Below, piece by piece: positions 1-64,000 of a stretch of DNA of 64,000 nt. Source of the DNA: Cryobacterium tepidiphilum (GTDB lineage Bacteria > Actinomycetota > Actinomycetes > Actinomycetales > Microbacteriaceae); contig NZ_RDSR01000014.1 in NCBI RefSeq assembly GCF_003716325.1, positions 1 to 64,000 on the forward strand. Direction: 5' to 3'. The translations under genes were made by a program, and so were the position numbers. The notes under the pieces were generated by a model. That model saw nothing but the letters and a program-made list of their open reading frames with translations, was not told where the DNA came from and made no database searches. The stretch's first letter is position 1, and each line of letters begins with the position of its first letter.

Positions 1-119
1 TGGAGTTCGCCGCCCGCCACGAGTTGCACAACACCGCCGTCGTCGCGCTCGAGGGCTCGCCCGACGGCGGGGGAGCCGTCGACGAGGGTCTGCAGACCGG
101 CCCGGGCGAGCCGGCCTAG
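1..119 (+). CDS. C-terminal fragment of an unidentified protein
   Basis: An open frame starting at base 3 enters from the left edge and stops at TAG 117-119, giving 38 visible residues. The end is rich in Gly, Glu and Pro, as in a disordered tail. The fragment is too short to assign a family. Its stop lies 10 bases from the stop of the convergent MarR gene. The start lies outside the window. Confidence 0.5.
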   Translation, partial: EFAARHELHNTAVVALEGSPDGGGAVDEGLQTGPGEPA

Positions 120-129
120 AGCGGTCCGG

Positions 130-594
130 TCAGCGTCCGCCGTCTTCGCACGGCGGCTCGGGGGCGCCCGCGCGCAGGCGATCACACAGCGAGATCAATT
201 GGGTGAGTTCGTCGTCGCTCAGCGCCCCGCCGACCCGCTCGGCGATGGAGCCCATGTGCGCCACGGCAACCCGCCGGAACAACTCGTACCCGGCATCCGT
301 CAGCGTCACAACGGCCCCGCGCCCGTCGGCGGGGTCGCTCTCCTTCGCCACGTACCCGCGCGACACCAGGCGATCCACCAGGCGGCTCACGCTGGGCTGG
401 GTGAGCAGCACATGCTGGTTGAGGTCGCGCAAACGGATGCGACGCTCCGGCTGGCGCGACAGATTGAAGAGCACGTCGTATTCGTTGAGGGAGATCTCCC
501 GGGACGGGAACGTCGCGGCCAGGCAGCGCATGACGCTCACCTGCGCGCGGAACAGCGACTCCCACGCCGTGACGGCCAGATTGCGGTTCGACAT
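130..594 (-). CDS. MarR family transcriptional regulator
   Basis: A 154-residue protein, the usual MarR length. The winged helix-turn-helix is clear: recognition helix around residues 66-80 (QPSVSRLVDRLVSRG) and a basic wing around 87-100 with the DPADGRGAVVTLTD pattern. MarR proteins are dimeric repressors or activators that usually respond to small phenolic or acidic ligands. A GAGAGGAG ribosome site lies just before the ATG. It is the last gene of the minus-strand operon that begins near 8306, 58 bases after the citryl-CoA-lyase-like gene, so it may be a second regulator of that pathway. Its ligand is unknown. Confidence 0.88.
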   Translation of the reverse strand: MSNRNLAVTAWESLFRAQVSVMRCLAATFPSREISLNEYDVLFNLSRQPERRIRLRDLNQHVLLTQPSVSRLVDRLVSRGYVAKESDPADGRGAVVTLTDAGYELFRRVAVAHMGSIAERVGGALSDDELTQLISLCDRLRAGAPEPPCEDGGR

Positions 595-652
595 CGCGCT
601 CCTCTCGCTGCTCCAACAATAGGGAGTGTCGCGCGGATCGGCAGGGATGCGC

Positions 653-1483
653 TCAGTGGCCCGGGAGGTGCCGTTCGGCGTGACCGGTGTACGGGGCCGT
701 CATCGGTGGCGGCAGCGGGCCCTTGATCCTGCGCCGGGAGCCGCTCTCCTCCCACGCGTGGGCGAGGATCCCGACCGACCGGCTGAGCACGAACAGGCCG
801 CGCGCGAGCTCCGGCTCGAAGCCCAGCTCGGCGTAGATGGTGGCGGTCGCCCCGTCGATGTTCATCGGCACGGGCTTGCTTCCCCGCCGCGCGAGCGCGG
901 ACTCCAGCGCGGTGATGTTCGCGAGATGGTCGCCCGAGATCTCACCCCGCCCGGCGGCCTCCTGCAGGAGCGTCAACAGCGGGTCCCGCCGCGGGTCGTG
1001 CCGGTGGAAGCGGTGACCGAACCCCGGGACGAAGCCGCCGCGCTCCCGGTAGCCGGCGACGATGGAATCTGCCACCTCGGCCCTGTCCTGGCCGGCGTCG
1101 ACGCGCCGTTGCATGCCGTGCAGCAGGCCCAGGCACTCCTGGCCGGCGCCGCCGTGCACGTCGCCGAGCGTGTTGACGGCGCTCGCCATGGCACCGTTCA
1201 GGCCGATCCCGCACGTGATCGCCATCCGTGCCACGGCGATGGACGGCGCCTGCGGGCCATGGTCGGCGCCCGACATGAGCGCCGCCTCGAGGAGGGCCGA
1301 CTGCGCTGGAGTGGGAAGGTCACCGCGCACGAGGAGCCAGATGGTGTCGACGAAACTGACCGCGCCGATCAGTTCCTGCACGGGGTAACCCCGGTACTGG
1401 ATGACGTCCGGCTCGATCCGGCTCACACCGGTCGACCACCAGTTGGCCGCATCCGCGGCTGTCGGTGAGGCGGGCATGGTCAT
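653..1483 (-). CDS. Citryl-CoA lyase-like protein (citrate synthase superfamily)
   Basis: At 276 residues this is far shorter than citrate synthase (about 430) but matches stand-alone citryl-CoA lyases. The three catalytic positions of the superfamily can be recognised: His110 in DVHGGAGQE, His157 in PGFGHRFHRHDPR and Asp210 in PMNIDGATA. Citryl-CoA lyase splits citryl-CoA to acetyl-CoA and oxaloacetate; relatives cleave similar acyl-CoAs. The ATG overlaps the stop of the CoA-transferase gene by 4 bases (ATGA), so the two are translationally coupled. This suggests the transferase makes the CoA thioester that this enzyme cleaves. A small methylcitrate- or citrate-synthase-like condensing enzyme is the alternative. 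Substrate is inferred from context. Confidence 0.8.
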   Translation of the reverse strand: MTMPASPTAADAANWWSTGVSRIEPDVIQYRGYPVQELIGAVSFVDTIWLLVRGDLPTPAQSALLEAALMSGADHGPQAPSIAVARMAITCGIGLNGAMASAVNTLGDVHGGAGQECLGLLHGMQRRVDAGQDRAEVADSIVAGYRERGGFVPGFGHRFHRHDPRRDPLLTLLQEAAGRGEISGDHLANITALESALARRGSKPVPMNIDGATATIYAELGFEPELARGLFVLSRSVGILAHAWEESGSRRRIKGPLPPPMTAPYTGHAERHLPGH

Positions 1484-2730
1484 AGTCCTCCTTCGTTTCG
1501 CAACCGCAGAATGTCAGCGGCGGTGAAGCCCACTTCGACGAGCACCTCGTCCGTGTGCTGGCCCAGGCGCGGCGGCCCGGTGCGTGGAACGCTCGTGCCG
1601 CCGTTGACGTGAATGCCGTGCCCGATCACCGCCACGACGTCGGACTCGGCGACAGAGCCCTCATCGCCCGTGGACGGGAACGGCACGTGGTGAACGAGAT
1701 CCCGGTGCCGGATCTGCTCATGCTCGAGTGCGCGCGCGACCGGCAGCACCTGGCCCACGGGCACGCCGGCCGCGGAGAGCACGCGCTCCCAGTTCTCCGC
1801 CGTGTCCTCAGCCAGGGCCGCTTCCAGCTCGTCGCGGAGGGCGTCGCGGTTCCGCTTGCGCGGTTCGCGCTCGCTGAAGCGAGCGTCGCCGGCGAGGTGC
1901 TCGGCGCGGAGGAGCCTGCAGAGCGTCTCGAACTGGCTCTGCTCGTTGGCGGCGATATTGAGCAGGCCCTCGCGGGTGCGGAACGTGCCCGATGGCGCGG
2001 CCGTGAAATTCTCGTTCCCCATCGGGACGGGCTCCTTGCCGGCCACGAGGTAGTTGGAGACGACCCAGCCCATGGAGGTCATGGCGGTCTCCAACATGGA
2101 GATGTCGATGACCACCCCCGCCCCGGTGCGCGCGCGGTGATACAGGGCAGCGCTGATGGCGAATGCCGCGGCCGTTCCGCCGAGCGTGTCTGCGAGGGGG
2201 TAGCCGGCGCGCATGGGCCCGGTGTGCCCCGTGCCCGTGGACGACATCATGCCGCTCAGGCCCTGGATGATCTGGTCGTAGGCCGGCCGGTCCCGCAGGG
2301 GCCCCGTCGCCCCGAACCCCGAAACGGCGCAATAGACGAGTGTGGGTTGAATGGCCAGCAACTGCTCTCCGCTGAAGCCCAGACGGGCGAGGACCCCCGG
2401 ACGGAAGTTCTCCACCAGCACATCCGCGCTCTTCACCAGTGCGGTGAAGGCCTCCTTGCCGGCCGCCGTCTTGAGGTTGACGGTGATCGACCGCTTGCCG
2501 GCGTTCTGGGCGATGAAGGATGCGCCCATCTTCTGGGCGTTCAGGGCCGGGTCCGCCCCCAGCTGCCGGGCCAGATCGCCGGTTCCCGGCGTTTCGACCT
2601 TGATCACGTCGGCCCCGAGCAGGCTGAGCTGGTAGCTGGCGAACGGGCCGGCGAGCACGTTGGTGAGATCGAGGACGCGGACGCCGCCGAGGAGGTTCGA
2701 ATCGCCGGGAAGGGACGTCGGGGAGGTCAC
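1480..2730 (-). CDS. CaiB/BaiF (family III) CoA-transferase
   Basis: A 416-residue family III CoA-transferase, the normal length. The N-terminal part carries the GVRVLDLTNVLAGPFA signature (about residues 16-31), followed by DVIKVETPGTGD. The catalytic aspartate that forms the acyl anhydride is most likely Asp181 in GYPLADTLGG. These enzymes move CoA between carboxylic acids, often from succinyl- or acetyl-CoA. The gene overlaps the citryl-CoA-lyase-like gene by 4 bases and follows the dehydrogenase gene by 16 bases. In this operon, which also has a tricarboxylate transporter, activation of an imported citrate-like acid is the natural role. The exact substrate cannot be read from the sequence. 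Confidence 0.88.
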   Translation of the reverse strand: MTSPTSLPGDSNLLGGVRVLDLTNVLAGPFASYQLSLLGADVIKVETPGTGDLARQLGADPALNAQKMGASFIAQNAGKRSITVNLKTAAGKEAFTALVKSADVLVENFRPGVLARLGFSGEQLLAIQPTLVYCAVSGFGATGPLRDRPAYDQIIQGLSGMMSSTGTGHTGPMRAGYPLADTLGGTAAAFAISAALYHRARTGAGVVIDISMLETAMTSMGWVVSNYLVAGKEPVPMGNENFTAAPSGTFRTREGLLNIAANEQSQFETLCRLLRAEHLAGDARFSEREPRKRNRDALRDELEAALAEDTAENWERVLSAAGVPVGQVLPVARALEHEQIRHRDLVHHVPFPSTGDEGSVAESDVVAVIGHGIHVNGGTSVPRTGPPRLGQHTDEVLVEVGFTAADILRLRNEGGL

Positions 2731-2746
2731 TGGTGCGAAATCCCGT

Positions 2747-3511
2747 TCATCGGCTGCCGAGATTCGTCAGGTATTCAGCGGATGCGGAGCTCATGGTGTT
2801 CGGAACGCCGAGGTCGGCGAGGTACGACGAGGTGTCCCGCATCTCCTGGGCGCGGCGCTTGGCGTGGGTCACGCTGCCCGTGCGGAACCGGTCGATGACG
2901 GCGTAACCGTCGCCGGCGAGCTGGTTGGCCACCTGGTCGCGGGTCCAGTCGACCAGGTCAGCGGCTTCCGCCGCCTCCATGGCTTCGCAGATGATGGACG
3001 CGAGGCCCTTCATGAACACGCTTCGCAGGAGTTTGTGTGCCATGGCGTCGCCGGGCCGCGACCCAGGCAGGAGCTCCACGTCCGCGCCGCAGGCGGTGAA
3101 GAGGTCGGCAGCGACGGCGGTCTGCGTGCCGGCGATCATCACCGGCGTGCGGGAACCGTGAACGGAAACCGGACCCAGGACGGCGACGTCGACGAAGTGT
3201 GCGCCGCTGGCATCCACCCGCTCGCCGAGCGCGGCCATGACCTTCGGCGACGCGGAGGTCAGGTCGATGTAGCTGCAGCCAGCCGGGAGGTGGTCGATCG
3301 TGGCGTCGACGATCGCGGGGGCCACGGCGGCGCCCGTCATGACCAGGACCGCATCGGCACCCGCCACCGCCGCGGCGGGCGAGTCGACGAGGGTGACACC
3401 CGGCACGCCCGTGATGACGGGGTCGAAGCCCACCACATCGTGGCCGTTCTCCAGCAGTGCAGCGGCGTATCGTGAACCGACCTCACCGAGGCCAATGACT
3501 GCACATTTCAT
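2747..3511 (-). CDS. NAD(P)-dependent dehydrogenase of the 6-phosphogluconate / 3-hydroxyisobutyrate dehydrogenase type
   Basis: Start placed at ATG 3511, where the protein opens directly into the Rossmann fold (MKCAVIGLGEVGSRYA, GxGxxG at residues 7-12) and an AGAAAGAAG stretch lies at ribosome-site distance. An in-frame ATG eight codons upstream is possible but less likely. The product is 254 residues. The C-terminal helical part resembles the DUF1932 domain of putative phosphogluconate dehydrogenases, which is shorter than in 3-hydroxyisobutyrate dehydrogenase. It would oxidise a beta-hydroxy acid, or reduce its keto form. It lies between the IclR and CoA-transferase genes in one operon, so it probably acts on an intermediate of the same catabolic route. 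Confidence 0.78.
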   Translation of the reverse strand: MKCAVIGLGEVGSRYAAALLENGHDVVGFDPVITGVPGVTLVDSPAAAVAGADAVLVMTGAAVAPAIVDATIDHLPAGCSYIDLTSASPKVMAALGERVDASGAHFVDVAVLGPVSVHGSRTPVMIAGTQTAVAADLFTACGADVELLPGSRPGDAMAHKLLRSVFMKGLASIICEAMEAAEAADLVDWTRDQVANQLAGDGYAVIDRFRTGSVTHAKRRAQEMRDTSSYLADLGVPNTMSSASAEYLTNLGSR

Positions 3512-3565
3512 TCCGTTCGCTTCTTTCTGTTTCAACTCGGGGTGTTCTTCAGCTGGTGGGGTGCG

Positions 3566-4387
3566 TCAAGTCAGGCGGCCGATGGCGTGCGCCGCCCGGG
3601 TCACCTCGGGAACCAGGGCTTCCAGGTCTTGCCTGGTGTGGGTCTCCGTGGGACTCAGGAGCGCGAGGATGGCGATGACGTCACCGGAGGCATCCGTCAC
3701 CGGAACGCCGAGGCTTCGGGTGCCGATGGCCCGCTCCTCTTCGGAGACGTGGTATCCCCGGGCGCGGATCTGCTGGAGTTCCTGCCACAGATCGTCGGGG
3801 GTGAAGACGTCGCCCCTGATGGTGCGCATGGTGCCACCGACAGCGTCCATGAGGGCGTCGAACTCCGGCCGCTCCATGTACGCGGCGAAGACCTTTCCCG
3901 CACCGAGGTGCAGGGGAAGGGGGCGGCCGTTGGGAAGTTCGTAGCGCAGCGGATCCTTGCCGCTCACCCGGGCGATCGGCACGCGCTGGAGTCCGTACCG
4001 CACCTGCAGGGCGACCGACAGGCCGGTTGCCGCGGCCAGCTCCTGCATGAAGCGCTTCGCGTGGCTGGACAGGGTGTCGTCGCGCGTGAACGCGTACGAG
4101 GTCACGAGGTTGACGACGCCGAGCCGGTAGCGGAGGTTCTCGGCGATGACGAACTGCCTGCGTTCGAGCACGGTGAGAATTCGCAGGGCCGTCGCGGGAG
4201 AGAGGCCGGTCGCCTGGGCGATGTCCACCAGGCGCTGGGGTTGGCCGGCGTGCGCGAGCGCTTCGAGGACGTCGAGCGATCGTTCAAGCGATCGCATGCC
4301 GCCCGGTCGGGTCTTGCCGTCGTTCGCCTCGGCCAGCGTGGTTTCCGTCATCGTCTCCGCCTCGTTGTGGGTGGGGGCCGCGATCAT
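3566..4387 (-). CDS. IclR family transcriptional regulator
   Basis: A 273-residue IclR-type protein. The winged helix-turn-helix lies around residues 35-85 (SLERSLDVLEALAHAG, then GLSPATALRILTVLERR). The C-terminal GAF-like effector domain (about 110-270) includes the family pattern GRPLPLHLGAGKVFAAYM. IclR proteins are usually local repressors of carboxylate or aromatic catabolism. The gene sits inside the operon, 33 bases after the RraA-type gene. A perfect 15-bp palindrome just downstream of the operon promoter (8241-8255) is a plausible binding site. An internal ATG at residue 13 (MTETTLAEA) is an equally acceptable start. Confidence 0.9.
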   Translation of the reverse strand: MIAAPTHNEAETMTETTLAEANDGKTRPGGMRSLERSLDVLEALAHAGQPQRLVDIAQATGLSPATALRILTVLERRQFVIAENLRYRLGVVNLVTSYAFTRDDTLSSHAKRFMQELAAATGLSVALQVRYGLQRVPIARVSGKDPLRYELPNGRPLPLHLGAGKVFAAYMERPEFDALMDAVGGTMRTIRGDVFTPDDLWQELQQIRARGYHVSEEERAIGTRSLGVPVTDASGDVIAILALLSPTETHTRQDLEALVPEVTRAAHAIGRLT

Positions 4388-4420
4388 CTGACCACGGCCC
4401 CCGTTCCGCTCATCCTGCCG

Positions 4421-5050
4421 CTAATCCTCGTCGCTCGGCGTGGCCAGCCGCGCCAGGATGCCGGCTTCTTTTTCGCGCTTGACTTCTCCCGCTTCGATGA
4501 CGGAGTCGACGTGGGCGGGTGCGATCACGACAACGCCGTCCGCATCGCCGATGATGTAGTCGCCGGGCAGCACCGCGACGCCGCCGACCGACACGGGCAC
4601 GTTGATCCTGCCGGGACCGAACTTGTACGGCCCCGCCGGGGTGACGGCCCGCGCGAACACCGGAACTCCGAGCTCGGCGAGGCCGTCGACATCCCGCACG
4701 GCCCCGTCGATGACGAAACCGGCACCCCCGGCGACCTGTGCGCGCCGGCCGATGAGCTCGCCGATCAGCGCGCGCGTCTCGTCTCCTTCGCCGCTGATCA
4801 CCAGCACGTCGTCCTGGCGCACGAGCGGGAGGGCCTCGTGGATCGTCTTGTTGTCGCCGGCCCGCGTCCAGATCGTCAGGGCGCGTCCGACCAGCACCGC
4901 ACCGCGCCACATCGGCTTGATCGCCGAGTGCATGAGGCCGAGCCGGTCCATCACGTCACCGAGAGTCGCGGTGGGAACGAGTGCGAGGCGCTCAAGCCGT
5001 TCCCGTTCGCCCAAGCCCGGCAGCACGCCGGCTTCGATCGTGTCCGTCAT
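4421..5050 (-). CDS. RraA-type aldolase / oxaloacetate decarboxylase family protein
   Basis: A 209-residue RraA-fold protein. The core signature GFVIDGAVRDVDG (about 111-123) supplies the Arg119-Asp120 pair used by class II pyruvate aldolases of this fold. Residue 98, at the upstream metal-ligand position of the Asp-X20-Arg-Asp motif, is Glu here. Family members split 4-hydroxy-4-methyl-2-oxoglutarate or 4-carboxy-4-hydroxy-2-oxoadipate and decarboxylate oxaloacetate. RraA itself lacks the aldolase motif and inhibits RNase E. The start overlaps the TctC stop by 4 bases. With a citryl-CoA-lyase-like protein in the same operon, oxaloacetate decarboxylation is an attractive role, but it is inferred. 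Confidence 0.8.
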   Translation of the reverse strand: MTDTIEAGVLPGLGERERLERLALVPTATLGDVMDRLGLMHSAIKPMWRGAVLVGRALTIWTRAGDNKTIHEALPLVRQDDVLVISGEGDETRALIGELIGRRAQVAGGAGFVIDGAVRDVDGLAELGVPVFARAVTPAGPYKFGPGRINVPVSVGGVAVLPGDYIIGDADGVVVIAPAHVDSVIEAGEVKREKEAGILARLATPSDED

Positions 5051-6072
5051 TTCGCGTCGGCCATCATCTGTGGGAGGAGCTTCTTGTACTGGGTCTCCTG
5101 CTTGGTCCAGTAGTCGATGTAGTCCGCCGAGTTCAGGTACGCCGTGGGGAGTCCGAGCTTGTTCAGCTGGTCCACGACGGCGGGGTCCTGGATCACCTTG
5201 CCGAGGGCATCCTCGAGCTTGGTGGCGACATCCTCGGGAAGGCCGGCCGGGGCGACGTAGCCGCGAGCGGTTCCCTCATCCACGTCGTAGCCCTCTTCCT
5301 TGAACGTGTGCGCATCCGGCAGGGAGGGGCTGCGCTCCGCGCCCATGACGCCGATTACCCTGATGTCGTTCGACCCGGAATCCACGATGTCGGAGACGTT
5401 CCCGACGTAGATGTCGACGTGGTCGCCGAGGAACGCGGCCATGGCGGATGCGGCACCTTCGGAGAACGCAACGAGGTTGAACTTGGCACCGGTTGCCTCT
5501 TCGACAGAGGTCATGGCGAAGTGCTCACCGGTCTGGATGCCGGTGGTCGTGGCGGAGAGCTCGCCCGGGTGCGCCTTCGCGTAGTCGATCAGGGCACCGA
5601 GGTCCTCGAATTTGCTGTCCTTCTTCACGGCGATGACCTGCGGGTCGAAGACCTGGCGGGCCAGCGGGAGGAAGCTCTCACGGGTGAAGGTGGCACCGCG
5701 GGACGGGTCGAGCGGGGTGACGACGACCGACGGAGCACTCACGGCGCCGATCGTGTAGCCGTCCGGCTTCGAGTTGGCCAGGGCGGTGTAACCGATCTGG
5801 CCGCCGGCTCCCGGCTTGTTGGTCACCTGCACGTTGACGCCCAGTTCTTTCTCGAGCGCCGGAGCCACCACGCGAGCGGCCGTGTCGACGGAGCCGCCGG
5901 GGGCGTAGGCGACGATGAGGTCGATGGTCTTTCCCTTCTGGGGCCAGTTCGACTCGGACTTCGCTGCGGGGCCGGACGCGCCGCCGGCGGCATCCGCTGT
6001 GTTGCTGCATGCGGTGAGGCCGGCCAGCAGGATTCCTGCGGACAGGAGGGCGGCGATCTTCGTTGATTTCAT
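5047..6072 (-). CDS. tctC: Tripartite tricarboxylate transporter substrate-binding lipoprotein
   Basis: A 341-residue TctC/Bug-family extracytoplasmic binding protein. The N-terminus is a lipoprotein signal with lipobox LTAC, putting the modified Cys at residue 22, so the protein is anchored to the outer face of the membrane. Family motifs follow: the DLIVAYAPGGSVDTAAR segment near residues 51-67 and NKPGAGGQIGYTALANSKPDG near 85-105. These bind a carboxylate (citrate, tartrate or similar) and hand it to TctAB. It sits between tctA (31-base gap) and the RraA-type gene (4-base overlap). Bug proteins bind varied ligands, so the ligand is uncertain. Confidence 0.92.
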   Translation of the reverse strand: MKSTKIAALLSAGILLAGLTACSNTADAAGGASGPAAKSESNWPQKGKTIDLIVAYAPGGSVDTAARVVAPALEKELGVNVQVTNKPGAGGQIGYTALANSKPDGYTIGAVSAPSVVVTPLDPSRGATFTRESFLPLARQVFDPQVIAVKKDSKFEDLGALIDYAKAHPGELSATTTGIQTGEHFAMTSVEEATGAKFNLVAFSEGAASAMAAFLGDHVDIYVGNVSDIVDSGSNDIRVIGVMGAERSPSLPDAHTFKEEGYDVDEGTARGYVAPAGLPEDVATKLEDALGKVIQDPAVVDQLNKLGLPTAYLNSADYIDYWTKQETQYKKLLPQMMADAK

Positions 6073-6103
6073 GTCGTTCCTCTTTCTTTGGTGGTGGGGT
6101 GGA

Positions 6104-7603
6104 TCAGGCTTCGGGGTCGACGTTCAGTGCCGCGGGCTTGCGGATCTTCAGGAGGGGCGTCAGCAGCACGAACGCGCCGATGACGATGAAGGTCAGGGCG
6201 AACGGCCGGGTGAAGATGGAGAAGTCGCCCTGGGAGATCTCGAGGGACTCCCGGAGGGAGCGTTCCATCAGCGGGCCGAGCACGAGGGTCAGCACGAGGG
6301 GCGCGAGCGGGATGTCGAGTCGGCGGAAGACGAGTCCCACGATGCCGAACAGGATCATCACGAAGACGTCGAACACGTTGTAGTTGATCGTGTACGAGCC
6401 CACGACCAGGAAGATCATGATGATGGCGAGCAGGATGCCGTGGGGGATCTTCAGGATCGACGTCCACACACCGATGAGCGGCACGTTGAGGATCAGGCAG
6501 ATCAGGTTGCCGATGAACAGGCTGGCGATGATCGCCCACGCGACCTCGGAGTGCTGGGTGAACAGCGAGGGACCCGGGGTGAGGCCCTGCTGCAGGAACG
6601 CGCCCATCAGCACGGCGATCGTCGGCGAGGCGGGGATGCCCAGGGTGAACAACGGGATGAGGGCCGAGTTCGCGTGTGCGTTGTTGGCCGTCTCGGGCCC
6701 GGCGACGCCCTCGATGGCGCCGGTGCCGAGTTGCTTGCGGAAACGGGAGAACTTGCTCTCGGCCCCGTAGGACAGCAGCGAGGTGACGGTGCCGGTGAGG
6801 CCCGGCACGAGGCCGGTGGAGAAGCCGATCACGGTTCCGCGACCGATGGCCGGCGCTGCCCGGCGGAGGTCCTGCCGGTTCGGCAGCATCCCGCGCAGTC
6901 CGCCGGTGAGCGACTTCGTGGAACCCTGCGCCGTTGCGCTCACGAGGATCTCGCTGAGGCCGAAGATGCCGACGATCACCGCGACGAAGCTGACGCCGTC
7001 GAGCAGGTTGGGCGAGCCGAAGGTGAACCGCGGAGCCCCGATCGTGGGGTCGATTCCGACGAGTGCGATGAGGAGCCCGATCACGCCGGAGAGCAGCGCC
7101 TTGACCATCGACTTGCCCGCAAGTGCGACCAGCAGCGAGATGCCCAGGATCATGAGGCCGAAGAACTCCGGCGGCCCGACCTTCAGGCCGAGGGAGCCCA
7201 GCGGCTTTGCCGCCACGACGAGTCCGGCCGTCGCGACGGTGCCGCCGACGAAGGAGCCGATCGCCGCGATGCCGAGGGCGACGCCCGCGCGGCCCTTCTT
7301 GGTCATCTGGTAGCCGTCGATCACTGTGACAGCGGATGCCGCCTCGCCGGGTGTGTTCAGCAGCACGCTCGTGATCGTTCCGCCGTACTGGCTGCCGTAG
7401 AAGATGGCGCCCAGCATGATGATGGCGCTCGTCGGGTCCATGCCGAGGGTCAGCGGGATCAGGATAGCGGTACCGGCGACCGGTCCCACGCCCGGCAGCA
7501 CGCCGACGAGAGTGCCGATGATGCAGCCGATCAGGGCGAACAACAGGTTCTGCAGCGTGAGGGCGCTGGCGAAGCCGCCGAGCAGATCGTTCAGAACGTC
7601 CAT
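6104..7603 (-). CDS. tctA: Tripartite tricarboxylate transporter large membrane subunit
   Basis: A 499-residue multi-spanning protein of about a dozen membrane segments. The TctA signature is plain near the N-terminus: GVLPGVGPVAGTAILIPLT (about residues 34-52), then the YGSQYGG motif near 70. It forms the Na+- or H+-coupled channel subunit and works with TctB and the TctC lipoprotein. The gene begins 4 bases after the tctB stop and is followed by tctC, giving the order tctB-tctA-tctC, all upstream of the catabolic genes. Confidence 0.95.
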   Translation of the reverse strand: MDVLNDLLGGFASALTLQNLLFALIGCIIGTLVGVLPGVGPVAGTAILIPLTLGMDPTSAIIMLGAIFYGSQYGGTITSVLLNTPGEAASAVTVIDGYQMTKKGRAGVALGIAAIGSFVGGTVATAGLVVAAKPLGSLGLKVGPPEFFGLMILGISLLVALAGKSMVKALLSGVIGLLIALVGIDPTIGAPRFTFGSPNLLDGVSFVAVIVGIFGLSEILVSATAQGSTKSLTGGLRGMLPNRQDLRRAAPAIGRGTVIGFSTGLVPGLTGTVTSLLSYGAESKFSRFRKQLGTGAIEGVAGPETANNAHANSALIPLFTLGIPASPTIAVLMGAFLQQGLTPGPSLFTQHSEVAWAIIASLFIGNLICLILNVPLIGVWTSILKIPHGILLAIIMIFLVVGSYTINYNVFDVFVMILFGIVGLVFRRLDIPLAPLVLTLVLGPLMERSLRESLEISQGDFSIFTRPFALTFIVIGAFVLLTPLLKIRKPAALNVDPEA

Positions 7604-7606
7604 GGG

Positions 7607-8209
7607 TCAGAGTCCGATCGTGTTCAGGAAGCCGAACATCGAGAGGGGCAGCGTCACCGACAGAAGGTCGGTGAAGACGTGGAAGACGCCGACGCTTCCG
7701 GCGAGGGCGATGATCAGCGATGTGTACCAGGTGCGCTTGGCCCGGATGGCCAGGTGGAAGTAGAGGAACAGGAACATCGCAATCTGGTAGCCGAGGACGC
7801 CCATGAGCGCCGCGAGCACGATGAGGCTCACGATCACCGTGACCACGTGCGGGTAGTCGATGGCCTCGTCGATCGCGGTGTCGCCGGCGGCGCCCGATCG
7901 AATCGCTCGCCGCGACTGCACGATCCAGGCCAGCACGAGCAGGCCCATCGCGATCGAGAGGTAGAAGGGGAAGAACCCGGGGCCCGGACCGAACGCGACC
8001 ATCAGGCCGAGGTCCAGGGAGTTCAGCGCGGTGACGATCGCGACGATGAAGAAGAACGCCTGCACGCCGAGCTCGAGGCGACGATAGCCGGCAGAATCCG
8101 CCGGGCGGCTGGGGGGAGCGTCGACGATGTCCGTCGCAGGGTGCGGAGAATCAGGGAGCACGCGTGTACCTTTCGCCATTGAAAAGCCGTCGGCCTGGAG
8201 CCGACGCAT
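7607..8209 (-). CDS. tctB: Tripartite tricarboxylate transporter small membrane subunit
   Basis: First gene of the operon, up to 200 residues, with a polar N-terminal tail and four hydrophobic segments (about residues 50-70, 80-100, 120-150 and 165-190), the usual TctB layout. TctB is weakly conserved; the assignment rests on topology and position directly before tctA. Two starts are possible: ATG 8209 or ATG 8179 (MAKGTRVL). Neither has a convincing ribosome site. A 7-bp hairpin (8188-8194 with 8200-8206) lies between them. Confidence 0.85.
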   Translation of the reverse strand: MRRLQADGFSMAKGTRVLPDSPHPATDIVDAPPSRPADSAGYRRLELGVQAFFFIVAIVTALNSLDLGLMVAFGPGPGFFPFYLSIAMGLLVLAWIVQSRRAIRSGAAGDTAIDEAIDYPHVVTVIVSLIVLAALMGVLGYQIAMFLFLYFHLAIRAKRTWYTSLIIALAGSVGVFHVFTDLLSVTLPLSMFGFLNTIGL

Positions 8210-8240
8210 CGAAGGGAAGTGAGGAGGAGAGAAACGACAA

Positions 8241-8255
8241 TTTCATTGTGTGAAA
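8241..8255. promoter_or_regulatory. Perfect palindrome, likely operator of the tricarboxylate operon
   Basis: TTTCATTGTGTGAAA is an inverted repeat (TTTCA, 5-base spacer, TGAAA). It lies about 15-30 bases downstream of the predicted transcription start and before tctB, where a bound repressor would block the operon. A further half-palindromic GAAACTTCGTTTT stretch overlaps its end. IclR-family operators are often GAAA/TTTC-type repeats, and the operon encodes an IclR protein; that pairing is inferred. The operon's MarR protein is the alternative binder. Confidence 0.55.
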
Positions 8256-8277
8256 CTTCGTTTTATTTTCTTGCCTA

Positions 8278-8306
8278 ACTAAAACCTACGTCCGGAAAGA
8301 TGTCAA
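8278..8306 (-). promoter_or_regulatory. Promoter of the tctBAC catabolic operon
   Basis: On the minus strand a consensus -35 box TTGACA (8306-8301) is followed after 17 bases by TTTAGT (8283-8278), matching 4 of 6 positions of TATAAT. Transcription would begin near 8271, about 60 bases before the tctB start. It is one of the few full sigma70-type promoters in the window; most genes show only a -10 box. Confidence 0.65.
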
Positions 8307-8601
8307 GCGCGGGGCCACGTTCCGCGTGCTCGAGCCGCGTGGCCGCAAAGCAAAAGGGTCGGTCACGAAGGACCGACCGAAATGCCACCGCAAAAAAACT
8401 TCTGAAAAATAACGGTTGGATAACTGGCGCCCGTTACCCGTTCGTTATATATTGATTGAGCGTCAACCGTTTGCTGTGGCGGGGAAACGCGAATGTGATT
8501 GCAGGACACTCTTGGTGCAAGGGAAGAGGGTCGGTCGTTAGCCTCTACGACCGGCCCTCAATCACGTTAACCGCGACCCGCGGCATCCGTTGCGGTGCGA
8601 C
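8307..8601. other. Intergenic stretch without a gene
   Basis: No supported gene. It is less GC-rich than its surroundings around 8390-8470. It holds one perfect 8-bp hairpin (GGTCGGTC 8357-8364, GACCGACC 8371-8378). Read on the minus strand, the hairpin is followed by CTTTTG and could be a weak terminator for the regulator gene that ends at 8710. An ORF that can be drawn at 8456-8764 has no ribosome site and runs into the regulator gene in antisense. Confidence 0.5.
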
Positions 8602-8663
8602 GCGCGGGTTGAACGCCGTTACGCGCGCTGAATTCAACCCGCGCAGGGGCGTTCAACCCGCGC
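8602..8663. repeat. Long inverted repeat with a competing middle arm
   Basis: GCGCGGGTTGAACGCC (8602-8617) is perfectly complementary to GGCGTTCAACCCGCGC (8648-8663), giving a 16-bp stem. A third copy of the shorter arm, TTCAACCCGCGC (8633-8644), lies inside the loop and can pair with the first arm instead, over 12 bp. The element lies 47 bases past the stop of the minus-strand regulator gene. It may be a factor-assisted terminator or a 3' RNA switch; there is no U-tract. Confidence 0.6.
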
Positions 8664-8709
8664 AGCTCCAGACTCAGGGCGGGGGCGGGCGCGCAGCCCG
8701 CGCCGCGTC

Positions 8710-9429
8710 TCAGAAGAGGTCGGGGCTCGGCGTCGACGCCTGGCGGATCGACACATCGGCGTGACGATCGAAGCGGTAGCCGACACCGCGCACGGTGCGC
8801 ACGATCCCCTCGTAGTGCCCGAGCTTGGAGCGCAGCCGGCGCACGTGCACGTCGATCGTGCGCTCGCTGGGAACGTCGTCCTCGTCGGCGGCGCTCCACA
8901 GTGACGAGATGAGCTCGGTGCGCTCGATCGTACGGCCCTCCCGCAGCACCAGGTACTGCAGCAACTCGAACTCCTTGTAGGTGAGGGAGGCCGGCTGGTG
9001 GTCGAGCAGCACGCGCTTGCGCGAGATGTCGATGACGACACCGTCCCGCGCGCGGTCGAGCTCTTCGTGCTCCCGCTGGCCGGCGAGGGCCGACGGGTCC
9101 TGCAGCGCCAGCCGCACGACGTCGACGTCGCGTCCGCCGGCACCCTGCGGGGCGAGCGCCACGGCCGCGTAGGTCTGCGAGTCGGGCGCGAGGTCTGCCG
9201 TGAGCGACTTCAGGGCCTCGACGATGCGGTGCAGGCTGGTGCCCGCCGCCGCCGCCTTGGCCTCGTCGATCCCCACATAGAGCACGAACCCGCGGGCTTC
9301 GGTGCCTTCGGGCACCGCGCGGATGCGAGGTGCCGGTGCGGCAGGCGCAGGCGCGGCCTGGGCGCGAGCCGGGAATGCCGGGTGGGCGATGCGAGTGGCA
9401 CGGGCGGAATCGATCTGGGCGAGGGACAT
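8710..9429 (-). CDS. Orphan OmpR-type winged-helix regulator without a receiver domain
   Basis: A 239-residue protein. The C-terminal half (about 130-222) is an OmpR/PhoB DNA-binding domain: SLTYKEFELLQYLVLREGR, then TIDVHVRRLRSKLG near 191-204 and the wing GVGYRF near 215. Residues 1-42 are an Ala/Pro-rich linker. Residues 45-115 form a small alpha/beta region that is not a response-regulator receiver (no phospho-Asp pattern). A ribosome site AAAGGA precedes the ATG. Upstream lie a Cys-rich leader ORF and two hairpins, suggesting control at the RNA level. Its target genes cannot be read here. Confidence 0.8.
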   Translation of the reverse strand: MSLAQIDSARATRIAHPAFPARAQAAPAPAAPAPRIRAVPEGTEARGFVLYVGIDEAKAAAAGTSLHRIVEALKSLTADLAPDSQTYAAVALAPQGAGGRDVDVVRLALQDPSALAGQREHEELDRARDGVVIDISRKRVLLDHQPASLTYKEFELLQYLVLREGRTIERTELISSLWSAADEDDVPSERTIDVHVRRLRSKLGHYEGIVRTVRGVGYRFDRHADVSIRQASTPSPDLF

Positions 9430-9460
9430 GGGAGAAATCCTTTGGAATGATGATGCGAGT

Positions 9461-9491
9461 GAACCCGGCGCGTCAGCGCCAGAACGGGTTC
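9461..9491 (-). promoter_or_regulatory. Hairpin between leader ORF and regulator gene
   Basis: GAACCC-GGCGC (9461-9471) pairs with GCGCC (9476-9480) and, after a 5-base bulge, GGGTTC (9486-9491): an 11-bp interrupted stem with a GTCA loop. It lies 31 bases before the regulator start codon. With the hairpin at 9524-9540 it could act as terminator/antiterminator or mask translation. Role inferred. Confidence 0.45.
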
Positions 9492-9523
9492 ATGAGTGTG
9501 TTGGCCGCTCACGGGGAGCGGGG

Positions 9524-9540
9524 CCGGCCTGCGAGGCCGG
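9524..9540 (-). promoter_or_regulatory. Hairpin directly after the Cys-rich leader ORF
   Basis: A perfect 7-bp stem CCGGCCT / AGGCCGG with a GCG loop, beginning 14 bases after the leader ORF stop codon on the minus strand. A ribosome stalled on the Cys codons near the end of the ORF, or one terminating there, would lie close enough to affect its folding. Confidence 0.45.
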
Positions 9541-9554
9541 GGCGAGGCTGGTGG

Positions 9555-9659
9555 TCAGCGACACATTCGGCAACACATGACCGCGCGCATGCCGGGCATC
9601 ATCATGCCGGCAGTCCCAGGGGCCTCAACGGAGGTCAGGGGGTGCACGTTCGTGGTCAT
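9555..9659 (-). CDS. Leaderless Cys-rich leader peptide (34 aa)
   Basis: ATG 9659 to TGA 9555 encodes 34 residues ending M-C-C-R-M-C-R, with three Cys and many Met codons near the end. The ATG coincides with the predicted transcription start of a TTGACA-17-GTTTAC promoter, so the mRNA would be leaderless. Short leaderless ORFs with a Cys-rich end are known in actinobacteria as cysteine-responsive attenuators upstream of sulfur genes (described in mycobacteria). Here the downstream gene is an orphan winged-helix regulator. The ORF, its promoter and two hairpins are seen; attenuation by cysteine is inferred. Confidence 0.6.
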   Translation of the reverse strand: MTTNVHPLTSVEAPGTAGMMMPGMRAVMCCRMCR

Positions 9660-9666
9660 GAGTGCA

Positions 9667-9695
9667 GTAAACCCGAGTGTGACTTTGTGTGTCAA
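9667..9695 (-). promoter_or_regulatory. Promoter of the leader ORF
   Basis: Minus-strand -35 TTGACA (9695-9690), 17-base spacer, -10 GTTTAC (9672-9667), then 7 bases to ATG 9659. The spacing puts transcription start at or within a base of the A of the start codon. Confidence 0.6.
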
Positions 9696-9884
9696 TTCAA
9701 CGGATGCGTGGGCGTAACATTCCGCCGAACGTCCCGGCGCCCCACCCCGCGCCCCGCGGCAGAAACCGCGCCCATCCGTTGATTCAGAGAAGGATCGGCT
9801 AAAAAGACGCTATCAAAAAAAGTTCCTTGCATTCCGACTGGGCTGCGCGCCGGCCGCCCGCAGAAGCTGCAGCAGAGGGCGGCG

Positions 9885-10517
9885 TCAGACCAGGCCGTAG
9901 AGCCGGTCACCGGCGTCACCGAGGCCCGGAACGATGTATCCGTGCTCGTCCAGGCGCTCGTCCACGGCACCGAGCACGATGGTGACCTCCCGGCCGGCCA
10001 GTGCCTTCTCCACGGCGGCGAGACCCTCGGGCGCCGCGAGGATGCAGATCGCCGTCACGTCGACCGCGCCGCGGTCGAACAGGTACTCGATGGCCGCGAT
10101 CAGCGAGCCCCCGGTGGCGAGCATGGGGTCGAGCACGAAGCACTGCCGGTCCGACAGGTCCTCCGGCAGCCGCTCGGCATAGGTGGTCGGCTGCAGCGTC
10201 TCCTCGTTGCGCGCCATGCCCAGGAAGCCGACCTCGGCGGTGGGGAGCAGCTTCACCATGCCTTCCAGCATTCCGAGCCCCGCCCGGAGGATGGGGACGA
10301 TGAGCGGCCGCGGGTCGCTGATCTTCACGCCGTGCGCCTCCGCCACGGGGGTCTGCACCGCCACGCCTTCAACCCGCACGTTCCGGGTGCCCTCGTATGC
10401 CAGGAGCGTCATGAGCTCTTCCACGAGCGCCCGGAACATGGGCGACGGGGTGGTCTTGTCGCGGAGCACCGTGAGCTTATGGGTGACGAGCGGGTGGTCG
10501 GCAACGTGGACTCGCAT
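9885..10517 (-). CDS. upp: Uracil phosphoribosyltransferase
   Basis: A 210-residue UPRT, which makes UMP from uracil and PRPP for pyrimidine salvage in the cytosol. It starts [20 protein letters not shown] and carries the PRPP loop DPMLATGGS at about 130-138 and the uracil-binding C-terminal [16 protein letters not shown]. The frame is open further upstream, but ATG 10517 matches the family length. A TAGTAT box (10530-10525) ends 7 bases before this ATG, so the message is probably leaderless. The gene diverges from tadA, with only 34 bases between the starts. Confidence 0.96.
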
Positions 10518-10551
10518 AGGCTCAATACTACGAGGCACGCGAGGAGCAGGC

Positions 10552-11019
10552 TTGGGCCGGTACGACGAGTGGATGGGGCTGGCCCTGGACGCTGCCCGCG
10601 GCGCCCTCGCGACGCATGACGTCCCGGTCGGCGCCGTCGTGCTCGACTCCGACGGAACGGTCATCGGCCGAGGTGCCAACGAGCGGGAACGCCGGCAGGA
10701 CCCGACCGCCCACGCCGAGATCGTCGCGATCCGGCAGGCGGCGGAGGCGACCGGCGACTGGCACCTCACCGGGTGCACCCTCGTTGTCACGCTCGAGCCG
10801 TGCGTGATGTGCGCGGGCGCCATCCTGGCCGCGCGCCTGCCCACGGTCGTCTTCGGCGCGTGGGACGAGAAGGCCGGCGCCTCGGGCTCCGTCTACGACG
10901 TGCTGCGCGACCGGCGGCTCAACCACCGCGTCGAGGTGTTCGCCGGGGTGCGCGAGGGCGACTGCGGCGACCTGCTGCGCGACTTCTTCGAGGACCCGGC
11001 GCGGCGCGGCATCCGCTGA
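10552..11019 (+). CDS. tadA: tRNA adenosine(34) deaminase
   Basis: A 155-residue deaminase that converts A34 of tRNA-Arg(ACG) to inosine. The zinc/proton-shuttle residues are His54-Ala-Glu56 and Pro83-Cys84-Val-Met-Cys87. The start is TTG 10552, with GAGGAG five bases upstream; the next ATG (10573) would remove the first helix and has no ribosome site. The frame is open far upstream only because of GC content. The gene lies back to back with upp, sharing a very short promoter region. Confidence 0.92.
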
Positions 11020-11044
11020 ACCGGAACCGACCCTGCCGAGGGCG

Positions 11045-12007
11045 CTACTCGAGGCCCTTGATGACGATCGCGTCGGTGCTCGGGTTGGCGCCTTGCGGGT
11101 CGGCGTAGACGTCGGGTTCGATGTAGATGACGCGGGCGATCGGAACGGCCGAGCGGATGCGGGTCTCCACCGTGTCGATGGACGCCGCCACGTCGGCGAA
11201 TCGGCTCTTCGCATCGAATGCCAGCTTCGCGGCCACCAGGAGCTCGTCCGGCCCGAGGTAGAGGGTCTTCATGTGGATGATCCGCATGGTCTCCGGCCCG
11301 TCCAGAATCGCCGAGCGGATCGACTCCAGGTCTTGCGGCCCCGCCCCCTCGCCCACGAGCAGGCTCTTGGTCTCGATGCCGAGGACGACGGCCACGGCCA
11401 CCAGCAGCACGCCGATGGCCAGGGTGCCGATGCCATCCCACACCGGATCGCCGGTGAGGACGGTGAGGCCAACACCGAGGAAGGCGAAGACGAGGCCGGT
11501 GAGCGCGGCGACGTCCTCGAGCAGCACCACCGGCAGCTCGGGCGCCTTGGCGTGCCGGATGAACGCCATCCAGCTCTGTCCGTTGCGGTGCGGCGCGGCC
11601 TCCTTCATGGCGGTGCGGAGGGAGAACGACTCGAGCCCGATGGCCACCAGCAGCACCACGATGGGGAGCCACGGCACCTCCAGGGGGTGCGGGTGCTTCA
11701 GCTTCTCGATGCCCTCGTAGATGGAGAAGATGCCGCCCACGGAGAACAGGATGATGGCGACGACGAAGGCGTAGACGTAACGCTCGCGGCCGTGCCCGAA
11801 CGGATGCTCCTGGTCGGCCTCCCGCCGGGAGCGCCGGCCGCCCAGCAGCAACAGCAGCTGGTTCGCGGAGTCGGCCACGGAGTGGATGGCCTCGGCGAGC
11901 ATCGACGATGACCCGGAGAAGAACCAGGCGATGAACTTCGTCAACGCGATGCCGAGGTTGGCCGCCAGGGCGGCGAAGATGGCCTTGTTTCCACCCGATG
12001 CGCTCAT
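11045..12007 (-). CDS. Cation diffusion facilitator family transporter
   Basis: A 320-residue membrane protein with six predicted segments and a cytoplasmic C-terminal domain. Segment 2 carries the CDF metal site HSVADSANQ (His42, Asp46), followed by the His-rich loop EHPFGHGRER. Segment 5 has LEDVAALTG, where Glu-Asp replace the His of zinc-type CDFs, so the metal may be Fe or Mn rather than Zn. Start at ATG 12007; an ATG three codons upstream is possible. It converges with tadA (25 bases between stops) and diverges from proC. Confidence 0.85.
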   Translation of the reverse strand: MSASGGNKAIFAALAANLGIALTKFIAWFFSGSSSMLAEAIHSVADSANQLLLLLGGRRSRREADQEHPFGHGRERYVYAFVVAIILFSVGGIFSIYEGIEKLKHPHPLEVPWLPIVVLLVAIGLESFSLRTAMKEAAPHRNGQSWMAFIRHAKAPELPVVLLEDVAALTGLVFAFLGVGLTVLTGDPVWDGIGTLAIGVLLVAVAVVLGIETKSLLVGEGAGPQDLESIRSAILDGPETMRIIHMKTLYLGPDELLVAAKLAFDAKSRFADVAASIDTVETRIRSAVPIARVIYIEPDVYADPQGANPSTDAIVIKGLE

Positions 12008-12064
12008 GCGCCCCATCCTAGGGTGAGCGGGCGATCGGCGAGCGCCGCGCCGTAGACTCGCTGC

Positions 12065-12931
12065 ATGAGCGCCGACGCGACCGTGACCCTGCCCACCATC
12101 GCCTTCCTCGGGGCCGGGTCGATGGCCCGCGCCATCCTCACCGGGCTGCTGCAGCCGGGCGTCACCGTCGAGGGCGGCATCCGCACAACGAACCGCACCG
12201 CGGCGAAGGCCGCCGAGCTGGCCGACGAGCCGGCCGTGACGGCGCTCGCCACCGAGGCCGACCCGCAGGCCAACATCACGGCGGTGACCGGCGCCCGGGT
12301 CGTCGTCGTCGCCGTCAAGCCGCACATGGTCCCCGACCTGCTCGCCGAGATCGCTCCCAGCCTGCAGCCCGGCACTCTCGTCGTGAGCGTGGCCGCCGGG
12401 ATCACCCTGCACACCTTCGAGGCGCTGCTTCCCGACCACGTAGCGGTCGTGCGTTCGATGCCGAACACCCCGGCGACCGTCGGTCACGGCGTCACCGGGC
12501 TGAGCGCGGGCGCCCGCTGCACCGACGAGGACCTGGCTCTCGCCGTGGCGCTGTTCGAGACCGTGGGCGAGGTGCTGGTCGTTCCGGAGGAGAAGATCGA
12601 CGCCGTCAGCTCCATCTCCGGCTCGGGGCCCGCCTACGTCTTCTATCTCATCGAGCAGCTCACCGCGACGGCCGTGGCGAAGGGTTTCACGCCGGAGCAG
12701 GCCGCCGTCATGGTCAACGGCACCTTTCTGGGTGCCAGCCTGCTCCTCGAGGAGCAGGGCCTGCCGCCGGCGGAGCTGCGCCGCCGGGTCACCAGCCCGA
12801 AGGGCACCACCGAACGTGCCATCGAGGTCCTCGAGCAGGCCGACCTGAAAGCCCTGTTCGACACGGCGACGGATGCGGCGGTCGCCCGCTCGCGCGAGCT
12901 CGCCGCCGCCTCGGCCCCGAAAACGCCGTAG
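12065..12931 (+). CDS. proC: Pyrroline-5-carboxylate reductase
   Basis: A 288-residue enzyme for the last step of proline synthesis, reducing P5C with NAD(P)H. The Rossmann motif IAFLGAGSMARAI is at about 12-24. The C-terminal dimer domain has VSSISGSGPAYVFYLIEQL near 180-198 and RRVTSPKGTTERAI near 240-253, both ProC signatures. TAGACT (12053-12058) ends 6 bases before the ATG, so the transcript looks leaderless. A 16-bp-arm terminator-like palindrome follows the stop. Confidence 0.95.
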   Translation: MSADATVTLPTIAFLGAGSMARAILTGLLQPGVTVEGGIRTTNRTAAKAAELADEPAVTALATEADPQANITAVTGARVVVVAVKPHMVPDLLAEIAPSLQPGTLVVSVAAGITLHTFEALLPDHVAVVRSMPNTPATVGHGVTGLSAGARCTDEDLALAVALFETVGEVLVVPEEKIDAVSSISGSGPAYVFYLIEQLTATAVAKGFTPEQAAVMVNGTFLGASLLLEEQGLPPAELRRRVTSPKGTTERAIEVLEQADLKALFDTATDAAVARSRELAAASAPKTP

Positions 12932-12960
12932 CCCCTCGCGTCGCGGCCCGGTCCTCTGTT

Positions 12961-12993
12961 CCGTATTCAGCGCCCCTGGGGCGCTGAATACGG
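12961..12993. terminator. Palindromic terminator between convergent proC and K+ genes
   Basis: CCGTATTCAGCGCCCC (12961-12976) and GGGGCGCTGAATACGG (12978-12993) are perfectly complementary around one base. It lies between two stop codons on opposite strands (12931 and 13031) and can work both ways. No U-tract on either side. Confidence 0.7.
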
Positions 12994-13030
12994 GACCGGG
13001 GCAGGAGGGACGAGGAGGGGCGAGAGCGCG

Positions 13031-13702
13031 CTAGGCCTCCAGTGCCGCGAACCGCTCGATGTCGCCCTCGGTGCCGGCCACGATGATGAGGTCGTGGTTG
13101 GAGACCACCGTCTCGGCCGTGGCATAGGTGAACGGCTTGCCGGGGCTCTTCACCCCGACCACCGTCACCCGGTACTTGCTGCGCACGCCCGACTCGATGA
13201 GGTTCTGACCGCGGATGGGCTTCGGCGGGTACATCTTCACCAGCGCGAAGTCGTCGTCGAACTCGATGAAGTCGATCATGCGCCCCGACACCAGGTGCGC
13301 CGTGCGCTCGCCGGCCTCCGCCTCCGGGTAGATCACGTGGTTCGCGCCGATGCGCTCCAGGATCTTGCCGTGCGACTTCGAGATGGCCTTGGCCCAGATC
13401 TGCGGGATCTTCAGGTCGACGAGGTTCGCGACGATGAGCACGCTGGCCTCGATCGAGGAGCCGACGGCGCACACGGCGATCGAGAAGTCCTGCGCGCCGA
13501 TCTGCCGCAGCGCATCCATCGACCGCGCGTCGGCCTGCACCGCGTGCGTGACCCGCTCCGCCCACTTCTGCACCAGCGCGTCGCTCGCGTCGACCACGAG
13601 CACTTCGCGGCCGAGTCGGTCGAGCTGGCCGGCCGTGGCGGCGCCGAAGCGGCCGAGGCCGATCACGAGCACCGGCGCATCCGGTTTGTTTCGATCAACC
13701 AA
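13031..13702 (-). CDS. Trk/Ktr potassium uptake regulatory subunit (RCK domains)
   Basis: A 223-residue peripheral subunit. RCK_N Rossmann domain: VLVIGLGRFGAATA near residue 11 with the acidic VVDAS after strand 2. RCK_C domain at about 140-223. It binds nucleotide in the cytosol and gates the membrane subunit encoded just upstream; the two genes overlap by 8 bases. RCK_C domains of actinobacterial and firmicute Ktr proteins often bind c-di-AMP, which is possible here but not shown by sequence alone. Confidence 0.92.
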   Translation of the reverse strand: MVDRNKPDAPVLVIGLGRFGAATAGQLDRLGREVLVVDASDALVQKWAERVTHAVQADARSMDALRQIGAQDFSIAVCAVGSSIEASVLIVANLVDLKIPQIWAKAISKSHGKILERIGANHVIYPEAEAGERTAHLVSGRMIDFIEFDDDFALVKMYPPKPIRGQNLIESGVRSKYRVTVVGVKSPGKPFTYATAETVVSNHDLIIVAGTEGDIERFAALEA

Positions 13703-15137
13703 CGATGGGCCTCTCTTCCGGGCGTTTGAACAGCTGCCTGCTCGTCGACGCCGCCAGTGCCGCGGCGAGTGTCACTGTACCAACCCGGCCCATGAACATG
13801 GTCGCCGCCATGATGATGACACCGGATGGCGGCAGATCCTGGGTGAGGCCCGTCGAGAGCCCGCAGGTGGCGAAGGCGGAGATCACGTCGAAGAGCACGT
13901 GGTCGAGCGGCGCGTGGGTGATCTGCAGGATGAGGATGCTCGCGACGGCGACGGTGGTCGCCCCCCACAGTACGACGCTGACCGCCAGGCGCAGGATGTC
14001 GCGGGGGATGCGGCGGCCGAACGCCTCCATGCTGACCTTGCCGCGGGCCTCCGCGAAGGCGGCGAGGAAGAGCACGGCGAGGGTGGTCACCTTGATGCCG
14101 CCGCCCGTTGACGCGGAGCCGCCGCCGATGAACATGAGCATGTCGCTCACCAGCAGGCTCGAGCCGTGCAGCTCGCTGACATCGATGGTCGAGAAGCCGC
14201 CCGACCTCGTCATCACCGAGAGGAAGAGCGACTGGAAGACCGTGTCGCTCGCATCGAGATCGCCGAAGGTCTCGGGGTTGTCGAACTCGAGGATGATGTA
14301 GAGCACCATGCCGGCGACCATCAGCAGGAGCGTGGTGAGCAGGGTGAGCTTGACGTGCACCGACCAGCGGCGGGGGTTTCGCCACCCGCGTGCGAACGCG
14401 TAGATCACCGGGAAGCCGAGGCTGCCGAGGAAGACCCCGATCATGAGCGCGCCGAGAAACCAGTAGTCGTTCTCGAACGGGGTGAGCCCCTGCGCGTTGG
14501 GGTTGAAGCCCGTGTTGGTGAACGCCATGGCCGAGTAGTAGACGCTGTGCCAGAGGGCGTCACCGAGCGCGACCCCGTCGATCAGCATCCGCGGGAACAG
14601 CATCGCGGCGACGATGGCCTCGATCGCCAGGGCGCTCACGATCACGGTCAGCAGCAGGTTGCCGACCTCGCCGAGCCGCACCGCCTGCCCCTCGTTGACC
14701 GGGCCGACATGGATGCGGGACGGGTTGGTGTCGCTCGCGGCCATGAGCCGGGCGCGCAGTCCCAGGCGGCGGGAGATCGCCATGCCGAGGATCGACGCGA
14801 GGGTCAGCACGCCGATGCCGCCGATGTTCACGCCGATGAAGACGAGCGAGTTCCCGAAGCCGGACCAGTGCGTGGCCATGTCGACGGTGGACAGTCCCGT
14901 GACGCAGATGACGGACACCGCGGTGAACAGGGCGTCGTGCAGGTTCGTCACCGTGCGGGTCGCCGACGAGATCGGGAGGGAGAACAGCAGGGTGAACAGC
15001 AGGATCAGGGCGGTGAAGACCAGGATGGCGAACCGCGCCGGCGACGAACGCGCCAGTCCGTCGATAGCGTCGCGCACTCGGCCGTACCAGCTCATCGCAC
15101 GATGGGGCGCGCGAGCCTGAAGTCCCTGTGCTCGCAT
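13695..15137 (-). CDS. Trk/Ktr-family potassium uptake membrane subunit
   Basis: A 480-residue TrkH/KtrB-type transporter made of four M1-P-M2 repeats. Filter-type loops are visible as FTAVSVICVTGLSTVD near 90-105, YYSAMAFTNTGFNPNAQG near 200, TRSGGFSTIDVSE near 310 and SAFATCGLSTGLTQD near 430, each with the central Gly of the K+ filter. It imports K+ with its RCK partner. The listed start ATG 15137 has AAAGG close upstream; ATG 15095 (MSWYGRV) is also possible and would remove a basic 14-residue tail. Confidence 0.9.
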   Translation of the reverse strand: MRAQGLQARAPHRAMSWYGRVRDAIDGLARSSPARFAILVFTALILLFTLLFSLPISSATRTVTNLHDALFTAVSVICVTGLSTVDMATHWSGFGNSLVFIGVNIGGIGVLTLASILGMAISRRLGLRARLMAASDTNPSRIHVGPVNEGQAVRLGEVGNLLLTVIVSALAIEAIVAAMLFPRMLIDGVALGDALWHSVYYSAMAFTNTGFNPNAQGLTPFENDYWFLGALMIGVFLGSLGFPVIYAFARGWRNPRRWSVHVKLTLLTTLLLMVAGMVLYIILEFDNPETFGDLDASDTVFQSLFLSVMTRSGGFSTIDVSELHGSSLLVSDMLMFIGGGSASTGGGIKVTTLAVLFLAAFAEARGKVSMEAFGRRIPRDILRLAVSVVLWGATTVAVASILILQITHAPLDHVLFDVISAFATCGLSTGLTQDLPPSGVIIMAATMFMGRVGTVTLAAALAASTSRQLFKRPEERPIVG

Positions 15138-15206
15138 CGTCGCCTTTCGTTGGGTGCCGACGAGGTGTCAATGGTACTCCTCCCGCGGAATGGCTACCCT
15201 TATGCC

Positions 15207-15656
15207 ATGGGAGACATATTTGACGTCGTGGCGGATTCGACCCGGCGGGACATCCTGCAGATCCTGCTGGACCGCCTGGATCATGCCGGGGACGCCGGCG
15301 GGGAGATCAGCGTCTCCGACATCGTCCTCGCGCTCGGGCTGAGCCAGCCGACCGTCTCCAAGCACCTCAAGGTGCTGCGCGAAGCCGGCCTCGTCGCCGT
15401 GCGGGAGGAGGGCCAGCACCGCTTCTATCGGTTGGACCGTGCCCCGCTGGAGCAGGTCGAGGACTGGCTGATGCCCTTCCTCAGCGTCGATTTCGCCGGT
15501 CATGCGCAGGGCGCGGTGGCCGAATTCGAAGCCGGCCTGCGCCACGAGCAGCGCGCGTTCGCGGCATCGATCGGCAAGGCGATCGCCGACACGTCTTTCC
15601 AGGTGGCGCACGTCGTGAAGGACGCCACCCCGCGCAAATGGCGCAAGGGGGACTGA
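15207..15656 (+). CDS. ArsR/SmtB family winged-helix regulator
   Basis: A 149-residue protein with a classic ArsR-type fold: IFDVVADSTRRDILQILL at the start, recognition helix LGLSQPTVSKHLKVLREAGLV near 47-67, wing REEGQHRFYRLD near 70-81. No metal-binding Cys motif is seen, so it is probably not a metal sensor. ATG 15207 follows TACCCT (15195-15200) by 6 bases, fitting a leaderless transcript. It diverges from the K+ operon and is followed 80 bases later by the bS22-type gene. Confidence 0.85.
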   Translation: MGDIFDVVADSTRRDILQILLDRLDHAGDAGGEISVSDIVLALGLSQPTVSKHLKVLREAGLVAVREEGQHRFYRLDRAPLEQVEDWLMPFLSVDFAGHAQGAVAEFEAGLRHEQRAFAASIGKAIADTSFQVAHVVKDATPRKWRKGD

Positions 15657-15736
15657 AGCCTCACTTTTTCCGGTAGAATGGGGCTTTCGTGTGGGTTGCG
15701 AGTTTCGCACCCGAACCAATTTCTTGTGAGGTCTGT

Positions 15737-15835
15737 GTGGGTTCTGTAATTAAGAAGCGACGCAAGCGCATGGCGAAGAAGAAGCACCGCAAGCTGCTTC
15801 GCAAAACTCGCCACCAGCGTCGCAACAAGAAGTAG
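15737..15835 (+). CDS. bS22-type small ribosomal protein (AURKAIP1/COX24-like)
   Basis: A 32-residue, extremely basic protein starting at GTG 15737 with GAGG six bases upstream. The sequence runs MGSVIKKRRKRMAKKKH and ends RHQRRNKK, matching the short AURKAIP1/COX24 domain proteins of actinobacteria. These were identified as bS22, a small-subunit ribosomal protein, in mycobacterial ribosome structures. It would sit near the decoding centre. It is short enough for automatic annotation to miss. A clear intrinsic terminator follows at 15862. Confidence 0.9.
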   Translation: MGSVIKKRRKRMAKKKHRKLLRKTRHQRRNKK

Positions 15836-15861
15836 ACGGTCACCGACCACCTGCTGGCGTA

Positions 15862-15892
15862 AGCGTTAGGCCCTCGGGGTCTAACGCTTTTT
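15862..15892 (+). terminator. Intrinsic terminator after the bS22 gene
   Basis: AGCGTTAGGCCC (15862-15873), loop TCG, GGGTCTAACGCT (15877-15888): a 12-bp stem with one G-U pair, followed by TTTTT. This is one of the few classic hairpin-plus-U-tract terminators in the window. Confidence 0.88.
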
Positions 15893-15949
15893 GCTGTGTC
15901 GGCCCGGTGCTCGCGGCATGCGTCCAGCGCGCACCCCTAGTGTGGTGGG

Positions 15950-16219
15950 ATGCAACCCGCCCACCTCACCCTGATCGGCAAGCCCGGCTGCCACCTGTGT
16001 GACGACGCCCGCGACGTCGTCGAAAGCGTCGTCGGCAAGCTCGCCGACGACCCGTCGGCACCCCCCGTGGTGCTCGACGAGCGTTCCATCCTCGACGACC
16101 CCGATCTCCACGCTCGGTTCGTCGAGGACATCCCCGTGCTCCTCATCAACGGGACCGTCCACAACTACTGGCGCATCGACCCGGTGCGTCTTCGCACCGC
16201 ACTCCTGGAGCTCGCATGA
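15950..16219 (+). CDS. Glutaredoxin-like protein
   Basis: An 89-residue thioredoxin-fold protein of the glutaredoxin-like (DUF836) group. The redox motif is CHLC (Cys14, Cys17) in LIGKPGCHLCDDA, and the cis-Pro is in EDIPVLLING. It probably reduces disulfides in the cytosol, but the partner is unknown. TAGTGT (15938-15943) ends 6 bases before the ATG, giving a likely leaderless transcript. The next gene (Dabb) overlaps it by 4 bases. Confidence 0.85.
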   Translation: MQPAHLTLIGKPGCHLCDDARDVVESVVGKLADDPSAPPVVLDERSILDDPDLHARFVEDIPVLLINGTVHNYWRIDPVRLRTALLELA

Positions 16220-16515
16220 CCATTCGCCACATCGTCAGCTGGCAGCTGGCCGCCACCGATCCCGCCGAGAAGGCCGAGAGCGTGCGCACCATCAGCACGG
16301 CGTTGCACTCCCTCGTCGGCGTGGTCGACGACATCCGCTCGCTGCATGTCGGCACGGATGTGGTCGGTGGCGGCAACTGGGACATCGCGCTGGTCGCCGA
16401 CTTCGACGACGTCGACGCTGTGGGTCGGTACCAGGTGCACCCGGCGCACCAGGAGGTCGCTGCCCTCGTCCGCTCGCTCGTCTCCGCGCGCGCCAGCGTC
16501 GACTTCGAGGTCTGA
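16216..16515 (+). CDS. Dabb (stress-responsive alpha/beta barrel) family protein
   Basis: A 99-residue single-domain protein of the ferredoxin-like Dabb fold. The start TIRHIVSWQL with the conserved His, the central GxDVVGGGNWDIALVADFD and YQVHPAHQEV fit the family. Dabb proteins dimerise into a barrel, and some are small lyases or monooxygenases, but most have no known reaction. It overlaps the glutaredoxin-like gene by 4 bases (ATGA), so the two are co-expressed. Confidence 0.82.
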   Translation: MTIRHIVSWQLAATDPAEKAESVRTISTALHSLVGVVDDIRSLHVGTDVVGGGNWDIALVADFDDVDAVGRYQVHPAHQEVAALVRSLVSARASVDFEV

Positions 16516-16586
16516 CGCGAGCCGCACCCCGCCCCATGAGTGCGGGCTAACTGCCGCCTCCCGATGAGGCGCACGGCGGAAAGTCC

Positions 16587-16656
16587 GCACCGGCGGAGAC
16601 GCCCCGTTCGCCGGTGCAGCCTACCTGCCGCCTCGCGGATCGAAGGGCGGCAGGTA
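16587..16656. terminator. Two tandem hairpins between Dabb gene and aspS
   Basis: First stem GCACCGGCG (16587-16595) with CGCCGGTGC (16609-16617); second stem TACCTGCCGCC (16622-16632) with GGCGGCAGGTA (16646-16656). A further GCACCGGCGG copy at 16661-16670 repeats the first arm. They lie between convergent stops, so a bidirectional, U-less terminator is the simplest reading. Confidence 0.55.
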
Positions 16657-16678
16657 CCCCGCACCGGCGGGGGACCCG

Positions 16679-16702
16679 GAGCAGCTAGGGGAGCAGCTAG
16701 GG
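16679..16702. repeat. 12-bp tandem duplication over the aspS stop codon
   Basis: GAGCAGCTAGGG occurs twice head to tail (16679-16690 and 16691-16702), followed by a partial GAGCAG. In the aspS frame each unit reads Leu-Pro-stop, so the gene has two consecutive copies of its own end. It is probably a slippage event with no effect on the protein. Confidence 0.75.
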
Positions 16703-18025
16703 GAGCAGTCGCGTCGGGCCCCGGAAGAGGTAGGTGACCTCGCGGATCGACGCCTGGTGCAGCATGAGCATCAGCACGCGGGCGAGGCCCATGCCGAAAC
16801 CGCCATGCGTCGGCGCGCCATAGCGGAAGAAGTCGAGGTAGAAGCCGAGCTCCTCCGGCTCGAGCCCCTTCTCGGTGGCCTGCTCGATGAGCACGTCGAC
16901 GCGGTGCTCGCGCTGGGCGCCGGTCGAGATCTCGGTGCCATTGAAGATGAGGTCGTAGCTCTTCGTGAGGCCCGGCTCTCCCTCGTGACGCATGTGGTAG
17001 AACGGGCGGATGCTCGACGCATAGTCCGTGAGGAACACGAACTCGTGGTCGTAGGTCTCCTTGACGTACGCCGCGATCTGGCGCTCGCCCTCCGGGTCCA
17101 TGTCGTCGTCGTCGCGCGGCACCTCGTAGCCGCGCTGCTTGACGATCTCCTTGGCCTCGGCCAGCGGGATGCGCGGGAACGGCGTGGTCGGAACGGTGAT
17201 CTCGACGTCGAACAGCGCTGTGATCTCGTCGCCGTGCTTGGCCTTGACGGCGGAGAAGCCGGCCACGAGCAGTTCCTCATGCAGCTTCATGACGTCTTCG
17301 TGGCTGTCGATCCAGCTGATCTCCGCGTCGATGCTGGTGAACTCCGTGGCGTGCCGGCTGGTGAACGACGGGTCGGCGCGGAACGCGGGCGCGATCTCGA
17401 AGACCTTGCCGAGCCCGGCTGACTGCGCCATCTGCTTGAAGAACTGCGGGCTCTGCGCCAGGTAGGCCTTGGTGTCGAAGTAGTCCACCTCGAACAGCTC
17501 GGCCCGCGACTCGCTCGCACTCGCCATGAGCTTGGGCGTGTGGATCTCGATGAAGTCGCGCTCCACCCAGTAGGTGCGAAGGGCGTGCTCGAAGGTGGTC
17601 TGGATGCGGAAGATCAGGTTCTGCTTCGGGTTCCTGAGGTCGAGGAAGCGCCAGTCCATCCGCTTGTCGAGGCTCGAGTCCGCGGCGATCGGGGTCTCGG
17701 CGATCGCGTGGCTCTTCACCTCGACCGACGCCAGCTTGATCTCGATCCCGCCGAGCTTCACGCGCTCGTCGTGCTTCAGGTCGCCGGTGACGGTGATGAA
17801 GCTGCCCTGCGACAGTGCGGAGATCGTGGTGGCCGGCTCGTCGGCGACGACCACGCCGTCGGCATCCGTGGTGCGCGGGTTGACCAGCTGCACGGCGCCG
17901 GACTCGTCGCGCAGCACCACGAACTGCACCTTCTTCTGGTCGCGCACGGTGTCGACCCAGCCCGACACCGAAACGGGGCCGTCGTCTTGCGCGGAAAGGT
18001 CCTTGATGAGTACGCGAGAAGTCAC
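16697..18025 (-). CDS. aspS: Aspartyl-tRNA synthetase, archaeal-type (without GAD insertion)
   Basis: A 442-residue class IIb synthetase that charges tRNA-Asp. The OB-fold anticodon domain (about 18-110) is followed by the catalytic core with motif 2 (FRADPSFTSRHATEFTSIDAE) and motif 3 (GGFGMGLARVLM). It lacks the large GAD insertion of the roughly 590-residue bacterial AspRS, so it is the archaeal/eukaryotic form. That form is sometimes non-discriminating and can also charge tRNA-Asn. Start at GTG 18025, 7 bases after a minus-strand TAAACT box (18038-18033); the transcript looks leaderless. It diverges from the phosphatase gene. Confidence 0.93.
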   Translation of the reverse strand: MTSRVLIKDLSAQDDGPVSVSGWVDTVRDQKKVQFVVLRDESGAVQLVNPRTTDADGVVVADEPATTISALSQGSFITVTGDLKHDERVKLGGIEIKLASVEVKSHAIAETPIAADSSLDKRMDWRFLDLRNPKQNLIFRIQTTFEHALRTYWVERDFIEIHTPKLMASASESRAELFEVDYFDTKAYLAQSPQFFKQMAQSAGLGKVFEIAPAFRADPSFTSRHATEFTSIDAEISWIDSHEDVMKLHEELLVAGFSAVKAKHGDEITALFDVEITVPTTPFPRIPLAEAKEIVKQRGYEVPRDDDDMDPEGERQIAAYVKETYDHEFVFLTDYASSIRPFYHMRHEGEPGLTKSYDLIFNGTEISTGAQREHRVDVLIEQATEKGLEPEELGFYLDFFRYGAPTHGGFGMGLARVLMLMLHQASIREVTYLFRGPTRLLP

Positions 18026-18114
18026 ACGCGCCAGTTTAGCGGCAGGGCCGTGCGGCCGCCCGGCGGCCGGGCGTTCGGCTAATTCATAGGCACCGCCTCC
18101 GTAGACTGGATGCC

Positions 18115-18759
18115 GTGGTAGCAAGCCAGGTGCATCTCGTGCGTCACGGCGAGGTTTTCAACCCCGAACGTGTGCTGTACGGCAGGCTGCCCGGATTCGG
18201 CCTTTCCGATCTCGGCGTGCAGATGGCCCGCGCGGCCGCCGACGACCTCGTCGAGCGCCAGCGCCACGTCGCCCGCGTGATCTCGTCGCCGCTGCAGCGC
18301 ACCCAGGAGTCGGCCGAGCCGATCGCCGCCGCCTTCGACCTGCCCATCGACGTCGACGATCGCCTCATCGAACCCACCAACCGCTTCGAGGGCCGGCGGA
18401 TGCGCGGCGCCGGCGGTGCGCTGCGCGACGTGCGCAGCTGGCCGGTGATGGTGAACCCCATTCAGCCGAGCTGGGGCGAGCCGTTCCGCAGCATCTCCTC
18501 GCGCATGCTCAGCGCCATCACCGACGCCTACCGTTCCGTCGACGACGGGGACGTGGTGCTGGTCAGCCACCAGCTGCCGATCTGGATGGTGCACCGCACG
18601 CTGGCGCGCACCTCCCTTCCGCACGACCCGCGCAAGCGCCGCTGCGGCCTCTCGAGCATCACGACGCTCGCCTGGCAGGGCGACCGGTTCGTGGAGATCG
18701 GCTACGCGAACCCGGCTGCCGAGCTGCAGGCCGGCGCGAGCGACGTGGGGGCGGTATGA
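18115..18759 (+). CDS. Histidine phosphatase family protein
   Basis: A 214-residue phosphoglycerate-mutase-like protein. The phospho-acceptor is His11 in HLVRHGEVFNP. Other superfamily residues are in SSPLQRTQESAEPI (about 60-73) and the second His in VVLVSHQLPIWM. The substrate cannot be told. TAGACT (18102-18107) ends 7 bases before GTG 18115, suggesting a leaderless message. The stop overlaps the start of the ResA-like gene by 4 bases, placing it first in the cytochrome c maturation operon; this link is common in actinobacteria. Confidence 0.9.
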   Translation: MVASQVHLVRHGEVFNPERVLYGRLPGFGLSDLGVQMARAAADDLVERQRHVARVISSPLQRTQESAEPIAAAFDLPIDVDDRLIEPTNRFEGRRMRGAGGALRDVRSWPVMVNPIQPSWGEPFRSISSRMLSAITDAYRSVDDGDVVLVSHQLPIWMVHRTLARTSLPHDPRKRRCGLSSITTLAWQGDRFVEIGYANPAAELQAGASDVGAV

Positions 18760-19358
18760 GGCTCCACCGCCTGGCGCTCGTCGTCGCGGGCGTGGTCACC
18801 GCCGCCACGCTGGCCTTGACCGGATGCTCGTCCGACCCCCTCGCCGAGCAGTACCGGGCGGGAACCAACAAGGGCTACATCGCGGGCGACGGCAGCGTCA
18901 CCGAGATCCCGGCCGCCAAGCGCGGTGAACCCGTCGAGTTCAGCGGCACGACAGCGAGCGGTGACACCGTCACCTCCCACGAGCTGGCGGGCACGGTCGT
19001 CGTCCTCAACTTCTGGTACGCCGGCTGCGCCCCCTGCCGGGCCGAGGCCCCCGACCTCGCGAAGCTGAGCGAGGAGTTCGACGGGAAGGGCGCCCAGTTC
19101 CTGGGGGTCAACGTGCGCGACCAGGCGGCCAGCGTCACCGCGTTCAACGCGAGCTACGACATCCGCTACCCGTCGGTGCTCGACGTCAACGACGGCAGCA
19201 TGCAGCAGGCGTTCAGCGGCACCATCCCCCCGAACGCCGTGCCGACCACGCTGGTGCTCGACGGCTCCGGGCGGGTGGCGGCGCGCATCCTCGGCGAGCT
19301 GGAGGCCCCCTCGATCCTGGAGACCCTCATCCGCGACACGATCGCCGAGGCCGGCTGA
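18756..19358 (+). CDS. ResA/TlpA-like thiol-disulfide oxidoreductase, lipoprotein
   Basis: A 200-residue protein with a lipoprotein signal ending LTGC (Cys24). The thioredoxin fold has redox motif C91-A-P-C94 in NFWYAGCAPCRAEAPD and the cis-Pro segment PNAVPTTLVLD. Anchored outside the membrane, ResA-like proteins reduce the haem-binding Cys pair of apocytochrome c. The four downstream genes (CcdA, ResB, CcsB) complete a system II cytochrome c maturation set. It overlaps the preceding phosphatase gene by 4 bases. Confidence 0.92.
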   Translation: MRLHRLALVVAGVVTAATLALTGCSSDPLAEQYRAGTNKGYIAGDGSVTEIPAAKRGEPVEFSGTTASGDTVTSHELAGTVVVLNFWYAGCAPCRAEAPDLAKLSEEFDGKGAQFLGVNVRDQAASVTAFNASYDIRYPSVLDVNDGSMQQAFSGTIPPNAVPTTLVLDGSGRVAARILGELEAPSILETLIRDTIAEAG

Positions 19359-19360
19359 GC

Positions 19361-20122
19361 GTGGGTAACCCGTTCGGCGAGATCGTCTTCAGCGGCCAGC
19401 TCCTCCTGGCGATCCCCGTGGCCATCCTCGCGGGGCTCGTCTCGTTCGCGTCGCCGTGCATCCTTCCCCTGGTCCCCGGCTACCTCGCCTACATCGGCGG
19501 CTTCACCGACGGTCGCAGCCGCGCACGCCGCGGCGACACCCGGGGGAGGCGCCGCCTCCTGGCCGGTGTGGCCCTGTTCATCCTCGGGTTCACCCTGGTC
19601 TTCGTGCTCACGGGCGTGGTGTTCGGGTTCGCCGGGTTCTGGCTCAACCAGTACCGCGACGTCATCACCCGGCTCGCCGGTGTCGTCGTCATCCTGATGG
19701 GGCTGGTCTTCGTCGGCCAGATCCGTTTCGCGCAGCGCACGGTGAAGAGCGGATGGCGCCCCCGCATGGGCCTGGCCGGCGCGCCCGTGCTCGGCGCCGT
19801 CTTCGCCGTCGGCTGGACGCCCTGCACGGGGCCCACGCTCACCGCCATCAACTCACTCAGCCTGAGTGCCGGCTCGCCGGGCCAGGGCGCCCTGCTCGCC
19901 GTGTTCTACGCGCTCGGGCTCGGCATCCCGTTCCTGCTGATCGCCCTCGGGCTCAGCTGGGCGACCGGGGCCGTCACATTTCTCAAACGGCATATCCGCG
20001 CCATCAACCTACTCGGAGGGACCCTCCTCATTGTCATCGGTGTGCTCATGGTGAGCGGCGTGTGGAACAACTGGCTGCTGGCGTTGCAAGGGGTGATCGG
20101 CGGATATGTCCCGGCCATCTGA
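19361..20122 (+). CDS. ccdA: Cytochrome c biogenesis protein CcdA
   Basis: A 253-residue membrane protein with six segments of the DsbD/CcdA type. The two membrane Cys are in FASPCILPLVPGYLAYIGG (about residue 29) and GWTPCTGPTL (about residue 152), both with the family Pro neighbours. CcdA carries electrons across the membrane to keep ResA reduced. It starts at GTG 19361, two bases after the ResA-like stop, and overlaps the resB start by 17 bases. Confidence 0.94.
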   Translation: MGNPFGEIVFSGQLLLAIPVAILAGLVSFASPCILPLVPGYLAYIGGFTDGRSRARRGDTRGRRRLLAGVALFILGFTLVFVLTGVVFGFAGFWLNQYRDVITRLAGVVVILMGLVFVGQIRFAQRTVKSGWRPRMGLAGAPVLGAVFAVGWTPCTGPTLTAINSLSLSAGSPGQGALLAVFYALGLGIPFLLIALGLSWATGAVTFLKRHIRAINLLGGTLLIVIGVLMVSGVWNNWLLALQGVIGGYVPAI

Positions 20123-21779
20123 CCACTACGACTCGAGGCCGCCCGCCGCCGAAGACCTCCTGAACCAGCCCCGCCTCGGCGTCATGGGCTGGCTCCGCTG
20201 GACCTGGCGGCAGCTCACGAGCATGCGCACGGCGCTGTTCCTGCTCCTGATGCTCGCGATCGCCGCCGTGCCCGGGTCGCTGGTGCCCCAGCGCAGTTCC
20301 GACCCGAACGGCGTCACCCAGTACTTCGCCAACAACCCCGACCTCGCGCCGATCCTCGACAAGGTGCAGGCCTTCGACGTCTACTCCTCCGCCTGGTTCT
20401 CGGCCATCTACCTGCTGCTGTTCGTCTCGCTCATCGGCTGCATCATCCCGCGCACCCGGCACCACCTGCAGGCCCTGCGCGCCCGGCCCCCGAAGACGCC
20501 CGCCCGGCTCTCGCGGCTGGCCGGCTTCACCGAGCGCGAGGCGACAACGGATGCCCCGGCCGCCATCGACGAGGCCGCCCGGCTGCTGAAGGGCAGCGGC
20601 TACCGCACCGCCCGCTACGACGACGCCACCGTCCCCGGCCGCCGCGAATACTCCGTCTCCGCCGAGCGGGGCTACCTGCGCGAGACCGGCAACCTCGTCT
20701 TCCACTCGGCGCTCGTGGGGATTCTCGTCACCGTGGGCTTCGGCAGCGGGTTCGGGTTCAGCGGCCAGCGCGTGCTGGTCGAGGGCCAGACGTTCGTCAA
20801 CACGATCAGCGCCTTCGACTCGTTCAACCCGGGCCGGTTCTTCAGCGACACGAGCCTCAACCCCTACAAGCTCACCCTGAAGGACTTCTCGGCCACCTAC
20901 GAGTCGAAGAACATCCACGCCTACGGGCAGCCCATCGACTACACCGCCGACGTGGCCGTGACCCCCAAGGGTTCCCCGGCGCGAGACGCCCAGGTGAAGG
21001 TCAACGCGCCGCTCCGCACGGGCGGCACCGACGTCTACCTCCTCGGCAACGGCTACGCCCCCACCATCACCGTGAAAGACCCGAGCGGGAAGGTCGTCTT
21101 CACCGACTCCATCCCGTTCCTTCCCCAGGATGCGAACCTCACCTCCCTCGGCATCGTCAAGGTCCCCGACGGGCTGGCCAAGCAGATCGGCATGGTCGGC
21201 TTCTTCTACCCGACGCAGGCCGTGGGCCAGAGCGGCGCGTTCTACTCGGTGTACCCCGACCTCGAGCTGCCGGTGCTGACGCTGCAGGTCTACGCGGGCG
21301 ACCTTGGCCTTGACAAGGGTGTCCCGACATCCGTGTACGCACTCGACGTCGACAAGCTCACCCAGATCGCCGGCGGCAAAAGCGGTGTGAAGTCGTTGGA
21401 GCTGAAGCCCGGCCAGACCGAGCAGTTGCCGAACGGCCTGGGTTCGGTCACATTCGAGAACGCCAGCCCCAACGCCGCACCGGGTGACTACTCGAACTCC
21501 GTGCTCCGGTTCGCGTCGTTCGACATCCACCACGACCCCACAGGTGGATGGGTGCTGTTCTTCGCGGTGCTGGTGCTGCTGGGCCTGCTCACCTCGCTGT
21601 TCGTTCCCCGCCGCCGGGTGTGGGTCAAGGCCACCGAGCAGGAGGACGGCTCCGTGCGCCTCGAGTACGCCGGCCTCGCCCGCGGTGAGGACCCAGCGCT
21701 CGAAGCGGCCGTCACCGCGCTCGCCGACCGGCACGGCGCCCTGCTGCCCGCCCCCACCGTCCCCGCCGATCAGACTTAG
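20106..21779 (+). CDS. resB: Cytochrome c biogenesis protein ResB
   Basis: A 557-residue ResB/Ccs1 protein. Three hydrophobic segments lie in the N-terminal half (TALFLLLMLAIAAVPGSL near 40; an AWFSAIYLLLFVSLIGC segment near 100; NLVFHSALVGILVTVGF near 205). A large extracytoplasmic domain and a final segment (GWVLFFAVLVLLGLLTS near 485) follow. With CcsB it forms the haem exporter and cytochrome c synthase of system II. It overlaps ccdA and is followed by ccsB after 9 bases. Confidence 0.95.
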   Translation: MSRPSDHYDSRPPAAEDLLNQPRLGVMGWLRWTWRQLTSMRTALFLLLMLAIAAVPGSLVPQRSSDPNGVTQYFANNPDLAPILDKVQAFDVYSSAWFSAIYLLLFVSLIGCIIPRTRHHLQALRARPPKTPARLSRLAGFTEREATTDAPAAIDEAARLLKGSGYRTARYDDATVPGRREYSVSAERGYLRETGNLVFHSALVGILVTVGFGSGFGFSGQRVLVEGQTFVNTISAFDSFNPGRFFSDTSLNPYKLTLKDFSATYESKNIHAYGQPIDYTADVAVTPKGSPARDAQVKVNAPLRTGGTDVYLLGNGYAPTITVKDPSGKVVFTDSIPFLPQDANLTSLGIVKVPDGLAKQIGMVGFFYPTQAVGQSGAFYSVYPDLELPVLTLQVYAGDLGLDKGVPTSVYALDVDKLTQIAGGKSGVKSLELKPGQTEQLPNGLGSVTFENASPNAAPGDYSNSVLRFASFDIHHDPTGGWVLFFAVLVLLGLLTSLFVPRRRVWVKATEQEDGSVRLEYAGLARGEDPALEAAVTALADRHGALLPAPTVPADQT

Positions 21780-21788
21780 GCTTGTCAC

Positions 21789-22808
21789 GTGAACCCCAAC
21801 GATCTCTCCATCCTCAGCCTGTACTCGGCCATGGTCGTGTACGCCCTGGCGTTCATCGCCTTCGCGATGGACCTGGCCCGCCGGTCGTCGGCGGTGAAGG
21901 CGAGCACCGAGGCTGAGCCAACGGATGCCGTGCTGGTCGGCGCGAGCGTCGCGGCGGCGGGGGCCGGGGGTTCCGCCGGCGGCGCACCGTCCCGCCCGAA
22001 CCGGCTCAGCCAGCGCCTGGCCAACGACGCCGCCATGCCATACGGCCGCTCGGCGAGCCTCCGCGTGGGGGTGTCGCTCACCGTGCTGGCCTGGGTGCTG
22101 CACCTCTTCGCCGACGTGATGCGCGGCGTCGCCGCCGGCCGGGTGCCCTGGGCGAACATGTACGAATTCGCCATGACCGGCACCCTGATCATCATGACGG
22201 TCTTCCTCGTCGTGCTCACGCGGGTCGACCTGCGCTTCCTCGGCACCTTCGTCACCGGCCTGATCCTGGTGCTGCTCGGCATCGCGACCCTCAAGTACTA
22301 CGTGGTCGTGTCGCCGCTGCCGCCGGCGCTGCAATCGGTGTGGCTCGTCATCCACGTCTTCGTCGCCACCCTCGGCACCGGGTTCTTCGCGCTCGGCTTC
22401 GCCCTCTCGGTGTCGCAACTGCTCCAGGCGCGACGCGAGGCCCGGCCCGCCGCCATCGCGACCGAAGGCCCGCTGCGGCTGCTGGCGACCCTGCCGTCGT
22501 CGTTCACGCTGGAGAACCTCGCCTACCGGGTCAGCATCATCGGGTTCATCCTGTGGACCTTCACCCTCATGGCCGGCTCCATCTGGGCCGAGAAGGCGTG
22601 GGGCCGGTACTGGGGCTGGGACACCAAGGAAGTCTGGACCTTCATCATCTGGGTCATCTACGCCGGGTACATCCACGCCCGGGCCACCCGCGGCTGGCGC
22701 GGCTCCCGCTCGGCGTGGCTCGCCATCATCGGCTTCGCGGCCGTGCTGTTCAACTTCGGCATCGTCAACGTCTTCTTCAAGGGCCTGCACGCCTACTCCG
22801 GGCTCTGA
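21789..22808 (+). CDS. ccsB: Cytochrome c biogenesis protein CcsB (CcsA/ResC family)
   Basis: A 339-residue integral membrane protein with about eight segments. The haem-handling WWD motif is visible as AWGRYWGWDTKEVW (about residues 270-283), and conserved His residues lie in the flanking membrane parts (LHLFADV, VIHVFVATL). Partner of ResB in haem delivery. It starts at GTG 21789, six bases after TAGGCT (21777-21782), so it may also be transcribed alone as a leaderless message. A palindromic element follows the stop. Confidence 0.95.
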   Translation: MNPNDLSILSLYSAMVVYALAFIAFAMDLARRSSAVKASTEAEPTDAVLVGASVAAAGAGGSAGGAPSRPNRLSQRLANDAAMPYGRSASLRVGVSLTVLAWVLHLFADVMRGVAAGRVPWANMYEFAMTGTLIIMTVFLVVLTRVDLRFLGTFVTGLILVLLGIATLKYYVVVSPLPPALQSVWLVIHVFVATLGTGFFALGFALSVSQLLQARREARPAAIATEGPLRLLATLPSSFTLENLAYRVSIIGFILWTFTLMAGSIWAEKAWGRYWGWDTKEVWTFIIWVIYAGYIHARATRGWRGSRSAWLAIIGFAAVLFNFGIVNVFFKGLHAYSGL

Positions 22809-22834
22809 TCCCGACCCTCGCCGCCCAAACGGTC

Positions 22835-22895
22835 GGTTCCGGTCGAGACCCACCGGCGCGCCCGGCGGTTTCGCCGCAGGCGTCGGTCTCGGCGG
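22835..22895. repeat. Dispersed palindromic element, copy 1 (degenerate)
   Basis: GTTCCGGTCGAGACC followed by a GGCGCGCCCG centre and GTCGGTCTCGGCGG. The same order of blocks recurs at 47495-47540 with perfect arms. It lies between the convergent ccsB and menC stops, so a terminator role is likely; the shared sequence points to a repeat family. Confidence 0.5.
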
Positions 22896-22906
22896 TGGGC
22901 CGCGCG

Positions 22907-23890
22907 TCAGCCGGCGAGCACGGCGTAGGTACGGGCCAGGCGCGCCAGCCACCAGTCGCGCCGGCCGGCGGATGCCGCGTGGCGCTCAAGCAGGCCGCCG
23001 TCGACCTCGACGCGACGCACCGGGATCGACCCGTCCCAGGGCACCAGCGGGTCCCCGGTCACGTCCGCCGCCAGGAGCGACGCCGTCCCCAGTCCGCAGT
23101 CGAACTCGAGGCCGGGCACGGCGGCGGCCAGGTGGGCGCCCATCGCGATGCCCACGGACGTGTCGAGGGCGCTGGAGATCACCACCGGCAGTCCTGCCTC
23201 GGCGACGATCGACAACGCCTGGCGGATGCCGCCGAGCGGCTGCGCCTTGATCACCAGCAGGTCGGCGGCCCCGGCCCGCGCCACGGCCAGCGGATCGCTC
23301 GCCTTGCGCACGCTCTCGTCAGCGGCGATGGGGATGTCGAGATACCTGCCGGTGCGCTCCCGCAGCTCGGCGAGCTCGCCCACCGTGGCACACGGCTGCT
23401 CCGCGTACTCCAGATCGAACGGGGCCAGGGCGTTGAGGGCGTGTTCGGCCTCGTCGACGTTCCACAGCCCGTTCGCGTCGACCCGCACGCGCCCCTCCGG
23501 CCCGAGCGCCTCGCGCACGGCGGCAACGCGCGCCACGTCGTCGGCCAGGTGCTGGCCGGGGTCGGCGACCTTCACCTTCGCGGTGCGGCAGCCCGGGAAC
23601 CGCTCAAGCACCCCGGCGACAGCGGATGCGGGCACGGCGGGCACGGTGGCGTTCACCCGCACCGACGACCGCAGCAGGCCAGGCGGCTGCTCCCAGCCGA
23701 ACTCGACGGCGGCGCGCAGCCAGTTGGCGGACTCGGCGTCGTCGTACTCCACGAACGGCGAGAACTCGCTCCAGCCCTCGGGCCCGCGAAGCAGCAGCGC
23801 CTCGCGGGTGTCGATGCCGCGGAACCGGGTGCGCATCGGGAGGGAGACGACGCGGGCAGCGTCCAGCAAGTCGGCCAGGGGAGGGAGCAT
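22907..23890 (-). CDS. menC: o-Succinylbenzoate synthase
   Basis: A 327-residue enolase-superfamily enzyme that dehydrates SHCHC to o-succinylbenzoate in menaquinone synthesis. The catalytic Lys pair KVKV (KVKVADPGQ), the metal ligands Asp in RVDANGLW, Glu in YAEQPCATV and Asp in AADESV, and the second Lys in LLVIKAQPLGG are all present in family order. The gene is third in a minus-strand run with two small proteins (10 bases after the 92-residue one), away from the other men genes, which begin at 27414. Confidence 0.92.
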   Translation of the reverse strand: MLPPLADLLDAARVVSLPMRTRFRGIDTREALLLRGPEGWSEFSPFVEYDDAESANWLRAAVEFGWEQPPGLLRSSVRVNATVPAVPASAVAGVLERFPGCRTAKVKVADPGQHLADDVARVAAVREALGPEGRVRVDANGLWNVDEAEHALNALAPFDLEYAEQPCATVGELAELRERTGRYLDIPIAADESVRKASDPLAVARAGAADLLVIKAQPLGGIRQALSIVAEAGLPVVISSALDTSVGIAMGAHLAAAVPGLEFDCGLGTASLLAADVTGDPLVPWDGSIPVRRVEVDGGLLERHAASAGRRDWWLARLARTYAVLAG

Positions 23891-23900
23891 CGGGCGCGGC

Positions 23901-24179
23901 TCAGAGCAGGTCGGGGATGGCGATGCCGCCGCCCGATGCCTCGTTGTCGCTCTGGCCGAGGTCGGAGGTTCCGCTCGGGGTGGGATTGACGATGGAGATG
24001 GGAATGCCGGGCGTGATGAGGATGAAGGCGTCCTGCCCGAGCCCCTCGCCGTTCTGTACCTGCAGCCAGTGCGACCCGCTCCCGCGCAGCGCGTGGTCGA
24101 CAGTGTCCCGCACGGATTCCATGCTGGTGTCGGGGATGGAGTAGATCCGGCCCTGGTAGTGCACCTCGACGCGCTTCAT
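23901..24179 (-). CDS. Hypothetical protein, 92 aa
   Basis: A short soluble protein starting MKRVEVHYQGRIYSIPDTS. It has an alpha/beta N-terminal half (HYQGRIYSI, then an amphipathic helix DTVDHAL, then SHWLQVQNGEG and AFILITPGIPISIV) and a Gly/Ser-rich acidic tail. I do not recognise a function. It resembles the small companion proteins of the gene just upstream, whose stop overlaps this start by one base (TGATG), so the two are made together. Confidence 0.75.
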   Translation of the reverse strand: MKRVEVHYQGRIYSIPDTSMESVRDTVDHALRGSGSHWLQVQNGEGLGQDAFILITPGIPISIVNPTPSGTSDLGQSDNEASGGGIAIPDLL

Positions 24180-24499
24180 CAGAGCTCCGTCGTGTTGCCG
24201 TTGGGCTTGGGCTCGGGCACGAGCTGCAGGCCGCCGGCGGAGTTGGCACTCACCATGAGGGATTCGATCCAGTCCCGGTTGAGCTTCGGTGCGCGGCCGC
24301 CGAAGTACTTGAAGGCGAGCGGGATTCCCGGGTTCAACCAGATGGTGCTGCGGCCGTCGCCGACCGCCGGGTCGTCCTGCCAGCTGAAGTAGAACGACTC
24401 GCCCCGGCGCAGCTTCGCGCCGATGACCATCTGGATGTGCGCGAGTACGCGATCGTCGAAATCCGCGGTCATCGTGGAGTCGTAGGTGAGCTTTCCCAT
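24179..24499 (-). CDS. Small conserved protein (DUF7882-like), 106 aa
   Basis: Begins MGKLTYDSTMTADFDDRVLA and contains LRRGESFYFSWQDD, STIWLNPGIPL and NRDWIESLMVSANS. From memory this family is widespread in Microbacteriaceae and is often mislabelled as ATP-dependent DNA ligase; it has no ligase motif. Function unknown. A strong GAGGAGGG ribosome site precedes the ATG. It is the first gene of a run that continues with the 92-residue protein and menC. The sigma factor gene lies just upstream and ends at 24544. Confidence 0.78.
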   Translation of the reverse strand: MGKLTYDSTMTADFDDRVLAHIQMVIGAKLRRGESFYFSWQDDPAVGDGRSTIWLNPGIPLAFKYFGGRAPKLNRDWIESLMVSANSAGGLQLVPEPKPNGNTTEL

Positions 24500-24543
24500 G
24501 GACCCTCCTCGTCGTTACGGTTCCGAGACTACCGTGATGAGGC

Positions 24544-25473
24544 TCAGTCCCTCAGGTAATTCTGCAGGCAGGGAACGTTGAGCAGTCCGAGGGCCCGTTT
24601 CTCGAGCTGCCGTACGCGCTCCCGAGTGACGCCCTCGACGAGGGCGATCTGGTCGAGGGTCTGCGGTTCCGCGCCGTCGAGGCCGAACCGCGCCTGGAGG
24701 ATCGAGCGCTCCCGGGGCGGCAGGGCCTCGAGGTAGAACGTGATGTCGGCGCTCCGCATGGTGATGGTGGCGTACTCGTCGGGTTGCGGCATGTCGTCGT
24801 CCACGATCAGCTCGCTGATGTCGCCCAGCCCGTCGCCCACGGGCGTGTGCAGCGACACCGGCTCGTTGTCGTAGCGCAGCAGCTTGTTCACGTCCTTCAA
24901 CGGCACCTGCGACGCATCTGCGATCTCCTGCGCCGTGGGCTCCCGGTCGAGCACCCCGGTCAGGTCGCGCCGGATGCGCTTGATCTTGTTGAGCTTCTCG
25001 ACGGTGTGCACCGGAATGCGGATCATCCGCGACTTGTCCGCCATGCCACGGTGGATGGCCTGCCGGATCCACCAGGTGGCGTAGGTGGAGAACTTGTAGC
25101 CGGTCGTGAAGTCGTATTTCTCGACGGCACGCAGGAGGCCGATATTGCCGTCCTGCACGAGGTCCATGATCGGCACCCCGCGACCGGAGTAGTGCTTGGC
25201 GATGCTCACGACGAGACGGAGGTTGGCCTCCACGAACCGGTTCTTGGCCCGCTCTCCCTCGTGGGCGAGCGTCGAGAGCTCCCGGCGGAGTTCGGGGTCG
25301 TCGACCCCCTGCAGCAGCTTCGCACCGGCGAACAAGCCCACCTCGATGCGTTTGGCCAGGTCCACTTCGCCTTCCGCGCTGAGGAGCGGCCCCTTCCCGA
25401 TCTGCCGAAGGTAATCCCCGAAGGTGTCGGTCGCCCGGCTGTAGGTCGCCCGCTCCTGAACCACTGCGCTCAT
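24544..25473 (-). CDS. RNA polymerase sigma factor, sigma-70 family group 2
   Basis: A 309-residue sigma factor. Region 1.2 (DTFGDYLRQIGKGPLL), region 2 (NLRLVVSIAKHYSGRG, then FTTGYKFSTYATWWIRQAI), region 3 (HTVEKLNKIKRIRRDL) and region 4 with the -35-binding helix (TLDQIALVEGVTRERVRQLE) are complete. There is no long N-terminal region 1.1 or acidic extension, so it is a SigB/SigA-like group 2 factor, usually for stationary or stress genes. Start at ATG 25473 with GGGAGG six bases upstream. A TTGAAC-18-TGTACT promoter lies upstream. Confidence 0.93.
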   Translation of the reverse strand: MSAVVQERATYSRATDTFGDYLRQIGKGPLLSAEGEVDLAKRIEVGLFAGAKLLQGVDDPELRRELSTLAHEGERAKNRFVEANLRLVVSIAKHYSGRGVPIMDLVQDGNIGLLRAVEKYDFTTGYKFSTYATWWIRQAIHRGMADKSRMIRIPVHTVEKLNKIKRIRRDLTGVLDREPTAQEIADASQVPLKDVNKLLRYDNEPVSLHTPVGDGLGDISELIVDDDMPQPDEYATITMRSADITFYLEALPPRERSILQARFGLDGAEPQTLDQIALVEGVTRERVRQLEKRALGLLNVPCLQNYLRD

Positions 25474-25503
25474 CTCGAACCTCCCCGATGTGGTTGAGGT
25501 TCC

Positions 25504-25533
25504 AGTACACGCCACCGCACACCCCCCGTTCAA
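25504..25533 (-). promoter_or_regulatory. Promoter of the sigma factor gene
   Basis: Minus-strand -35 TTGAAC (25533-25528), 18-base spacer, -10 TGTACT (25509-25504), giving a leader of about 25 bases that includes the GGGAGG ribosome site. A CCCC/GGGG arm pair surrounds the -35 box. Confidence 0.5.
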
Positions 25534-25590
25534 GGGGTTGACTTATCCTCATCACGCCGATACCGCTGACGAGCGGTTGCGGCCGGGAGG

Positions 25591-26733
25591 TCAGGGGCGG
25601 GAGCGGCCCCGGGACAGGCGCAGGATGCGCCCATCGCGCACGTCGCCCGCCTCGGCGAGATCGGCCTTGACGATCTGCTGCCGATCCCGCGTCTCGAGCC
25701 GCAGGTTCTCCTCCGCACGGATGCCGCCCTGGAGCTCGCGGCCCCGTTCCAGCTCGGAGTCGAACTCGGCGCCGAACAGCAGGGCGAGGTTGGCGATCCA
25801 CAACCAGAGCAGGAAGACGATGACGCCGCCCAGGGAGCCATAGGTGCGGTCGTAGTTGGCGAAATTGCTGACATAGAAGCCGAAACCGAGGGTGGCCACC
25901 CCCAGCACGAGGACGGCGAGGATCGAGCCCAGGCTCACCCAGCGGAAGTGCGGCTGCCTGACGTTCGGAGTGGCGTAGTAGAGCACGGCGACCATGAGGA
26001 TCACCGCGGCGGCCAGCACCGGCCATTTGGCGATGGACCAGATGAGGAGCGAGGTCTCGCCGAGGCCCACGACGTTGCCGATCGCCTGGGCGATGGGGCC
26101 GGAGATGATCAGGATCGTGGCGATGACGATCACGAGCACCATCGCGGTGATGGTGACAAGCAGCTGGACGGGCCGCAGCACCCACACCGGCCGGCCCTCG
26201 CGCGTCTCGTAGATGCGGTTCATGGCCCGTCCGAAGGCGCCCACGTACCCCGACGCCGACCAGAGGGCGCCCAGGATGCCGATGACGAGCGTGAAACCGG
26301 TGGCCGGCGACTCGGTGAACTGCTGCACGGTGTCGCGGAGGATACCCACCGTGTCGCCCGGCGCGAGCTGCTCGACGACGCGGAGCAGGGCATCCGTTGT
26401 CTGCTGCGCCTGCCCCACGATGCCGAGCAGCGACACGAGCGCGAGCAGGCCGGGGAACAGCGACAGCACCATGTAGTAGGTGAGCGTCGCGGCGAGGTCG
26501 GTGCAGGAGTCGCGGCCGAACTCGTGCAGTGTCTGGCGGAGGATGTAGTGCCAGGTGGGGGCGTGCAGCTTGGTCGGGCTGGAGGGCTTGCGCCGCGTCG
26601 GATCGGCCGCGGTGCCGGGCGGTGGCCCGGTCTGCCCGGTGTCTTTGAGCGAGCGGATGCCCGCCGTCACGACAGCGACGACCGGCACTGCGGCGACGAT
26701 GCCCCGCAGAACCGGCCGATGCCTGCGTGCCAT
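25591..26733 (-). CDS. YihY/BrkB family membrane protein
   Basis: A 380-residue membrane protein with six hydrophobic segments. The family features are the DLAATLTYYMVLSLFPGLLAL stretch (about 77-97) and YGSLGGVIVFLLWLWIANLALLFGAEFD near the end. Members were once called ribonuclease BN in error; the true role is unknown (transport or envelope). The first 50 residues are polar and basic. The gene starts 4 bases after the stop of the 102-residue protein, so they form an operon. Confidence 0.88.
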   Translation of the reverse strand: MARRHRPVLRGIVAAVPVVAVVTAGIRSLKDTGQTGPPPGTAADPTRRKPSSPTKLHAPTWHYILRQTLHEFGRDSCTDLAATLTYYMVLSLFPGLLALVSLLGIVGQAQQTTDALLRVVEQLAPGDTVGILRDTVQQFTESPATGFTLVIGILGALWSASGYVGAFGRAMNRIYETREGRPVWVLRPVQLLVTITAMVLVIVIATILIISGPIAQAIGNVVGLGETSLLIWSIAKWPVLAAAVILMVAVLYYATPNVRQPHFRWVSLGSILAVLVLGVATLGFGFYVSNFANYDRTYGSLGGVIVFLLWLWIANLALLFGAEFDSELERGRELQGGIRAEENLRLETRDRQQIVKADLAEAGDVRDGRILRLSRGRSRP

Positions 26734-26736
26734 GGC

Positions 26737-27045
26737 CTAGACGGCGCCTCCGGTCGATGCGGTCGACGTGTCGCCAGAGCCGCTGGTGTCTTCGTGGGCG
26801 GTGTCGTCGCCGGCGCTGGACACGGCCTCGGTCGCGTGGCCGAGCGCGCTGGAAACCTTGCTCTGCGCGGCTCCGGCCGTCTCCTTCGCGAGTGTTCCGG
26901 CCTGCGACACGGTCTTCTGCACGGCGGGGCTCTCCCAGAGGTCGCTCGCCTGCGACTTGATGCGCTCGTAGGCCTGGCGTCCGGCCTTCGACCCGAGCAC
27001 GTAGCCCGTTGCCAAACCGGTGGCAAAGAGAATCTTTCCCTTCAC
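26737..27045 (-). CDS. Small YtxH-like stress-associated protein, 102 aa
   Basis: Starts at GTG 27045 with AGGAGG seven bases upstream. The N-terminus (KILFATGLATGYVLGSKAGRQAYERIK) is a short membrane segment with a Gly-x3-Gly pattern followed by a basic stretch, as in YtxH-type proteins. The rest is an Ala/Ser/Thr-rich, probably disordered tail. Function unknown. It lies upstream of the YihY/BrkB gene and diverges from the CsbD gene. Confidence 0.75.
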   Translation of the reverse strand: MKGKILFATGLATGYVLGSKAGRQAYERIKSQASDLWESPAVQKTVSQAGTLAKETAGAAQSKVSSALGHATEAVSSAGDDTAHEDTSGSGDTSTASTGGAV

Positions 27046-27165
27046 GGGATACCTCCTGTGTGTTGTGGGTGAGCTCGTTGTACCCGACCATATGCCCCTC
27101 CCGAGGCGCGCAAAAGGGGTCTAGCGTGGGGCCAAAGGCAGCCATCGAGAAGGAAGGACTCCAAT

Positions 27166-27336
27166 ATGAGTGGAACCGACAAGATGAAGCACGAAGCTGA
27201 AGAAGCAATCGGCAAGGGAAAGGAAGCCATGGGCGACGCCACGGACGACCGGGACCTGAAGGCGGAGGGCAAGGGCGACCAGGCCAAGGCCAACCTCAAG
27301 CAGGCCGGTGACGACGTGAAAGACGCCTTCAGCTGA
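27166..27336 (+). CDS. CsbD family stress-response protein
   Basis: A 56-residue highly charged protein, MSGTDKMKHEAEEAIGKGKE at the start and two KAEGKGDQAKANLKQ-like repeats after it, the CsbD pattern. CsbD-family proteins are induced by general stress and are largely helical; their action is unknown. An AGGAAGG ribosome site lies eight bases upstream. A strong intrinsic terminator follows 15 bases after the stop, making it a single-gene unit. It diverges from the YtxH-like gene. Confidence 0.9.
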   Translation: MSGTDKMKHEAEEAIGKGKEAMGDATDDRDLKAEGKGDQAKANLKQAGDDVKDAFS

Positions 27337-27351
27337 TCCAACCCCGAGAAA

Positions 27352-27384
27352 GGAAGCCCCGTCGGCATTGCCGGCGGGGCTTCC
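27352..27384 (+). terminator. Intrinsic terminator after the CsbD gene
   Basis: GGAAGCCCCG (27352-27361) pairs with CGGGGCTTCC (27375-27384); the inner CGGC/GCCG arms extend it to 15 bp with an ATT loop. GTTTTCC follows a few bases later. Confidence 0.85.
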
Positions 27385-27413
27385 CGCGTTTTCCCCGCAC
27401 GTAGGCTGGAGTC

Positions 27414-28325
27414 ATGACTCAGAAGGTTTCCGACCTCTTCGATCCGGCCAGCTGGCGTGACGTCGACGGTTTCGAGGGCCTCTCCGACATCACGTACCAC
27501 CACGACGTCGAGGGCCGGGTCGCCCGCATCGCCTTCAACCGCCCCGAGGTGAGGAATGCCTTCCGTCCGCACACCGTCGACGAGCTGTACGCGGCGCTGG
27601 AGAACGCCCGGGTGAATCCGCGCATCGGTGTCGTGCTCCTCACCGGGAACGGCCCGAGCCCGAAGGACGGCGGCTGGGCGTTCTGCTCGGGAGGCGACCA
27701 GCGCATCCGTGGCCGAGACGGCTACAAGTACGCCGAGGGCGAGAGCGCCACGGGCATCGACGCGGCGCGGAACGGCCGCCTGCACATCCTCGAGGTGCAG
27801 CGTCTCATCCGCTTCATGCCCAAGGTCGTCATCGCGGTCGTGCCCGGGTGGGCGGCCGGCGGCGGCCACTCGCTGCACGTGGTGTGCGATCTCAGCATCG
27901 CCAGCCGCGAGCACGGCAGGTTCAAGCAGACGGATGCCGATGTCGGCTCGTTCGACGCCGGCTACGGCAGCGCCTACTTCGCCCGGCAGGTCGGCCAGAA
28001 GGCCGCCCGGGAGGTGTTCTTCCTCGCCCGGGAGTACTCGGCGGACCGCGCCTACGCGATGGGCGCCGTGAATGCCGTCGTGCCGCACGCCGAGCTGGAG
28101 GCCACGGCGCTGGACTGGGCGCGGGAGATCCTGACCAAGTCGCCCACCGCCATCCGCATGCTGAAGTTCGCATTCAACGCCGTCGATGACGGCCTCGTGG
28201 GCCAGCAGGTCTTCGCCGGGGAGGCCACGCGACTCGCCTACGGCACCGACGAGGCGGTCGAGGGCCGCGACGCGTTCCTTGAGAAGCGCGAGCCCGACTG
28301 GGCCCCCTACCCCTGGCAGTTCTGA
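27414..28325 (+). CDS. menB: 1,4-Dihydroxy-2-naphthoyl-CoA synthase
   Basis: A 303-residue crotonase-fold enzyme that cyclises o-succinylbenzoyl-CoA in menaquinone synthesis. Oxyanion-hole segments are FNRPEVRNAF (near 42) and FCSGGDQRIRGRDGY (near 87-101), the latter being MenB-specific. Further markers are VPGWAAGGGHSLHVVCDLSIA and the C-terminal EAVEGRDAFLEKREPDW. TAGGCT (27402-27407) ends 6 bases before the ATG, so it looks leaderless. menE, menA and menD follow on the same strand. Confidence 0.95.
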   Translation: MTQKVSDLFDPASWRDVDGFEGLSDITYHHDVEGRVARIAFNRPEVRNAFRPHTVDELYAALENARVNPRIGVVLLTGNGPSPKDGGWAFCSGGDQRIRGRDGYKYAEGESATGIDAARNGRLHILEVQRLIRFMPKVVIAVVPGWAAGGGHSLHVVCDLSIASREHGRFKQTDADVGSFDAGYGSAYFARQVGQKAAREVFFLAREYSADRAYAMGAVNAVVPHAELEATALDWAREILTKSPTAIRMLKFAFNAVDDGLVGQQVFAGEATRLAYGTDEAVEGRDAFLEKREPDWAPYPWQF

Positions 28326-28431
28326 TGCCTCCCCACACCGCGAGTCGTGGCTTGTGGTCGTTCTGCACGCGTTGTAGCGAGCACACCTACGGTTTCGCGG
28401 GGGGAGTGCGGGGGATGCCGGAGGTGGCGCG

Positions 28432-29586
28432 GTGACGCGGGCGCTGCGGGTGGTGCCCGCGGAGGACGCGGGCGCGCTGGCGGCGGCGCTGCGGGATGCG
28501 CTGGCCGGTGACGGGCCGGCGATCCTTCCGGTGCCGGGGCGGGAGGCCTCGCGCCCGGTGCCGGCGGAGGTGCCCCGTGCCGTCGCGGTCGTCATCGAGA
28601 CGTCGGGGTCGACGGATGCGCCGAAGCGCGTCATGCTGTCGACCGACGCGCTCCTGGCCAGCGCCGCCGGAAGCAACGCTGCCCTCGGCGGCCCGGGGCA
28701 GTGGCTGCTCGCCCTCCCCGGCCACTACATCGCCGGCGTGCAGGTGCTCGTGCGCTCCATCGCGGCCGGAACGACGCCGGTGATCATGCCGCCCGGGCAC
28801 TTCGACCCCGCGGCCTTCGCGCCCGCCGCCGAGAAGCTCGCCGAGCCGGTGCGCTACACGTCGCTTGTTCCCGTGCAGCTCGCCCGGCTCGTCGATGCGG
28901 CCGCCGATGACGCCCGCCTCCGTCGGGCGCTGCGCCGCTTCGACGCCATCCTCGTCGGCGGCCAGGCGCTCGAGCCCGAGCTCCTCGCGCAGGCCGAGCG
29001 GCTCGACCTGCGCGTGGTGCGCACCTACGGCTCCTCAGAGACGGCCGGCGGCTGCGTCTACGACGGTGTGCCCATCGGCAACGCCGCCGTGCGCGCGCGG
29101 CCGGTGGATGGCGTCGACCAGCTCGAGATCTCCGGCAGCATGCTGGCACTCGGCTACCTCGGCGACGACGACCGCACCGACTCGCGCTTCATCGACGAGC
29201 ACGGTGAGCGCTGGTACCGCACGGGCGACCTGGGCGAGGTCGACGGCAGCGGCCACGTGCGCGTGCTCGGCCGCGCCGACAACGTCATCATCTCCGGGGG
29301 CGAGAAGGTCTCGCTCGACGCGGTTGAGCGCGTGGTGCGCTCGCTGCCGGGACTCGCCGCAGCCGTGGTGGTCCCCGCGGACGACCCGGTCTGGGGGCAG
29401 GTGCCCGTCGTCGTGGTCGACGAAGGGGAGGGGCGGCCGGCGCTCGCCGCGGTGCGCGCGGCCGTCGCATCCGTTCTCGGGGCCCCGGCCCGACCCGCCC
29501 GCATCGTCAGCGTGCAGCGGATGCCGATGCTCGCGTCGGGCAAGCCCGACCGGCGGGCGCTGCGCCGGCTGGGCGCCGGCTCCTGA
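28432..29586 (+). CDS. menE: o-Succinylbenzoate-CoA ligase
   Basis: A 384-residue adenylating enzyme that activates o-succinylbenzoate with ATP and CoA. It has the phosphate loop IETSGSTDAPKRVMLS (about 53-68), the TYGSSETAGGCVYDG motif near 195, YRTGDLGEVD near 263 and the C-terminal catalytic Lys in ASGKPDRRAL. It is shorter than the 450-500-residue MenE of firmicutes, as usual in actinobacteria. GTG 28432 has a GGAGG ribosome site six bases upstream. Its position between menB and menA supports the assignment over a generic acyl-CoA ligase. Confidence 0.9.
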   Translation: MTRALRVVPAEDAGALAAALRDALAGDGPAILPVPGREASRPVPAEVPRAVAVVIETSGSTDAPKRVMLSTDALLASAAGSNAALGGPGQWLLALPGHYIAGVQVLVRSIAAGTTPVIMPPGHFDPAAFAPAAEKLAEPVRYTSLVPVQLARLVDAAADDARLRRALRRFDAILVGGQALEPELLAQAERLDLRVVRTYGSSETAGGCVYDGVPIGNAAVRARPVDGVDQLEISGSMLALGYLGDDDRTDSRFIDEHGERWYRTGDLGEVDGSGHVRVLGRADNVIISGGEKVSLDAVERVVRSLPGLAAAVVVPADDPVWGQVPVVVVDEGEGRPALAAVRAAVASVLGAPARPARIVSVQRMPMLASGKPDRRALRRLGAGS

Positions 29587-29609
29587 CGACCGGCCGCTAA
29601 CATGTCCCT

Positions 29610-30605
29610 GTGGCACAGGGAGCACGGCCGGCACGGCCGAAACAGCAGCGGCAGACCTCCTCCGGCAGCAGCGCGCGGTCGGGCAATCCGGCGAAGCGTT
29701 ACGGCGGCGTCGCGGGCCCGGTGCGTCCCGCGACCGTGGCGGACTGGATCGGCGGAGCGCGGCTCCGCACCCTTCCCCTCGCCGTCGCCCCGGTCCTCCT
29801 CGGCACCGGCGCGGCGGTCGTCGCGAGCAGCAACGGCGCCTTCCACTGGGTGCGGGCACTGCTGGCGCTCGCCGTGGCCGTGTGCCTGCAGGTCGGCGTG
29901 AACTACGCCAACGACTACTCCGACGGCATCCGCGGCACCGACGCCCACCGCGTGGGCCCCAGCCGCCTGACCGGCTCTGGTCGGGCCAAGCCGCGGCACG
30001 TGCTCGTCGTAGCACTCGCCTTCTTCGCCCTCGCGGCCGTGGCCGGACTGGTGCTCGTGGTGGTGACGCAGCTCTGGTGGCTGCTCCTGGTAGGCGCCGC
30101 GGCGATCGTGGCCGCCTGGTTCTACACCGGCGGCAAGCGACCCTACGGATACCTGGGCCTCGGCGAGGTGTTCGTGTTCGTGTTCTTCGGGCTCGTGGCC
30201 ACGGCGGGAACCACGCTGGTGCAGGTCGGCTGGGTCAACACCGAGAGCTGGCTGTCGGGTGTCGCCATCGGCCTCATGGCGTGCGCCGTGCTGATGGTGA
30301 ACAACCTGCGTGACCTCGCACCCGACAAGGCGGCCGGCAAGCGCACTCTCGCGGTGCGCATCGGCGACCGGGCCTCCCGCGCGGTGTTCTGCGTGTTCCT
30401 TCTGCTGCCGTTCGTGATCGCCGGTTTCTTCGCCGTGCTCTACCCGGCGGCGCTGCTGACGCTCTTCGTGCTGCTGCTGGCGCTCCCCGCCTGCCTGATC
30501 ACGGTCACGGCGGGCTCGTCACGGGAGCTCGTGCTTGCGCTGAAACTCACCAGCTTCGCGGCGCTCGCTTTCGGTCTGCTGCTCGGCGCCGCCTTCGCCC
30601 TCTGA
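29610..30605 (+). CDS. menA: 1,4-Dihydroxy-2-naphthoate polyprenyltransferase
   Basis: A 331-residue UbiA-family membrane enzyme that attaches the polyprenyl chain to DHNA. The first Asp-rich motif is NYANDYSDGIRGTD (about 98-111) and the second is NNLRDLAPDKAAGKRT (about 230-245). Around nine hydrophobic segments follow a polar 45-residue N-terminal tail. TAACAT (29598-29603) ends 6 bases before GTG 29610, fitting a leaderless start. The 3' end overlaps the convergent DUF4229 gene by 87 bases. Confidence 0.93.
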   Translation: MAQGARPARPKQQRQTSSGSSARSGNPAKRYGGVAGPVRPATVADWIGGARLRTLPLAVAPVLLGTGAAVVASSNGAFHWVRALLALAVAVCLQVGVNYANDYSDGIRGTDAHRVGPSRLTGSGRAKPRHVLVVALAFFALAAVAGLVLVVVTQLWWLLLVGAAAIVAAWFYTGGKRPYGYLGLGEVFVFVFFGLVATAGTTLVQVGWVNTESWLSGVAIGLMACAVLMVNNLRDLAPDKAAGKRTLAVRIGDRASRAVFCVFLLLPFVIAGFFAVLYPAALLTLFVLLLALPACLITVTAGSSRELVLALKLTSFAALAFGLLLGAAFAL

Positions 30606-30884
30606 CAGCGGGGTCGCGGGAGTCGTTTCGTCGATCGCGGCGTCTTCGACGTCGGCGTCCGACGGCGCGGGCGTCGACGGCTCGTGGCGTGCCCGGTACA
30701 CGGTGTCGGCCATCCGTGCCCGCGGGGTGCGCAGGAAGATGTACGACAGGCACAGCCCGATGATCGCCGCGATGATCGTCGCCACGATGGGGCCGACGCC
30801 GGTGACCAGGAGAATCACCAGCGGCACCGCGAACAGCAGCAAGCGGATGACCGAGTACGACAGCCACGCCGGAACAGACTTCAT
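30519..30884 (-). CDS. DUF4229-type small membrane protein
   Basis: A 121-residue protein with two membrane segments at the start (YSVIRLLLFAVPLVILLV and GPIVATIIAAIIGLCLSYIFL), then a basic stretch and an acidic, Ala/Pro/Thr-rich tail, the layout of DUF4229 proteins. Function unknown. Its last 87 bases are antisense to the end of menA. That is a large overlap, but both frames are well supported. Confidence 0.75.
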   Translation of the reverse strand: MKSVPAWLSYSVIRLLLFAVPLVILLVTGVGPIVATIIAAIIGLCLSYIFLRTPRARMADTVYRARHEPSTPAPSDADVEDAAIDETTPATPLSEGEGGAEQQTESERREAGEFQRKHELP

Positions 30885-30977
30885 GCGTCAAGTCTAGGTC
30901 GCCGCCCCGCCCGCAGACGCCGGTCCGGTCCCGTCCGCACACGCCACGTTCACAGGCGGCGCGCGTAGAATCAGGTC

Positions 30978-31400
30978 ATGGCCCGGGTCTGGTTCCTCCT
31001 CGCATTGGTGGTCATCGTCCTGACCGTCTACACACTGGTCGAGTGCGCGCTCATCGACCGGAACCGCATCCGTGCGCTGCCCCGCTGGGCCTGGCTCATC
31101 GTGATCATCGTGGTGCCCGTCATCGGCCCGGCCATGTGGGTGCTGCTCGGCCGCGGCGGCCGCCGTGATTCCGGTGCGCGGCCCGCGCGATCGTCCGCTC
31201 CCGACGACGACCCGGAGTTCCTGCGCCGGCTCGAACGCGAGAAGACCCAGCAGGAGCGCATCCGCAAACTCGAGCGTGAGCTGGCCGACCTCGACGAACC
31301 CGGGCCGACCGACGGCACGGGAACGGCGGGCACCACGGGCGCGCCGCCGAAGAAGACCGAACCGGGCGACGGCGACGTACCGGACCGCCGGGATGCCTGA
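30978..31400 (+). CDS. PLDc_N-domain membrane protein
   Basis: A 140-residue protein. Residues 1-60 form the two-segment PLDc_N (cardiolipin synthase N-terminal-like) domain: [24 protein letters not shown], then [26 protein letters not shown]. There is no phospholipase domain. The C-terminal half is a charged coiled-coil-like stretch ([20 protein letters not shown]) and a Gly-rich tail. TAGAAT (30966-30971) ends 6 bases before the ATG. It overlaps the menD start by 8 bases and is commonly found beside men genes in actinobacteria, but its role is unknown. Confidence 0.82.
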
Positions 31401-33132
31401 GGGACCCACAGGCAGCCCCGCCACTGACTTCAGCGTGGCCCTGCTGCGCGCCTTCGTGAGGCACGGGGTGCGCCACCTCGTGCTCTCGCCCGGCTCCCGG
31501 TCGCAGGCGCTGGCCCTGGTCGCCGCCGAACTCGAACGCCTCGGCGAACTGCAGCTGCACGTGCGCGTCGACGAACGCGGCGCGGGATTCCTCGCGCTCG
31601 GCCTCGCCGTGGAGTCCGGCGCACCGACCCTGGTCGCGACCACCTCCGGCACGGCGGTGGCGAACCTGCATCCGGCCGTGCTCGAGGCCCACCACTCCGG
31701 GGTGCCCCTGGTGCTGCTGACCGCCGACCGGCCGGAGGAGCTCCGCGGCATCCGCTCGAACCAGACCACCGCCCAGCCCGGGATCTTCGGCGCCGCCACG
31801 CGGTTGAGCGTCGACGTGCCGGCGCCGAGCGACGACGATGACGCCGCGTCCGCCGTGTCGCTCGCCGGGCTGGCGATGCAGGCCGCCACCGGCGCGGCCG
31901 ACCGCGACCCGGGCCCCGTGCAGCTGAACCTCGCCTTCCGCGAACCGCTGTCGGCCCACGTGAGGCTGGAGCCTGCGGCGGCGGCGCCGGCCGAGACGCC
32001 GGCGGTGGACCTGCCCGAGGACGGCGTGCTGTCCTCCCTCACCCTCGAGCCCGGCCCGCGCACGGTCGTGGTCGCGGGGGCCGGCGCGGGAGAGGACGCG
32101 GAGGAGCTCGCGCGCGCGGCAGGCTGGCCGCTGCTGGCCGAGGTGACCAGCGGCGCGCGCTTCGGGCCCAACCTTATCGCCGGCTACCGCGAGCTGCTGC
32201 AGGAGCCCGACTGGGGCGGCCGCATCGAGCGCGTCGTCGTGTTCGGGCACCCGACCCTCAGCCGCGAGGTGCCGGCGCTCATCCAGCGAGCGGATGTCGA
32301 GACCATCGTCGTGTCGCCGGCCGGCCTCGAGTGGTACAACCCCGGCCACGCCGCCCAGCAGTTCGCGCGGGCGGTCAGCGCGTCGCCGGCATCCGTTGCC
32401 GAAGCCGGCAGCCGCGAGGCGCGGGAATGGCTCGGGCGCTGGGTGGTCGCCGGGCGGCAGCTGCGCGACGCTCTCGACGCCTCGGAGCAGCCGCCGGATG
32501 TCGAGGCGGCCCGGTCGAAGGACTACCGGGTGCGCGGCGGTTTCGCAAAGGCGGAGCTCGCCGCCCTGCGAACGCCCGTCACGCGGGGGATGCTCGTCGA
32601 CCAGGTGTGGCGCGCCAGCTGGCCCCACGACCGGCTCGTCTTCGGGGCCTCCCGCCTGATCCGCGAGGCGGACCGGCGGGTGCCGGGCAAGAAGATGCGC
32701 GTGCACGCGAACCGCGGCCTTGCCGGCATCGACGGCACCGTGGCCACGGCGCTCGGCATCGCGCTGGCCAGCCAGGGCGGTGACGACCCGGCATCCACGG
32801 GCGTCACCCGCCTGCTGCTGGGGGACCTCGCGCTGCTGCACGACGCCGGGTCGCTGCTGTTGCCCGCCGGCGAGGAACGACCTCGGCTGCAGGTGATCGT
32901 GGGCAACGACGGCGGCGGCACCATCTTCGACTCGCTCGAGGTCGCGGGCACGGCGCCGGCCGCCGCCATGGATCGGGTGCTGTTCACGCCGCAGGCCGTC
33001 GACCTCGCCGCGCTCGCCGCCGCCTACGGCTGGGAGTACACGCGGGCGGCCACCCGCAGCGAGCTCGAACGCGCCCTCACGGCACCGCACCCCGGCCTCT
33101 CCATCGTCGAGGTTCCGCTCGCCCGCGACTGA
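31393..33132 (+). CDS. menD: SEPHCHC synthase (MenD)
   Basis: A 579-residue ThDP-dependent enzyme that joins 2-oxoglutarate and isochorismate, the first committed step of menaquinone synthesis. The N-terminal domain has [17 protein letters not shown] and the ThDP-activating Glu in [17 protein letters not shown]. The C-terminal domain has the ThDP/Mg motif around [16 protein letters not shown] and [14 protein letters not shown]. Start at ATG 31393, overlapping the PLDc_N gene; upstream in-frame codons would not add MenD sequence. Confidence 0.95.
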
Positions 33133-33311
33133 GCCGCCCGCCCCACGCGCTCGCCCCTGCCCGAGCCGTGTGCAGGAGCGCGCTCGGTGTGGCGCAGCGC
33201 CGCCGCGTGTTTCCGTGGCGCCGGCTGCCCGCGCCCGGCGCGCCTCCTGAAAACGGACCGGTGCGAACTGCGTGGTCCGGGAGCAGAATGGCCGGGAACG
33301 GAGGGCACAAC

Positions 33312-34172
33312 GTGGGCAAGCACGATGCGAAGTGGAAGGCGAAGGAGGCCCGGCAGGCGTTGCGCGTCGGCGAGGGCTTCGACCTCTCCGCCGTCGACCC
33401 CGCCTCCACCCCGGGTTTCGGCGGCAAGAAGGAGGACGGCGAGCGGGCGCTGGCACGGGATGCGCAGCACCTCTCCGACCTGCAGGAGATGTTCTTCGCC
33501 GGGAGCCGGCACGGCGACACCCGCACGGTGCTGCTCGTGCTGCAGGGCATGGACACGTCGGGCAAGGGCGGGGTGGTGCGGCACGTCGTGGGCGCCATCG
33601 ACCCGCAGGGCGTCGAGCTCACGGCGTTCAAGGCGCCCACCAAGGCCGAGCTGTCGCACGGCTTCCTCTGGCGCGTGCGGGGGCGCCTGCCCGGCGCCGG
33701 CATGATCGGCGTCTTCGACCGCTCGCACTACGAAGACGTGCTCATCGGCCGCGTGCAGCAGTTGGCGCCCGCCGACGAGATCGAGCACCGTTACGACCTG
33801 ATCAACGACTTCGAACGCGATGTCGCGGGCGATGACACCACGATCATCAAGGTGATGCTGCACATCAGCAAGGAGGAGCAGCGCGAGCGGCTCCGGAAGC
33901 GGCTGGATCGGCCGGACAAGTACTGGAAGTTCGACCCCGGCGACATCGACCAGCGGATGCGCTGGGACGACTACCTCGAGGCGTACCAGGCGGCCCTCAC
34001 CCGCACCTCGACCGAGCACGCGCCGTGGTTCGTCGTGCCCGCCGATCACAAGTGGTACGCCCGGCTGGCCGTGCAGCACCTGCTCCTCCACGCGCTGTCG
34101 GGCATGGACCTGGCGTGGCCGCCGGCCGACTTCGACATCGAAACCCAGAAGCAGCGGCTCGCCGACAGCTAG
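33312..34172 (+). CDS. ppk2: Polyphosphate kinase 2 family protein
   Basis: A 286-residue PPK2, which transfers phosphate between polyphosphate and nucleotides. Walker A is LQGMDTSGKGGVVRHVVG (about 71-88), Walker B is GVFDRSHYEDVLI (about 132-144), and the lid Arg residues lie in SKEEQRERLRKRL. A GDIDQRMRWDDY segment follows. Start set at GTG 33312 because GGAGGG lies six bases upstream; ATG 33288 is possible. Kinase direction (GDP, ADP or AMP as acceptor) cannot be fixed by eye. The permease gene follows 20 bases after the stop. Confidence 0.92.
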   Translation: MGKHDAKWKAKEARQALRVGEGFDLSAVDPASTPGFGGKKEDGERALARDAQHLSDLQEMFFAGSRHGDTRTVLLVLQGMDTSGKGGVVRHVVGAIDPQGVELTAFKAPTKAELSHGFLWRVRGRLPGAGMIGVFDRSHYEDVLIGRVQQLAPADEIEHRYDLINDFERDVAGDDTTIIKVMLHISKEEQRERLRKRLDRPDKYWKFDPGDIDQRMRWDDYLEAYQAALTRTSTEHAPWFVVPADHKWYARLAVQHLLLHALSGMDLAWPPADFDIETQKQRLADS

Positions 34173-34192
34173 CACTGCACGGAAAGGCACCC

Positions 34193-35542
34193 ATGCCAGG
34201 ACAGACCGTCGCCAGCCCTCCCTCGAAGCTCAGGCAGGCCATCACCGGTCCGCTGCTCTACCTCTTCATCCTGGGCGACGTCCTCGGCGCCGGCATCTAC
34301 GCGCTCATGGGCGTGCTCTCCGCCGAGGTGGGCGGCGCCCTGTGGGCGCCCCTGCTCCTGGCGCTGCTGCTGGCGCTCTTGACCGCCGGCTCCTATGCGG
34401 AACTGGTCACCAAGTATCCGAAGGCCGGCGGGGCCGCCGTGTTCGCCGAGCGGGCCTTCCGGCGGCCGATGCTGTCGTTCCTGGTGGGGTTCAGCATGCT
34501 CGCGGCCGGCGTCACAAGCGCCGCCGGGCTCTCGCTCGCGTTCGCCGGCGAATACCTGTCCACTTTCCTCGACGTCCCCCGGGTGCCGGCCGCGATCGTC
34601 TTCCTGGCGCTCGTGGCCTGCCTTAATGCACGCGGCATCAGCGAATCGCTGAAGAGCAACGTGGTGATGACCGTCATCGAGGTCTCCGGGCTCGTGATCG
34701 TCGTCGTATCCGTCGCGCTCATGCTCGGCGGGGGCGGCGGAGACGTCAGCCGCGTCGGCGAGTTCCGCGACGGGGTGTCACCGGCTGTCGCCACGCTCGG
34801 CGCGGCCATCATCGCCTACTACTCGTTCGTCGGATTCGAGACGTCGGCCAACGTCGCCGAAGAAGTGCGGGACCCGAGCCGGGTGTACCCGCGCGCCCTG
34901 TTCGGTGCGCTCCTCACCGCCGGTGTCGTCTACGTGCTCGTCGGGGTCGCCAGTTCGATCGCCCTTCCGCCCGACGACCTGGAGGCGTCGACCGGCCCCC
35001 TCCTGGCCGTGGTGTCGGCCAGCGGCGTGGTGGTGCCGGACTGGCTGTTCAGCCTGATCGCGCTGATCGCCGTCGCCAACGGCGCCCTTCTCACCATGAT
35101 CATGTCGAGTCGCCTTGCGTTCGGCATGGCCGAGCACGACCTGCTCCCGTCGGCGCTCGGCAGTGTGCTGTCCAACCGGCGCACCCCGTGGGCGGCCATC
35201 GTGGCGACGACGCTCGTCGCCATGATCCTGACCCTGATCGGCGACCTGGGCCTGCTCGCATCGACGGTCGTCCTCCTGCTGCTATTCGTGTTCATCAGCA
35301 CGAACGTGGCCGTGCTGGTGCTGCGTCGGGACAAAGTCGAGCACGACCACTTCCGCGTCTGGACGATCGTCCCGGTGCTGGGCGTGGCATCCTGCGTTCT
35401 GCTGCTCACCCAGCAGCCGGGCGAGGTCTGGCTCTACGGCATCCTGCTGCTCGCCGTGGGCGTGGTGCTGCACCTCGTGGCGAAGCTCACCCGTCGCCGG
35501 GCCGCGTCGCGTGCCGGCAAGCGCGACGACGAGACGGCCTAG
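34193..35542 (+). CDS. APC-family amino-acid permease
   Basis: A 449-residue permease with twelve membrane segments. It opens with the APC signature GPLLYLFILGDVLGAGIYALMG (Gly-rich broken helix 1, about 18-40) and has the YYSFVGFETSANVAEEVRDPSR motif (about 210-231), typical of amino-acid/polyamine exchangers. The substrate is not readable. GGAAAGG lies before ATG 34193. It may share a transcript with ppk2. Its stop overlaps the menF stop by 4 bases, tail to tail. Confidence 0.9.
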   Translation: MPGQTVASPPSKLRQAITGPLLYLFILGDVLGAGIYALMGVLSAEVGGALWAPLLLALLLALLTAGSYAELVTKYPKAGGAAVFAERAFRRPMLSFLVGFSMLAAGVTSAAGLSLAFAGEYLSTFLDVPRVPAAIVFLALVACLNARGISESLKSNVVMTVIEVSGLVIVVVSVALMLGGGGGDVSRVGEFRDGVSPAVATLGAAIIAYYSFVGFETSANVAEEVRDPSRVYPRALFGALLTAGVVYVLVGVASSIALPPDDLEASTGPLLAVVSASGVVVPDWLFSLIALIAVANGALLTMIMSSRLAFGMAEHDLLPSALGSVLSNRRTPWAAIVATTLVAMILTLIGDLGLLASTVVLLLLFVFISTNVAVLVLRRDKVEHDHFRVWTIVPVLGVASCVLLLTQQPGEVWLYGILLLAVGVVLHLVAKLTRRRAASRAGKRDDETA

Positions 35543-36771
35543 CCGAAGGCCTCGACGACCGGGCGGAACTTCATGCGCGTCTCGGCGAGCTCCCGCTCGG
35601 GGTCGGAATCGAGCACGATCCCGCAGCCGGCATAGGCGGTGATGTCCCCGTCGGGGCCGAGCTGCGCACAGCGCAACGCGATCGCCCACTCGCCGTCGCC
35701 GTCCGCACCGACCCAGCCGACCGGGCCGGCGTACCGGCCGCGGTCGAACGGCTCCAGCTCGCGGATGAGCGCGAGGGCCCGATCGGTGGGCGTGCCGGCG
35801 ACCGCGGCCGTGGGGTGCAGCGCGGCGATGAGGTCGAGCGACGTGGAGCCGTCGCTCAGCGTGCCCTCCAGGTCGGTCGCGAGGTGCCAGAGGTTCGGCA
35901 GCTTCACCGTGAACGGCACCTCGCTCGCCGTGATGTGCGAGGTGTGCGGCCGGAGCGACGCCAGCACGCTCTGGACCGCGAACTCGTGCTCGTCGCCGTC
36001 TTTCGCCGACGTGGCCAAGGTGAGGGCGGCCTCGGTGTCGGCGTGGGCGTCGAGGCCACGGGAGATGGTGCCGGCCAGCACCCGCGCGTTCACCTCGCCG
36101 TGGTCGGCGCGGATCAGCGTCTCGGGGCTGGAGCCGATGAGGCCGTCCACCGCGTAGGTCCAGCAGTCCGGGTAGCCGAGGGCGAGGTCGCGCACCAGCC
36201 GTCGCCGGTCCGACTCGGCCGGCAGGTGACCGACGAGGTCGCGGGCGAGCACGACCTTGCTCACGTCCTGCCTGGCGATGTGATCCACCGCCTGCGCGAC
36301 GGCGTCCCGGTACCCGCCCGGCGACAGCGCGCCGGGTAGCAGGGAGATCCGGTACTCGGTGCCGAGGGGCCGCAGGGCGAGCGGGATGTCGGGCGGCGTC
36401 TCACCGGTGGGCCAGATGCGCGTCACCCAGCACTGCCCGTTCTCCCGGCCGACGATGACCTGCGGAACGATGAGCACGCTCGGCTCCGCCGACGACGCGT
36501 CGAACGCGAAGGCGCCGAACGCGAGGAGGCCCGTGCCGGTGCGCGCGAGCGGATCGGTCACAGTGGATGAGGCGACGACGTCTCGCCAGGCCGCCGCGGC
36601 ATCCGTCATGCGGGTCTCACCCGAGAACTCCAGCCGCAGGGCGGTGCCGATGCCGGCCAGGCCCTGGTTGCGGCGCATCCAGAGCAGCGGCTCGTGCTGA
36701 TCGAGAAGCAGAATCAGGTGATGGATGTCGTCGATCGGGGTGGTCTCGGCCGTCAGAGCCAGTGCGTTCAC
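35539..36771 (-). CDS. menF: Isochorismate synthase
   Basis: A 410-residue chorismate-utilising enzyme that makes isochorismate for MenD. The C-terminal half has the family signature residues: VSKVVLARDLVGH, GSSPETLIR, VLAGTISRG, DGDEHEFAVQSVL, LHPTAAVAGTP, GRYAGPVGWVGADGDGEWAIALRC and AGCGIVLDSDPERELAET. Salicylate- or dihydroxybenzoate-linked synthases are similar, but the men neighbourhood favours MenF. GTG 36771 lies six bases after a minus-strand TAGGCT (36783-36778), so it is probably leaderless. The divergent menG start is 35 bp away. Confidence 0.92.
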   Translation of the reverse strand: MNALALTAETTPIDDIHHLILLLDQHEPLLWMRRNQGLAGIGTALRLEFSGETRMTDAAAAWRDVVASSTVTDPLARTGTGLLAFGAFAFDASSAEPSVLIVPQVIVGRENGQCWVTRIWPTGETPPDIPLALRPLGTEYRISLLPGALSPGGYRDAVAQAVDHIARQDVSKVVLARDLVGHLPAESDRRRLVRDLALGYPDCWTYAVDGLIGSSPETLIRADHGEVNARVLAGTISRGLDAHADTEAALTLATSAKDGDEHEFAVQSVLASLRPHTSHITASEVPFTVKLPNLWHLATDLEGTLSDGSTSLDLIAALHPTAAVAGTPTDRALALIRELEPFDRGRYAGPVGWVGADGDGEWAIALRCAQLGPDGDITAYAGCGIVLDSDPERELAETRMKFRPVVEAFG

Positions 36772-36806
36772 CGGTCAAGCCTATGCCCGCCATCTACACT
36801 GGAGGG

Positions 36807-37526
36807 GTGAACAGAGCCGACCTCAGCAAGCAGCCCGCCGACGTCGCGGCGATGTTCGACGAGGTGTCGACCCACTACGACCGCACGAACGCACTGCTGT
36901 CGGTGGGCAACGCTGCGTTGTGGCGCGTCGCGACCACCCGCGCCGTGAACCCGAAGCGGGGCGAACGCATCCTCGATGTGGCCGCGGGCACCGGCACCTC
37001 CAGCGCCGCGCTCGCCACCACCGGCGCGCACGTGGTCGCCGCCGACTTCTCCGAGGGCATGATCCGGGTCGGCCGGCAGCGCCAGGCCGGCAACTCGCGC
37101 GTCGAGTTCGTGCAGGCGGATGCGACGAAGCTGCCGTTCGGCGACGACGAGTTCGACGCCGTCACAATCTCCTTCGGGCTCCGCAACGTGGTCGAGCCGC
37201 AGAAGGCCCTGGCCGAGTTCTACCGGGTGACCAAGCCCGGCGGCCGCGTCGTGATCTGCGAGTTCTCAACCCCGCCGGCCCGCGTCATCCGCAGCGCCTA
37301 CTTCGCATACCTGCACCACGTCATGCCCGCCGTGGTCAAGCTCGCCTCCTCCAATGCCGAGGCCTACGACTACCTGGGCGAATCCATCGCCGCCTGGCCC
37401 GACCAGAAGGCCCTCGCCGGCTGGCTGCGCGAGGCCGGCTATGCGCACGTCGCCTACCGCAATCTCACCTTCGGGATCGTCGCCCTGCACCGGGGTGTGA
37501 AGGGCCACACAGCCGCGCAGGATTAA
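36807..37526 (+). CDS. menG: Demethylmenaquinone methyltransferase
   Basis: A 239-residue SAM-dependent methyltransferase of the UbiE/MenG group, catalysing the last step of menaquinone synthesis. It has the N-terminal VAAMFDEVSTHYDRTNALLS, SAM motif I ILDVAAGTGTSSAAL (about 55-69) and the UbiE signature ITISFGLRNVVEPQKALAEFYRVTKPGGR region. It starts at GTG 36807 six bases after TACACT (36795-36800); an upstream-extended frame is not coding. The polyprenyl synthase gene follows 39 bases after the stop. Confidence 0.94.
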   Translation: MNRADLSKQPADVAAMFDEVSTHYDRTNALLSVGNAALWRVATTRAVNPKRGERILDVAAGTGTSSAALATTGAHVVAADFSEGMIRVGRQRQAGNSRVEFVQADATKLPFGDDEFDAVTISFGLRNVVEPQKALAEFYRVTKPGGRVVICEFSTPPARVIRSAYFAYLHHVMPAVVKLASSNAEAYDYLGESIAAWPDQKALAGWLREAGYAHVAYRNLTFGIVALHRGVKGHTAAQD

Positions 37527-37565
37527 GCGGCTGTCGCCGCTCCCCGGGTTGGTTAGGCTGGCAGG

Positions 37566-38651
37566 GTGAAACCGAGCGCGCCCGTGGTCCGTCGCAGCAC
37601 GTCCATGACCTCCCAGCTCGGCCTGACCGACCGTATCTTCTCGACCGCGTCCGACCGGGGCCTGGCAGCCGACATCGACAAGGCACTGGACCAGGTCGAG
37701 GCGATGCTCCTGTCGGAGGTCGTCTTCGCCGACGAGATCGCCGACGTGACCGGCCGCTACCTCCTCGACGCGGGCGGCAAGCGGGTGCGCCCCATGCTCG
37801 CGCTGCTCACGGCCCACCTCGGCAGCGGCGACGTCACCGACGTCGTGACCGCCGCCACGGCCATTGAAATCACGCACCTCGCATCCCTCTACCACGACGA
37901 CGTCATGGACGACGCGGACCGCCGCCGCGGGGTGCCCAGCGCCCAGACCGTGTGGGGAAACTCGGTGGCCATCCTCACCGGCGACCTGCTCTTCGCGCGG
38001 GCCAGCCAGCTCATGGCGCGGCTCGGCGAGGGCGCAATCCGGCTGCAGGCCGACACCTTCGAACGGCTCGTGCTCGGGCAGCTGCACGAGACGGTGGGGC
38101 CCCGTGCCGGCGAAGACCCGGTGACGCACTACATCCAGGTGCTCGCCGACAAGACCGGCTCCCTGATCGCCTCGGCCGCGCAGGCCGGGGTCATCTTCTC
38201 CGACGCTCCTCCGGAACTCGAGGGTCCCGTGGTGGAGTTCGGCGAGAAGATCGGCATTGCCTTCCAGCTCATCGACGACGTGATCGACCTGTCGCCGCAG
38301 CCGGCCGAGACCGGCAAGGTGCCCGGCACCGACCTCCGGGCCGGCGTCGCCACGCTCCCGCTGCTCCGGCTGCGCGAGCTGGCGGCAACGGATTCCGACG
38401 CCGCCGGCCTGCTCGACCGCCTGCAGAGCGACGTGCTCGACCGTGCGGGCGAGGCGAACAGCCCCGAGCAGACGTCGGCGGCCGACGCCGCCATCGCGGC
38501 CCTGCGCGAGCACCCGGTGACCCGGGCGACCCTCCAGGAGGCGCACCGCTGGGCGGCCGAGGCGGTCGCCGCACTCCAACCGCTGCCGAGCGGATCGGTG
38601 AAGAAGGCGTTGACCAGGTTCGCCGAGACCATCGTCGATCGCTCCAGTTAG
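37566..38651 (+). CDS. Polyprenyl diphosphate synthase (menaquinone side chain)
   Basis: A 361-residue all-helical trans-prenyltransferase. The first Asp-rich motif is YHDDVMDDADRRRG (about 107-120) and the second is QLIDDVIDLS (about 235-244). RGGxR-type substrate residues are in GGKRVRPMLALL. It builds the long isoprenoid chain that MenA attaches. The residues before the first motif suggest a long-chain product (7-9 units), but length cannot be fixed by eye. GTG 37566 follows TAGGCT (37554-37559) by 6 bases; an internal ATG at residue 15 (MTSQLGLTD) is an alternative start. Confidence 0.92.
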   Translation: MKPSAPVVRRSTSMTSQLGLTDRIFSTASDRGLAADIDKALDQVEAMLLSEVVFADEIADVTGRYLLDAGGKRVRPMLALLTAHLGSGDVTDVVTAATAIEITHLASLYHDDVMDDADRRRGVPSAQTVWGNSVAILTGDLLFARASQLMARLGEGAIRLQADTFERLVLGQLHETVGPRAGEDPVTHYIQVLADKTGSLIASAAQAGVIFSDAPPELEGPVVEFGEKIGIAFQLIDDVIDLSPQPAETGKVPGTDLRAGVATLPLLRLRELAATDSDAAGLLDRLQSDVLDRAGEANSPEQTSAADAAIAALREHPVTRATLQEAHRWAAEAVAALQPLPSGSVKKALTRFAETIVDRSS

Positions 38652-38676
38652 ACCTGTACGTGTCAGAAGGGCTTGT

Positions 38677-40062
38677 ATGACCACGTTGCGCTTGGCCATC
38701 ATCGGTGCGGGACCTGCCGGAATCTACGCGGCCGACATCCTGCTGAAGGCCGAACGGCACTTCGACGTCTCGATCGACCTGTTCGATCACCTCCCCGCGC
38801 CCTACGGGCTCGTGAGGTACGGCGTCGCCCCCGACCACCCGCGCATCAAGGGCATCATCAATGCCCTGCGCGATGTGCTCGACCGCGGGGACATCCGCCT
38901 GTTCGGCAACGTGCGTTACGGCACCGACATCACGCTCGACGACCTCAAGCGGCACTACAACGCCGTCATCTTCGCCACCGGCGCCGTGCGCGATGCCGAT
39001 CTGAAGATTCCCGGCATCGAGCTTGAGGGTTCCTACGGCGCCGCCGAGTTCGTGAGCTGGTTCGACGGGCACCCGGACTTCCCGCGCAGCTGGCCGCTCA
39101 CGGCGAAGGAGGTGGCGGTGATCGGCAACGGCAACGTGGCACTCGACGTCTCCCGCATCCTCGCCAAGCACGCCGACGACCTGCTGCCCACCGAGATCCC
39201 CGACAACGTGTACCAGGGCCTCGCCGAGTCTCCGGTGACCGACGTTCACGTCTTCGGACGGCGGGGACCGACATCCGTCAAGTTCACGCCCCTCGAGCTG
39301 CGTGAGCTCGGCGAACTGCGCGACGTGGACATGATCGTCTACGACGAGGACTTCGACTACGACGACGCGGCGCGGGATGCGATCGCGACCAACAAGCAGG
39401 TCCTGGTCATCGACAAGGTGCTGAACCAGTGGCGAAAGCGCGAGACCGGGCAGGCGAGCCGGCGACTGCACCTGCACTTCTTCGCCAAGCCGCTCGAGAT
39501 CGTCGACGACGGCACCGGGCGCGTGGGCGGCATCCGCTGGGAGCGCACCGCCCCCGACGGCGCGGGCGGCGTCGTGGGCACCGGTGAGATCCGCGAGCTG
39601 CCGATCCAGGCGGTGTACCGCGCTGTCGGCTACTTCGGTTCGCCCCTGCCGGGCATCCCGTTCGACAAGAAGCGCGGCGTGATCCCGAACCGGGAGGGGC
39701 AGGTGCTGCGGAAGGCCGACCCCAGCTCAGGGTCGTCGACCTGGACCGAGCAGATGTACGGCGTCTACGCCACGGGCTGGATCAAGCGCGGACCGGTGGG
39801 CCTCATCGGGCACACCAAGTCGGACGCGATGGAGACCGTGCGGCACGTCATCAACGACTCCGGCAACTGGTGGCGCCCAGAGTCGCCGTCGGAGCAGAGC
39901 ATCGTGGAGCTGCTGGACTCGCGGGGGATCGCCTACACCGACCTCGACGGGTGGCACAATCTCGACCAGCACGAGCTGGCACTGGGCTCGGCGCAGGGCC
40001 GCGTGCGGGTGAAAGTGGTTCCCCGCGACGAGATGGTGAACATCTCCCGCGACGAGGCCTGA
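38677..40062 (+). CDS. FprA-type ferredoxin/adrenodoxin NADP+ reductase
   Basis: A 461-residue flavoprotein of the adrenodoxin-reductase type (FprA of mycobacteria). The FAD motif is LAIIGAGPAGIYAADILL (about 5-22), the substrate loop YGLVRYGVAPDHPRIK is near 46-61, and the NADP motif VAVIGNGNVALDVSRIL is near 147-163. It passes electrons between NADPH and ferredoxins. It starts 25 bases after the polyprenyl synthase stop, on the same strand, so it may share its transcript. Confidence 0.93.
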   Translation: MTTLRLAIIGAGPAGIYAADILLKAERHFDVSIDLFDHLPAPYGLVRYGVAPDHPRIKGIINALRDVLDRGDIRLFGNVRYGTDITLDDLKRHYNAVIFATGAVRDADLKIPGIELEGSYGAAEFVSWFDGHPDFPRSWPLTAKEVAVIGNGNVALDVSRILAKHADDLLPTEIPDNVYQGLAESPVTDVHVFGRRGPTSVKFTPLELRELGELRDVDMIVYDEDFDYDDAARDAIATNKQVLVIDKVLNQWRKRETGQASRRLHLHFFAKPLEIVDDGTGRVGGIRWERTAPDGAGGVVGTGEIRELPIQAVYRAVGYFGSPLPGIPFDKKRGVIPNREGQVLRKADPSSGSSTWTEQMYGVYATGWIKRGPVGLIGHTKSDAMETVRHVINDSGNWWRPESPSEQSIVELLDSRGIAYTDLDGWHNLDQHELALGSAQGRVRVKVVPRDEMVNISRDEA

Positions 40063-40186
40063 CCCGCTTCTTCGCCTGAATTCGCCCCCCGATCCCCGAA
40101 CTGGGGGTAGGGGCGCGGCGCCTCGCCTGCGTAGCGTGGCAGCGCACATCGACCATCGTCGACCCGCTTCACCCGAAGGAGCGAAA
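40063..40186. other. Leader region upstream of the pilus operon
   Basis: No gene. It contains GC-rich runs (CCCCCC at 40085-40090 and CTGGGGG at 40101-40107) and a TAGCGT box near 40132-40137 that could be the -10 of the pilus operon promoter. I do not see a clear -35. Confidence 0.4.
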
Positions 40187-40276
40187 ATGCGCACTCGTCG
40201 CACCCGCCTAGCCCGGCCCGCCCTGATATTCCGCGGCGAAAAGCCGCCGCAGGGCTGCAGTCCCGGCGCGCCCTAG
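40187..40276 (+). CDS. Putative 29-aa ORF upstream of the pilin gene
   Basis: ATG 40187 to TAG 40274-40276 encodes 29 residues, very basic at the start (MRTRRTRLARPALIFRG). An AAGGAG ribosome site lies five bases upstream, as strong as any in the window. The remaining 190 bases to the pilin gene contain several hairpins (for example GCGGC 40233-40237 with GCCGC 40243-40247). It could be a leader peptide for the Tad operon or a small secreted peptide. No homologue is known to me. Confidence 0.4.
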   Translation: MRTRRTRLARPALIFRGEKPPQGCSPGAP

Positions 40277-40468
40277 CGTCGCTAGCACCCGTCAGCTCGA
40301 GGCCTTGAGGCACCGGGCTCTTCGGCGTGCCCGAACCCAGAAGGCTGCTGTGGGCAAAGTTGTCCTACCCCCGGTCGCTGGCCCTCGCAAGGGGGGTTGG
40401 TGAAGAAGTCTCAGCTCCGGATAGCTTTCGATCACTTCCTCGGTCAACCCGAACCGGGAAAACACAGA
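40277..40468. other. Possible structured 5' leader of the pilin gene
   Basis: No gene. Several GC-rich inverted stretches lie here, such as GGCACCGGGC / GTGCCCG near 40309-40333. The known c-di-GMP riboswitch core was looked for and not found. Confidence 0.35.
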
Positions 40469-40660
40469 ATGGAATACATCATGAAGACCCTGACCCGAAT
40501 TCAGGCTCGTATCAACAGCATGCGGAACGAAGACGGCGCCACCGCCGTGGAGTACGGACTCATCGTCACGCTCATCGCAATCGCCATCATCGGCGGAATC
40601 ACGGCAGTTGGGACCGCCCTGGACGGCGTGTTCAGGAATGACATCGCCGGCAACCTTTAG
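40469..40660 (+). CDS. Flp/Fap type IVb pilin
   Basis: A 63-residue class III prepilin. Processing would occur after Gly in EDGATAVEYGLIVTLIAI, leaving a mature pilin starting ATAVEY with Glu at +5 and an 18-residue hydrophobic helix (about 31-50). It is the major subunit of the Tad pilus encoded downstream. Start at ATG 40469 (MEYIMK) or ATG 40481 (MKTLTRIQ); neither has a strong ribosome site. The first downstream gene (TadE) is 101 bases away. Confidence 0.92.
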   Translation: MEYIMKTLTRIQARINSMRNEDGATAVEYGLIVTLIAIAIIGGITAVGTALDGVFRNDIAGNL

Positions 40661-40761
40661 CAAGCACCCCGGCCGCGATCGTCCGCCGCAGGGCTCACTC
40701 GTGCAGTGGTGGCGGCGTCCGCACTGGACGCCGCCACCACTCTCTCAGAAAGGTTCCCCCC

Positions 40762-41163
40762 ATGATGTGCAGGCGTCACAGCACCGGCCAGGGTGAACGC
40801 GGCGCGGCAGCGGTCGAGTTTGCGCTCGTCCTTCCGGTCCTTCTCGTGCTCCTGCTGGGCATCGTCGAGTTCGGACGCGTGTTCAATGTGCAGGTGTCGG
40901 TGACGAACGCCGCTCGCGAAGGCGCCAGGGTGATGGCGATCGAAAATGATCCGGCCCTGGCCCGTGCGGCGGCGACTGCGGCAGCGCCATCCGTGAACCC
41001 GGCCATCGGAGCCGGCAACATCACCGTCACCCCGTCGGACTGCGACGGCGGTGGCACTGCCCGGGTGACGATCGACTACCCGGTCGACCTGCTCACCGGC
41101 TGGTTCGATTTCCTGCCCCCCATCAACCTCACCGGAACGGGAGTCATGCTGTGCGGTGGATAG
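40762..41163 (+). CDS. TadE-like minor pilin
   Basis: A 133-residue prepilin-like protein. After a short leader ending GERG, the hydrophobic stretch AAAVEFALVLPVLLVLLLG keeps the Glu at +5 of class III prepilins. The TadE signature continues with IVEFGRVFNVQVSVTNAAREGAR. The C-terminal half is extracytoplasmic, with two Cys. It probably sits in the Tad pilus or its base. An AGAAAGG site precedes the ATG. It overlaps the TadG-like gene by 13 bases. Confidence 0.9.
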   Translation: MMCRRHSTGQGERGAAAVEFALVLPVLLVLLLGIVEFGRVFNVQVSVTNAAREGARVMAIENDPALARAAATAAAPSVNPAIGAGNITVTPSDCDGGGTARVTIDYPVDLLTGWFDFLPPINLTGTGVMLCGG

Positions 41164-42107
41164 TGTCTCGGATTCGGTCTGACGGTGGCGCCACCGCCGT
41201 GATGGTTGCCCTCCTGATGGTGCCGCTTGTGGGCTTCGCCGCCATCGCGGTCGACGCCGGCGCGCTCTATGCGGAGAAGGCGCAACTTCAGAACGGTGCG
41301 GATGCGGCAGCGCTTGCCGTTGCGCAGCACTGTGCCGTCGATGCCTGTGGGGATACGGCGTCAACCGCTGAGGACTTCGCCAGCGCGAACGCCAACGACG
41401 GGGCAGCGAACGTGTTCAACATCGAACTTGGCTCGAACACCGTCACAGTCTCGGACTCGACCCGCACCGCCCAGGGTTCGGGCGCGATGTCCCATCCCCT
41501 GGCCGCTCTCATCGGCGTCAATTCCTCCACCGTGCACGCCACCGCTACCGCGGAGTGGGGCGGCCCGGGCTCCGGGCCGGCTGTCCTTCCCATCGCGCTC
41601 TCCTACTGCGAGGTCATCAATGCCCTCGAGCCAGGCGTGGCCATGACTATCCGCACCGACACGAACCGGCCATGCCACCGCGCTGCGGGCGAACCCGAGA
41701 TCCCCGGCGGGTTCGGCTGGATCGACCAGATCGACGGCTCGTGTGAATCGTACGTCGACGTGACCAACGGTGAGCTGTGGGTCGGAAGCGATCCCGGCAA
41801 CAATGTTCCAACGCTCTGCAAGGACAAGCTCGACGAGCTCAAGGGCCAGACCATACTCATCCCGGTCTACGACGGGGCTCGAGGCAATGGCCAGAACGCG
41901 GAGTACCGCATCTACGCCTTCGCGGCGTTCACGATCACCGGCTGGAATTTCAGCGGTTTCAGCGACACCGACCCCGCCGCCTCACCGAGCTGCACAGGCA
42001 ACTGCCGCGCCATCCAGGGTTACTTCCAGAAGTGGGTGAGCGTCGACAGTGCCTTCGACCTCGGCGGCCCCGACCTCGGCGGATCCGTCGTACGACTCAT
42101 CGACTAG
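41151..42107 (+). CDS. TadG-like pilus assembly protein
   Basis: A 318-residue protein starting at GTG 41151. The N-terminal segment DGGATAVMVALLMVPLVGFAAIAVD resembles a prepilin helix but has Met where Glu would be at +5. It is followed by the TadG pattern ALYAEKAQLQNGADAAALA. The large remainder is extracytoplasmic with several Cys pairs (CAVDAC, CTGNC). TadG-like proteins are part of the Tad machine; their exact role is unsettled. Gap of 9 bases to the next gene. Confidence 0.88.
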   Translation: MRWIVSRIRSDGGATAVMVALLMVPLVGFAAIAVDAGALYAEKAQLQNGADAAALAVAQHCAVDACGDTASTAEDFASANANDGAANVFNIELGSNTVTVSDSTRTAQGSGAMSHPLAALIGVNSSTVHATATAEWGGPGSGPAVLPIALSYCEVINALEPGVAMTIRTDTNRPCHRAAGEPEIPGGFGWIDQIDGSCESYVDVTNGELWVGSDPGNNVPTLCKDKLDELKGQTILIPVYDGARGNGQNAEYRIYAFAAFTITGWNFSGFSDTDPAASPSCTGNCRAIQGYFQKWVSVDSAFDLGGPDLGGSVVRLID

Positions 42108-42116
42108 GAGAACAAT

Positions 42117-42848
42117 ATGAAGACCCGACTCATCGGCGCGATCCTGGCGATCGTGCTCGCGCTTTCCGGCACGGTCGTACTCACCGGCTATGTGCGGGGC
42201 GCAGACGCCCGCGCGGCTGCGGGTGCCGAGCTGGTGCCCGTGTTTCTGGTCACCGCTGAGATTCCTGCGGGCACCACGGCCGAGCAGGCGCAGAAGAGCA
42301 TCACGGCCAAGAAGATCCAAGCTAGCGCCGTCGCGCCAGGCCACGTCACCAAGCTGAGCGCGCTCGCCGGCAAGGTTGCGGAGGTGGACCTGAAACCGGG
42401 CGAACAGCTGCTCTCCTCCAGGTGGGTCGATCCCGCCGCGCGAGCCGCCGCCGGTGATGTTCCCCTTCCGGTGGGAAAGCAGGCGGTCACGGTCGCGCTC
42501 CGCGTGGAGCAGGTCGTGGGAGGCGCGGTGGAACCGGGCGACACTGTGGGCGTAGTGATCTCCGCCGACAAGGCTCCGGGAGCCGCCGACAACCCGTTGA
42601 CCGCGCAGGCGCTACACAAGGTTCTCGTCACTGCCGTGCAGGAGGGCGAGACCACGGCCCCCGTCCAGGACGTGAAAACGCCGGCCGAACCGGCGAGCAC
42701 CATCATGGTGACCCTCGCCCTCACGACTCCGGACATCGAGAAACTGGTGTGGGGCCAGGAGTGGGGCTCCGTCTGGCTCACGCTTGAGCCGGAGGATGCC
42801 AACGAAAAGGGCTCGCGGGTCGTCAACGGCAAGGTGGTGTTCCCGTGA
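42117..42848 (+). CDS. RcpC/CpaB-type pilus assembly protein (SAF domain)
   Basis: A 243-residue protein with an N-terminal signal/anchor (LIGAILAIVLALSGTVVLTGYV, about 5-26) and a SAF domain (about 40-110: VFLVTAEIPAGTTAEQAQ, VDLKPGEQLLSSRWV). The C-terminal half, VTVALRVEQVVGGAVEPGDTV and after, is the RcpC/CpaB-specific domain. It works at the outer face of the membrane in Tad pilus assembly. AGGAGA precedes the ATG. The last codons overlap the next gene by 4 bases (GTGA). Confidence 0.88.
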   Translation: MKTRLIGAILAIVLALSGTVVLTGYVRGADARAAAGAELVPVFLVTAEIPAGTTAEQAQKSITAKKIQASAVAPGHVTKLSALAGKVAEVDLKPGEQLLSSRWVDPAARAAAGDVPLPVGKQAVTVALRVEQVVGGAVEPGDTVGVVISADKAPGAADNPLTAQALHKVLVTAVQEGETTAPVQDVKTPAEPASTIMVTLALTTPDIEKLVWGQEWGSVWLTLEPEDANEKGSRVVNGKVVFP

Positions 42849-44173
42849 CGCACACACTCCTCGTCAGCCGAAATCGCAAGTTCGAGGCCCGGCTGCGGGC
42901 CCTGCTCGGCGACGACCTTGAGACGATCATGGGCGATGTCCTCGGGAAGGGGCCCATGGCGGCCCTCGGCAGGCTCCGTGCCGGCGATCGTCCGCAACTG
43001 GCGCTGCTCGGGCCGTCCCTTTCCTATGCACAGACCTACGAGCTGTCTGCCGGGCTTCGGACTCTGTACCCCGGCCTGGGAATCATGCTTGTCGCCGAAG
43101 GCACAAGAGGCATGGGCAGATGGGCCACCGAGCTGCCCGTCCAGGCGGTGCTGAGCCCCAGTGCTTCCGACGCGGCGCTGCTGGAGGCCGTCGACCGGGC
43201 GCCCCGCGGAGGCACCGCTCCGGCGCCAGAGCCCGCTCAGTTTGTGGCGGCAGTGGAATCATCGGAACACACGGCCGATCCCTCGCTTGAGTCGTTCAAG
43301 GCAGGGGCCGACAGGTCGGGCGATTCCGAGATCAGCCGGCGGCCGGGCGACGACTCGCTCGCTGAACCGACAGCCGGTCTGGATAACCTGGCCGACGGCA
43401 TCCCGAGCCAGGTCATCGCCGTCGTCTCGCCGAAGGGCGGAATGGGCAAGACGACCGTAGCCACCAACCTGGCTGTCGGCCTCGCCAAAATCGCCCCATT
43501 TTCGGTCGTGCTCGTCGACGCCGACGTGCAGTTCGGCGACGTCGCGACGGCCCTGTCGCTCACGCCGTCATCAACCCTTCCCGACGCGGTCTCCGGGGCA
43601 GCATCAAGTGACACGATGGTCCTGAAGAGTTCGCTCACGTCCCACCCCAGTGGCTTCTACACGGTGTGCGGGGCGGAGTCGCCGATCGACGGTGACCGTG
43701 TCACCGGAGAGCAACTCGGCCACCTCATCGAGCAGCTCGCGCAGGAGTTCCGATTCGTTATCGTCGACACCGCTCCTGGCCTGGGGGAGCACACGCTCGC
43801 CGCTCTCGACGCCGCCACGGACGCCGTGATGCTCTGCGGCATGTCGGTCACCAGCATGAGGGGACTCCGAAGCAACCTCGACGTGCTGTCCCGAATTGGG
43901 ATCAGTCCGGGGCGACGCCACGTTGTACTCAACTTCGCCGATCGCACGAGCGGGCTGACCGTGCGCGACGTGGAAGCGACGACCGGAGTGCCGGTCGATC
44001 TCGCCATCCCGCGCTCGAAGCTGGTCGTTGTGTCGACCAACCGCGGCATTCCGATCCTGCAGGCCGGCGGCAGGAACCCGGCCGCCACCGCCCTCGCCGG
44101 TCTCGTGGCACGGTTCGATTCCTCAGCGCCGCCGAAACGGCGTCGCCTTCACAGAAGGGTGGTAGTCGCGTGA
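42845..44173 (+). CDS. TadZ/CpaE-type pilus localisation ATPase
   Basis: A 442-residue protein with an atypical receiver-like N-terminal domain (about 1-125), a polar linker, and a MinD/ParA ATPase domain from about 195. The deviant Walker A VVSPKGGMGKTTVATNLAVG is at about 197-216, then switch II VIVDTAPGLGEHTLAAL near 305. TadZ/CpaE proteins direct the Tad machine to its site in the cell. It starts at GTG 42845 and overlaps both neighbours by 4 bases (GTGA). Confidence 0.9.
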   Translation: MTHTLLVSRNRKFEARLRALLGDDLETIMGDVLGKGPMAALGRLRAGDRPQLALLGPSLSYAQTYELSAGLRTLYPGLGIMLVAEGTRGMGRWATELPVQAVLSPSASDAALLEAVDRAPRGGTAPAPEPAQFVAAVESSEHTADPSLESFKAGADRSGDSEISRRPGDDSLAEPTAGLDNLADGIPSQVIAVVSPKGGMGKTTVATNLAVGLAKIAPFSVVLVDADVQFGDVATALSLTPSSTLPDAVSGAASSDTMVLKSSLTSHPSGFYTVCGAESPIDGDRVTGEQLGHLIEQLAQEFRFVIVDTAPGLGEHTLAALDAATDAVMLCGMSVTSMRGLRSNLDVLSRIGISPGRRHVVLNFADRTSGLTVRDVEATTGVPVDLAIPRSKLVVVSTNRGIPILQAGGRNPAATALAGLVARFDSSAPPKRRRLHRRVVVA

Positions 44174-45642
44174 AACTGACCGATCGAGTCGAGGCGCTCA
44201 CGTCCACCACCGCGGGGCCGGCATCCCGCGTGGTGCAGCCGGCCGCAAGCAAGACGCGCATGGCCGAAGCGGCTCCCTCCGTGCTGACCACGATGAGGCC
44301 GCCCCTGGCTGCCGCGACAGTGGCTGCGCATCCGTCGCAGGTCGAACCTGTCGTCGACCCGTTCAGTGAACTGAAAGAGCGGGTGTCGCAAACCCTCTTC
44401 GAGCGGATCGGAGCGAGGCTCAACGACCCCAGCCTCTCCGAGGAGCAGCTGCACAGCTACGCACGCGCCGAACTCACCGGAATTGTCGCCGACGAGCAGA
44501 TGCCCCTGAACTCCGACGAGCAGGCGAGGCTCATCGTGGAGATCGCCGCTGATGTGCTCGGGTACGGGCCACTCGAAGCGTTGCTTGCCGACGATGATGT
44601 GACTGAGATCATGGTGAATGGCCCGGAGCAGATCTTCGTGGAGCGGCGTGGCCGCCTCACTGAGAGCAGCGTGCATTTCGCGAGTGAGTCGCAGCTGCGG
44701 AGGGTCATCGAGCGGATCGTCTCAAAGGTGGGCCGTCGCATCGACGAGTCGTCGCCGCTCGTGGACGCCCGCCTCGCCGACGGTTCTCGCGTCAATGCGA
44801 TCATCCCGCCGCTCGCCGTTGACGGTTCGTCGCTCACGATCCGCAAATTCTCCCGCCAGGCACTGACGGCGTCCGATCTCATCGCCCTCGGCACGATGAG
44901 CCCTGACGTGGCCGACGTGCTCCACGCGTGTGTCGAAGCCAAACTCAACATCATCGTCTCCGGCGGAACCGGCACCGGCAAGACCACCCTCCTTAACGTG
45001 CTGTCCGGGTACATACCGGGAGACGAGCGCATCATCACCATTGAGGATGCCGTGGAGCTGCAACTGCAGCAGCAGCATGTCATCCGCCTCGAATCGCGGC
45101 CTGCGAACACGGAGGGCAAGGGCGAGGTGACGATCCGGGACCTGGTGCGGAACTCTCTCCGCATGCGCCCTGACCGCATCGTGATCGGGGAGTGCCGTGG
45201 CGGCGAGAGCCTCGACATGTTGCAGGCAATGAACACCGGGCACGAAGGGTCGATATCCACTGTGCACGCGAACTCGCCCCGCGATGCGATCGCCCGTTTG
45301 GAGACTCTGGTGCTGATGGCCGGGATGGACCTCCCGCTTCGCGCCATCCGGGAACAGATCTCTTCGGCGATAGACGTGATCGTGCAGATCACCCGCCTGA
45401 AGGACGGCTCCCGTCGGATCACGCACGTGACCGAGGTGCAGGGCATGGAGGGCGACATCGTCACGCTGCAGGACGCGTTCGTCTTCGATCACCGAGCCGG
45501 GTTGGATTCGGACGGACGGATGCTTGGCACCGCCGTCGCGACCGGTGTGAGACCTCGCTTCGCCGACCGCTTCACGGAACTCGGACTACCACTGTCTCCG
45601 ACGGTATTCCAGGCCACCCTCGCCACGAGGGGTGTGCGATGA
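44170..45642 (+). CDS. cpaF: CpaF-type secretion ATPase of the Tad pilus
   Basis: A 490-residue VirB11/PulE-family ATPase that powers pilus polymerisation and retraction. Walker A is SGGTGTGKTTLLNVLSG (about 261-277), the Asp box is around ITIEDAVELQLQQ, the Walker B region is MRPDRIVIGECRGGE, and the His box is NTGHEGSISTVHANSP. The first 65 residues are low-complexity. The standard Tad name is TadA; cpaF is used here to avoid confusion with the tRNA deaminase gene. It overlaps the TadZ and TadB genes. Confidence 0.95.
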   Translation: MKLTDRVEALTSTTAGPASRVVQPAASKTRMAEAAPSVLTTMRPPLAAATVAAHPSQVEPVVDPFSELKERVSQTLFERIGARLNDPSLSEEQLHSYARAELTGIVADEQMPLNSDEQARLIVEIAADVLGYGPLEALLADDDVTEIMVNGPEQIFVERRGRLTESSVHFASESQLRRVIERIVSKVGRRIDESSPLVDARLADGSRVNAIIPPLAVDGSSLTIRKFSRQALTASDLIALGTMSPDVADVLHACVEAKLNIIVSGGTGTGKTTLLNVLSGYIPGDERIITIEDAVELQLQQQHVIRLESRPANTEGKGEVTIRDLVRNSLRMRPDRIVIGECRGGESLDMLQAMNTGHEGSISTVHANSPRDAIARLETLVLMAGMDLPLRAIREQISSAIDVIVQITRLKDGSRRITHVTEVQGMEGDIVTLQDAFVFDHRAGLDSDGRMLGTAVATGVRPRFADRFTELGLPLSPTVFQATLATRGVR

Positions 45643-46598
45643 ACCCGGCGCTGCTTTACGCCGGTTGCGCGCTGGTCCTGCTCGCGCTCCTGGCGATTGT
45701 GTTCTTCGTGGTCGCCCCCGCGCAGCCCCTGGTACCGCTGGAGCGGCGGCGGGCACCCGGAGCGATTCCCGATGTGTCACCGCTGACGGTGATGACTGAT
45801 CGCACGTTGGGCGTCATCGACCGAGCGCTGCGGCATAGTCGGCGTCCGGCATTCAGCACGCACGAGCTCGAACTTGCCGGCATCCGGATGCAACCGTCCG
45901 GCTTCATCATCATGGTGATTTCCGCCTCGGCCGTTCTCGCGCTTGTCGGCATGCTTCTCGGCCGCGGGACGATCTGGAGCCTCCTCCTCATGGTGGCCTT
46001 CGCTGCCCTCGGCCCGGTCGGCGCCAAGGTCGTTGTTGGCGTGCGAACAAGCGGGAGACGAGCAAAGTTCGCCGAGCAGCTCGATGAGTCGCTCGCGCTG
46101 CTCTCCGGTGGCCTTCGGGCCGGCCACAGTCTCCTCCGCGCCGTGGATGCCGCGTCTCACGAGGCGGAATCACCCACAGCCGAGGAATTCGCCCGCGTCG
46201 TGAATGAGACCCGGCTCGGCCGCGACCTCGGCGATTCGCTCGACAACACCGCTCAGCGGATGCGTAGTGACGACTTCAAATGGGCTGCACAAGCCATCGC
46301 CATCAACCGGGAGGTGGGTGGAAACCTATCGGAGGTACTCGACCAGGTAGGACACACGATCCGGGAGCGCAACGAGATCAGGCGGCAGGTCAAGGCGCTC
46401 GCCGCGGAGGGCAAGCTGTCGGCCTGGATCCTGGTTCTCCTGCCGATCGCCGTCTGCGGCTTCCTCCTCCTGACCAACCCGGGCTACTTCGCTGCCTTCT
46501 TGGAAAACATCATCGGGCTTGCGGCGCTCGTCGTGGGCGCCATCCTCCTCATCGTCGGCTCGGTGTGGATGGCCGCCGTCATCAAAGTGAAGTTCTAG
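45639..46598 (+). CDS. tadB: TadB inner-membrane platform protein
   Basis: A 319-residue GspF-type membrane protein. Hydrophobic segments lie near 5-28, 88-108 and 112-132, with a pair at the C-terminus (WILVLLPIAVCGFLLL, IGLAALVVGAILLIVGSVW). The cytoplasmic GspF domain has the AEQLDESLALLSGGLRAGHSL start typical of TadB. With TadC it forms the membrane platform for the CpaF ATPase. ATG 45639 overlaps the cpaF stop (ATGA). Confidence 0.93.
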   Translation: MNPALLYAGCALVLLALLAIVFFVVAPAQPLVPLERRRAPGAIPDVSPLTVMTDRTLGVIDRALRHSRRPAFSTHELELAGIRMQPSGFIIMVISASAVLALVGMLLGRGTIWSLLLMVAFAALGPVGAKVVVGVRTSGRRAKFAEQLDESLALLSGGLRAGHSLLRAVDAASHEAESPTAEEFARVVNETRLGRDLGDSLDNTAQRMRSDDFKWAAQAIAINREVGGNLSEVLDQVGHTIRERNEIRRQVKALAAEGKLSAWILVLLPIAVCGFLLLTNPGYFAAFLENIIGLAALVVGAILLIVGSVWMAAVIKVKF

Positions 46599-46607
46599 GA
46601 GGAACCC

Positions 46608-47462
46608 ATGCCATCACTCATCGCCATAGCGGCAGCGATAGCGATCGCCGGCGGATTCGGAGCGCTCGTAGGGATCCTGGTCGGCGGTCGAGCCCCGCAA
46701 CACGCCATCGAGGAAGGTGCAGCAGCACCTGTCGTTCCCCGGGGCACTGTGAAAGACAGTCTCCACAAGATCGCGCCTCGCGGCTATCTCACCTGGCTGG
46801 AACGCCAGTATGTGCTTGCCGGGCGCCCGGCCGGCTGGACGGTCGACAAAGTCGTCATGGTCAAGCCGCTCGCGGCGGCGGGTGGCGCCGTGCTCGCCCT
46901 GTGGTGGATCAGTGGCGACCCGGTGCCGCTGCGCTTCCTTCTCGGTCTCGCCCTGACCGCCCTGTGCTTCTCCGTCCCTGACCTGCTCCTGATGAGCCGG
47001 GGGCAGGAACGTCAGGAGAAGATCCAGCTGGCCCTGGCCGACACGCTCGACCAGATGACGATCTCGGTGGAGGCCGGACTCGGCTTCGAGGGTGCGATGG
47101 CGAAGGCCGCGACGAACGGCGATGGGCCGCTCGCGGAAGAGTTCATCCGCACCCTGCAGGACATGAGCATCGGCCGCACCCGGAAGGATGCCTACCTCGC
47201 ACTCGGCGAGCGCACCACGTCGGCCGACCTCCGTCGCTTCACGCGCTCTGTCATCCAGGCCGACACCTACGGGCTCGCCATCGCTGACGTGCTCCGGGTG
47301 CAGGCTGGGGAGATGCGCCTGCGTCGCCGGCAGCGCGCGGAGGAGAAGGCCATGAAAGTGCCGGTGAAGGTGCTCTTCCCGCTGGTCTTCTGCATACTGC
47401 CGGTGCTCTTCATCGTGCTGCTCACCCCGGCCGTGATCGGCATCGCGAAGGCGTTCTTCTAG
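46608..47462 (+). CDS. tadC: TadC inner-membrane platform protein
   Basis: A 284-residue GspF-type protein, partner of TadB. The core GspF motif is KIQLALADTLDQMTISVEAGLGFEGAMAKA (about 143-172), followed by ADLRRFTRSVIQADTYG and a C-terminal membrane pair (VKVLFPLVFCILPVLFIVLL). An AGGAGG site lies before the ATG, nine bases after the tadB stop. It is the last gene of the Tad operon. No prepilin peptidase (TadV/CpaA) gene is found in the window. Confidence 0.92.
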   Translation: MPSLIAIAAAIAIAGGFGALVGILVGGRAPQHAIEEGAAAPVVPRGTVKDSLHKIAPRGYLTWLERQYVLAGRPAGWTVDKVVMVKPLAAAGGAVLALWWISGDPVPLRFLLGLALTALCFSVPDLLLMSRGQERQEKIQLALADTLDQMTISVEAGLGFEGAMAKAATNGDGPLAEEFIRTLQDMSIGRTRKDAYLALGERTTSADLRRFTRSVIQADTYGLAIADVLRVQAGEMRLRRRQRAEEKAMKVPVKVLFPLVFCILPVLFIVLLTPAVIGIAKAFF

Positions 47463-47494
47463 GGGGAAGAGCGCCCCGCTCGCCGAGACGGAGC

Positions 47495-47540
47495 GTTCCG
47501 GTCGAGACCGCCAGGCGCGCCCGTCGGTCTCGACCGGAAC
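47495..47540. terminator. Dispersed palindromic element, copy 2, ending the Tad operon
   Basis: GTTCCGGTCGAGACCG (47495-47510) and CGGTCTCGACCGGAAC (47525-47540) form a perfect 16-bp stem with a 14-base loop containing GGCGCGCCC. It lies between convergent stops (tadC and yajQ). The same blocks, less perfect, occur at 22835-22895 after ccsB. Confidence 0.7.
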
Positions 47541-47619
47541 TGGCTATGTCGGAGCACCACGAATGCCGCGGAAGCCGTTGCCCAGGGTGGTGTGTGGGAT
47601 ATGGCCCCGAAGCGACTGC

Positions 47620-48108
47620 CTAGCGGAAGTTCACGAACTGCAGGGCGACGTCGAGGTCCTTGCCCTTGAGCAGCGCCATGGTGGACTGCAGGTCGTCGCG
47701 GCTCTTCGAGCTCACGCGGATCTCGTCGCCCTGGATCTGGCTCTTGACGCTCTTGGGCGCCTCGTCGCGGATGATCTTGTTGATCTTCTTCGCGTTCTCC
47801 TGGTCGATGCCGGCCTTCATCGACGCCTCGATGCGGTATTCCTTGCCGGAGGCGAAGGGCTCGCCGGCGTCGAGGCTGCGGAGTGAGATGCCGCGCTTGA
47901 TGAGCTTCGCCTCGTAGACCTCGAGGATGGCCTTGACCCGCTCCTCGCTCGTGGCCTTCATCAGCACCTTCTCGCCGCTCGGCTCGATCGACGCCCCGAC
48001 GTTCTTGAAGTCGTACCGCTGTGCGACTTCCTTCTGGGCCTGGTGGAGCGCGTTGTCCGCCTCCATCTGGTCGACCTTGCTCACGATGTCAAACGTTGAA
48101 TCAGCCAT
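47620..48108 (-). CDS. yajQ: YajQ family cyclic-di-GMP/nucleotide-binding protein
   Basis: A 162-residue two-domain protein of the YajQ family. Markers are the start [32 protein letters not shown] (about 31-42), [31 protein letters not shown] and the end ALQFVNFR. In Xanthomonas a YajQ protein binds c-di-GMP; elsewhere nucleic-acid binding was reported. A minus-strand TAGAAT box (48121-48116) ends 7 bases before ATG 48108, so the message is probably leaderless. It converges with the Tad operon and diverges from tRNA-Tyr. Confidence 0.93.
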
Positions 48109-48205
48109 GCACCCGATTCTAGGCGGCACCCGTTCCGCAGGTGAGGGCGAGGATTTCCGGCAGCGGTTCGGAACCGGTATCCTTAACCGGCGCCTGCGGG
48201 CGCAT

Positions 48206-48287
48206 GGCGAGTTACCCAAGTGGCCAAAGGGATCTGACTGTAAATCAGCCGTCGTAGACTTCGGGGGTTCGAATCCCTCACTCGCCA
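48206..48287 (+). tRNA. tRNA-Tyr (GTA)
   Basis: A cloverleaf of 82 bases: acceptor GGCGAGT with ACTCGCC, anticodon loop CTGTAAA giving GTA, a long variable arm as in bacterial tRNA-Tyr, and T-arm GGGGGTTCGAATCCCTC. The CCA end is not encoded. A strong terminator follows directly. Confidence 0.95.
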
Positions 48288-48291
48288 CAGG

Positions 48292-48328
48292 ATGAAAAAA
48301 GCCACCGGATTCCGGTGGCTTTTTTCAT
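48292..48328 (+). terminator. Intrinsic terminator after tRNA-Tyr
   Basis: GAAAAAAGCCACCGGA and TCCGGTGGCTTTTTTC form a long perfect stem (arms about 48292-48309 and 48311-48328) with a T6 tract. It is bidirectional in form and is the strongest intrinsic terminator in the window. Confidence 0.93.
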
Positions 48329-48440
48329 GCCGGCTCAGCACAGAGCGCTGGGCTGGCTCAGAGGCGAAACGATTGCGCGGGTCGGCGTGGGTGTGCGATC
48401 ATTCCCGTGATCGTGATCCATTCGGCAGGAGGTGAGACCC

Positions 48441-48494
48441 ATGTACGCAGTATCCGTAATGGCGCTCCCCTGCAGGACAGGATCACGCGACTGA
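48441..48494 (+). CDS. Putative 17-aa ORF with consensus ribosome site
   Basis: ATG 48441 to TGA 48492-48494 encodes MYAVSVMALPCRTGSRD. The ribosome site AGGAGGTGA lies six bases upstream and is the best match to the anti-Shine-Dalgarno in the window. It begins 104 bases before the patatin-like gene on the same strand, so it could be an upstream regulatory ORF or a chance match. The region 48329-48440 has no other feature I can name. Confidence 0.4.
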   Translation: MYAVSVMALPCRTGSRD

Positions 48495-48544
48495 GGTAGT
48501 CGCAGCAGGGAGTGCCGACAGGCAATTCGCGAAGGGCGACTCCC

Positions 48545-49468
48545 ATGAACACAACATTTTCTTCACGGCCCAACGGCGGGCCAGACAAGCGGGCCCTGGT
48601 GCTTGCCGGCGCCGGAGCGGCAGGCAACGCGTGGGAGATCGGCCTCATCGCCGGCCTGTGCGAAGCCGGGCTGGATGTGACCCGGGCCGACCTGATCATC
48701 GGCACATCGGCAGGATCCACCGTGGCAGCCCAGGTCACGAGCGGCACACGGCCGGCAGACCTGTACGCGGCAATTCTCGCCGAGGTTCCCCCACTGCGGG
48801 CCAGCGACGCCGGACCGCAGGCGCGACGCGCTCCCCATCCCTCCGGGCACACCTACATGGAGTGGTCGAACGGAATCATCGGTTCTGCCGAGGATGCGTC
48901 CGACATGCGTCGCCGGATGGGCGCCGCTGCCCTCGAAACGGATGCGTCCAACGGCTCCGGCCCGTCCCGGTGGCGCGACGTCGTTGCGGCTCGGCTTCCC
49001 AGCCAGCACTGGCCGCAGCAGCCAGTGCTCATCACGGCGGTCGATGCCCGATCGGGTGAACCGGTCGTGTTCGACAGCCACAGCGGAATCGACCTCGTGG
49101 ATGCGGTCGCGGCCAGCACCAGCAACGGTTTCGGAGGCGCATACCGGATCGGCGATCACCGGTACATCAACGGCGGGTACCGACGCAGTGAGAACGCCGA
49201 CCTGGCGGCGGGATGCGGACGGGTGCTCGTGCTGTCGCCGTTCGGCGGCAGGTCACGCATGCCGCTGGAGTGGGGCATGGACCTCGCTACCCAGGTCGCC
49301 GAACTTCGTGCCGGGGGCAGCAGGGTTGAGACCGTGTTTCCGGATGACGGCGCGGGTGACGTCTTCAACGTCAATGCGATGGATCCGTCGACGCGCCTGC
49401 AGGCCGCACGAGGGGGCTATGAGCAGGGCACAGCGCTCGCCGAGCCGCTCGCAGCATTCTGGGAGTGA
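48545..49468 (+). CDS. Patatin-like phospholipase family protein (catalytic Asp possibly lost)
   Basis: A 307-residue patatin-fold protein. Oxyanion loop GAGAAGNAWEIGLIAGL (about 18-34) and nucleophile Ser in the GTSAGST elbow (about 56-62) are intact. The second catalytic motif, normally Asp-Gly-Gly/Ala, reads YINGGYRRSENADLA (near 203), so the dyad Asp is replaced by Asn. This may mean a weak or non-lipolytic enzyme. AAGGGCGA precedes ATG 48545. Its last 52 bases are antisense to the end of the flavoprotein gene. Confidence 0.85.
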   Translation: MNTTFSSRPNGGPDKRALVLAGAGAAGNAWEIGLIAGLCEAGLDVTRADLIIGTSAGSTVAAQVTSGTRPADLYAAILAEVPPLRASDAGPQARRAPHPSGHTYMEWSNGIIGSAEDASDMRRRMGAAALETDASNGSGPSRWRDVVAARLPSQHWPQQPVLITAVDARSGEPVVFDSHSGIDLVDAVAASTSNGFGGAYRIGDHRYINGGYRRSENADLAAGCGRVLVLSPFGGRSRMPLEWGMDLATQVAELRAGGSRVETVFPDDGAGDVFNVNAMDPSTRLQAARGGYEQGTALAEPLAAFWE

Positions 49469-50769
49469 CGCCCGGAATCCGTCGAACACACTCCCGTCTC
49501 GGGGAGCACGAGCTGCACCCGGCGAGCCGCCTCGCTGTTGCCCGCGAGCTCGTCGGCGATGGATCGGACCTGCTCGTAGCCGGTGAGGAGGAGGAACGTG
49601 GGGGCGCGCCCGTAGCTCTTCATGCCGGCGATGTAGAAGTTCGCCTCCGGGTGGGCGAGCTCGGCGACGCCGTGCGGGTACACCGTGCCGCAGCTGTGGA
49701 GGTTGGGGTCGATGAGGGGCGCGAGCCTCACGGGTGCTTCCACGACCTCGTCGAGCTGCACGCGGAGTTCGCGGAGCATGTCGGTGTTCGGGCGGAAGCC
49801 GGTGGCGTTCACGATGATGTCGGCTTCCACGGCCTCCACCTCGCGCCCGCGCCTGCCCAGGGCCCGCACGCGCCCGTCATCCGTTGCCTCGACGTCGTCG
49901 ATCTCGAACCGGTCGACCAGGGTGACCTTTCCGGCGCGCACGAGGTCATGCACGACGCTGCCGAGCCGTCCGCGCTCCTCGAGGTCGTCGTTCTCAGAGC
50001 CGTACACGCGCACCGGACTCGCGTTTCGAATCGCCCACGTCACCGTGGTGCCCGGTGCCTGCCCGGCGAGCTGCGCAAGCTTGATCAGGGTATTGGCGGC
50101 AGAGTGGCCGGCGCCGACCACCAGCGCCGCCCTGCCCGCGAAGCGCTCTCGGTCGGCGCCCAGCACGTCGGGGAGCGCGTGGGTCACGTGCGCCCGTGCT
50201 GTGTCGCGGCCGGCCGGTTGCAGCCCGCTGGCAAGAAGGCCGTTCGCGGTCGAGTACGTGCCCGACGCGTCGACGACGGCCCGGGCCAGCAGCTGCTCGA
50301 CGTGCCCGTCCCCGTTCTCGACCCGGATCAGGAACGGCGTGCCGGCACGGCCGGTCGAGCGGGTGCGGTCCATGCCCTGGCGGCTGACCGCAGTGACCGT
50401 GCTGCCATAACGGATGCGCGGTGCCAGTTCGGGCGTGGCGGCGAGCGGCTTCAGGTACTCCTCGACGAGCTCCCGGCCGAAGGGGAGGTGACGGGACGAG
50501 GGCGGCTGCCAGCCTGTCGGGGCCAGGAGCCGGGCGGCCGCCTCATCGATCAGGTACTCCCACGGCGAGAACAACCTCGTGTGGCCCCACGCCGCGACGG
50601 CTGCCCCGGCGGAAGCGCCGGCCTCGAGCACGATCGTGTCGACTCCGCGCTCCAGAAGCTGGGCGGCGGCCGCGAGCCCCACCGGGCCCGCGCCGATGAC
50701 GGCGACGGGAAGGCCGGTGAGCCGGTCGTGCGCCGTGAGCGCGGGGGCGGGCGCTTCGGTGAGCGTCAT
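49417..50769 (-). CDS. FAD-dependent oxidoreductase of the arsenic cluster (ArsO-like)
   Basis: A 450-residue flavin monooxygenase-like protein. FAD motif VAVIGAGPVGLAAAAQLLE (about 22-40), NADPH motif AALVVGAGHSAANTLIK (about 213-229) and the ATG motif VNATGFRPNTD near 335. Flavoproteins of this kind are often encoded in actinobacterial ars operons and called ArsO; their reaction is poorly known. It starts 28 bases after the arsR stop, same strand, so arsR and this gene are one unit. The last 30 residues are unusually Ser-rich and overlap the patatin gene in antisense. Confidence 0.82.
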   Translation of the reverse strand: MTLTEAPAPALTAHDRLTGLPVAVIGAGPVGLAAAAQLLERGVDTIVLEAGASAGAAVAAWGHTRLFSPWEYLIDEAAARLLAPTGWQPPSSRHLPFGRELVEEYLKPLAATPELAPRIRYGSTVTAVSRQGMDRTRSTGRAGTPFLIRVENGDGHVEQLLARAVVDASGTYSTANGLLASGLQPAGRDTARAHVTHALPDVLGADRERFAGRAALVVGAGHSAANTLIKLAQLAGQAPGTTVTWAIRNASPVRVYGSENDDLEERGRLGSVVHDLVRAGKVTLVDRFEIDDVEATDDGRVRALGRRGREVEAVEADIIVNATGFRPNTDMLRELRVQLDEVVEAPVRLAPLIDPNLHSCGTVYPHGVAELAHPEANFYIAGMKSYGRAPTFLLLTGYEQVRSIADELAGNSEAARRVQLVLPETGVCSTDSGRHSQNAASGSASAVPCS

Positions 50770-50797
50770 GACGGTTTCTTCTTTCTGTCGGCGAAGG

Positions 50798-51148
50798 TCA
50801 GATGGTGACGAGCAGGCGGGCCAGGGAGTCGAGCGCGCCCGGCGCGAGGCGGTAATACGCCCACTGGCCGCGCTTGGACCGGGTGAGGAAGCCCGCCTCG
50901 GTGAGGATCTTGAGATGGTGTGACACGGTCGGCTGGGAGAGCCCGAGCGGTTCGATGAGGTCGCATACGCACGCCTCGCCGCCGTCGTGGGCGGCGACCA
51001 GCGAAACGAGGCGCAGCCGTGCCGGGTCCGCCAGCGCCTTCATCGACCGCGCCAGTGCCTCCGCGTTCTCCGGCGACAGCGATTCACGGCTGAGGGGAGC
51101 GCAGCAGGCGGTGACATCGGTGACCGGAAGGCCCATCGTTGAACTCAT
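50798..51148 (-). CDS. arsR: ArsR family arsenic-sensing repressor
   Basis: A 116-residue ArsR/SmtB repressor. It has Cys15-Cys16 near the N-terminus and Cys60-Val-Cys62 in the recognition-helix region (EACVCDLIEPLG), a thiol set suited to As(III). The helix LGLSQPTVSHHLKILTEAGF and wing follow. ATG 51148 lies six bases after a CATCAT -10 with a TTGACA -35, so it is leaderless; a 14-residue upstream extension would begin outside the promoter and is rejected. It diverges from arsC. Confidence 0.9.
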   Translation of the reverse strand: MSSTMGLPVTDVTACCAPLSRESLSPENAEALARSMKALADPARLRLVSLVAAHDGGEACVCDLIEPLGLSQPTVSHHLKILTEAGFLTRSKRGQWAYYRLAPGALDSLARLLVTI

Positions 51149-51154
51149 AGTGCG

Positions 51155-51183
51155 ATGATGCCCGGTGCATCGATGCTTGTCAA
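51155..51183 (-). promoter_or_regulatory. arsR promoter
   Basis: Minus-strand TTGACA (51183-51178), 17-base spacer, CATCAT (51160-51155), then six bases to ATG 51148. This puts transcription start at the A of the start codon. Confidence 0.7.
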
Positions 51184-51204
51184 TATTCACATTCGTAAAT
51201 ATGC
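51183..51204. promoter_or_regulatory. AT-rich imperfect palindrome between arsR and arsC
   Basis: AATATTCACATTCGTAAATAT contains ATATT and AATAT half-sites and is the only AT-rich island here. It borders the arsR -35 box, where an ArsR dimer could repress both directions. Binding is inferred. Confidence 0.45.
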
Positions 51205-51255
51205 TGGGCGCAAGCGATGCCCGACAGGTCTCAGGAGAAGAAAGCGAGGTGCCCG

Positions 51256-51672
51256 ATGGCCACGAAGCCCAGTGTGCTTTTCGTGTGCGTTCACAATGCG
51301 GGGCGGTCCCAGATGGCCGCCGGTTTCATGCGGGCGCTGGCGGGCGACCGCGTCGACGTCCTGTCCGCAGGTTCCGAGCCGAAAGACCAGATCAACCCGG
51401 TCGCCGTCCAGGCCATGGCCGAGGAGGGCATCGATATCGCGAACAACGTGCCCGCCATCCTCACGACCGATGCGGTGCGTGACTCCGACGTCGTCATCAC
51501 CATGGGCTGCGGGGACGCCTGTCCGATCTTCCCCGGCAAGCGGTACGAGGACTGGCAGCTCGACGACCCCGCCGGCCAGCCCCTCGAGGCCGTGCGCCCC
51601 ATCCGCGACAAGATCAGGCAGCGCGTCAGCTATCTCCTCGCCGAGATCCTCGCCGACGAGGCGAAGCACTAG
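51256..51672 (+). CDS. arsC: Arsenate reductase, low-molecular-weight phosphatase type
   Basis: A 138-residue ArsC with the phosphatase loop CVHNAGRS (CX5R, about 11-18) and the later Cys in MGCGDACPIFPGKRYEDWQLDDP. It reduces arsenate to arsenite. In actinobacteria the electrons often come from mycothiol/mycoredoxin or thioredoxin. Start at ATG 51256 with GAGGTG five bases upstream. It diverges from arsR. No arsenite efflux pump gene (acr3 or arsB) is present next to it. Confidence 0.92.
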   Translation: MATKPSVLFVCVHNAGRSQMAAGFMRALAGDRVDVLSAGSEPKDQINPVAVQAMAEEGIDIANNVPAILTTDAVRDSDVVITMGCGDACPIFPGKRYEDWQLDDPAGQPLEAVRPIRDKIRQRVSYLLAEILADEAKH

Positions 51673-51692
51673 CGAGTTGGCCGCCTGACTGT

Positions 51693-51726
51693 TACCTTGT
51701 AGTTCTATGTACCTTGCAGCTCTAGG
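51693..51726 (+). promoter_or_regulatory. Tandem 17-bp repeats upstream of the PadR gene
   Basis: TACCTTGTAGTTCTATG (51693-51709) and TACCTTGCAGCTCTAGG (51710-51726) are direct repeats. With the following TAC they also contain the palindrome GTACCT-N9-AGGTAC. This is a likely PadR operator overlapping the promoter of 51762-53506. Confidence 0.5.
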
Positions 51727-51761
51727 TACGTAGAACGTCACGGTGTGGAAAGGGGCAGCGG

Positions 51762-52124
51762 ATGCGCATCGGAAAAGACCTGGTGGCGGCGGCGGCGACA
51801 CCGCTGGTGCTCGGCATCCTCGCGGAGGGGGAGTCGTACGGGTACGCGATCCTGCAGCGGGTCAGCGAGCTCTCGGGCGGCGAACTCCAATGGAGCGACG
51901 GCATGCTCTATCCGCTGCTGCACCGGCTGGAACGGCTGGGCCACATCGAGTCGACCTGGGGTGAGTCACCCAGCGGGCGTCGCCGCAAGCACTATCGCCT
52001 GAGCGCGAGCGGCACCGCCGCCTTCGCCGAGCAACGCAAGCAGTGGGCGGTCGTCGGTGAAGCCCTGCAGCACGTCTGGCACGACGGCCGCGGCACCTCG
52101 CTTGCGTTGGGAGGTGCGTGGTGA
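51762..52124 (+). CDS. PadR family transcriptional regulator
   Basis: A 120-residue PadR-type winged helix: TPLVLGILAEGESYGYAILQRV (about 13-34), LQWSDGMLYPLLHRLERLGHIES (about 44-66) and the wing GRRRKHYRLSASG. PadR proteins with a short C-terminal helix usually repress a membrane system encoded next to them. Here the partner gene starts inside the stop codon (GTGA overlap). AAGGGG precedes the ATG. Repeats at 51693-51726 are the probable binding site. Confidence 0.88.
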   Translation: MRIGKDLVAAAATPLVLGILAEGESYGYAILQRVSELSGGELQWSDGMLYPLLHRLERLGHIESTWGESPSGRRRKHYRLSASGTAAFAEQRKQWAVVGEALQHVWHDGRGTSLALGGAW

Positions 52125-53506
52125 CCTACGACGAACGGGGCGTCGACGAGGCGGGTCGCGACGAGCTGGGCCTCGACGAGCAGATCACGCTTTGGCGAAG
52201 CTACATGGCCGACCGCCCGGCGGTCGCCCAGCCGGACGTGGACGAACTCGAAGCCCACCTGCGCGACCAGATCGACGCGCTCACGGCATCCGGCCTCGCC
52301 CCCGACGAAGCGTTCCTCGTCGCCGTGCGCCGCCTCGGCAGGATCGACGACCTGTCACGGGAGTTCGCGCGCGAGCACTCCGAACGCCTGTGGAAGCAGC
52401 TCGTCATAGGTGAGCCGCACGCAGCCAGGCGGGAACCCGCCGGACTCTGGACGGCACTCCTGCTCGCGATCGCCGCCGGCGTGGGCCTCAAACTCCCCGC
52501 CCTGTTCGGCGTCACCCTCTCCAGCGACCCCGATTTCTACCTGCGCAACGCCCCCGTCCTGGTGCTGCCGTTCCTCGCCGCCTACTTCCTCGTTCGCCGG
52601 CGCTCCGGCGCGGCGACCGTCGCCGCGGTCGCGGCGTTCTTCATCGCCGCGGCAGTCGTGCTGAACGCCTACCCGTTCGCGGAGGCAGGCGCGACCGAGC
52701 CGCTCGCCGTGGTGCACGCGGCCGTCGCGCTGTGGATCGTCACCGGCATCGGCTACGTGAACGGCGATTGGCGGTCGGGCCGGGTCCGCATGGACTACAT
52801 CCGCTTCACCGGCGAATGGGTCGTCTACTTCGTGCTCATCGCCCTCGGTGGGGGAGTGCTGGCCGCTCTCACCCTCGGGGTGTTCAGCGCCATCGGCATG
52901 GACGCGTCGCAGTTCGTCGCAGAATGGATGCTCCCGTGCGGTGCCACCGGCGCGGTCGTCATCGCCGCCTGGCTCGTCGAGGCCAAGCAGAGCGTCATCG
53001 AGAACATCGCCCCGGTGCTGACCAAGCTCTTCACGCCACTGTTCACCCTGATGCTGCTGGCGCTCATCGCATCCGCTGTGGTGCAGCACGACTTCATCGA
53101 CAGCCAGCGCGACTTGCTGATCATCTTCGACGTGGTGCTCATCGTGACCGTCGGCCTGCTGTTGTACTCGATGTCGGCGCGCGACCCCGAGCGCCCGGCC
53201 GGCTGGTTCGACACCCTGCAACTGGTCATGGTCGCCGCAGCGCTCGTGGTCGACCTGTTCGTGCTGATCGCCATGATCGGCCGTATCGACGCCTACGGCG
53301 CCAGTGCCAACAAGCTCGCTTCCCTGGGTCTCAACCTGATCCTGCTGGTCAACCTGGCCGGTGCGGCCTGGCTGCAACTGCGGTTCGTGCGTGGCACCGT
53401 GCGCTACCCGGCGCTCGAGCGCTGGCAGACCTCTTACCTGCCGATCTACCTGGCCTGGGCGGCCATCGTGGTGGCGGTGTTCCCGCCCATTTTCGCGTTC
53501 GCCTGA
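52121..53506 (+). CDS. Membrane protein with permease-prefix/HAAS-like domain
   Basis: A 461-residue protein. Residues about 24-95 (ITLWRSYMADRPAV to RLGRIDDLSREFAREH) form the helical prefix domain found in proteins encoded beside PadR regulators. About eleven hydrophobic segments follow, starting at 107. No transporter signature is visible, and the function is unknown. It starts at GTG 52121, overlapping the PadR stop by 4 bases, with GGGAGG upstream. Confidence 0.8.
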   Translation: MTYDERGVDEAGRDELGLDEQITLWRSYMADRPAVAQPDVDELEAHLRDQIDALTASGLAPDEAFLVAVRRLGRIDDLSREFAREHSERLWKQLVIGEPHAARREPAGLWTALLLAIAAGVGLKLPALFGVTLSSDPDFYLRNAPVLVLPFLAAYFLVRRRSGAATVAAVAAFFIAAAVVLNAYPFAEAGATEPLAVVHAAVALWIVTGIGYVNGDWRSGRVRMDYIRFTGEWVVYFVLIALGGGVLAALTLGVFSAIGMDASQFVAEWMLPCGATGAVVIAAWLVEAKQSVIENIAPVLTKLFTPLFTLMLLALIASAVVQHDFIDSQRDLLIIFDVVLIVTVGLLLYSMSARDPERPAGWFDTLQLVMVAAALVVDLFVLIAMIGRIDAYGASANKLASLGLNLILLVNLAGAAWLQLRFVRGTVRYPALERWQTSYLPIYLAWAAIVVAVFPPIFAFA

Positions 53507-53577
53507 CAGGCGGGCGTCGCGTGAGCCCGGCTCGGTGAGCGGATGCCGCCGGCCGGGCACACAGGTACGGTGAAGGC

Positions 53578-54411
53578 ATGACCGCACCGGCTGAGTTTCT
53601 CGACATTGCCCGCCAGGCCGCCCTTCGAGGCGGCGAGCTGGCCCTGCGGCGGCGACGCGAAGGCGTGCAGGTCGCGGCGTCGAAGTCCACGCCGGAAGAC
53701 ATCGTCACCCACGCCGACCGCGAGACCGAGGAGCTCATCCGTGACTTCCTCGCCGACGCCCGCCCCGACGACGGTTTCCTCGGGGAGGAGTCCGAAGCGA
53801 GCACCGGTTCCTCGGGGCTCACCTGGGTGGTGGACCCGATCGACGGCACCGTCAACTTTCTCTACGGCATTCCGTTCTGGGCGGTCAGCATCGCCCTGGT
53901 CGAGGGGGACCCGGACCCGGCGACGTGGAACACGCTCGTCGGCGCGGTGTTCAGCCCGACGGCCGACGAGATGTACACCGCGGCAGCGGGAGGGGGAGCG
54001 TTCCTGAACGGTCGTGCCATCGCGGTGAACCAGGGTGTGCAGCTGCCCCTCGCGCTGGTCGGCACGGGCTTCTCGTACAGCGCGCAGCGGCGGGTGCGAC
54101 AGGCGGATGTCGTGAGCAGCCTCGTCGGCCGCGTGCGGGACATCCGTCGCCTGGGCGCTGCGTCGCTCGATCTGTGCGCGGTCGCGGCCGGCCGCCTCGA
54201 CCTGTTCTACGAGCGCGGCCTGAACCCGTGGGACCTCGCGGCCGGCGCGCTCGTCGCCCGCGAAGCCGGGGCGAAGGTGGGCGGCTTCGACGGCCGGCGC
54301 GAGGGCAGCGACCTTCTGATCGCGGCCGCGCCCGATCTCTACGGCACGATGGAGCCTGTCCTGGCCGGTCTGTTCCGCACGTTCATGGAGGACGACGACG
54401 ACACGGAATGA
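53578..54411 (+). CDS. Inositol monophosphatase family protein
   Basis: A 277-residue FIG-superfamily phosphatase. Metal ligands lie in LGEESEAS (about 66-73) and WVVDPIDGTVNFLYGIPFW (about 83-101), with the C-terminal Asp in NPWDLAAGALVAREAG (about 220). Possible substrates are inositol phosphate, histidinol phosphate or a nucleotide phosphate such as PAP; these cannot be told apart by eye. TACGGT (53566-53571) ends 6 bases before the ATG, so the transcript is probably leaderless. Confidence 0.9.
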   Translation: MTAPAEFLDIARQAALRGGELALRRRREGVQVAASKSTPEDIVTHADRETEELIRDFLADARPDDGFLGEESEASTGSSGLTWVVDPIDGTVNFLYGIPFWAVSIALVEGDPDPATWNTLVGAVFSPTADEMYTAAAGGGAFLNGRAIAVNQGVQLPLALVGTGFSYSAQRRVRQADVVSSLVGRVRDIRRLGAASLDLCAVAAGRLDLFYERGLNPWDLAAGALVAREAGAKVGGFDGRREGSDLLIAAAPDLYGTMEPVLAGLFRTFMEDDDDTE

Positions 54412-54564
54412 TGTCCCCCATGCGGGAACCCCCGCTTCGGGGGTGATCCTCCGGCGTCGTCTTGGCGAAGACGGGGAGGGCGGGTTAACCTTTATGAAGT
54501 CGTTATTTCGGAGCCCGGCCGGAATGAGATCCACCGTTGCCAGCGTCCACCGAAAGACCTCACT

Positions 54565-55917
54565 TTGTCACGTCACTCCTCGTCACCGGCTGCCGGTGTG
54601 AGTGAACCCTCCCTGGAGGGCATGACGGAGGCGACGACGCCGACGACTGCCGCGATCGTCATCGAGGGAGTCACCGCGTCGACCGAGCGGCCCCTCTCGC
54701 GCCGCGAGCTGCGAGAGCGTGAACGCCGGCAGCAGAGCGTCGTGCCTCGTGAGATCGCCGACACCGTCGAAAACACCCCCCGCGAGGTTGCGGCCCCGGC
54801 GTCGGCGGATGCCCACCACGACGACTACGAGCGCGTGCTCACGGGCGTGCCGACCCGTACGACGGAGATCCCGCTGCCCTCCCGCGCGGCGCTCCGGAGC
54901 GCGCGACGCGCGACGGAGTCGGAGGAGTCCGCGGAAGGGGCGGTGCTCTCGACCGTCCCGGCGCCCCGCAGCACTCACGCAGCAGCGTCCGTGTCGCTTC
55001 CCGCCACCGCTCCGCTGCCGATCATCGCGACCCCCGTGGTCAGCCTCGCGCCGGCGGCGCCTGCGCCCCTGGACGTGCCGGGCCTGCTTCAGACGACCGC
55101 ACCGGCCGAGGCGCAGTCTGTCACCCAGCGCCGCGCTCGCGCCCGTTCCGCTCGGCCGGCCGCCGGCCACCGCACGCGTCCGCCCCGCACACGTTGGGTG
55201 CCGACCCGCCGTGGCGCCGCCAAGGGCGTCACCGTGGCGGCGATGACGATCGTCGCCCTGATGGCCGTCTCGACGTCCGTTCCCGCGGAGGCGCTCCTCT
55301 CGTTCGAGGACGTGCAGTCCGCCGCCGTCGCCGCGCGGCAGACCGACGCGGGCGCGCCCTCGCAGACCCTCAACCTCGCCAGCGGCCCCGACATCATCTC
55401 CGTGCAGCGTGACGGCTACGAGTCGCAGACGGTCGCGGAGGTGGCGGCGGCCAGCGGCATCCGCTTGGAAGCAGACTTCACCAACAACCCCAACGGCACC
55501 ATCCAGTGGCCGTTCGCGGTCGGTGTGCACATCGGCGACCACTTCGGTTATCGCGACTGCGCCGGCTGCTCGGCGAACCACCACGGCCAGGACTTCAACC
55601 CCGGCTTCGGCGCCCCGATCCAGGCGATTGCCGACGGTGTCGTGCACTACACCGAGGATGGCGAGGGCAGCCTCGGCGTGCACATGGTGATCGACCACCA
55701 CATCGACGGCGAGCTGGTCTCGAGCGTCTACGCCCACATGGAGCACGGCTCGATGCAGTTCCGGGAGGGCGACCACGTCAAGGTCGGCGACGTCATCGGC
55801 TACACGGGCAACACCGGCATGTCGACCGGGCCCCACCTGCACTTCGAGATCCGCATCGGCGGCATCGACGGAACGTACGTCGACCCGCTCGAGTGGCTCT
55901 ACGCGCACGTCGACTGA
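54565..55917 (+). CDS. M23 family peptidase (cell-wall endopeptidase)
   Basis: A protein of up to 450 residues with the zinc endopeptidase domain at the C-terminus (about 330-450): His in HHGQDFNPGFGAPI, later GPHLHFEIR. The first 200 residues are Ala/Pro/Thr-rich and basic. A single membrane anchor (KGVTVAAMTIVALMAVST, about 222-239) exposes the peptidase to the wall. It probably trims peptidoglycan cross-links. The listed start is TTG 54565 with GAAAG upstream; ATG 54622 (MTEATTP) is an equally possible start. Confidence 0.85.
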   Translation: MSRHSSSPAAGVSEPSLEGMTEATTPTTAAIVIEGVTASTERPLSRRELRERERRQQSVVPREIADTVENTPREVAAPASADAHHDDYERVLTGVPTRTTEIPLPSRAALRSARRATESEESAEGAVLSTVPAPRSTHAAASVSLPATAPLPIIATPVVSLAPAAPAPLDVPGLLQTTAPAEAQSVTQRRARARSARPAAGHRTRPPRTRWVPTRRGAAKGVTVAAMTIVALMAVSTSVPAEALLSFEDVQSAAVAARQTDAGAPSQTLNLASGPDIISVQRDGYESQTVAEVAAASGIRLEADFTNNPNGTIQWPFAVGVHIGDHFGYRDCAGCSANHHGQDFNPGFGAPIQAIADGVVHYTEDGEGSLGVHMVIDHHIDGELVSSVYAHMEHGSMQFREGDHVKVGDVIGYTGNTGMSTGPHLHFEIRIGGIDGTYVDPLEWLYAHVD

Positions 55918-55986
55918 CCCGTCACCCGCCGCCTCGCCGCCCGCGCCCGCCGCGTCGCCCGCGCCCGCCGCGTCGCCCGCGCCCCG

Positions 55987-56049
55987 TGAGGGGTCGGCTT
56001 TACCTAGTGCCGGCTCGAGACGACTAGGTAAAGCTGTCCCCTCACGCTG
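55987..56049. terminator. Long imperfect palindrome between convergent genes
   Basis: GTGAGGGG-TCG-GCTTTACCTAGT and ACTAGGTAAAGC-TGT-CCCCTCAC are complementary except for a 3-base internal mismatch: arms of about 23 bases and a 14-base loop. It lies between the M23 and GH13 stops. It is much longer than needed for termination. I did not see a second copy in the window. Confidence 0.7.
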
Positions 56050-56108
56050 GGAACGGGCGCGTGCGGCGGGGCGGGGCGGGGCGGGGCCGGACGAGGGTCA
56101 GGGGCGGG

Positions 56109-57887
56109 TCAGGGGCGGGCGAGCCAGACCGTCGTGTCGGGCGGGAGGGTGCGACCGGTGATCGCCTCGCTCGCGAGCAGCACCTCGCCCGACGGCAGGG
56201 CGACGGATGCCGTTCCGGTGTTCGCGACGACCGTCACGTCGCCGTTGCCGATCGCCAGCACCTCGTCGCCGAAGCCGCCCCGCCAATGCAGGCTGCCCGC
56301 GCCGAGAGCGTGCTCGCGACGGAGACGCAGCGCCCGCTTGTACAGTTCCAGCGTCGAGCCCGGGTCCCCGGCCTCCACGTCGCGCGCGAACCGGGCCCAC
56401 TCGGCGGGCTGGGGCAGCCAGCTGGCGCCCGTGGGCCCGAAGCCATATGACGGGGCGTCGGCTTCCCAGGGGATCGGCACGCGGCATCCGTCTCGGCCAT
56501 AGCGCTCGCCGCCGCTGCGGAACCAGGTGGGGTCTTGGCGGGCGGAGTCGGGGAGGTCGATGACCTCGGGGAGTCCGAGCTCCTCGCCCTGGTAGATGTA
56601 GCTGGAGCCGGGCAGCGCGAGCATGAGCGCGGTCGCGGCGCGGGCGCGCCGCAGGCCGACGACGGGGTCGGGGAGCCCCTTCGACCGTGGCCCCAGCCCG
56701 TGACCCTGCAGGTTCGTGGCGGTGACAGCCAGGCGCGACGCGTGCCGCACCACGTCGTGGTTGGAGAGCACCCAGGTGCTCGGCGCACCGACCGATGAGA
56801 AGGCGGCCAGCGACTCGTCGATGACCTGCCGGAGCGGCTTGGCCGCCCACGGCGTCTCGAGGTACGGGAAGTTGAACGCCTGGTGCATCTCGTCGGGGCG
56901 CACCCAGTCCGCCACCTTGGCGAGCGGCGACACCCAGGCTTCGGCGGCAAGGATGCGCTCGCCCGGGTATTCGTCAAGAATCGTGCGCCAGTCGCGGAAG
57001 ATGTCGTGCACGCCTGCCTGGCCCCAGTACGGCGGGCTGTCGGCGGGTTCCTCGCTCATCCCCGGCTCGAGGGTGGCGGTCCCGCCGCCCATGCTGCCGC
57101 CCTCGGCCGGCGGCGTGTAGTCGGGAAGGCCGGCGGCCTTGATCATGCCGTGGGCCACATCCACCCGGAACCCGTCGACACCGCGGTCGAGCCAGAACCG
57201 CAGGATTCCGCGGAACTGCTCGCGCACCCATGGGTTCTCCCAGTCCAGGTCGGGCTGCGACGAGTCGAACAGGTGCAGGTACCACTGGCCGGGCGTTCCG
57301 TCGGCCTCGGTGACCCGGGTCCACGCCGGACCGTCGAAGACCGACTGCCAGTTGTTGGGCGCCAGCTCCCCGTTCTCGCCCCGGCCGTCACGGAAGATGT
57401 AGCGGCCGCGCTCCTCGCTTCCCGGTCCGGCGGCGAGCGCAGCCTGGAACCAGGAATGGTCGCTCGAGGTGTGGTTGGGCACCAGGTCGGCGATCACACG
57501 GATGCCGCGTGCATGGGCCTGCTCCAGCATCCGGTCGAAATCGGCGAGGGTGCCGAACAGCGGGTCGACGCCGCAGTAGTCGGCGACGTCGTACCCGGCG
57601 TCGCGTTGCGGCGACGGGTAGAAGGGGGAGAGCCAGATGGCGTCGACGCCGAGGTCGGCGAGGGCGGGGAGCCGGCGGGTGATGCCGGCGAGGTCGCCGA
57701 GGCCGTCGCCGTCGGCGTCGGAGAAGGAGCGCGGGTAGATCTGGTAGATGACCGCGGTGCGCCACCACTCCGAGGGCGACGAGTCGCTCGCGGGGCTTGG
57801 CGCCGCGTCCACCGCAGGTCCGGCGGTCGTGTGCGTCGCCTCCCCGTATGCCGCGCGCTCTGCAGTGTCTGTTGCCGTGTCTGCCAT
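56109..57887 (-). CDS. GH13 alpha-glucosidase / oligo-1,6-glucosidase-type enzyme
   Basis: A 592-residue GH13 enzyme. The (beta/alpha)8 barrel starts VIYQIYPRSFSDADGDGLGD. The nucleophile Asp is in DGFRVDVAHG (about 241), acid Glu in ERILAAEAWV (about 314) and the third Asp in VLSNHDVVRH (about 375). DADGDGLGD is the calcium-type loop of the oligo-1,6-glucosidase subfamily. No signal peptide, so it acts in the cytosol on malto- or isomalto-oligosaccharides, sucrose or trehalose. ATG 57887 follows a minus-strand TAAGGT (57900-57895) by 7 bases; the open frame upstream is not coding. Confidence 0.92.
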   Translation of the reverse strand: MADTATDTAERAAYGEATHTTAGPAVDAAPSPASDSSPSEWWRTAVIYQIYPRSFSDADGDGLGDLAGITRRLPALADLGVDAIWLSPFYPSPQRDAGYDVADYCGVDPLFGTLADFDRMLEQAHARGIRVIADLVPNHTSSDHSWFQAALAAGPGSEERGRYIFRDGRGENGELAPNNWQSVFDGPAWTRVTEADGTPGQWYLHLFDSSQPDLDWENPWVREQFRGILRFWLDRGVDGFRVDVAHGMIKAAGLPDYTPPAEGGSMGGGTATLEPGMSEEPADSPPYWGQAGVHDIFRDWRTILDEYPGERILAAEAWVSPLAKVADWVRPDEMHQAFNFPYLETPWAAKPLRQVIDESLAAFSSVGAPSTWVLSNHDVVRHASRLAVTATNLQGHGLGPRSKGLPDPVVGLRRARAATALMLALPGSSYIYQGEELGLPEVIDLPDSARQDPTWFRSGGERYGRDGCRVPIPWEADAPSYGFGPTGASWLPQPAEWARFARDVEAGDPGSTLELYKRALRLRREHALGAGSLHWRGGFGDEVLAIGNGDVTVVANTGTASVALPSGEVLLASEAITGRTLPPDTTVWLARP

Positions 57888-58018
57888 GTGCGCCACCTTA
57901 CGTCGAGGTGCCGCCGACGCGAAAACCGGGGTACGCGCGCGCGGTCTACGGGTGGCCCGGAGTGATGATATTCTGTACCGGTTGCCAAAACGGCAGCGGT
58001 CTCCCGCGCGGAGACGCT

Positions 58019-58090
<72 letters not shown>

Positions 58091-58125
58091 CAGGCTTGGT
58101 ACTGGTTTCGACCGGACCCGGTCGT

Positions 58126-58199
58126 GGCGGGGTAGCTCAGGTGGTTAGAGCACACGGCTCATAATCGTGGTGTCGCGGGTTCAAGTCCCGCCCCCGCTA
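58126..58199 (+). tRNA. tRNA-Met (CAT), elongator type
   Basis: A 74-base cloverleaf: acceptor GGCGGGG with CCCCGCT (terminal G-U), D-arm TAGCTCAGGTGGTTAGAGCA, anticodon loop CTCATAA giving CAT, and T-arm GCGGGTTCAAGTCCCGC. It lacks the initiator features (unpaired position 1-72, GGG/CCC anticodon stem), so it is the elongator. A tRNA-Ile2 with modified CAT is less likely. Confidence 0.9.
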
Positions 58200-58207
58200 C
58201 AAAACCC

Positions 58208-58233
58208 CCCCCGGAATCCAACGGTTCCGGGGG
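58208..58233 (+). terminator. Hairpin after the tRNA pair
   Basis: CCCCCGGAA (58208-58216) pairs with TTCCGGGGG (58225-58233), an 8-base loop between. It lies 8 bases after tRNA-Met and has only a weak T-run (GATTCGT) after it. Confidence 0.7.
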
Positions 58234-58303
58234 ATTCGTGCGTTGGGGCGGTGTTCGCCGGCGACGCTGGCCACATCGGGGTGGTCCGGATTAGAGTCGG
58301 CGC

Positions 58304-58582
58304 ATGTGCAGGAACATTCACACGCTCCACAATTTCGAGCCGGCCGCCTCGTCTGACGAGGTCCACGCCGCGGCCCTGCAGTATGTGCGCAAGATCGCCG
58401 GGACGACGAAGCCGTCGAAAGCGAATCAGGCGGCATTCGACCAGGCCGTGGAGGAGATCGCCCACCTGACGCAGCACCTGCTGGACGACCTCGTCGCCAC
58501 GACGCCGCCCAAGAACCGCGAAGAGGAGGCGGACAAGGCGCGGGCACGCGCTGTCAGGTCCGGCAGATACGCGGCGGCGTAG
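58304..58582 (+). CDS. DUF2277 family protein
   Basis: A 92-residue, mainly helical protein with the conserved start MCRNIHTLHNFEPAA (Cys2 and two His in the first ten residues) and VRKIAGTTKPSKANQAAFD (about 36-54), the DUF2277 pattern. Function unknown; the Cys/His start suggests metal binding. TAGAGT (58292-58297) ends 6 bases before the ATG, so it is probably leaderless. It converges with the RibD-like gene, with 5 bases between the stops. Confidence 0.9.
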   Translation: MCRNIHTLHNFEPAASSDEVHAAALQYVRKIAGTTKPSKANQAAFDQAVEEIAHLTQHLLDDLVATTPPKNREEEADKARARAVRSGRYAAA

Positions 58583-58587
58583 CGCGA

Positions 58588-59208
58588 TCAGGTCATGTCG
58601 CCCGTGGCGGGAACCGAACCGGTCGGCGCGTAGCGCAGCAGCACGGCGCCGTGTTCCGACGGCGCGCCGGCAGAGAGCAGCCGTAACGAGGTGGGCGGTC
58701 CGTCGTGGGTGAACAGGCGCTTGCCCGCACCCACGACGATGGGATACACCCAGAGGTTCAACTGATCGAACAGGTTCCGCGCCACGAGGGTGCGGGCGAA
58801 GTCGATGCTGCCGATCACGTGGATCTCGCGGTGCCGCTCCCGCAACACAGACAGCTCCTCGTCGAGGTCGCCGCCCACCAGGTGCGAGTCACGCCAGCTG
58901 AGTTCGGGCGTGCCGCGCGATGCGACGTACTTCGGGATCGAGTCGAACTTCCGGGCGATCTCCCCAGCTCCGCTGTCAAGCTGGTGCGGCCAGTAGCCGG
59001 CGAAGATGTCGTAGGTGCGCCGGCCCAGCAGCAGGGCGTCCATGGCCGTGATCCCCTCGTCCACCTGCGCACCGACCGTGTCGTCGATGAGCGGTGCCTG
59101 CCAGCCGCCGAAGGCGAATCCCCCCTCCGTGTCCTCTTCGGGGCCACCGGGAGCCTGCGCGACTCCGTCGAGGGTCGTGAACAGGTCGATGTGTATGCGT
59201 CCGGTCAT
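58588..59208 (-). CDS. Dihydrofolate-reductase-fold protein (RibD C-terminal-like)
   Basis: A 206-residue NADPH-dependent reductase-like protein of the RibD_C/YyaP type: IHIDLFTTLDGVAQAPGGPEED at the start, DALLLGRRTYDIFAGYWP (about 52-69) and NLWVYPIVVGAGKRLF (about 155-170). These proteins share the dihydrofolate reductase fold but rarely have that activity; the substrate is unknown. AAAGGAGAT precedes ATG 59208. Confidence 0.88.
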   Translation of the reverse strand: MTGRIHIDLFTTLDGVAQAPGGPEEDTEGGFAFGGWQAPLIDDTVGAQVDEGITAMDALLLGRRTYDIFAGYWPHQLDSGAGEIARKFDSIPKYVASRGTPELSWRDSHLVGGDLDEELSVLRERHREIHVIGSIDFARTLVARNLFDQLNLWVYPIVVGAGKRLFTHDGPPTSLRLLSAGAPSEHGAVLLRYAPTGSVPATGDMT

Positions 59209-59320
59209 GGATTATCTCCTTTGAATCCCCCGCCTGGGCGACAATCGTGGTCACGCACACCGGTGCGTGTCAAGGCCGCCCCGGTGACTCCCGTCGGTGA
59301 CGCACGAGACAATGGATGGC

Positions 59321-59944
59321 GTGACCGAGACTGAACAAGCCGCGACCGGCGCCGGACTCGTCGTCGGCGACGATGGCCGTGCCCGGCCGTTGTGGGCATC
59401 CGTCGACCCGATGCTGCGCGCCTATTACGACACGGAGTGGGGCCTGCCGGTGCGCGACGAGCACGGCGTCTACGAGCGACTGAGCCTGGAGGCGTTCCAA
59501 GCCGGCCTGTCGTGGGCGACGATCCTGCGCAAGCGGGCCGCGTTCCGCGCCGCATTCGCGAACTTCGACCCCGACGTGGTCGCGGAGTTCACGGATGCCG
59601 ACGTGGCCCGGTTGCTCGCCGACGCCGGCATCGTGCGCAATCGGCTGAAAATCCTCGCCGCGGTCACCAACGCGAAGGCGACCGTCGCTCTCCGCGACGA
59701 GGGCGGACTCGCCGACTTCGTCTGGTCGTTCCAGCCTCCCGAAACGCCGCGCCCCCGCTCGCACGCGGAGGTGCCCACGACCTCTCCGGAGTCCGTCGCC
59801 CTCTCGAAGGCGCTCCGAAAGAAGGGCTTCGCGTTCGTCGGCCCGACAACGATGTTCGCGCTCATGGAGGCGATCGGCATGGTCGACACGCACCTCGTCG
59901 GCAGCCACCGCCGCGGCACCTCCGGGGTGTGGCCGGGCGAGTGA
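59321..59944 (+). CDS. DNA-3-methyladenine glycosylase I family protein, zinc site mostly lost
   Basis: A 207-residue Tag-family base-excision glycosylase. The family body is clear: YYDTEWGLPVRDEHGVYERL, LSLEAFQAGLSWATILRKR (with the catalytic-pocket Glu), GIVRNRLKI, VWSF, and LRKKGFAFVGPTTMFALMEAIGMVDTHLVG. Of the four zinc ligands of E. coli Tag, only the His in DTHLVG remains: the N-terminal Cys is absent, the first His (YHDNEW) is Tyr, and the last Cys is Ser. GTG 59321 follows GACAAT (59308-59313) by 7 bases, fitting a leaderless start. Confidence 0.88.
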   Translation: MTETEQAATGAGLVVGDDGRARPLWASVDPMLRAYYDTEWGLPVRDEHGVYERLSLEAFQAGLSWATILRKRAAFRAAFANFDPDVVAEFTDADVARLLADAGIVRNRLKILAAVTNAKATVALRDEGGLADFVWSFQPPETPRPRSHAEVPTTSPESVALSKALRKKGFAFVGPTTMFALMEAIGMVDTHLVGSHRRGTSGVWPGE

Positions 59945-59962
59945 CCGCGAGCCCGGCCCGGC

Positions 59963-60886
59963 TCAGCCGCTCCGCACGACCGCGGAGGCGACCACCAGGT
60001 CTTCCCAGGACATCCCCGAGCTCTTGAACACGCGCGGGCGGTTGCGGTCGACCGCGAGGGCGCCGGTCACGATGTCGCGCATCGGAACAAGCGAGAACGG
60101 GTCCAGCGTGCCCTCGTCGACCGCCATGATCACGTCGCCCGCCTCGCGCAGGGCAACCGCCCGGTCCTCCACGACGACCTGCGCGCGGCCCATCAGCGCT
60201 GAGTCCAGCTCTCGCACGCCCGGTTCGTGTGATCCGACGGCGACGACGCACGCGTCATCCGCCACCAGCGTGCCATCGAACAACGGATGCCGCGCCGTCG
60301 TCGCGCAGACCACCACCTGTGCGTCGGCCACGGCATGGACCGTCCCCACCCGGGCGTCCAGGCCCTCCACGCCGAGCCGCTCCACGAGCTCCTGCGCCCG
60401 AGACGCGTTCCGACCCACCACGGTCACCCGCTCGATGCTCCGGATCGCCCGGATGGCCTGCACGTGCCCGAGCGCCTGTGGCCCGGAGCCGAAGACGACG
60501 AGGTGCCGGGTCGCCGCCGGCGCCAGCAGGTCGGCGGCGGCGGCCGAGACCGCCGGGGTGCGCAGGGTGGTGAGCGCCGCGCCGTCCAGGAGGGCGGTCG
60601 GGGTGAGCGTGGCGGCATCCATCAGCAGGTAAGTGCCCTGGATCCGTTCGAGCCCGCGCTCGGCGTTGCCAGGTGCGACCGTGGCGACCTTCACGCCCAC
60701 GAAGTCGCGGGATTCGCTCGGCATCAGCAGCAGCTGGCCGTTTGTGACGTCGAGCACCCCGCGGTGGAAGTCGGACGCCGGATCGACGCCGCCCCGGAGC
60801 GCGTCCTGCACCGCGCGCACCGCGCCCTCGAAACCGAGGGCGAAGACGTCGTCGGCCCCGAACCACCGGGGCGCCCCGGCGCTCAC
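59963..60886 (-). CDS. Ornithine cyclodeaminase / mu-crystallin family reductase
   Basis: A 307-residue NAD(P)-binding protein. The Rossmann motif is HLVVFGSGPQALGHVQAIRA (about 128-147), with QLLLMPSESRDFVGVKVATVAPGN (about 52-75) from the family N-terminal domain. Members include ornithine cyclodeaminase, alanine dehydrogenase and delta1-pyrroline-2-carboxylate reductase. The start overlaps the stop of the proline-racemase-family gene by 4 bases. With that partner, reduction of pyrroline-2-carboxylate to proline in hydroxyproline or D-proline breakdown is the likely role (inferred). Confidence 0.85.
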   Translation of the reverse strand: MSAGAPRWFGADDVFALGFEGAVRAVQDALRGGVDPASDFHRGVLDVTNGQLLLMPSESRDFVGVKVATVAPGNAERGLERIQGTYLLMDAATLTPTALLDGAALTTLRTPAVSAAAADLLAPAATRHLVVFGSGPQALGHVQAIRAIRSIERVTVVGRNASRAQELVERLGVEGLDARVGTVHAVADAQVVVCATTARHPLFDGTLVADDACVVAVGSHEPGVRELDSALMGRAQVVVEDRAVALREAGDVIMAVDEGTLDPFSLVPMRDIVTGALAVDRNRPRVFKSSGMSWEDLVVASAVVRSG

Positions 60887-61920
60887 CGCAGCACCAGCCC
60901 GGTGCCGATGGGGTCGTCCGGGTCGAGAACGAACGCATGTTCGCCCGTGCGGTACGCCATCCCCTCCACCTCCGGAATAACCGCGCCTCTGATCGCGGAG
61001 GAGCCGGCGTCGACAGAGGCCGGGCCCCGCACCCGCCCCAGGAACCGGGTGCCCGCAATCGAGTCATGCGTGAGCACCTGCCCGGGAGCCAGGCGGCCGG
61101 CGTCGGCCAGCAGCGCGATGCGCGCCGCGCTGCCCGACCCGCAGGGGGAGCGGTCGATCCGGCCGTCGGCGAAGACGGTGACGTTGCGCTGGTGTGGTCC
61201 CTCGGGCGAGTCGCCGAGGTCGTCGTAGATGATGGTTCCGTAGACGCCGCTCAACCGGTCGTCGAGCGGATGCCGCGCCAGCCGGCTGTCGTTCAGCGCC
61301 CATTTGATCTCCCGGCCGAGTTGCAGCAGCCGGACGTAGTCCGCCGGTACGACGGAGAGGCCCAGCGCCTTCGCCTCCACGCTCGCGTACAGCGCGCCGC
61401 CGAAGGCGAGGTCGGCCTCGACGGGTCCGACGCTCGTGGCCACCTCGATGCCGCGGGCCACCGGGTAGGACGGCACGTTCTCGAACAGCACCCCGGTGAC
61501 GACGCCTGCCTCGCAGCGCACGTGGGCGACGACGCGGCCGGAGGGGACATCCATCGTGACAGGCGTCACCCCGTCGGTGGCTGCGGCGACCCGGCCGCTC
61601 TGCACCGCCCAGACGCCGAGCGCGATGGTGCCGTGCCCGCAGGCGGTCGAGTAGCCGTCGCCGTGCCAGAAGAGCACACCGAAATCCGCCCCGTCATCGT
61701 CGGGAGGAACGATGAACCCGCCGTACATGTCGGCATGGCCGCGCGGTTCCCGCACCAGGAGCTGCCGAATGGCGTCGACGTCGCCGGACTGCTGGGCGAA
61801 CACGCGCCGCTCGGCGACGGTTGCACCCGCGATATCGACGGGCACCTCCGGCACGATGCGGAACGGTTCACCTGCGGTGTGGTAATCGACAGTTCGCACC
61901 CGAGAAGTAATGTGCCACAT
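60883..61920 (-). CDS. Proline racemase / 4-hydroxyproline 2-epimerase family protein
   Basis: A 345-residue proline racemase-fold enzyme. Both catalytic Cys are present: Cys94 in STACGHGTIALG and Cys260 in DRSPCGSGSAAR. A Cys-Cys pair fits racemases and 4-hydroxyproline 2-epimerases; trans-3-hydroxyproline dehydratases usually have Thr or Ser at one site. It would make cis-4-hydroxy-D-proline or D-proline. No D-amino-acid oxidase or dehydrogenase for the next step is in the window. A minus-strand TACGAT box (61932-61927) ends 6 bases before ATG 61920. The GntR gene is divergent. Confidence 0.88.
   Translation of the reverse strand: MWHITSRVRTVDYHTAGEPFRIVPEVPVDIAGATVAERRVFAQQSGDVDAIRQLLVREPRGHADMYGGFIVPPDDDGADFGVLFWHGDGYSTACGHGTIALGVWAVQSGRVAAATDGVTPVTMDVPSGRVVAHVRCEAGVVTGVLFENVPSYPVARGIEVATSVGPVEADLAFGGALYASVEAKALGLSVVPADYVRLLQLGREIKWALNDSRLARHPLDDRLSGVYGTIIYDDLGDSPEGPHQRNVTVFADGRIDRSPCGSGSAARIALLADAGRLAPGQVLTHDSIAGTRFLGRVRGPASVDAGSSAIRGAVIPEVEGMAYRTGEHAFVLDPDDPIGTGLVLR
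61909..61919. promoter_or_regulatory. ATGTG/CACAT palindrome over the racemase start codon
   Basis: ATGTGCCACAT is a near-perfect palindrome overlapping the first codons of 60883-61920 in the gap before the divergent GntR gene. A related TAATA-N7-TATTA with TGTCAC core occurs at 62794-62810. Both could be sites for the GntR regulator; inferred. Confidence 0.35.
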
Positions 61921-62005
61921 ATCATGATCGTAGTGACTCGGGATGCCTGTGGGCGAGCAGTTCGATTCGCCGCAGCCGCATCGTTATCGAGGAGTGAGGA
62001 GAACC

Positions 62006-62680
62006 ATGGCACAGGCAATCCGCAAGGTGGAGCAGGTGCTGAGCCTGCGGAACCGCATCGGCGAGTCCTTGTCCGACGCGATCATCTCGGGTGAGCTCGC
62101 TCCCGGCACCCTGGTGTCCGTGCCCACCCTGGCCGCCCAGTTCGCCGTGTCGGCCACGCCGGTGCGTGAAGCCATGCTCGACCTCGAACAACGCGGCTTC
62201 GTCGCATCCGTTCGCAACAAGGGGTTCCGTGTCACCGACGTGAGCGAGCAGGACCTGCGCGAGATCATCGAACTCCGCCAAATGCTGGAGGCGCCGGCCA
62301 TGCGAGCGCTCGCGGGCAGCTTCCCCCTCGAGACGCTCCCGAGATGGCGTGCCATGGCCGACGAGATCGCCATGCACGCCGAAAAGGCGAACCTCACCGG
62401 GTTCATCGAGCGCGACCGCGACTTCCACCTCGGGCTGCTGGCGGAGTACGGGAACGCGCGGCTGGTCGACATGGTGCGCGAGCTCCGTACCCAGACGCGC
62501 ATGGTGAACCTCGCCCGCATGACGCACAGTCTTGAGCTGCCCGAGTCGGCGAGGGAGCACCACCGCATGCTTGACCTCCTGGAACAGGGCGACGGCGAAG
62601 GTCTTGAGGCCCTGACGCTGCACCACCTGGAGCACATCGTGGGCTGGTGGGCCGGGAGCCATCTCGCGGCATCCGTCTGA
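62006..62680 (+). CDS. GntR family (FCD) transcriptional regulator
   Basis: A 224-residue FadR-type regulator. The winged helix is at about 15-80 (LRNRIGESLSDAIISGEL, then QFAVSATPVREAMLDLEQRGFV), and the all-helical FCD effector domain is at about 85-215, with metal-ligand residues in ERDRDFHLGLL and the His in SAREHHRMLDLL. Such proteins respond to amino or carboxylic acids. Divergence from the racemase/reductase pair suggests it controls them, and perhaps the binding-protein gene that follows. ATG 62006 has GAGGAG upstream; the longer frame is rejected. Confidence 0.92.
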   Translation: MAQAIRKVEQVLSLRNRIGESLSDAIISGELAPGTLVSVPTLAAQFAVSATPVREAMLDLEQRGFVASVRNKGFRVTDVSEQDLREIIELRQMLEAPAMRALAGSFPLETLPRWRAMADEIAMHAEKANLTGFIERDRDFHLGLLAEYGNARLVDMVRELRTQTRMVNLARMTHSLELPESAREHHRMLDLLEQGDGEGLEALTLHHLEHIVGWWAGSHLAASV

Positions 62681-62793
62681 CCTGCTCGCCACAGCCCAAG
62701 GGAAGCGATGCGGGGAAAACAGTCGATGATCCCGCTGACGTGCACGGATCCGGCCGTCCGCGGGGAGTGCAGCGCACGAATGTGACGAGAATG

Positions 62794-62810
62794 TAATATG
62801 TCACCTATTA
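62794..62810. promoter_or_regulatory. TAATA-N7-TATTA palindrome before the ABC binding-protein gene
   Basis: TAATATGTCACCTATTA lies in an AT-rich island 85 bases before the next start codon, where a regulator or RNA polymerase could bind. The core TGTCAC also appears inverted as GTGAC 17 bases upstream. Confidence 0.4.
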
Positions 62811-62894
62811 TTGGAACGCCGACTGCCAGTAACGTAAAGGCAGTGGCGACGCGATAGTGTTACCCGGTTGTCACCATCAAAGGAGAGGCAGACA

Positions 62895-64000
62895 ATGAAC
62901 TTCGCACGACGTAGCACCCTGATCCTGGGCATCGCGACAGCGGTGGCCCTCGGCACGGCCGGCTGTAGCGGCGGCCTGCTGGGCGGAGGTGGCAGCGATG
63001 ACACCGGCAGCACCAGCGGCGGCGAGAGCGGCCCGATCAAGCTCGGCATGGTCATCCCCATCTCGGGCAGCAGCGCCCCGACGGGTGAGTACATGAAGAA
63101 CGGCGCAACCATGGCCGTCGACGAGATCAACAAGGACGGCGGCGTCAACGGTCGCCAGCTCGAGCTCCTCGTCGAAGACGAGGCCTGTGACGCTCAGCAG
63201 TCCGTCGCGGCGGCCAACAAGGTCGTCTCCAACGGCGCCGTGGTGTCGGTCGGCGGCTACTGCTCGGGCGCCACCCTGCCGGAGATCCCGATCTTCCAGA
63301 AGGCCGGCATCCCGATGATCATCCCGGCCGCGAACTCGCAGGACCTGGTGAATCAGAACGCCAAGAACGTCTTCCTGATCAACGGAACCGGCAAGCAGCA
63401 GTCATCCGCTGCCCTGAAGTTCATGAAGAAGCAGGGTTACAAGACGGTCGCGATCGTCGACGACAACACCAGCTACTCCAAGGACATCAACACCGAGACC
63501 AAGAAGCAGATCGAGGAGGACGGGTCGATCGACGTCGTCCTGAGCACCTCGGTGACCGCCGGTGAGAGCGACTACTCCGCCGTCGTGCGCGACATCATGC
63601 AGGCCAAGCCCGACCTCGTCTACTGGACGGGGTACTACCAGGAGGGCGGCCTGATCATCAACCAGCTGACGAAGGCCGGTTTCCAGGGTGACATCATGGT
63701 TGCCGACGGCAGCGTCGACGCATCGCTCGTGAAGATCGCCGGCGGGGCGGATGGCGTGTACGCCACGATGACCCAGACCCCCGACACCATCAAGGGAGCC
63801 GAAGACTGGATCGCCAACTACAAGGACAAGTTCGGATCGGCCCCTGGCCCGTACTCCACGCAGTCCTACGACGCGGTGCGCCTCGCCGCCGAAGCCATCA
63901 AGAAGGCCGGCAGCACCGACGGTGACGCCATCATCAAGGCGCTCGAGGGCATCGACGGATTCCAGATGTTCTCCGGCCCGCTGAAGTTCACCCCCGAGCA
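62895..64000 (+). CDS. ABC transporter substrate-binding lipoprotein, branched-chain amino acid type (partial)
   Basis: The open frame from ATG 62895 runs off the right edge (368 codons seen). An AAAGGAGAGG site precedes it. The signal ends in a lipobox around GTAGC, Cys24, followed by a Gly/Ser linker, then the periplasmic-binding fold IKLGMVIPISGSSAPTGEYM, DEINKDGGVNGRQLELLVED and the LivJ-type ligand region VGGYCSGATLPEIPIFQKAGIPMI. The ligand may be a branched-chain or other amino acid or amide. Given the racemase genes upstream, proline or hydroxyproline derivatives are a possibility (inferred). Membrane and ATPase subunits would lie beyond the window. Confidence 0.92.
   Translation, partial: MNFARRSTLILGIATAVALGTAGCSGGLLGGGGSDDTGSTSGGESGPIKLGMVIPISGSSAPTGEYMKNGATMAVDEINKDGGVNGRQLELLVEDEACDAQQSVAAANKVVSNGAVVSVGGYCSGATLPEIPIFQKAGIPMIIPAANSQDLVNQNAKNVFLINGTGKQQSSAALKFMKKQGYKTVAIVDDNTSYSKDINTETKKQIEEDGSIDVVLSTSVTAGESDYSAVVRDIMQAKPDLVYWTGYYQEGGLIINQLTKAGFQGDIMVADGSVDASLVKIAGGADGVYATMTQTPDTIKGAEDWIANYKDKFGSAPGPYSTQSYDAVRLAAEAIKKAGSTDGDAIIKALEGIDGFQMFSGPLKFTPE

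Follow-up and report, generated by a model that had tools for sequence, protein, structure and literature searches.

The window analyzed here is a 64,000-nt stretch of contig NZ_RDSR01000014.1 from Cryobacterium tepidiphilum (GCF_003716325.1). According to its ORF list, nine intact minus-strand ORFs occupy positions 130-8209 (Table 1), and each of the nine encoded proteins scores above the curated cut-off of its own Pfam family. TctA, TctB and TctC are present together, all over their Pfam cut-offs, and constitute a tripartite tricarboxylate transporter. From TctB to MarR the intergenic gaps are 3, 31, -4, 33, 30, 16, -4, and 58 bases, and the 4-base overlaps that a first-pass annotation had described between transferase and lyase and between TctC and RraA are both real. 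That annotation placed the run at 130-8306; the start agrees with the MarR gene at 130, and the end at 8306 lies 97 bases upstream of the TctB start at 8209. No overlapping ORF of at least 60 amino acids was found in 8210-8306, and a sigma-70 scan of positions 1-9500 found no promoter, with 0.6 expected.

Table 1. Genes of the minus-strand run, listed in order from TctB to MarR, with the supporting family or fold matches.
Product	Position	Strand	Evidence
TctB, small membrane subunit of the tripartite tricarboxylate transporter (TTT); first gene of the run	7607-8209	-	Pfam TctB 69.4 bits, cut-off 29.1
TctA, large membrane subunit of TTT	6104-7603	-	Pfam TctA 497.7 bits; 67-69% identity to TctA of L095 and L100
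TctC, solute-binding protein of TTT	5047-6072	-	Pfam TctC 143.4 bits
RraA-like protein, possible class II aldolase/decarboxylase (E98, R119, D120)	4421-5050	-	Pfam RraA-like 156.5 bits, cut-off 24.5
IclR-type regulator, between RraA and dehydrogenase	3566-4387	-	Pfam HTH_IclR and IclR_C
NAD(P)-binding, beta-hydroxyacid-dehydrogenase-like protein with DUF1932 domain (K168)	2747-3535	-	Pfam NAD_binding_2 53.4 bits, DUF1932 41.1 bits
Family III CoA-transferase (catalytic Asp candidate D181)	1480-2730	-	Pfam CoA_transf_3 384.2 bits
Citryl-CoA-lyase-like protein, short form of the citrate synthase fold	653-1483	-	NCBIfam NF004864 416.9 bits, cut-off 261; fold match 6hxp
MarR-type regulator, downstream end	130-594	-	Pfam MarR_2 56.4 bits

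In L151, a genome from a different genus of this family, the same eight genes occur in identical order and strand, with protein identities to the window operon of 44-88% (TctA 88%, TctC 78%, and 64% for the IclR protein, which is found at the same place), and its lyase also overlaps its transferase by 4 bases. This exact repeat rules out a gene order arisen by chance, and because the order recurs in a second genus at such identities, the eight-gene set without MarR looks like a selected unit. The run of nine genes on a single strand is therefore present as first described and is more than a chance arrangement, except that MarR, which had been counted as part of the set, has no match in L151, the sole other copy. 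The exact eight-gene set was found in one of the 17 other lyase-match genomes whose surroundings were read. The operon is real, conserved, uncharacterized, and apparently catabolic; no description of this exact gene set was found in the part of the literature covered. It is most likely a CoA-transferase-driven lyase for citrate or a citrate-type acid that needs neither ATP nor a special prosthetic group.

For comparison, we used 92 lyase loci, comprising 12 of 29 plasmid matches together with 80 genome matches, the best among at least 586, a sample that favors close relatives. Of these loci, 78 span at least 15 kb; the counts rest on tblastn, and gene calling in the fetched loci was rough, with some antisense picks. 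A transferase homolog is found at 87 of the 92 loci and adjoins the lyase on the same strand in 77, which bears out the earlier view of the two genes as a unit. Residue D181, which we take to be the catalytic Asp position of family III CoA-transferases, is kept in all 85 aligned transferases. Against the seven listed substrate-specific NCBIfam models, the window transferase falls below every cut-off, with scores of 277.8 versus 750 for succinate-glutarate, 267.3 versus 522 for oxalate, and 227.5 versus 700 for mesaconate.

The lyase belongs to a family already named "citryl-CoA lyase" in NCBIfam, and its top PDB match by both sequence and fold is the Hydrogenobacter citryl-CoA lyase 6hxp (fold E 4.2e-14). 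Its residues H75, H110, H157, R165, D210, and R235 align with H229, H264, H305, R314, D362, and R387 of Escherichia coli GltA, which, together with R407, we take to be the active-site residues of E. coli citrate synthase; six of these seven are thus kept. None of the six varies among 93 aligned lyases (window included), and they contain the three catalytic residues, H110, H157, and D210, already pointed out in the first-pass annotation. The R407 position aligns to G255, beside the invariant R252 and K254, and recognition of one carboxylate is for this reason uncertain; the structure model of the lyase was of a monomer. The C-terminal R271 was ruled out as the counterpart of R407, as it aligns to GltA R418, and its variation between lyase classes is accordingly given no functional assignment.

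It is the neighborhoods of related lyases that point to a tricarboxylate substrate. An AcnA aconitase is encoded at eight of the 92 loci, directly downstream of the lyase and on the same strand in six, four of which also carry a tricarballylate-dehydrogenase-like gene; TcuA-like flavoproteins are found at nine of the 92, and the two that were scored, at 352 and 357 bits, fall short of the 369-bit cut-off. With paralog places matched by hand to the locus ranges, all seven genomes searched (L021 was left out) encode another AcnA that scores higher, so that the lyase-side AcnA is a second paralog. This rules out that the lyase-side AcnA is the best-scoring, presumably housekeeping, copy. One lyase-side AcnA that was scored exceeds two AcnA subfamily cut-offs and falls below that of TIGR01341 (928.3 versus 945). 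Because a second aconitase paralog follows the lyase in relatives, these neighbors point to a tricarboxylate, and together with the active-site residues they back the citrate-like, tertiary-hydroxy tricarboxylate proposed at the outset. The aconitase association belongs to the relatives and is absent from the window operon.

In the pathway that we propose, TctABC would import a citrate-type tricarboxylate, the family III CoA-transferase would place CoA from a donor, possibly acetyl-CoA or succinyl-CoA, on the carboxymethyl arm of the substrate, and the citryl-CoA-lyase-like enzyme would cleave the thioester in a retro-Claisen reaction to acetyl-CoA (or another acyl-CoA) and an oxaloacetate-type 2-oxo acid. 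With acetyl-CoA as both donor and product, the two reactions would form a cycle with the net result of citrate lyase, citrate to acetate and oxaloacetate, without ATP and without an ACP-bound prosthetic group. The RraA-like enzyme could then decarboxylate the oxo-acid, and the dehydrogenase, to which the first-pass annotation gave no role, might either feed further hydroxy-acids into the oxaloacetate node or reduce the product. The IclR protein would presumably regulate the operon; IclR genes accompany 57 or 33 of the 92 lyase loci, depending on the threshold. Import, CoA transfer, and cleavage of a citrate-type acid, with RraA and dehydrogenase acting at the oxaloacetate node, is a scheme that we judge evenly balanced between right and wrong. 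The initial interpretation is partly supported. The substrate may be citrate or a substituted citrate, and the donor may be acetyl-CoA or another thioester. An aerobe with a TCA cycle can use citrate without cleaving it, a point in favor of a modified citrate.

The RraA-like protein is a putative decarboxylase. RraA-fold aldolases have the metal motif D-X20-R-D or G-X20-R-D-X2-E/D, from which the window residues E98, R119, D120, and G123 depart; the role is unproven because Glu replaces the Asp of the motif. Glu occupies this first place in 26 of 33 listed RraA relatives, in which L159 and L160 repeat L032 and L034. The window protein has the fold family and the R-D residues in common with the HMG/CHA aldolase but differs from it in the Glu at the first and the Gly at the last motif position, and scores 144.5 against the NCBIfam CHA aldolase/oxaloacetate decarboxylase model, below the cut-off of 179. 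One study on RraA-fold aldolases refers to two motifs, and reports an oxaloacetate decarboxylase side activity for the HMG/CHA aldolase of the protocatechuate and gallate pathways (PMC5065237). The dehydrogenase is most like uncharacterized proteins, with matches to the 3-hydroxyisobutyrate dehydrogenase model (E 6.2e-9), the tartronate semialdehyde reductase model (E 5.8e-5), and the tartronate semialdehyde reductase structure 1yb4 (E 8.3e-6).

As judged from gene content, the operon is made up of two joined modules, because TctBAC-RraA-dehydrogenase also stands alone. Three loci (L132, L136, and L137) carry IclR, TctBAC, RraA, and dehydrogenase genes without transferase or lyase, and their TctA and TctC proteins are 61-73% identical to those of the window (TctA 72-73%). 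A lyase over the cut-off was found in none of the 11 genomes or records carrying the dehydrogenase; of the ten in which RraA was looked for, nine have it beside the dehydrogenase and one has it 2.3 kb away. The transporter consequently need not serve the lyase's substrate, and RraA, which had been read as a mere oxaloacetate decarboxylase behind the lyase, exists with Tct and dehydrogenase in lyase-free surroundings. One could therefore envisage two independent pathways on one transcript, in which TctBAC-RraA-dehydrogenase would handle its own malate- or tartrate-like acid or 4-hydroxy-2-oxo acid, and transferase and lyase would have been appended for another. The window IclR is closer to the IclRs of RraA-dehydrogenase modules (31-45% identity) than to most transferase-linked ones (27-33%), in line with such a split; that of L061, which has both, is 35% identical. 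We nevertheless consider two such pathways unlikely, given that a second genus preserves all eight genes in order and that other lineages, too, have RraA and a different dehydrogenase next to their Tct and lyase genes. RraA accompanies Tct and lyase at 11 of the 92 loci.

Ten of those 11 loci also encode a D-2-hydroxyacid dehydrogenase, and the single one that was scored is similar to phosphoglycerate dehydrogenase and glyoxylate reductase, with scores under the cut-off. This would fit a substituted citrate such as hydroxycitrate, which the lyase would split into acetyl-CoA and oxaloglycolate; RraA would convert the latter to hydroxypyruvate, and the window dehydrogenase, or the D-2-hydroxyacid dehydrogenase of relatives, would reduce the C3 product to glycerate. 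Such a route would give every enzyme a job and an aerobe a reason to need it, and the window dehydrogenase has a weak similarity to tartronate semialdehyde reductase. It is, however, somewhat closer to 3-hydroxyisobutyrate dehydrogenase, and nothing relevant on DUF1932 or on the breakdown of hydroxycitrate or of piscidic or eucomic acid was found in the part of the literature covered; hydroxycitrate itself is an unlikely candidate. Less probable still is a lyase substrate that is another, perhaps smaller, 3-hydroxy-3-carboxyacyl-CoA, for example citramalyl-CoA, which would yield acetyl-CoA and pyruvate. Family III transferases acting on citramalate exist, and the lyase family may vary in substrate, with R271 being Arg in three of 33 TPP/PQQ-class lyases versus 53 of the 59 others in the 92-locus sample; the closest of the 92 to the window lyase by identity is also of the TPP/PQQ class (L065, 65%). 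The window lyase nonetheless retains the arginines R165, R235, and R271, and the tree places it in a 41-row branch with Tct, aconitase, and MFS loci (SH-aLRT 88), outside the TPP/PQQ-locus branch, although its own branch is long (0.77) and joins further long ones, and no starred set with at most half of the rows includes it.

Returning to citrate-type cleavage, we tentatively suggest, as a broader and rather doubtful extension, that citrate lyase has a widespread counterpart in aerobes, in which the cycle of transferase and stand-alone lyase would cleave citrate-type tricarboxylates and need neither ATP nor a dedicated prosthetic group, behind interchangeable front ends (Tct, aconitase with tricarballylate dehydrogenase, or MFS) and with back ends of RraA and one of two dehydrogenase families. 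If so, many soil and plant-associated bacteria would degrade citrate-like acids by a route hidden under the annotation "citryl-CoA lyase", a label that is often taken to indicate carbon fixation by the reverse TCA cycle. This would provide a simple two-enzyme replacement for citrate lyase, would give an orphan branch of the family III CoA-transferases its substrate, and would call for caution in using the annotation as a marker of autotrophy.

The citryl-CoA synthetase of Hydrogenobacter uses ATP. Its partner in the reverse TCA cycle is, as in the window, a stand-alone short lyase of the citrate synthase fold, whereas the apparently catabolic operon of the window combines a family III CoA-transferase with a transporter. 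Activation of citrate by a synthetase in Hydrogenobacter is described in PMC9768450. The C-terminal citryl-CoA lyase module of ATP-citrate lyase has its fold and catalytic His and Asp residues in common with the window lyase, and among the nine proteins Pfam detected neither an ATP-binding part nor one resembling succinyl-CoA synthetase. Citrate lyase CitDEF uses an ACP with a special prosthetic group, and its lyase subunit is CitE. The net reaction and the transfer-then-cleavage cycle would be shared, but the window system would use CoA in place of ACP and has a lyase of the citrate synthase fold rather than CitE. A search of this genome gave no match to the CitF alpha subunit (the E. coli control was over the cut-off), in keeping with the earlier suggestion that the operon would do the job of CitDEF without its special prosthetic group. 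The citramalyl-CoA lyase of itaconate degradation differs in fold from the citrate-synthase-type lyase. Its pathway of CoA-transferase, hydratase, and citramalyl-CoA lyase differs from the window operon in the hydratase and has the same logic of CoA transfer followed by cleavage, the C-C cleavage there being of a citramalyl-CoA-type thioester, as described in PMC12290011.

The nine ORFs of the operon, located at the beginning of a contig in a 2.86 Mb genome, are all intact by ORF calls and Pfam, and they form the minus-strand run described in the first-pass annotation. In gene order, the intergenic gaps are 3, 31, -4, 33, 30, 16, -4, and 58 bases, which includes the 4-base overlaps reported for TctC/RraA and transferase/lyase. 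In the protein encoded just upstream, Pfam recognizes only a DNA-binding C-terminal domain of OmpR/PhoB type (145-220); a receiver domain gave no match.

Coordinates of the operon, its upstream features, and loci from other replicons
Source	Position	Strand	Feature
Window	8209 down to 130	minus	TctB, TctA, TctC, RraA-like, IclR, NAD-binding dehydrogenase with DUF1932 domain, family III CoA-transferase, citryl-CoA-lyase-like protein, MarR
Window	8602-8663		GCGCGGGTTGAA-type repeat, three copies forming overlapping palindromes, between operon and regulator gene
Window	8710-9429	minus	OmpR/PhoB-type regulator gene
L022, Cupriavidus metallidurans CH34 megaplasmid	10001-10786		Lyase, 55% identical, adjoining CoA-transferase
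L130, Thermus oshimai	9355-10765		RraA-DUF1932 dehydrogenase pair
L131, Priestia plasmid	3929-8915		RraA gene and dehydrogenase 30% identical to the window's, near annotated citrate:proton symporter
L133, Priestia plasmid	1905-6891		As L131

The eight-gene unit from TctB to the lyase is real. A genome from a second genus of the family (L151) keeps TctB, TctA, TctC, RraA, IclR, dehydrogenase, transferase, and lyase in the order and strand of the window, with protein identities of 44, 88, 78, 71, 64, 61, 66, and 68%, respectively, and the 4-base lyase/transferase overlap is repeated. Eight of the nine annotated genes, among them transferase, lyase, RraA, and TctCBA, are kept together in L151; MarR was not found there, and the next long ORF after the lyase is on the opposite strand. 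The exact eight-gene order was present in one of 17 other lyase-matching genomes with surroundings read from the family and order samples (the seventeenth being G399, locus L146). It was absent from a sample of 92 lyase loci comprising 12 of 29 plasmid matches and the best 80 of at least 586 genome matches, in which L061 has the same gene types arranged differently. Distribution of the lyase is patchy: with the own genome included in each case, it exceeds the NF004864 cut-off in 1/57 genomes of the genus, and matches were found at E 1e-60 or better in 9/398 family-sample and 11/396 order-sample genomes, and at 1e-40 in 5/396 phylum-sample genomes.

The lyase scores 416.9 bits against NCBIfam NF004864 "citryl-CoA lyase" (cut-off 261), and its closest solved relative is the Hydrogenobacter citryl-CoA lyase 6hxp, both by sequence (E 1.3e-38) and by fold (Foldseek E 4.2e-14; predicted model, mean pLDDT 79.7). 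Escherichia coli GltA residues H229, H264, H305, R314, D362, R387, and R407 are catalytic or oxaloacetate-binding, and in the alignment the first six correspond to lyase H75, H110, H157, R165, D210, and R235, so that six of seven are retained; R407 aligns to G255, beside K254. These six residues, which include the H110, H157, and D210 named as catalytic in the first-pass annotation, as well as R252 and K254, do not vary in 93 aligned sequences.

The transferase belongs to family III (Pfam, 384.2 bits) and D181 is found in 85/85 aligned sequences, although its scores are far under the cut-off of every one of seven models matched. It is a nearly constant partner of the lyase: in the 92-locus sample, a homolog occurs in 87 loci, and in 77 the two genes share a strand and are no more than 200 bases apart. 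Among the other 15, alignment ends are 228-265 bases apart in three (L030, L040, L102), the transferase is 2.3 to 8.2 kb off in six (L024, L065, L092, L093, L098, L105), and no same-strand transferase is in reach in six (L027, L047, L073, L080, L087, L090), the L047 contig stopping before any transferase. The partner can be of another type, because in L018, L021, and L029 the transferase is just 31-33% identical to that of the window and the lyase 53-57%; these are Azospirillum and Agrobacterium plasmids with the order lyase then transferase. The C. metallidurans CH34 lyase is present although the 2010 genome paper states that citryl-CoA synthetase plus citryl-CoA lyase are not encoded (PMC2864759).

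On the lyase tree, the window protein groups with the aconitase, Tct, and MFS loci in a branch that counts 41 rows (SH-aLRT 88, not starred). A second branch, to which it does not belong, has 31 rows whose neighbors are TPP-enzyme, PQQ-dehydrogenase, or QuiC genes (SH-aLRT 84); 18 further rows, mostly proteobacterial, are in neither. Against this placement, the window branch is long (0.77) and attaches where other branches are long too, the starred sets holding up to half the rows all leave it out, and its top identity in the tree set (65%) is to L065 of the TPP/PQQ class. That class, 33 of the 92 loci (within L019-L107), has varying sets of TPP enzyme, aldehyde dehydrogenase, PQQ-dependent dehydrogenase, QuiC, and shikimate dehydrogenase. 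Its lyases mostly lack the C-terminal R271 (Arg in 3/33, vs 53/59 other loci and the window), and perhaps they act on another substrate.

A tricarboxylate substrate is suggested by AcnA, TcuA-like flavoproteins, and Tct transporters near the lyase in relatives (8, 9, and 31 of the 92 sampled loci, respectively). In six loci (L036, L037, L039, L056, L069, L081), the gene for aconitate hydratase AcnA comes immediately 3' of the lyase gene and shares its strand; the L036 protein passes two AcnA subfamily models, with 995 bits (cut-off 905) and 982 bits (cut-off 686), and reaches 928 bits, under the cut-off of 945, in TIGR01341. In 7/7 genome-contig loci with AcnA, the lyase-side copy is a second, lower-scoring paralog, with the better copy elsewhere (12 genomes searched, L021 not among them); a second AcnA away from the lyase also occurs in 3/5 other genomes of that search and in the window's genome, which has two AcnA genes outside the operon. 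Of the nine TcuA-like loci (cf. tricarballylate dehydrogenase), four also have AcnA immediately 3' of the lyase; two TcuA-like proteins scored 352 and 357 bits (cut-off 369), and the L048 match is weak (30%).

Most likely, a citrate-type acid would be taken up by TctABC and receive CoA from the transferase, and the lyase would perform retro-Claisen cleavage to acetyl-CoA, which could prime the next round, and an oxaloacetate-type acid, to be handled by RraA and the dehydrogenase. A genome search of the window's organism gave no match to CitF. Modified citrate, with hydroxycitrate favored, is a serious rival to plain citrate as the substrate, because an aerobe gains little from plain citrate beyond its TCA cycle. 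The system is a predicted, widespread CoA-transferase-driven citrate or citrate-type lyase. The lyase family and all other families in the operon are already known and named, and no experimental account of the transferase-lyase pair or of the operon was among the papers listed in the literature searches; we therefore regard it as a new variant, not new in kind.

The first-pass route placed RraA as the plain next step after the lyase, and this reading is weakened by an Arthrobacter plasmid (L132) and two genomes (L136, L137) in which IclR, TctBAC, RraA, and the DUF1932 dehydrogenase occur together without transferase and lyase (identities to the window: TctA 72-73%, RraA 56-66%, dehydrogenase 53-55%). 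Next in these loci come a DctM-like permease, scored in L132 and L136, and a PF04199 cyclase. No lyase exceeded the cut-off in 11 genomes or records with the DUF1932 dehydrogenase (for L132, the plasmid alone was searched), and in ten of them lyase-profile matches were 76 bits or less, as in control genomes. Of the ten examined for RraA (all but G463), nine have it adjoining this dehydrogenase and one, L145, has it 2.3 kb off. RraA accompanies Tct and lyase in 11 of the 92 sampled loci; ten carry a D-2-hydroxyacid dehydrogenase instead, and only L061 has the DUF1932 type. There seem to be two functional parts, one made up of RraA and a dehydrogenase and the other of transferase and lyase, since each occurs without the other and RraA pairs with either dehydrogenase type. 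Their joining probably happened more than once, as the label for this combination takes three changes when mapped on the lyase tree. Taken together, this favors a single pathway centered on an oxaloacetate-type intermediate, but speaks against RraA simply following the lyase.

RraA-fold aldolases carry a D-X20-R-D or a G-X20-R-D-X2-E/D motif. The window RraA has E98-X20-R119-D120 with G123, matching neither exactly; Glu occupies the first motif place in 26/33 relatives listed, and the predicted oxaloacetate decarboxylase activity is plausible. In T. oshimai, the neighbors of the RraA-dehydrogenase pair, a catechol 2,3-dioxygenase, a PIG-L family protein, and a 4-hydroxybenzoate 3-monooxygenase, suggest a ring-cleavage role for the DUF1932-type dehydrogenase in that organism.
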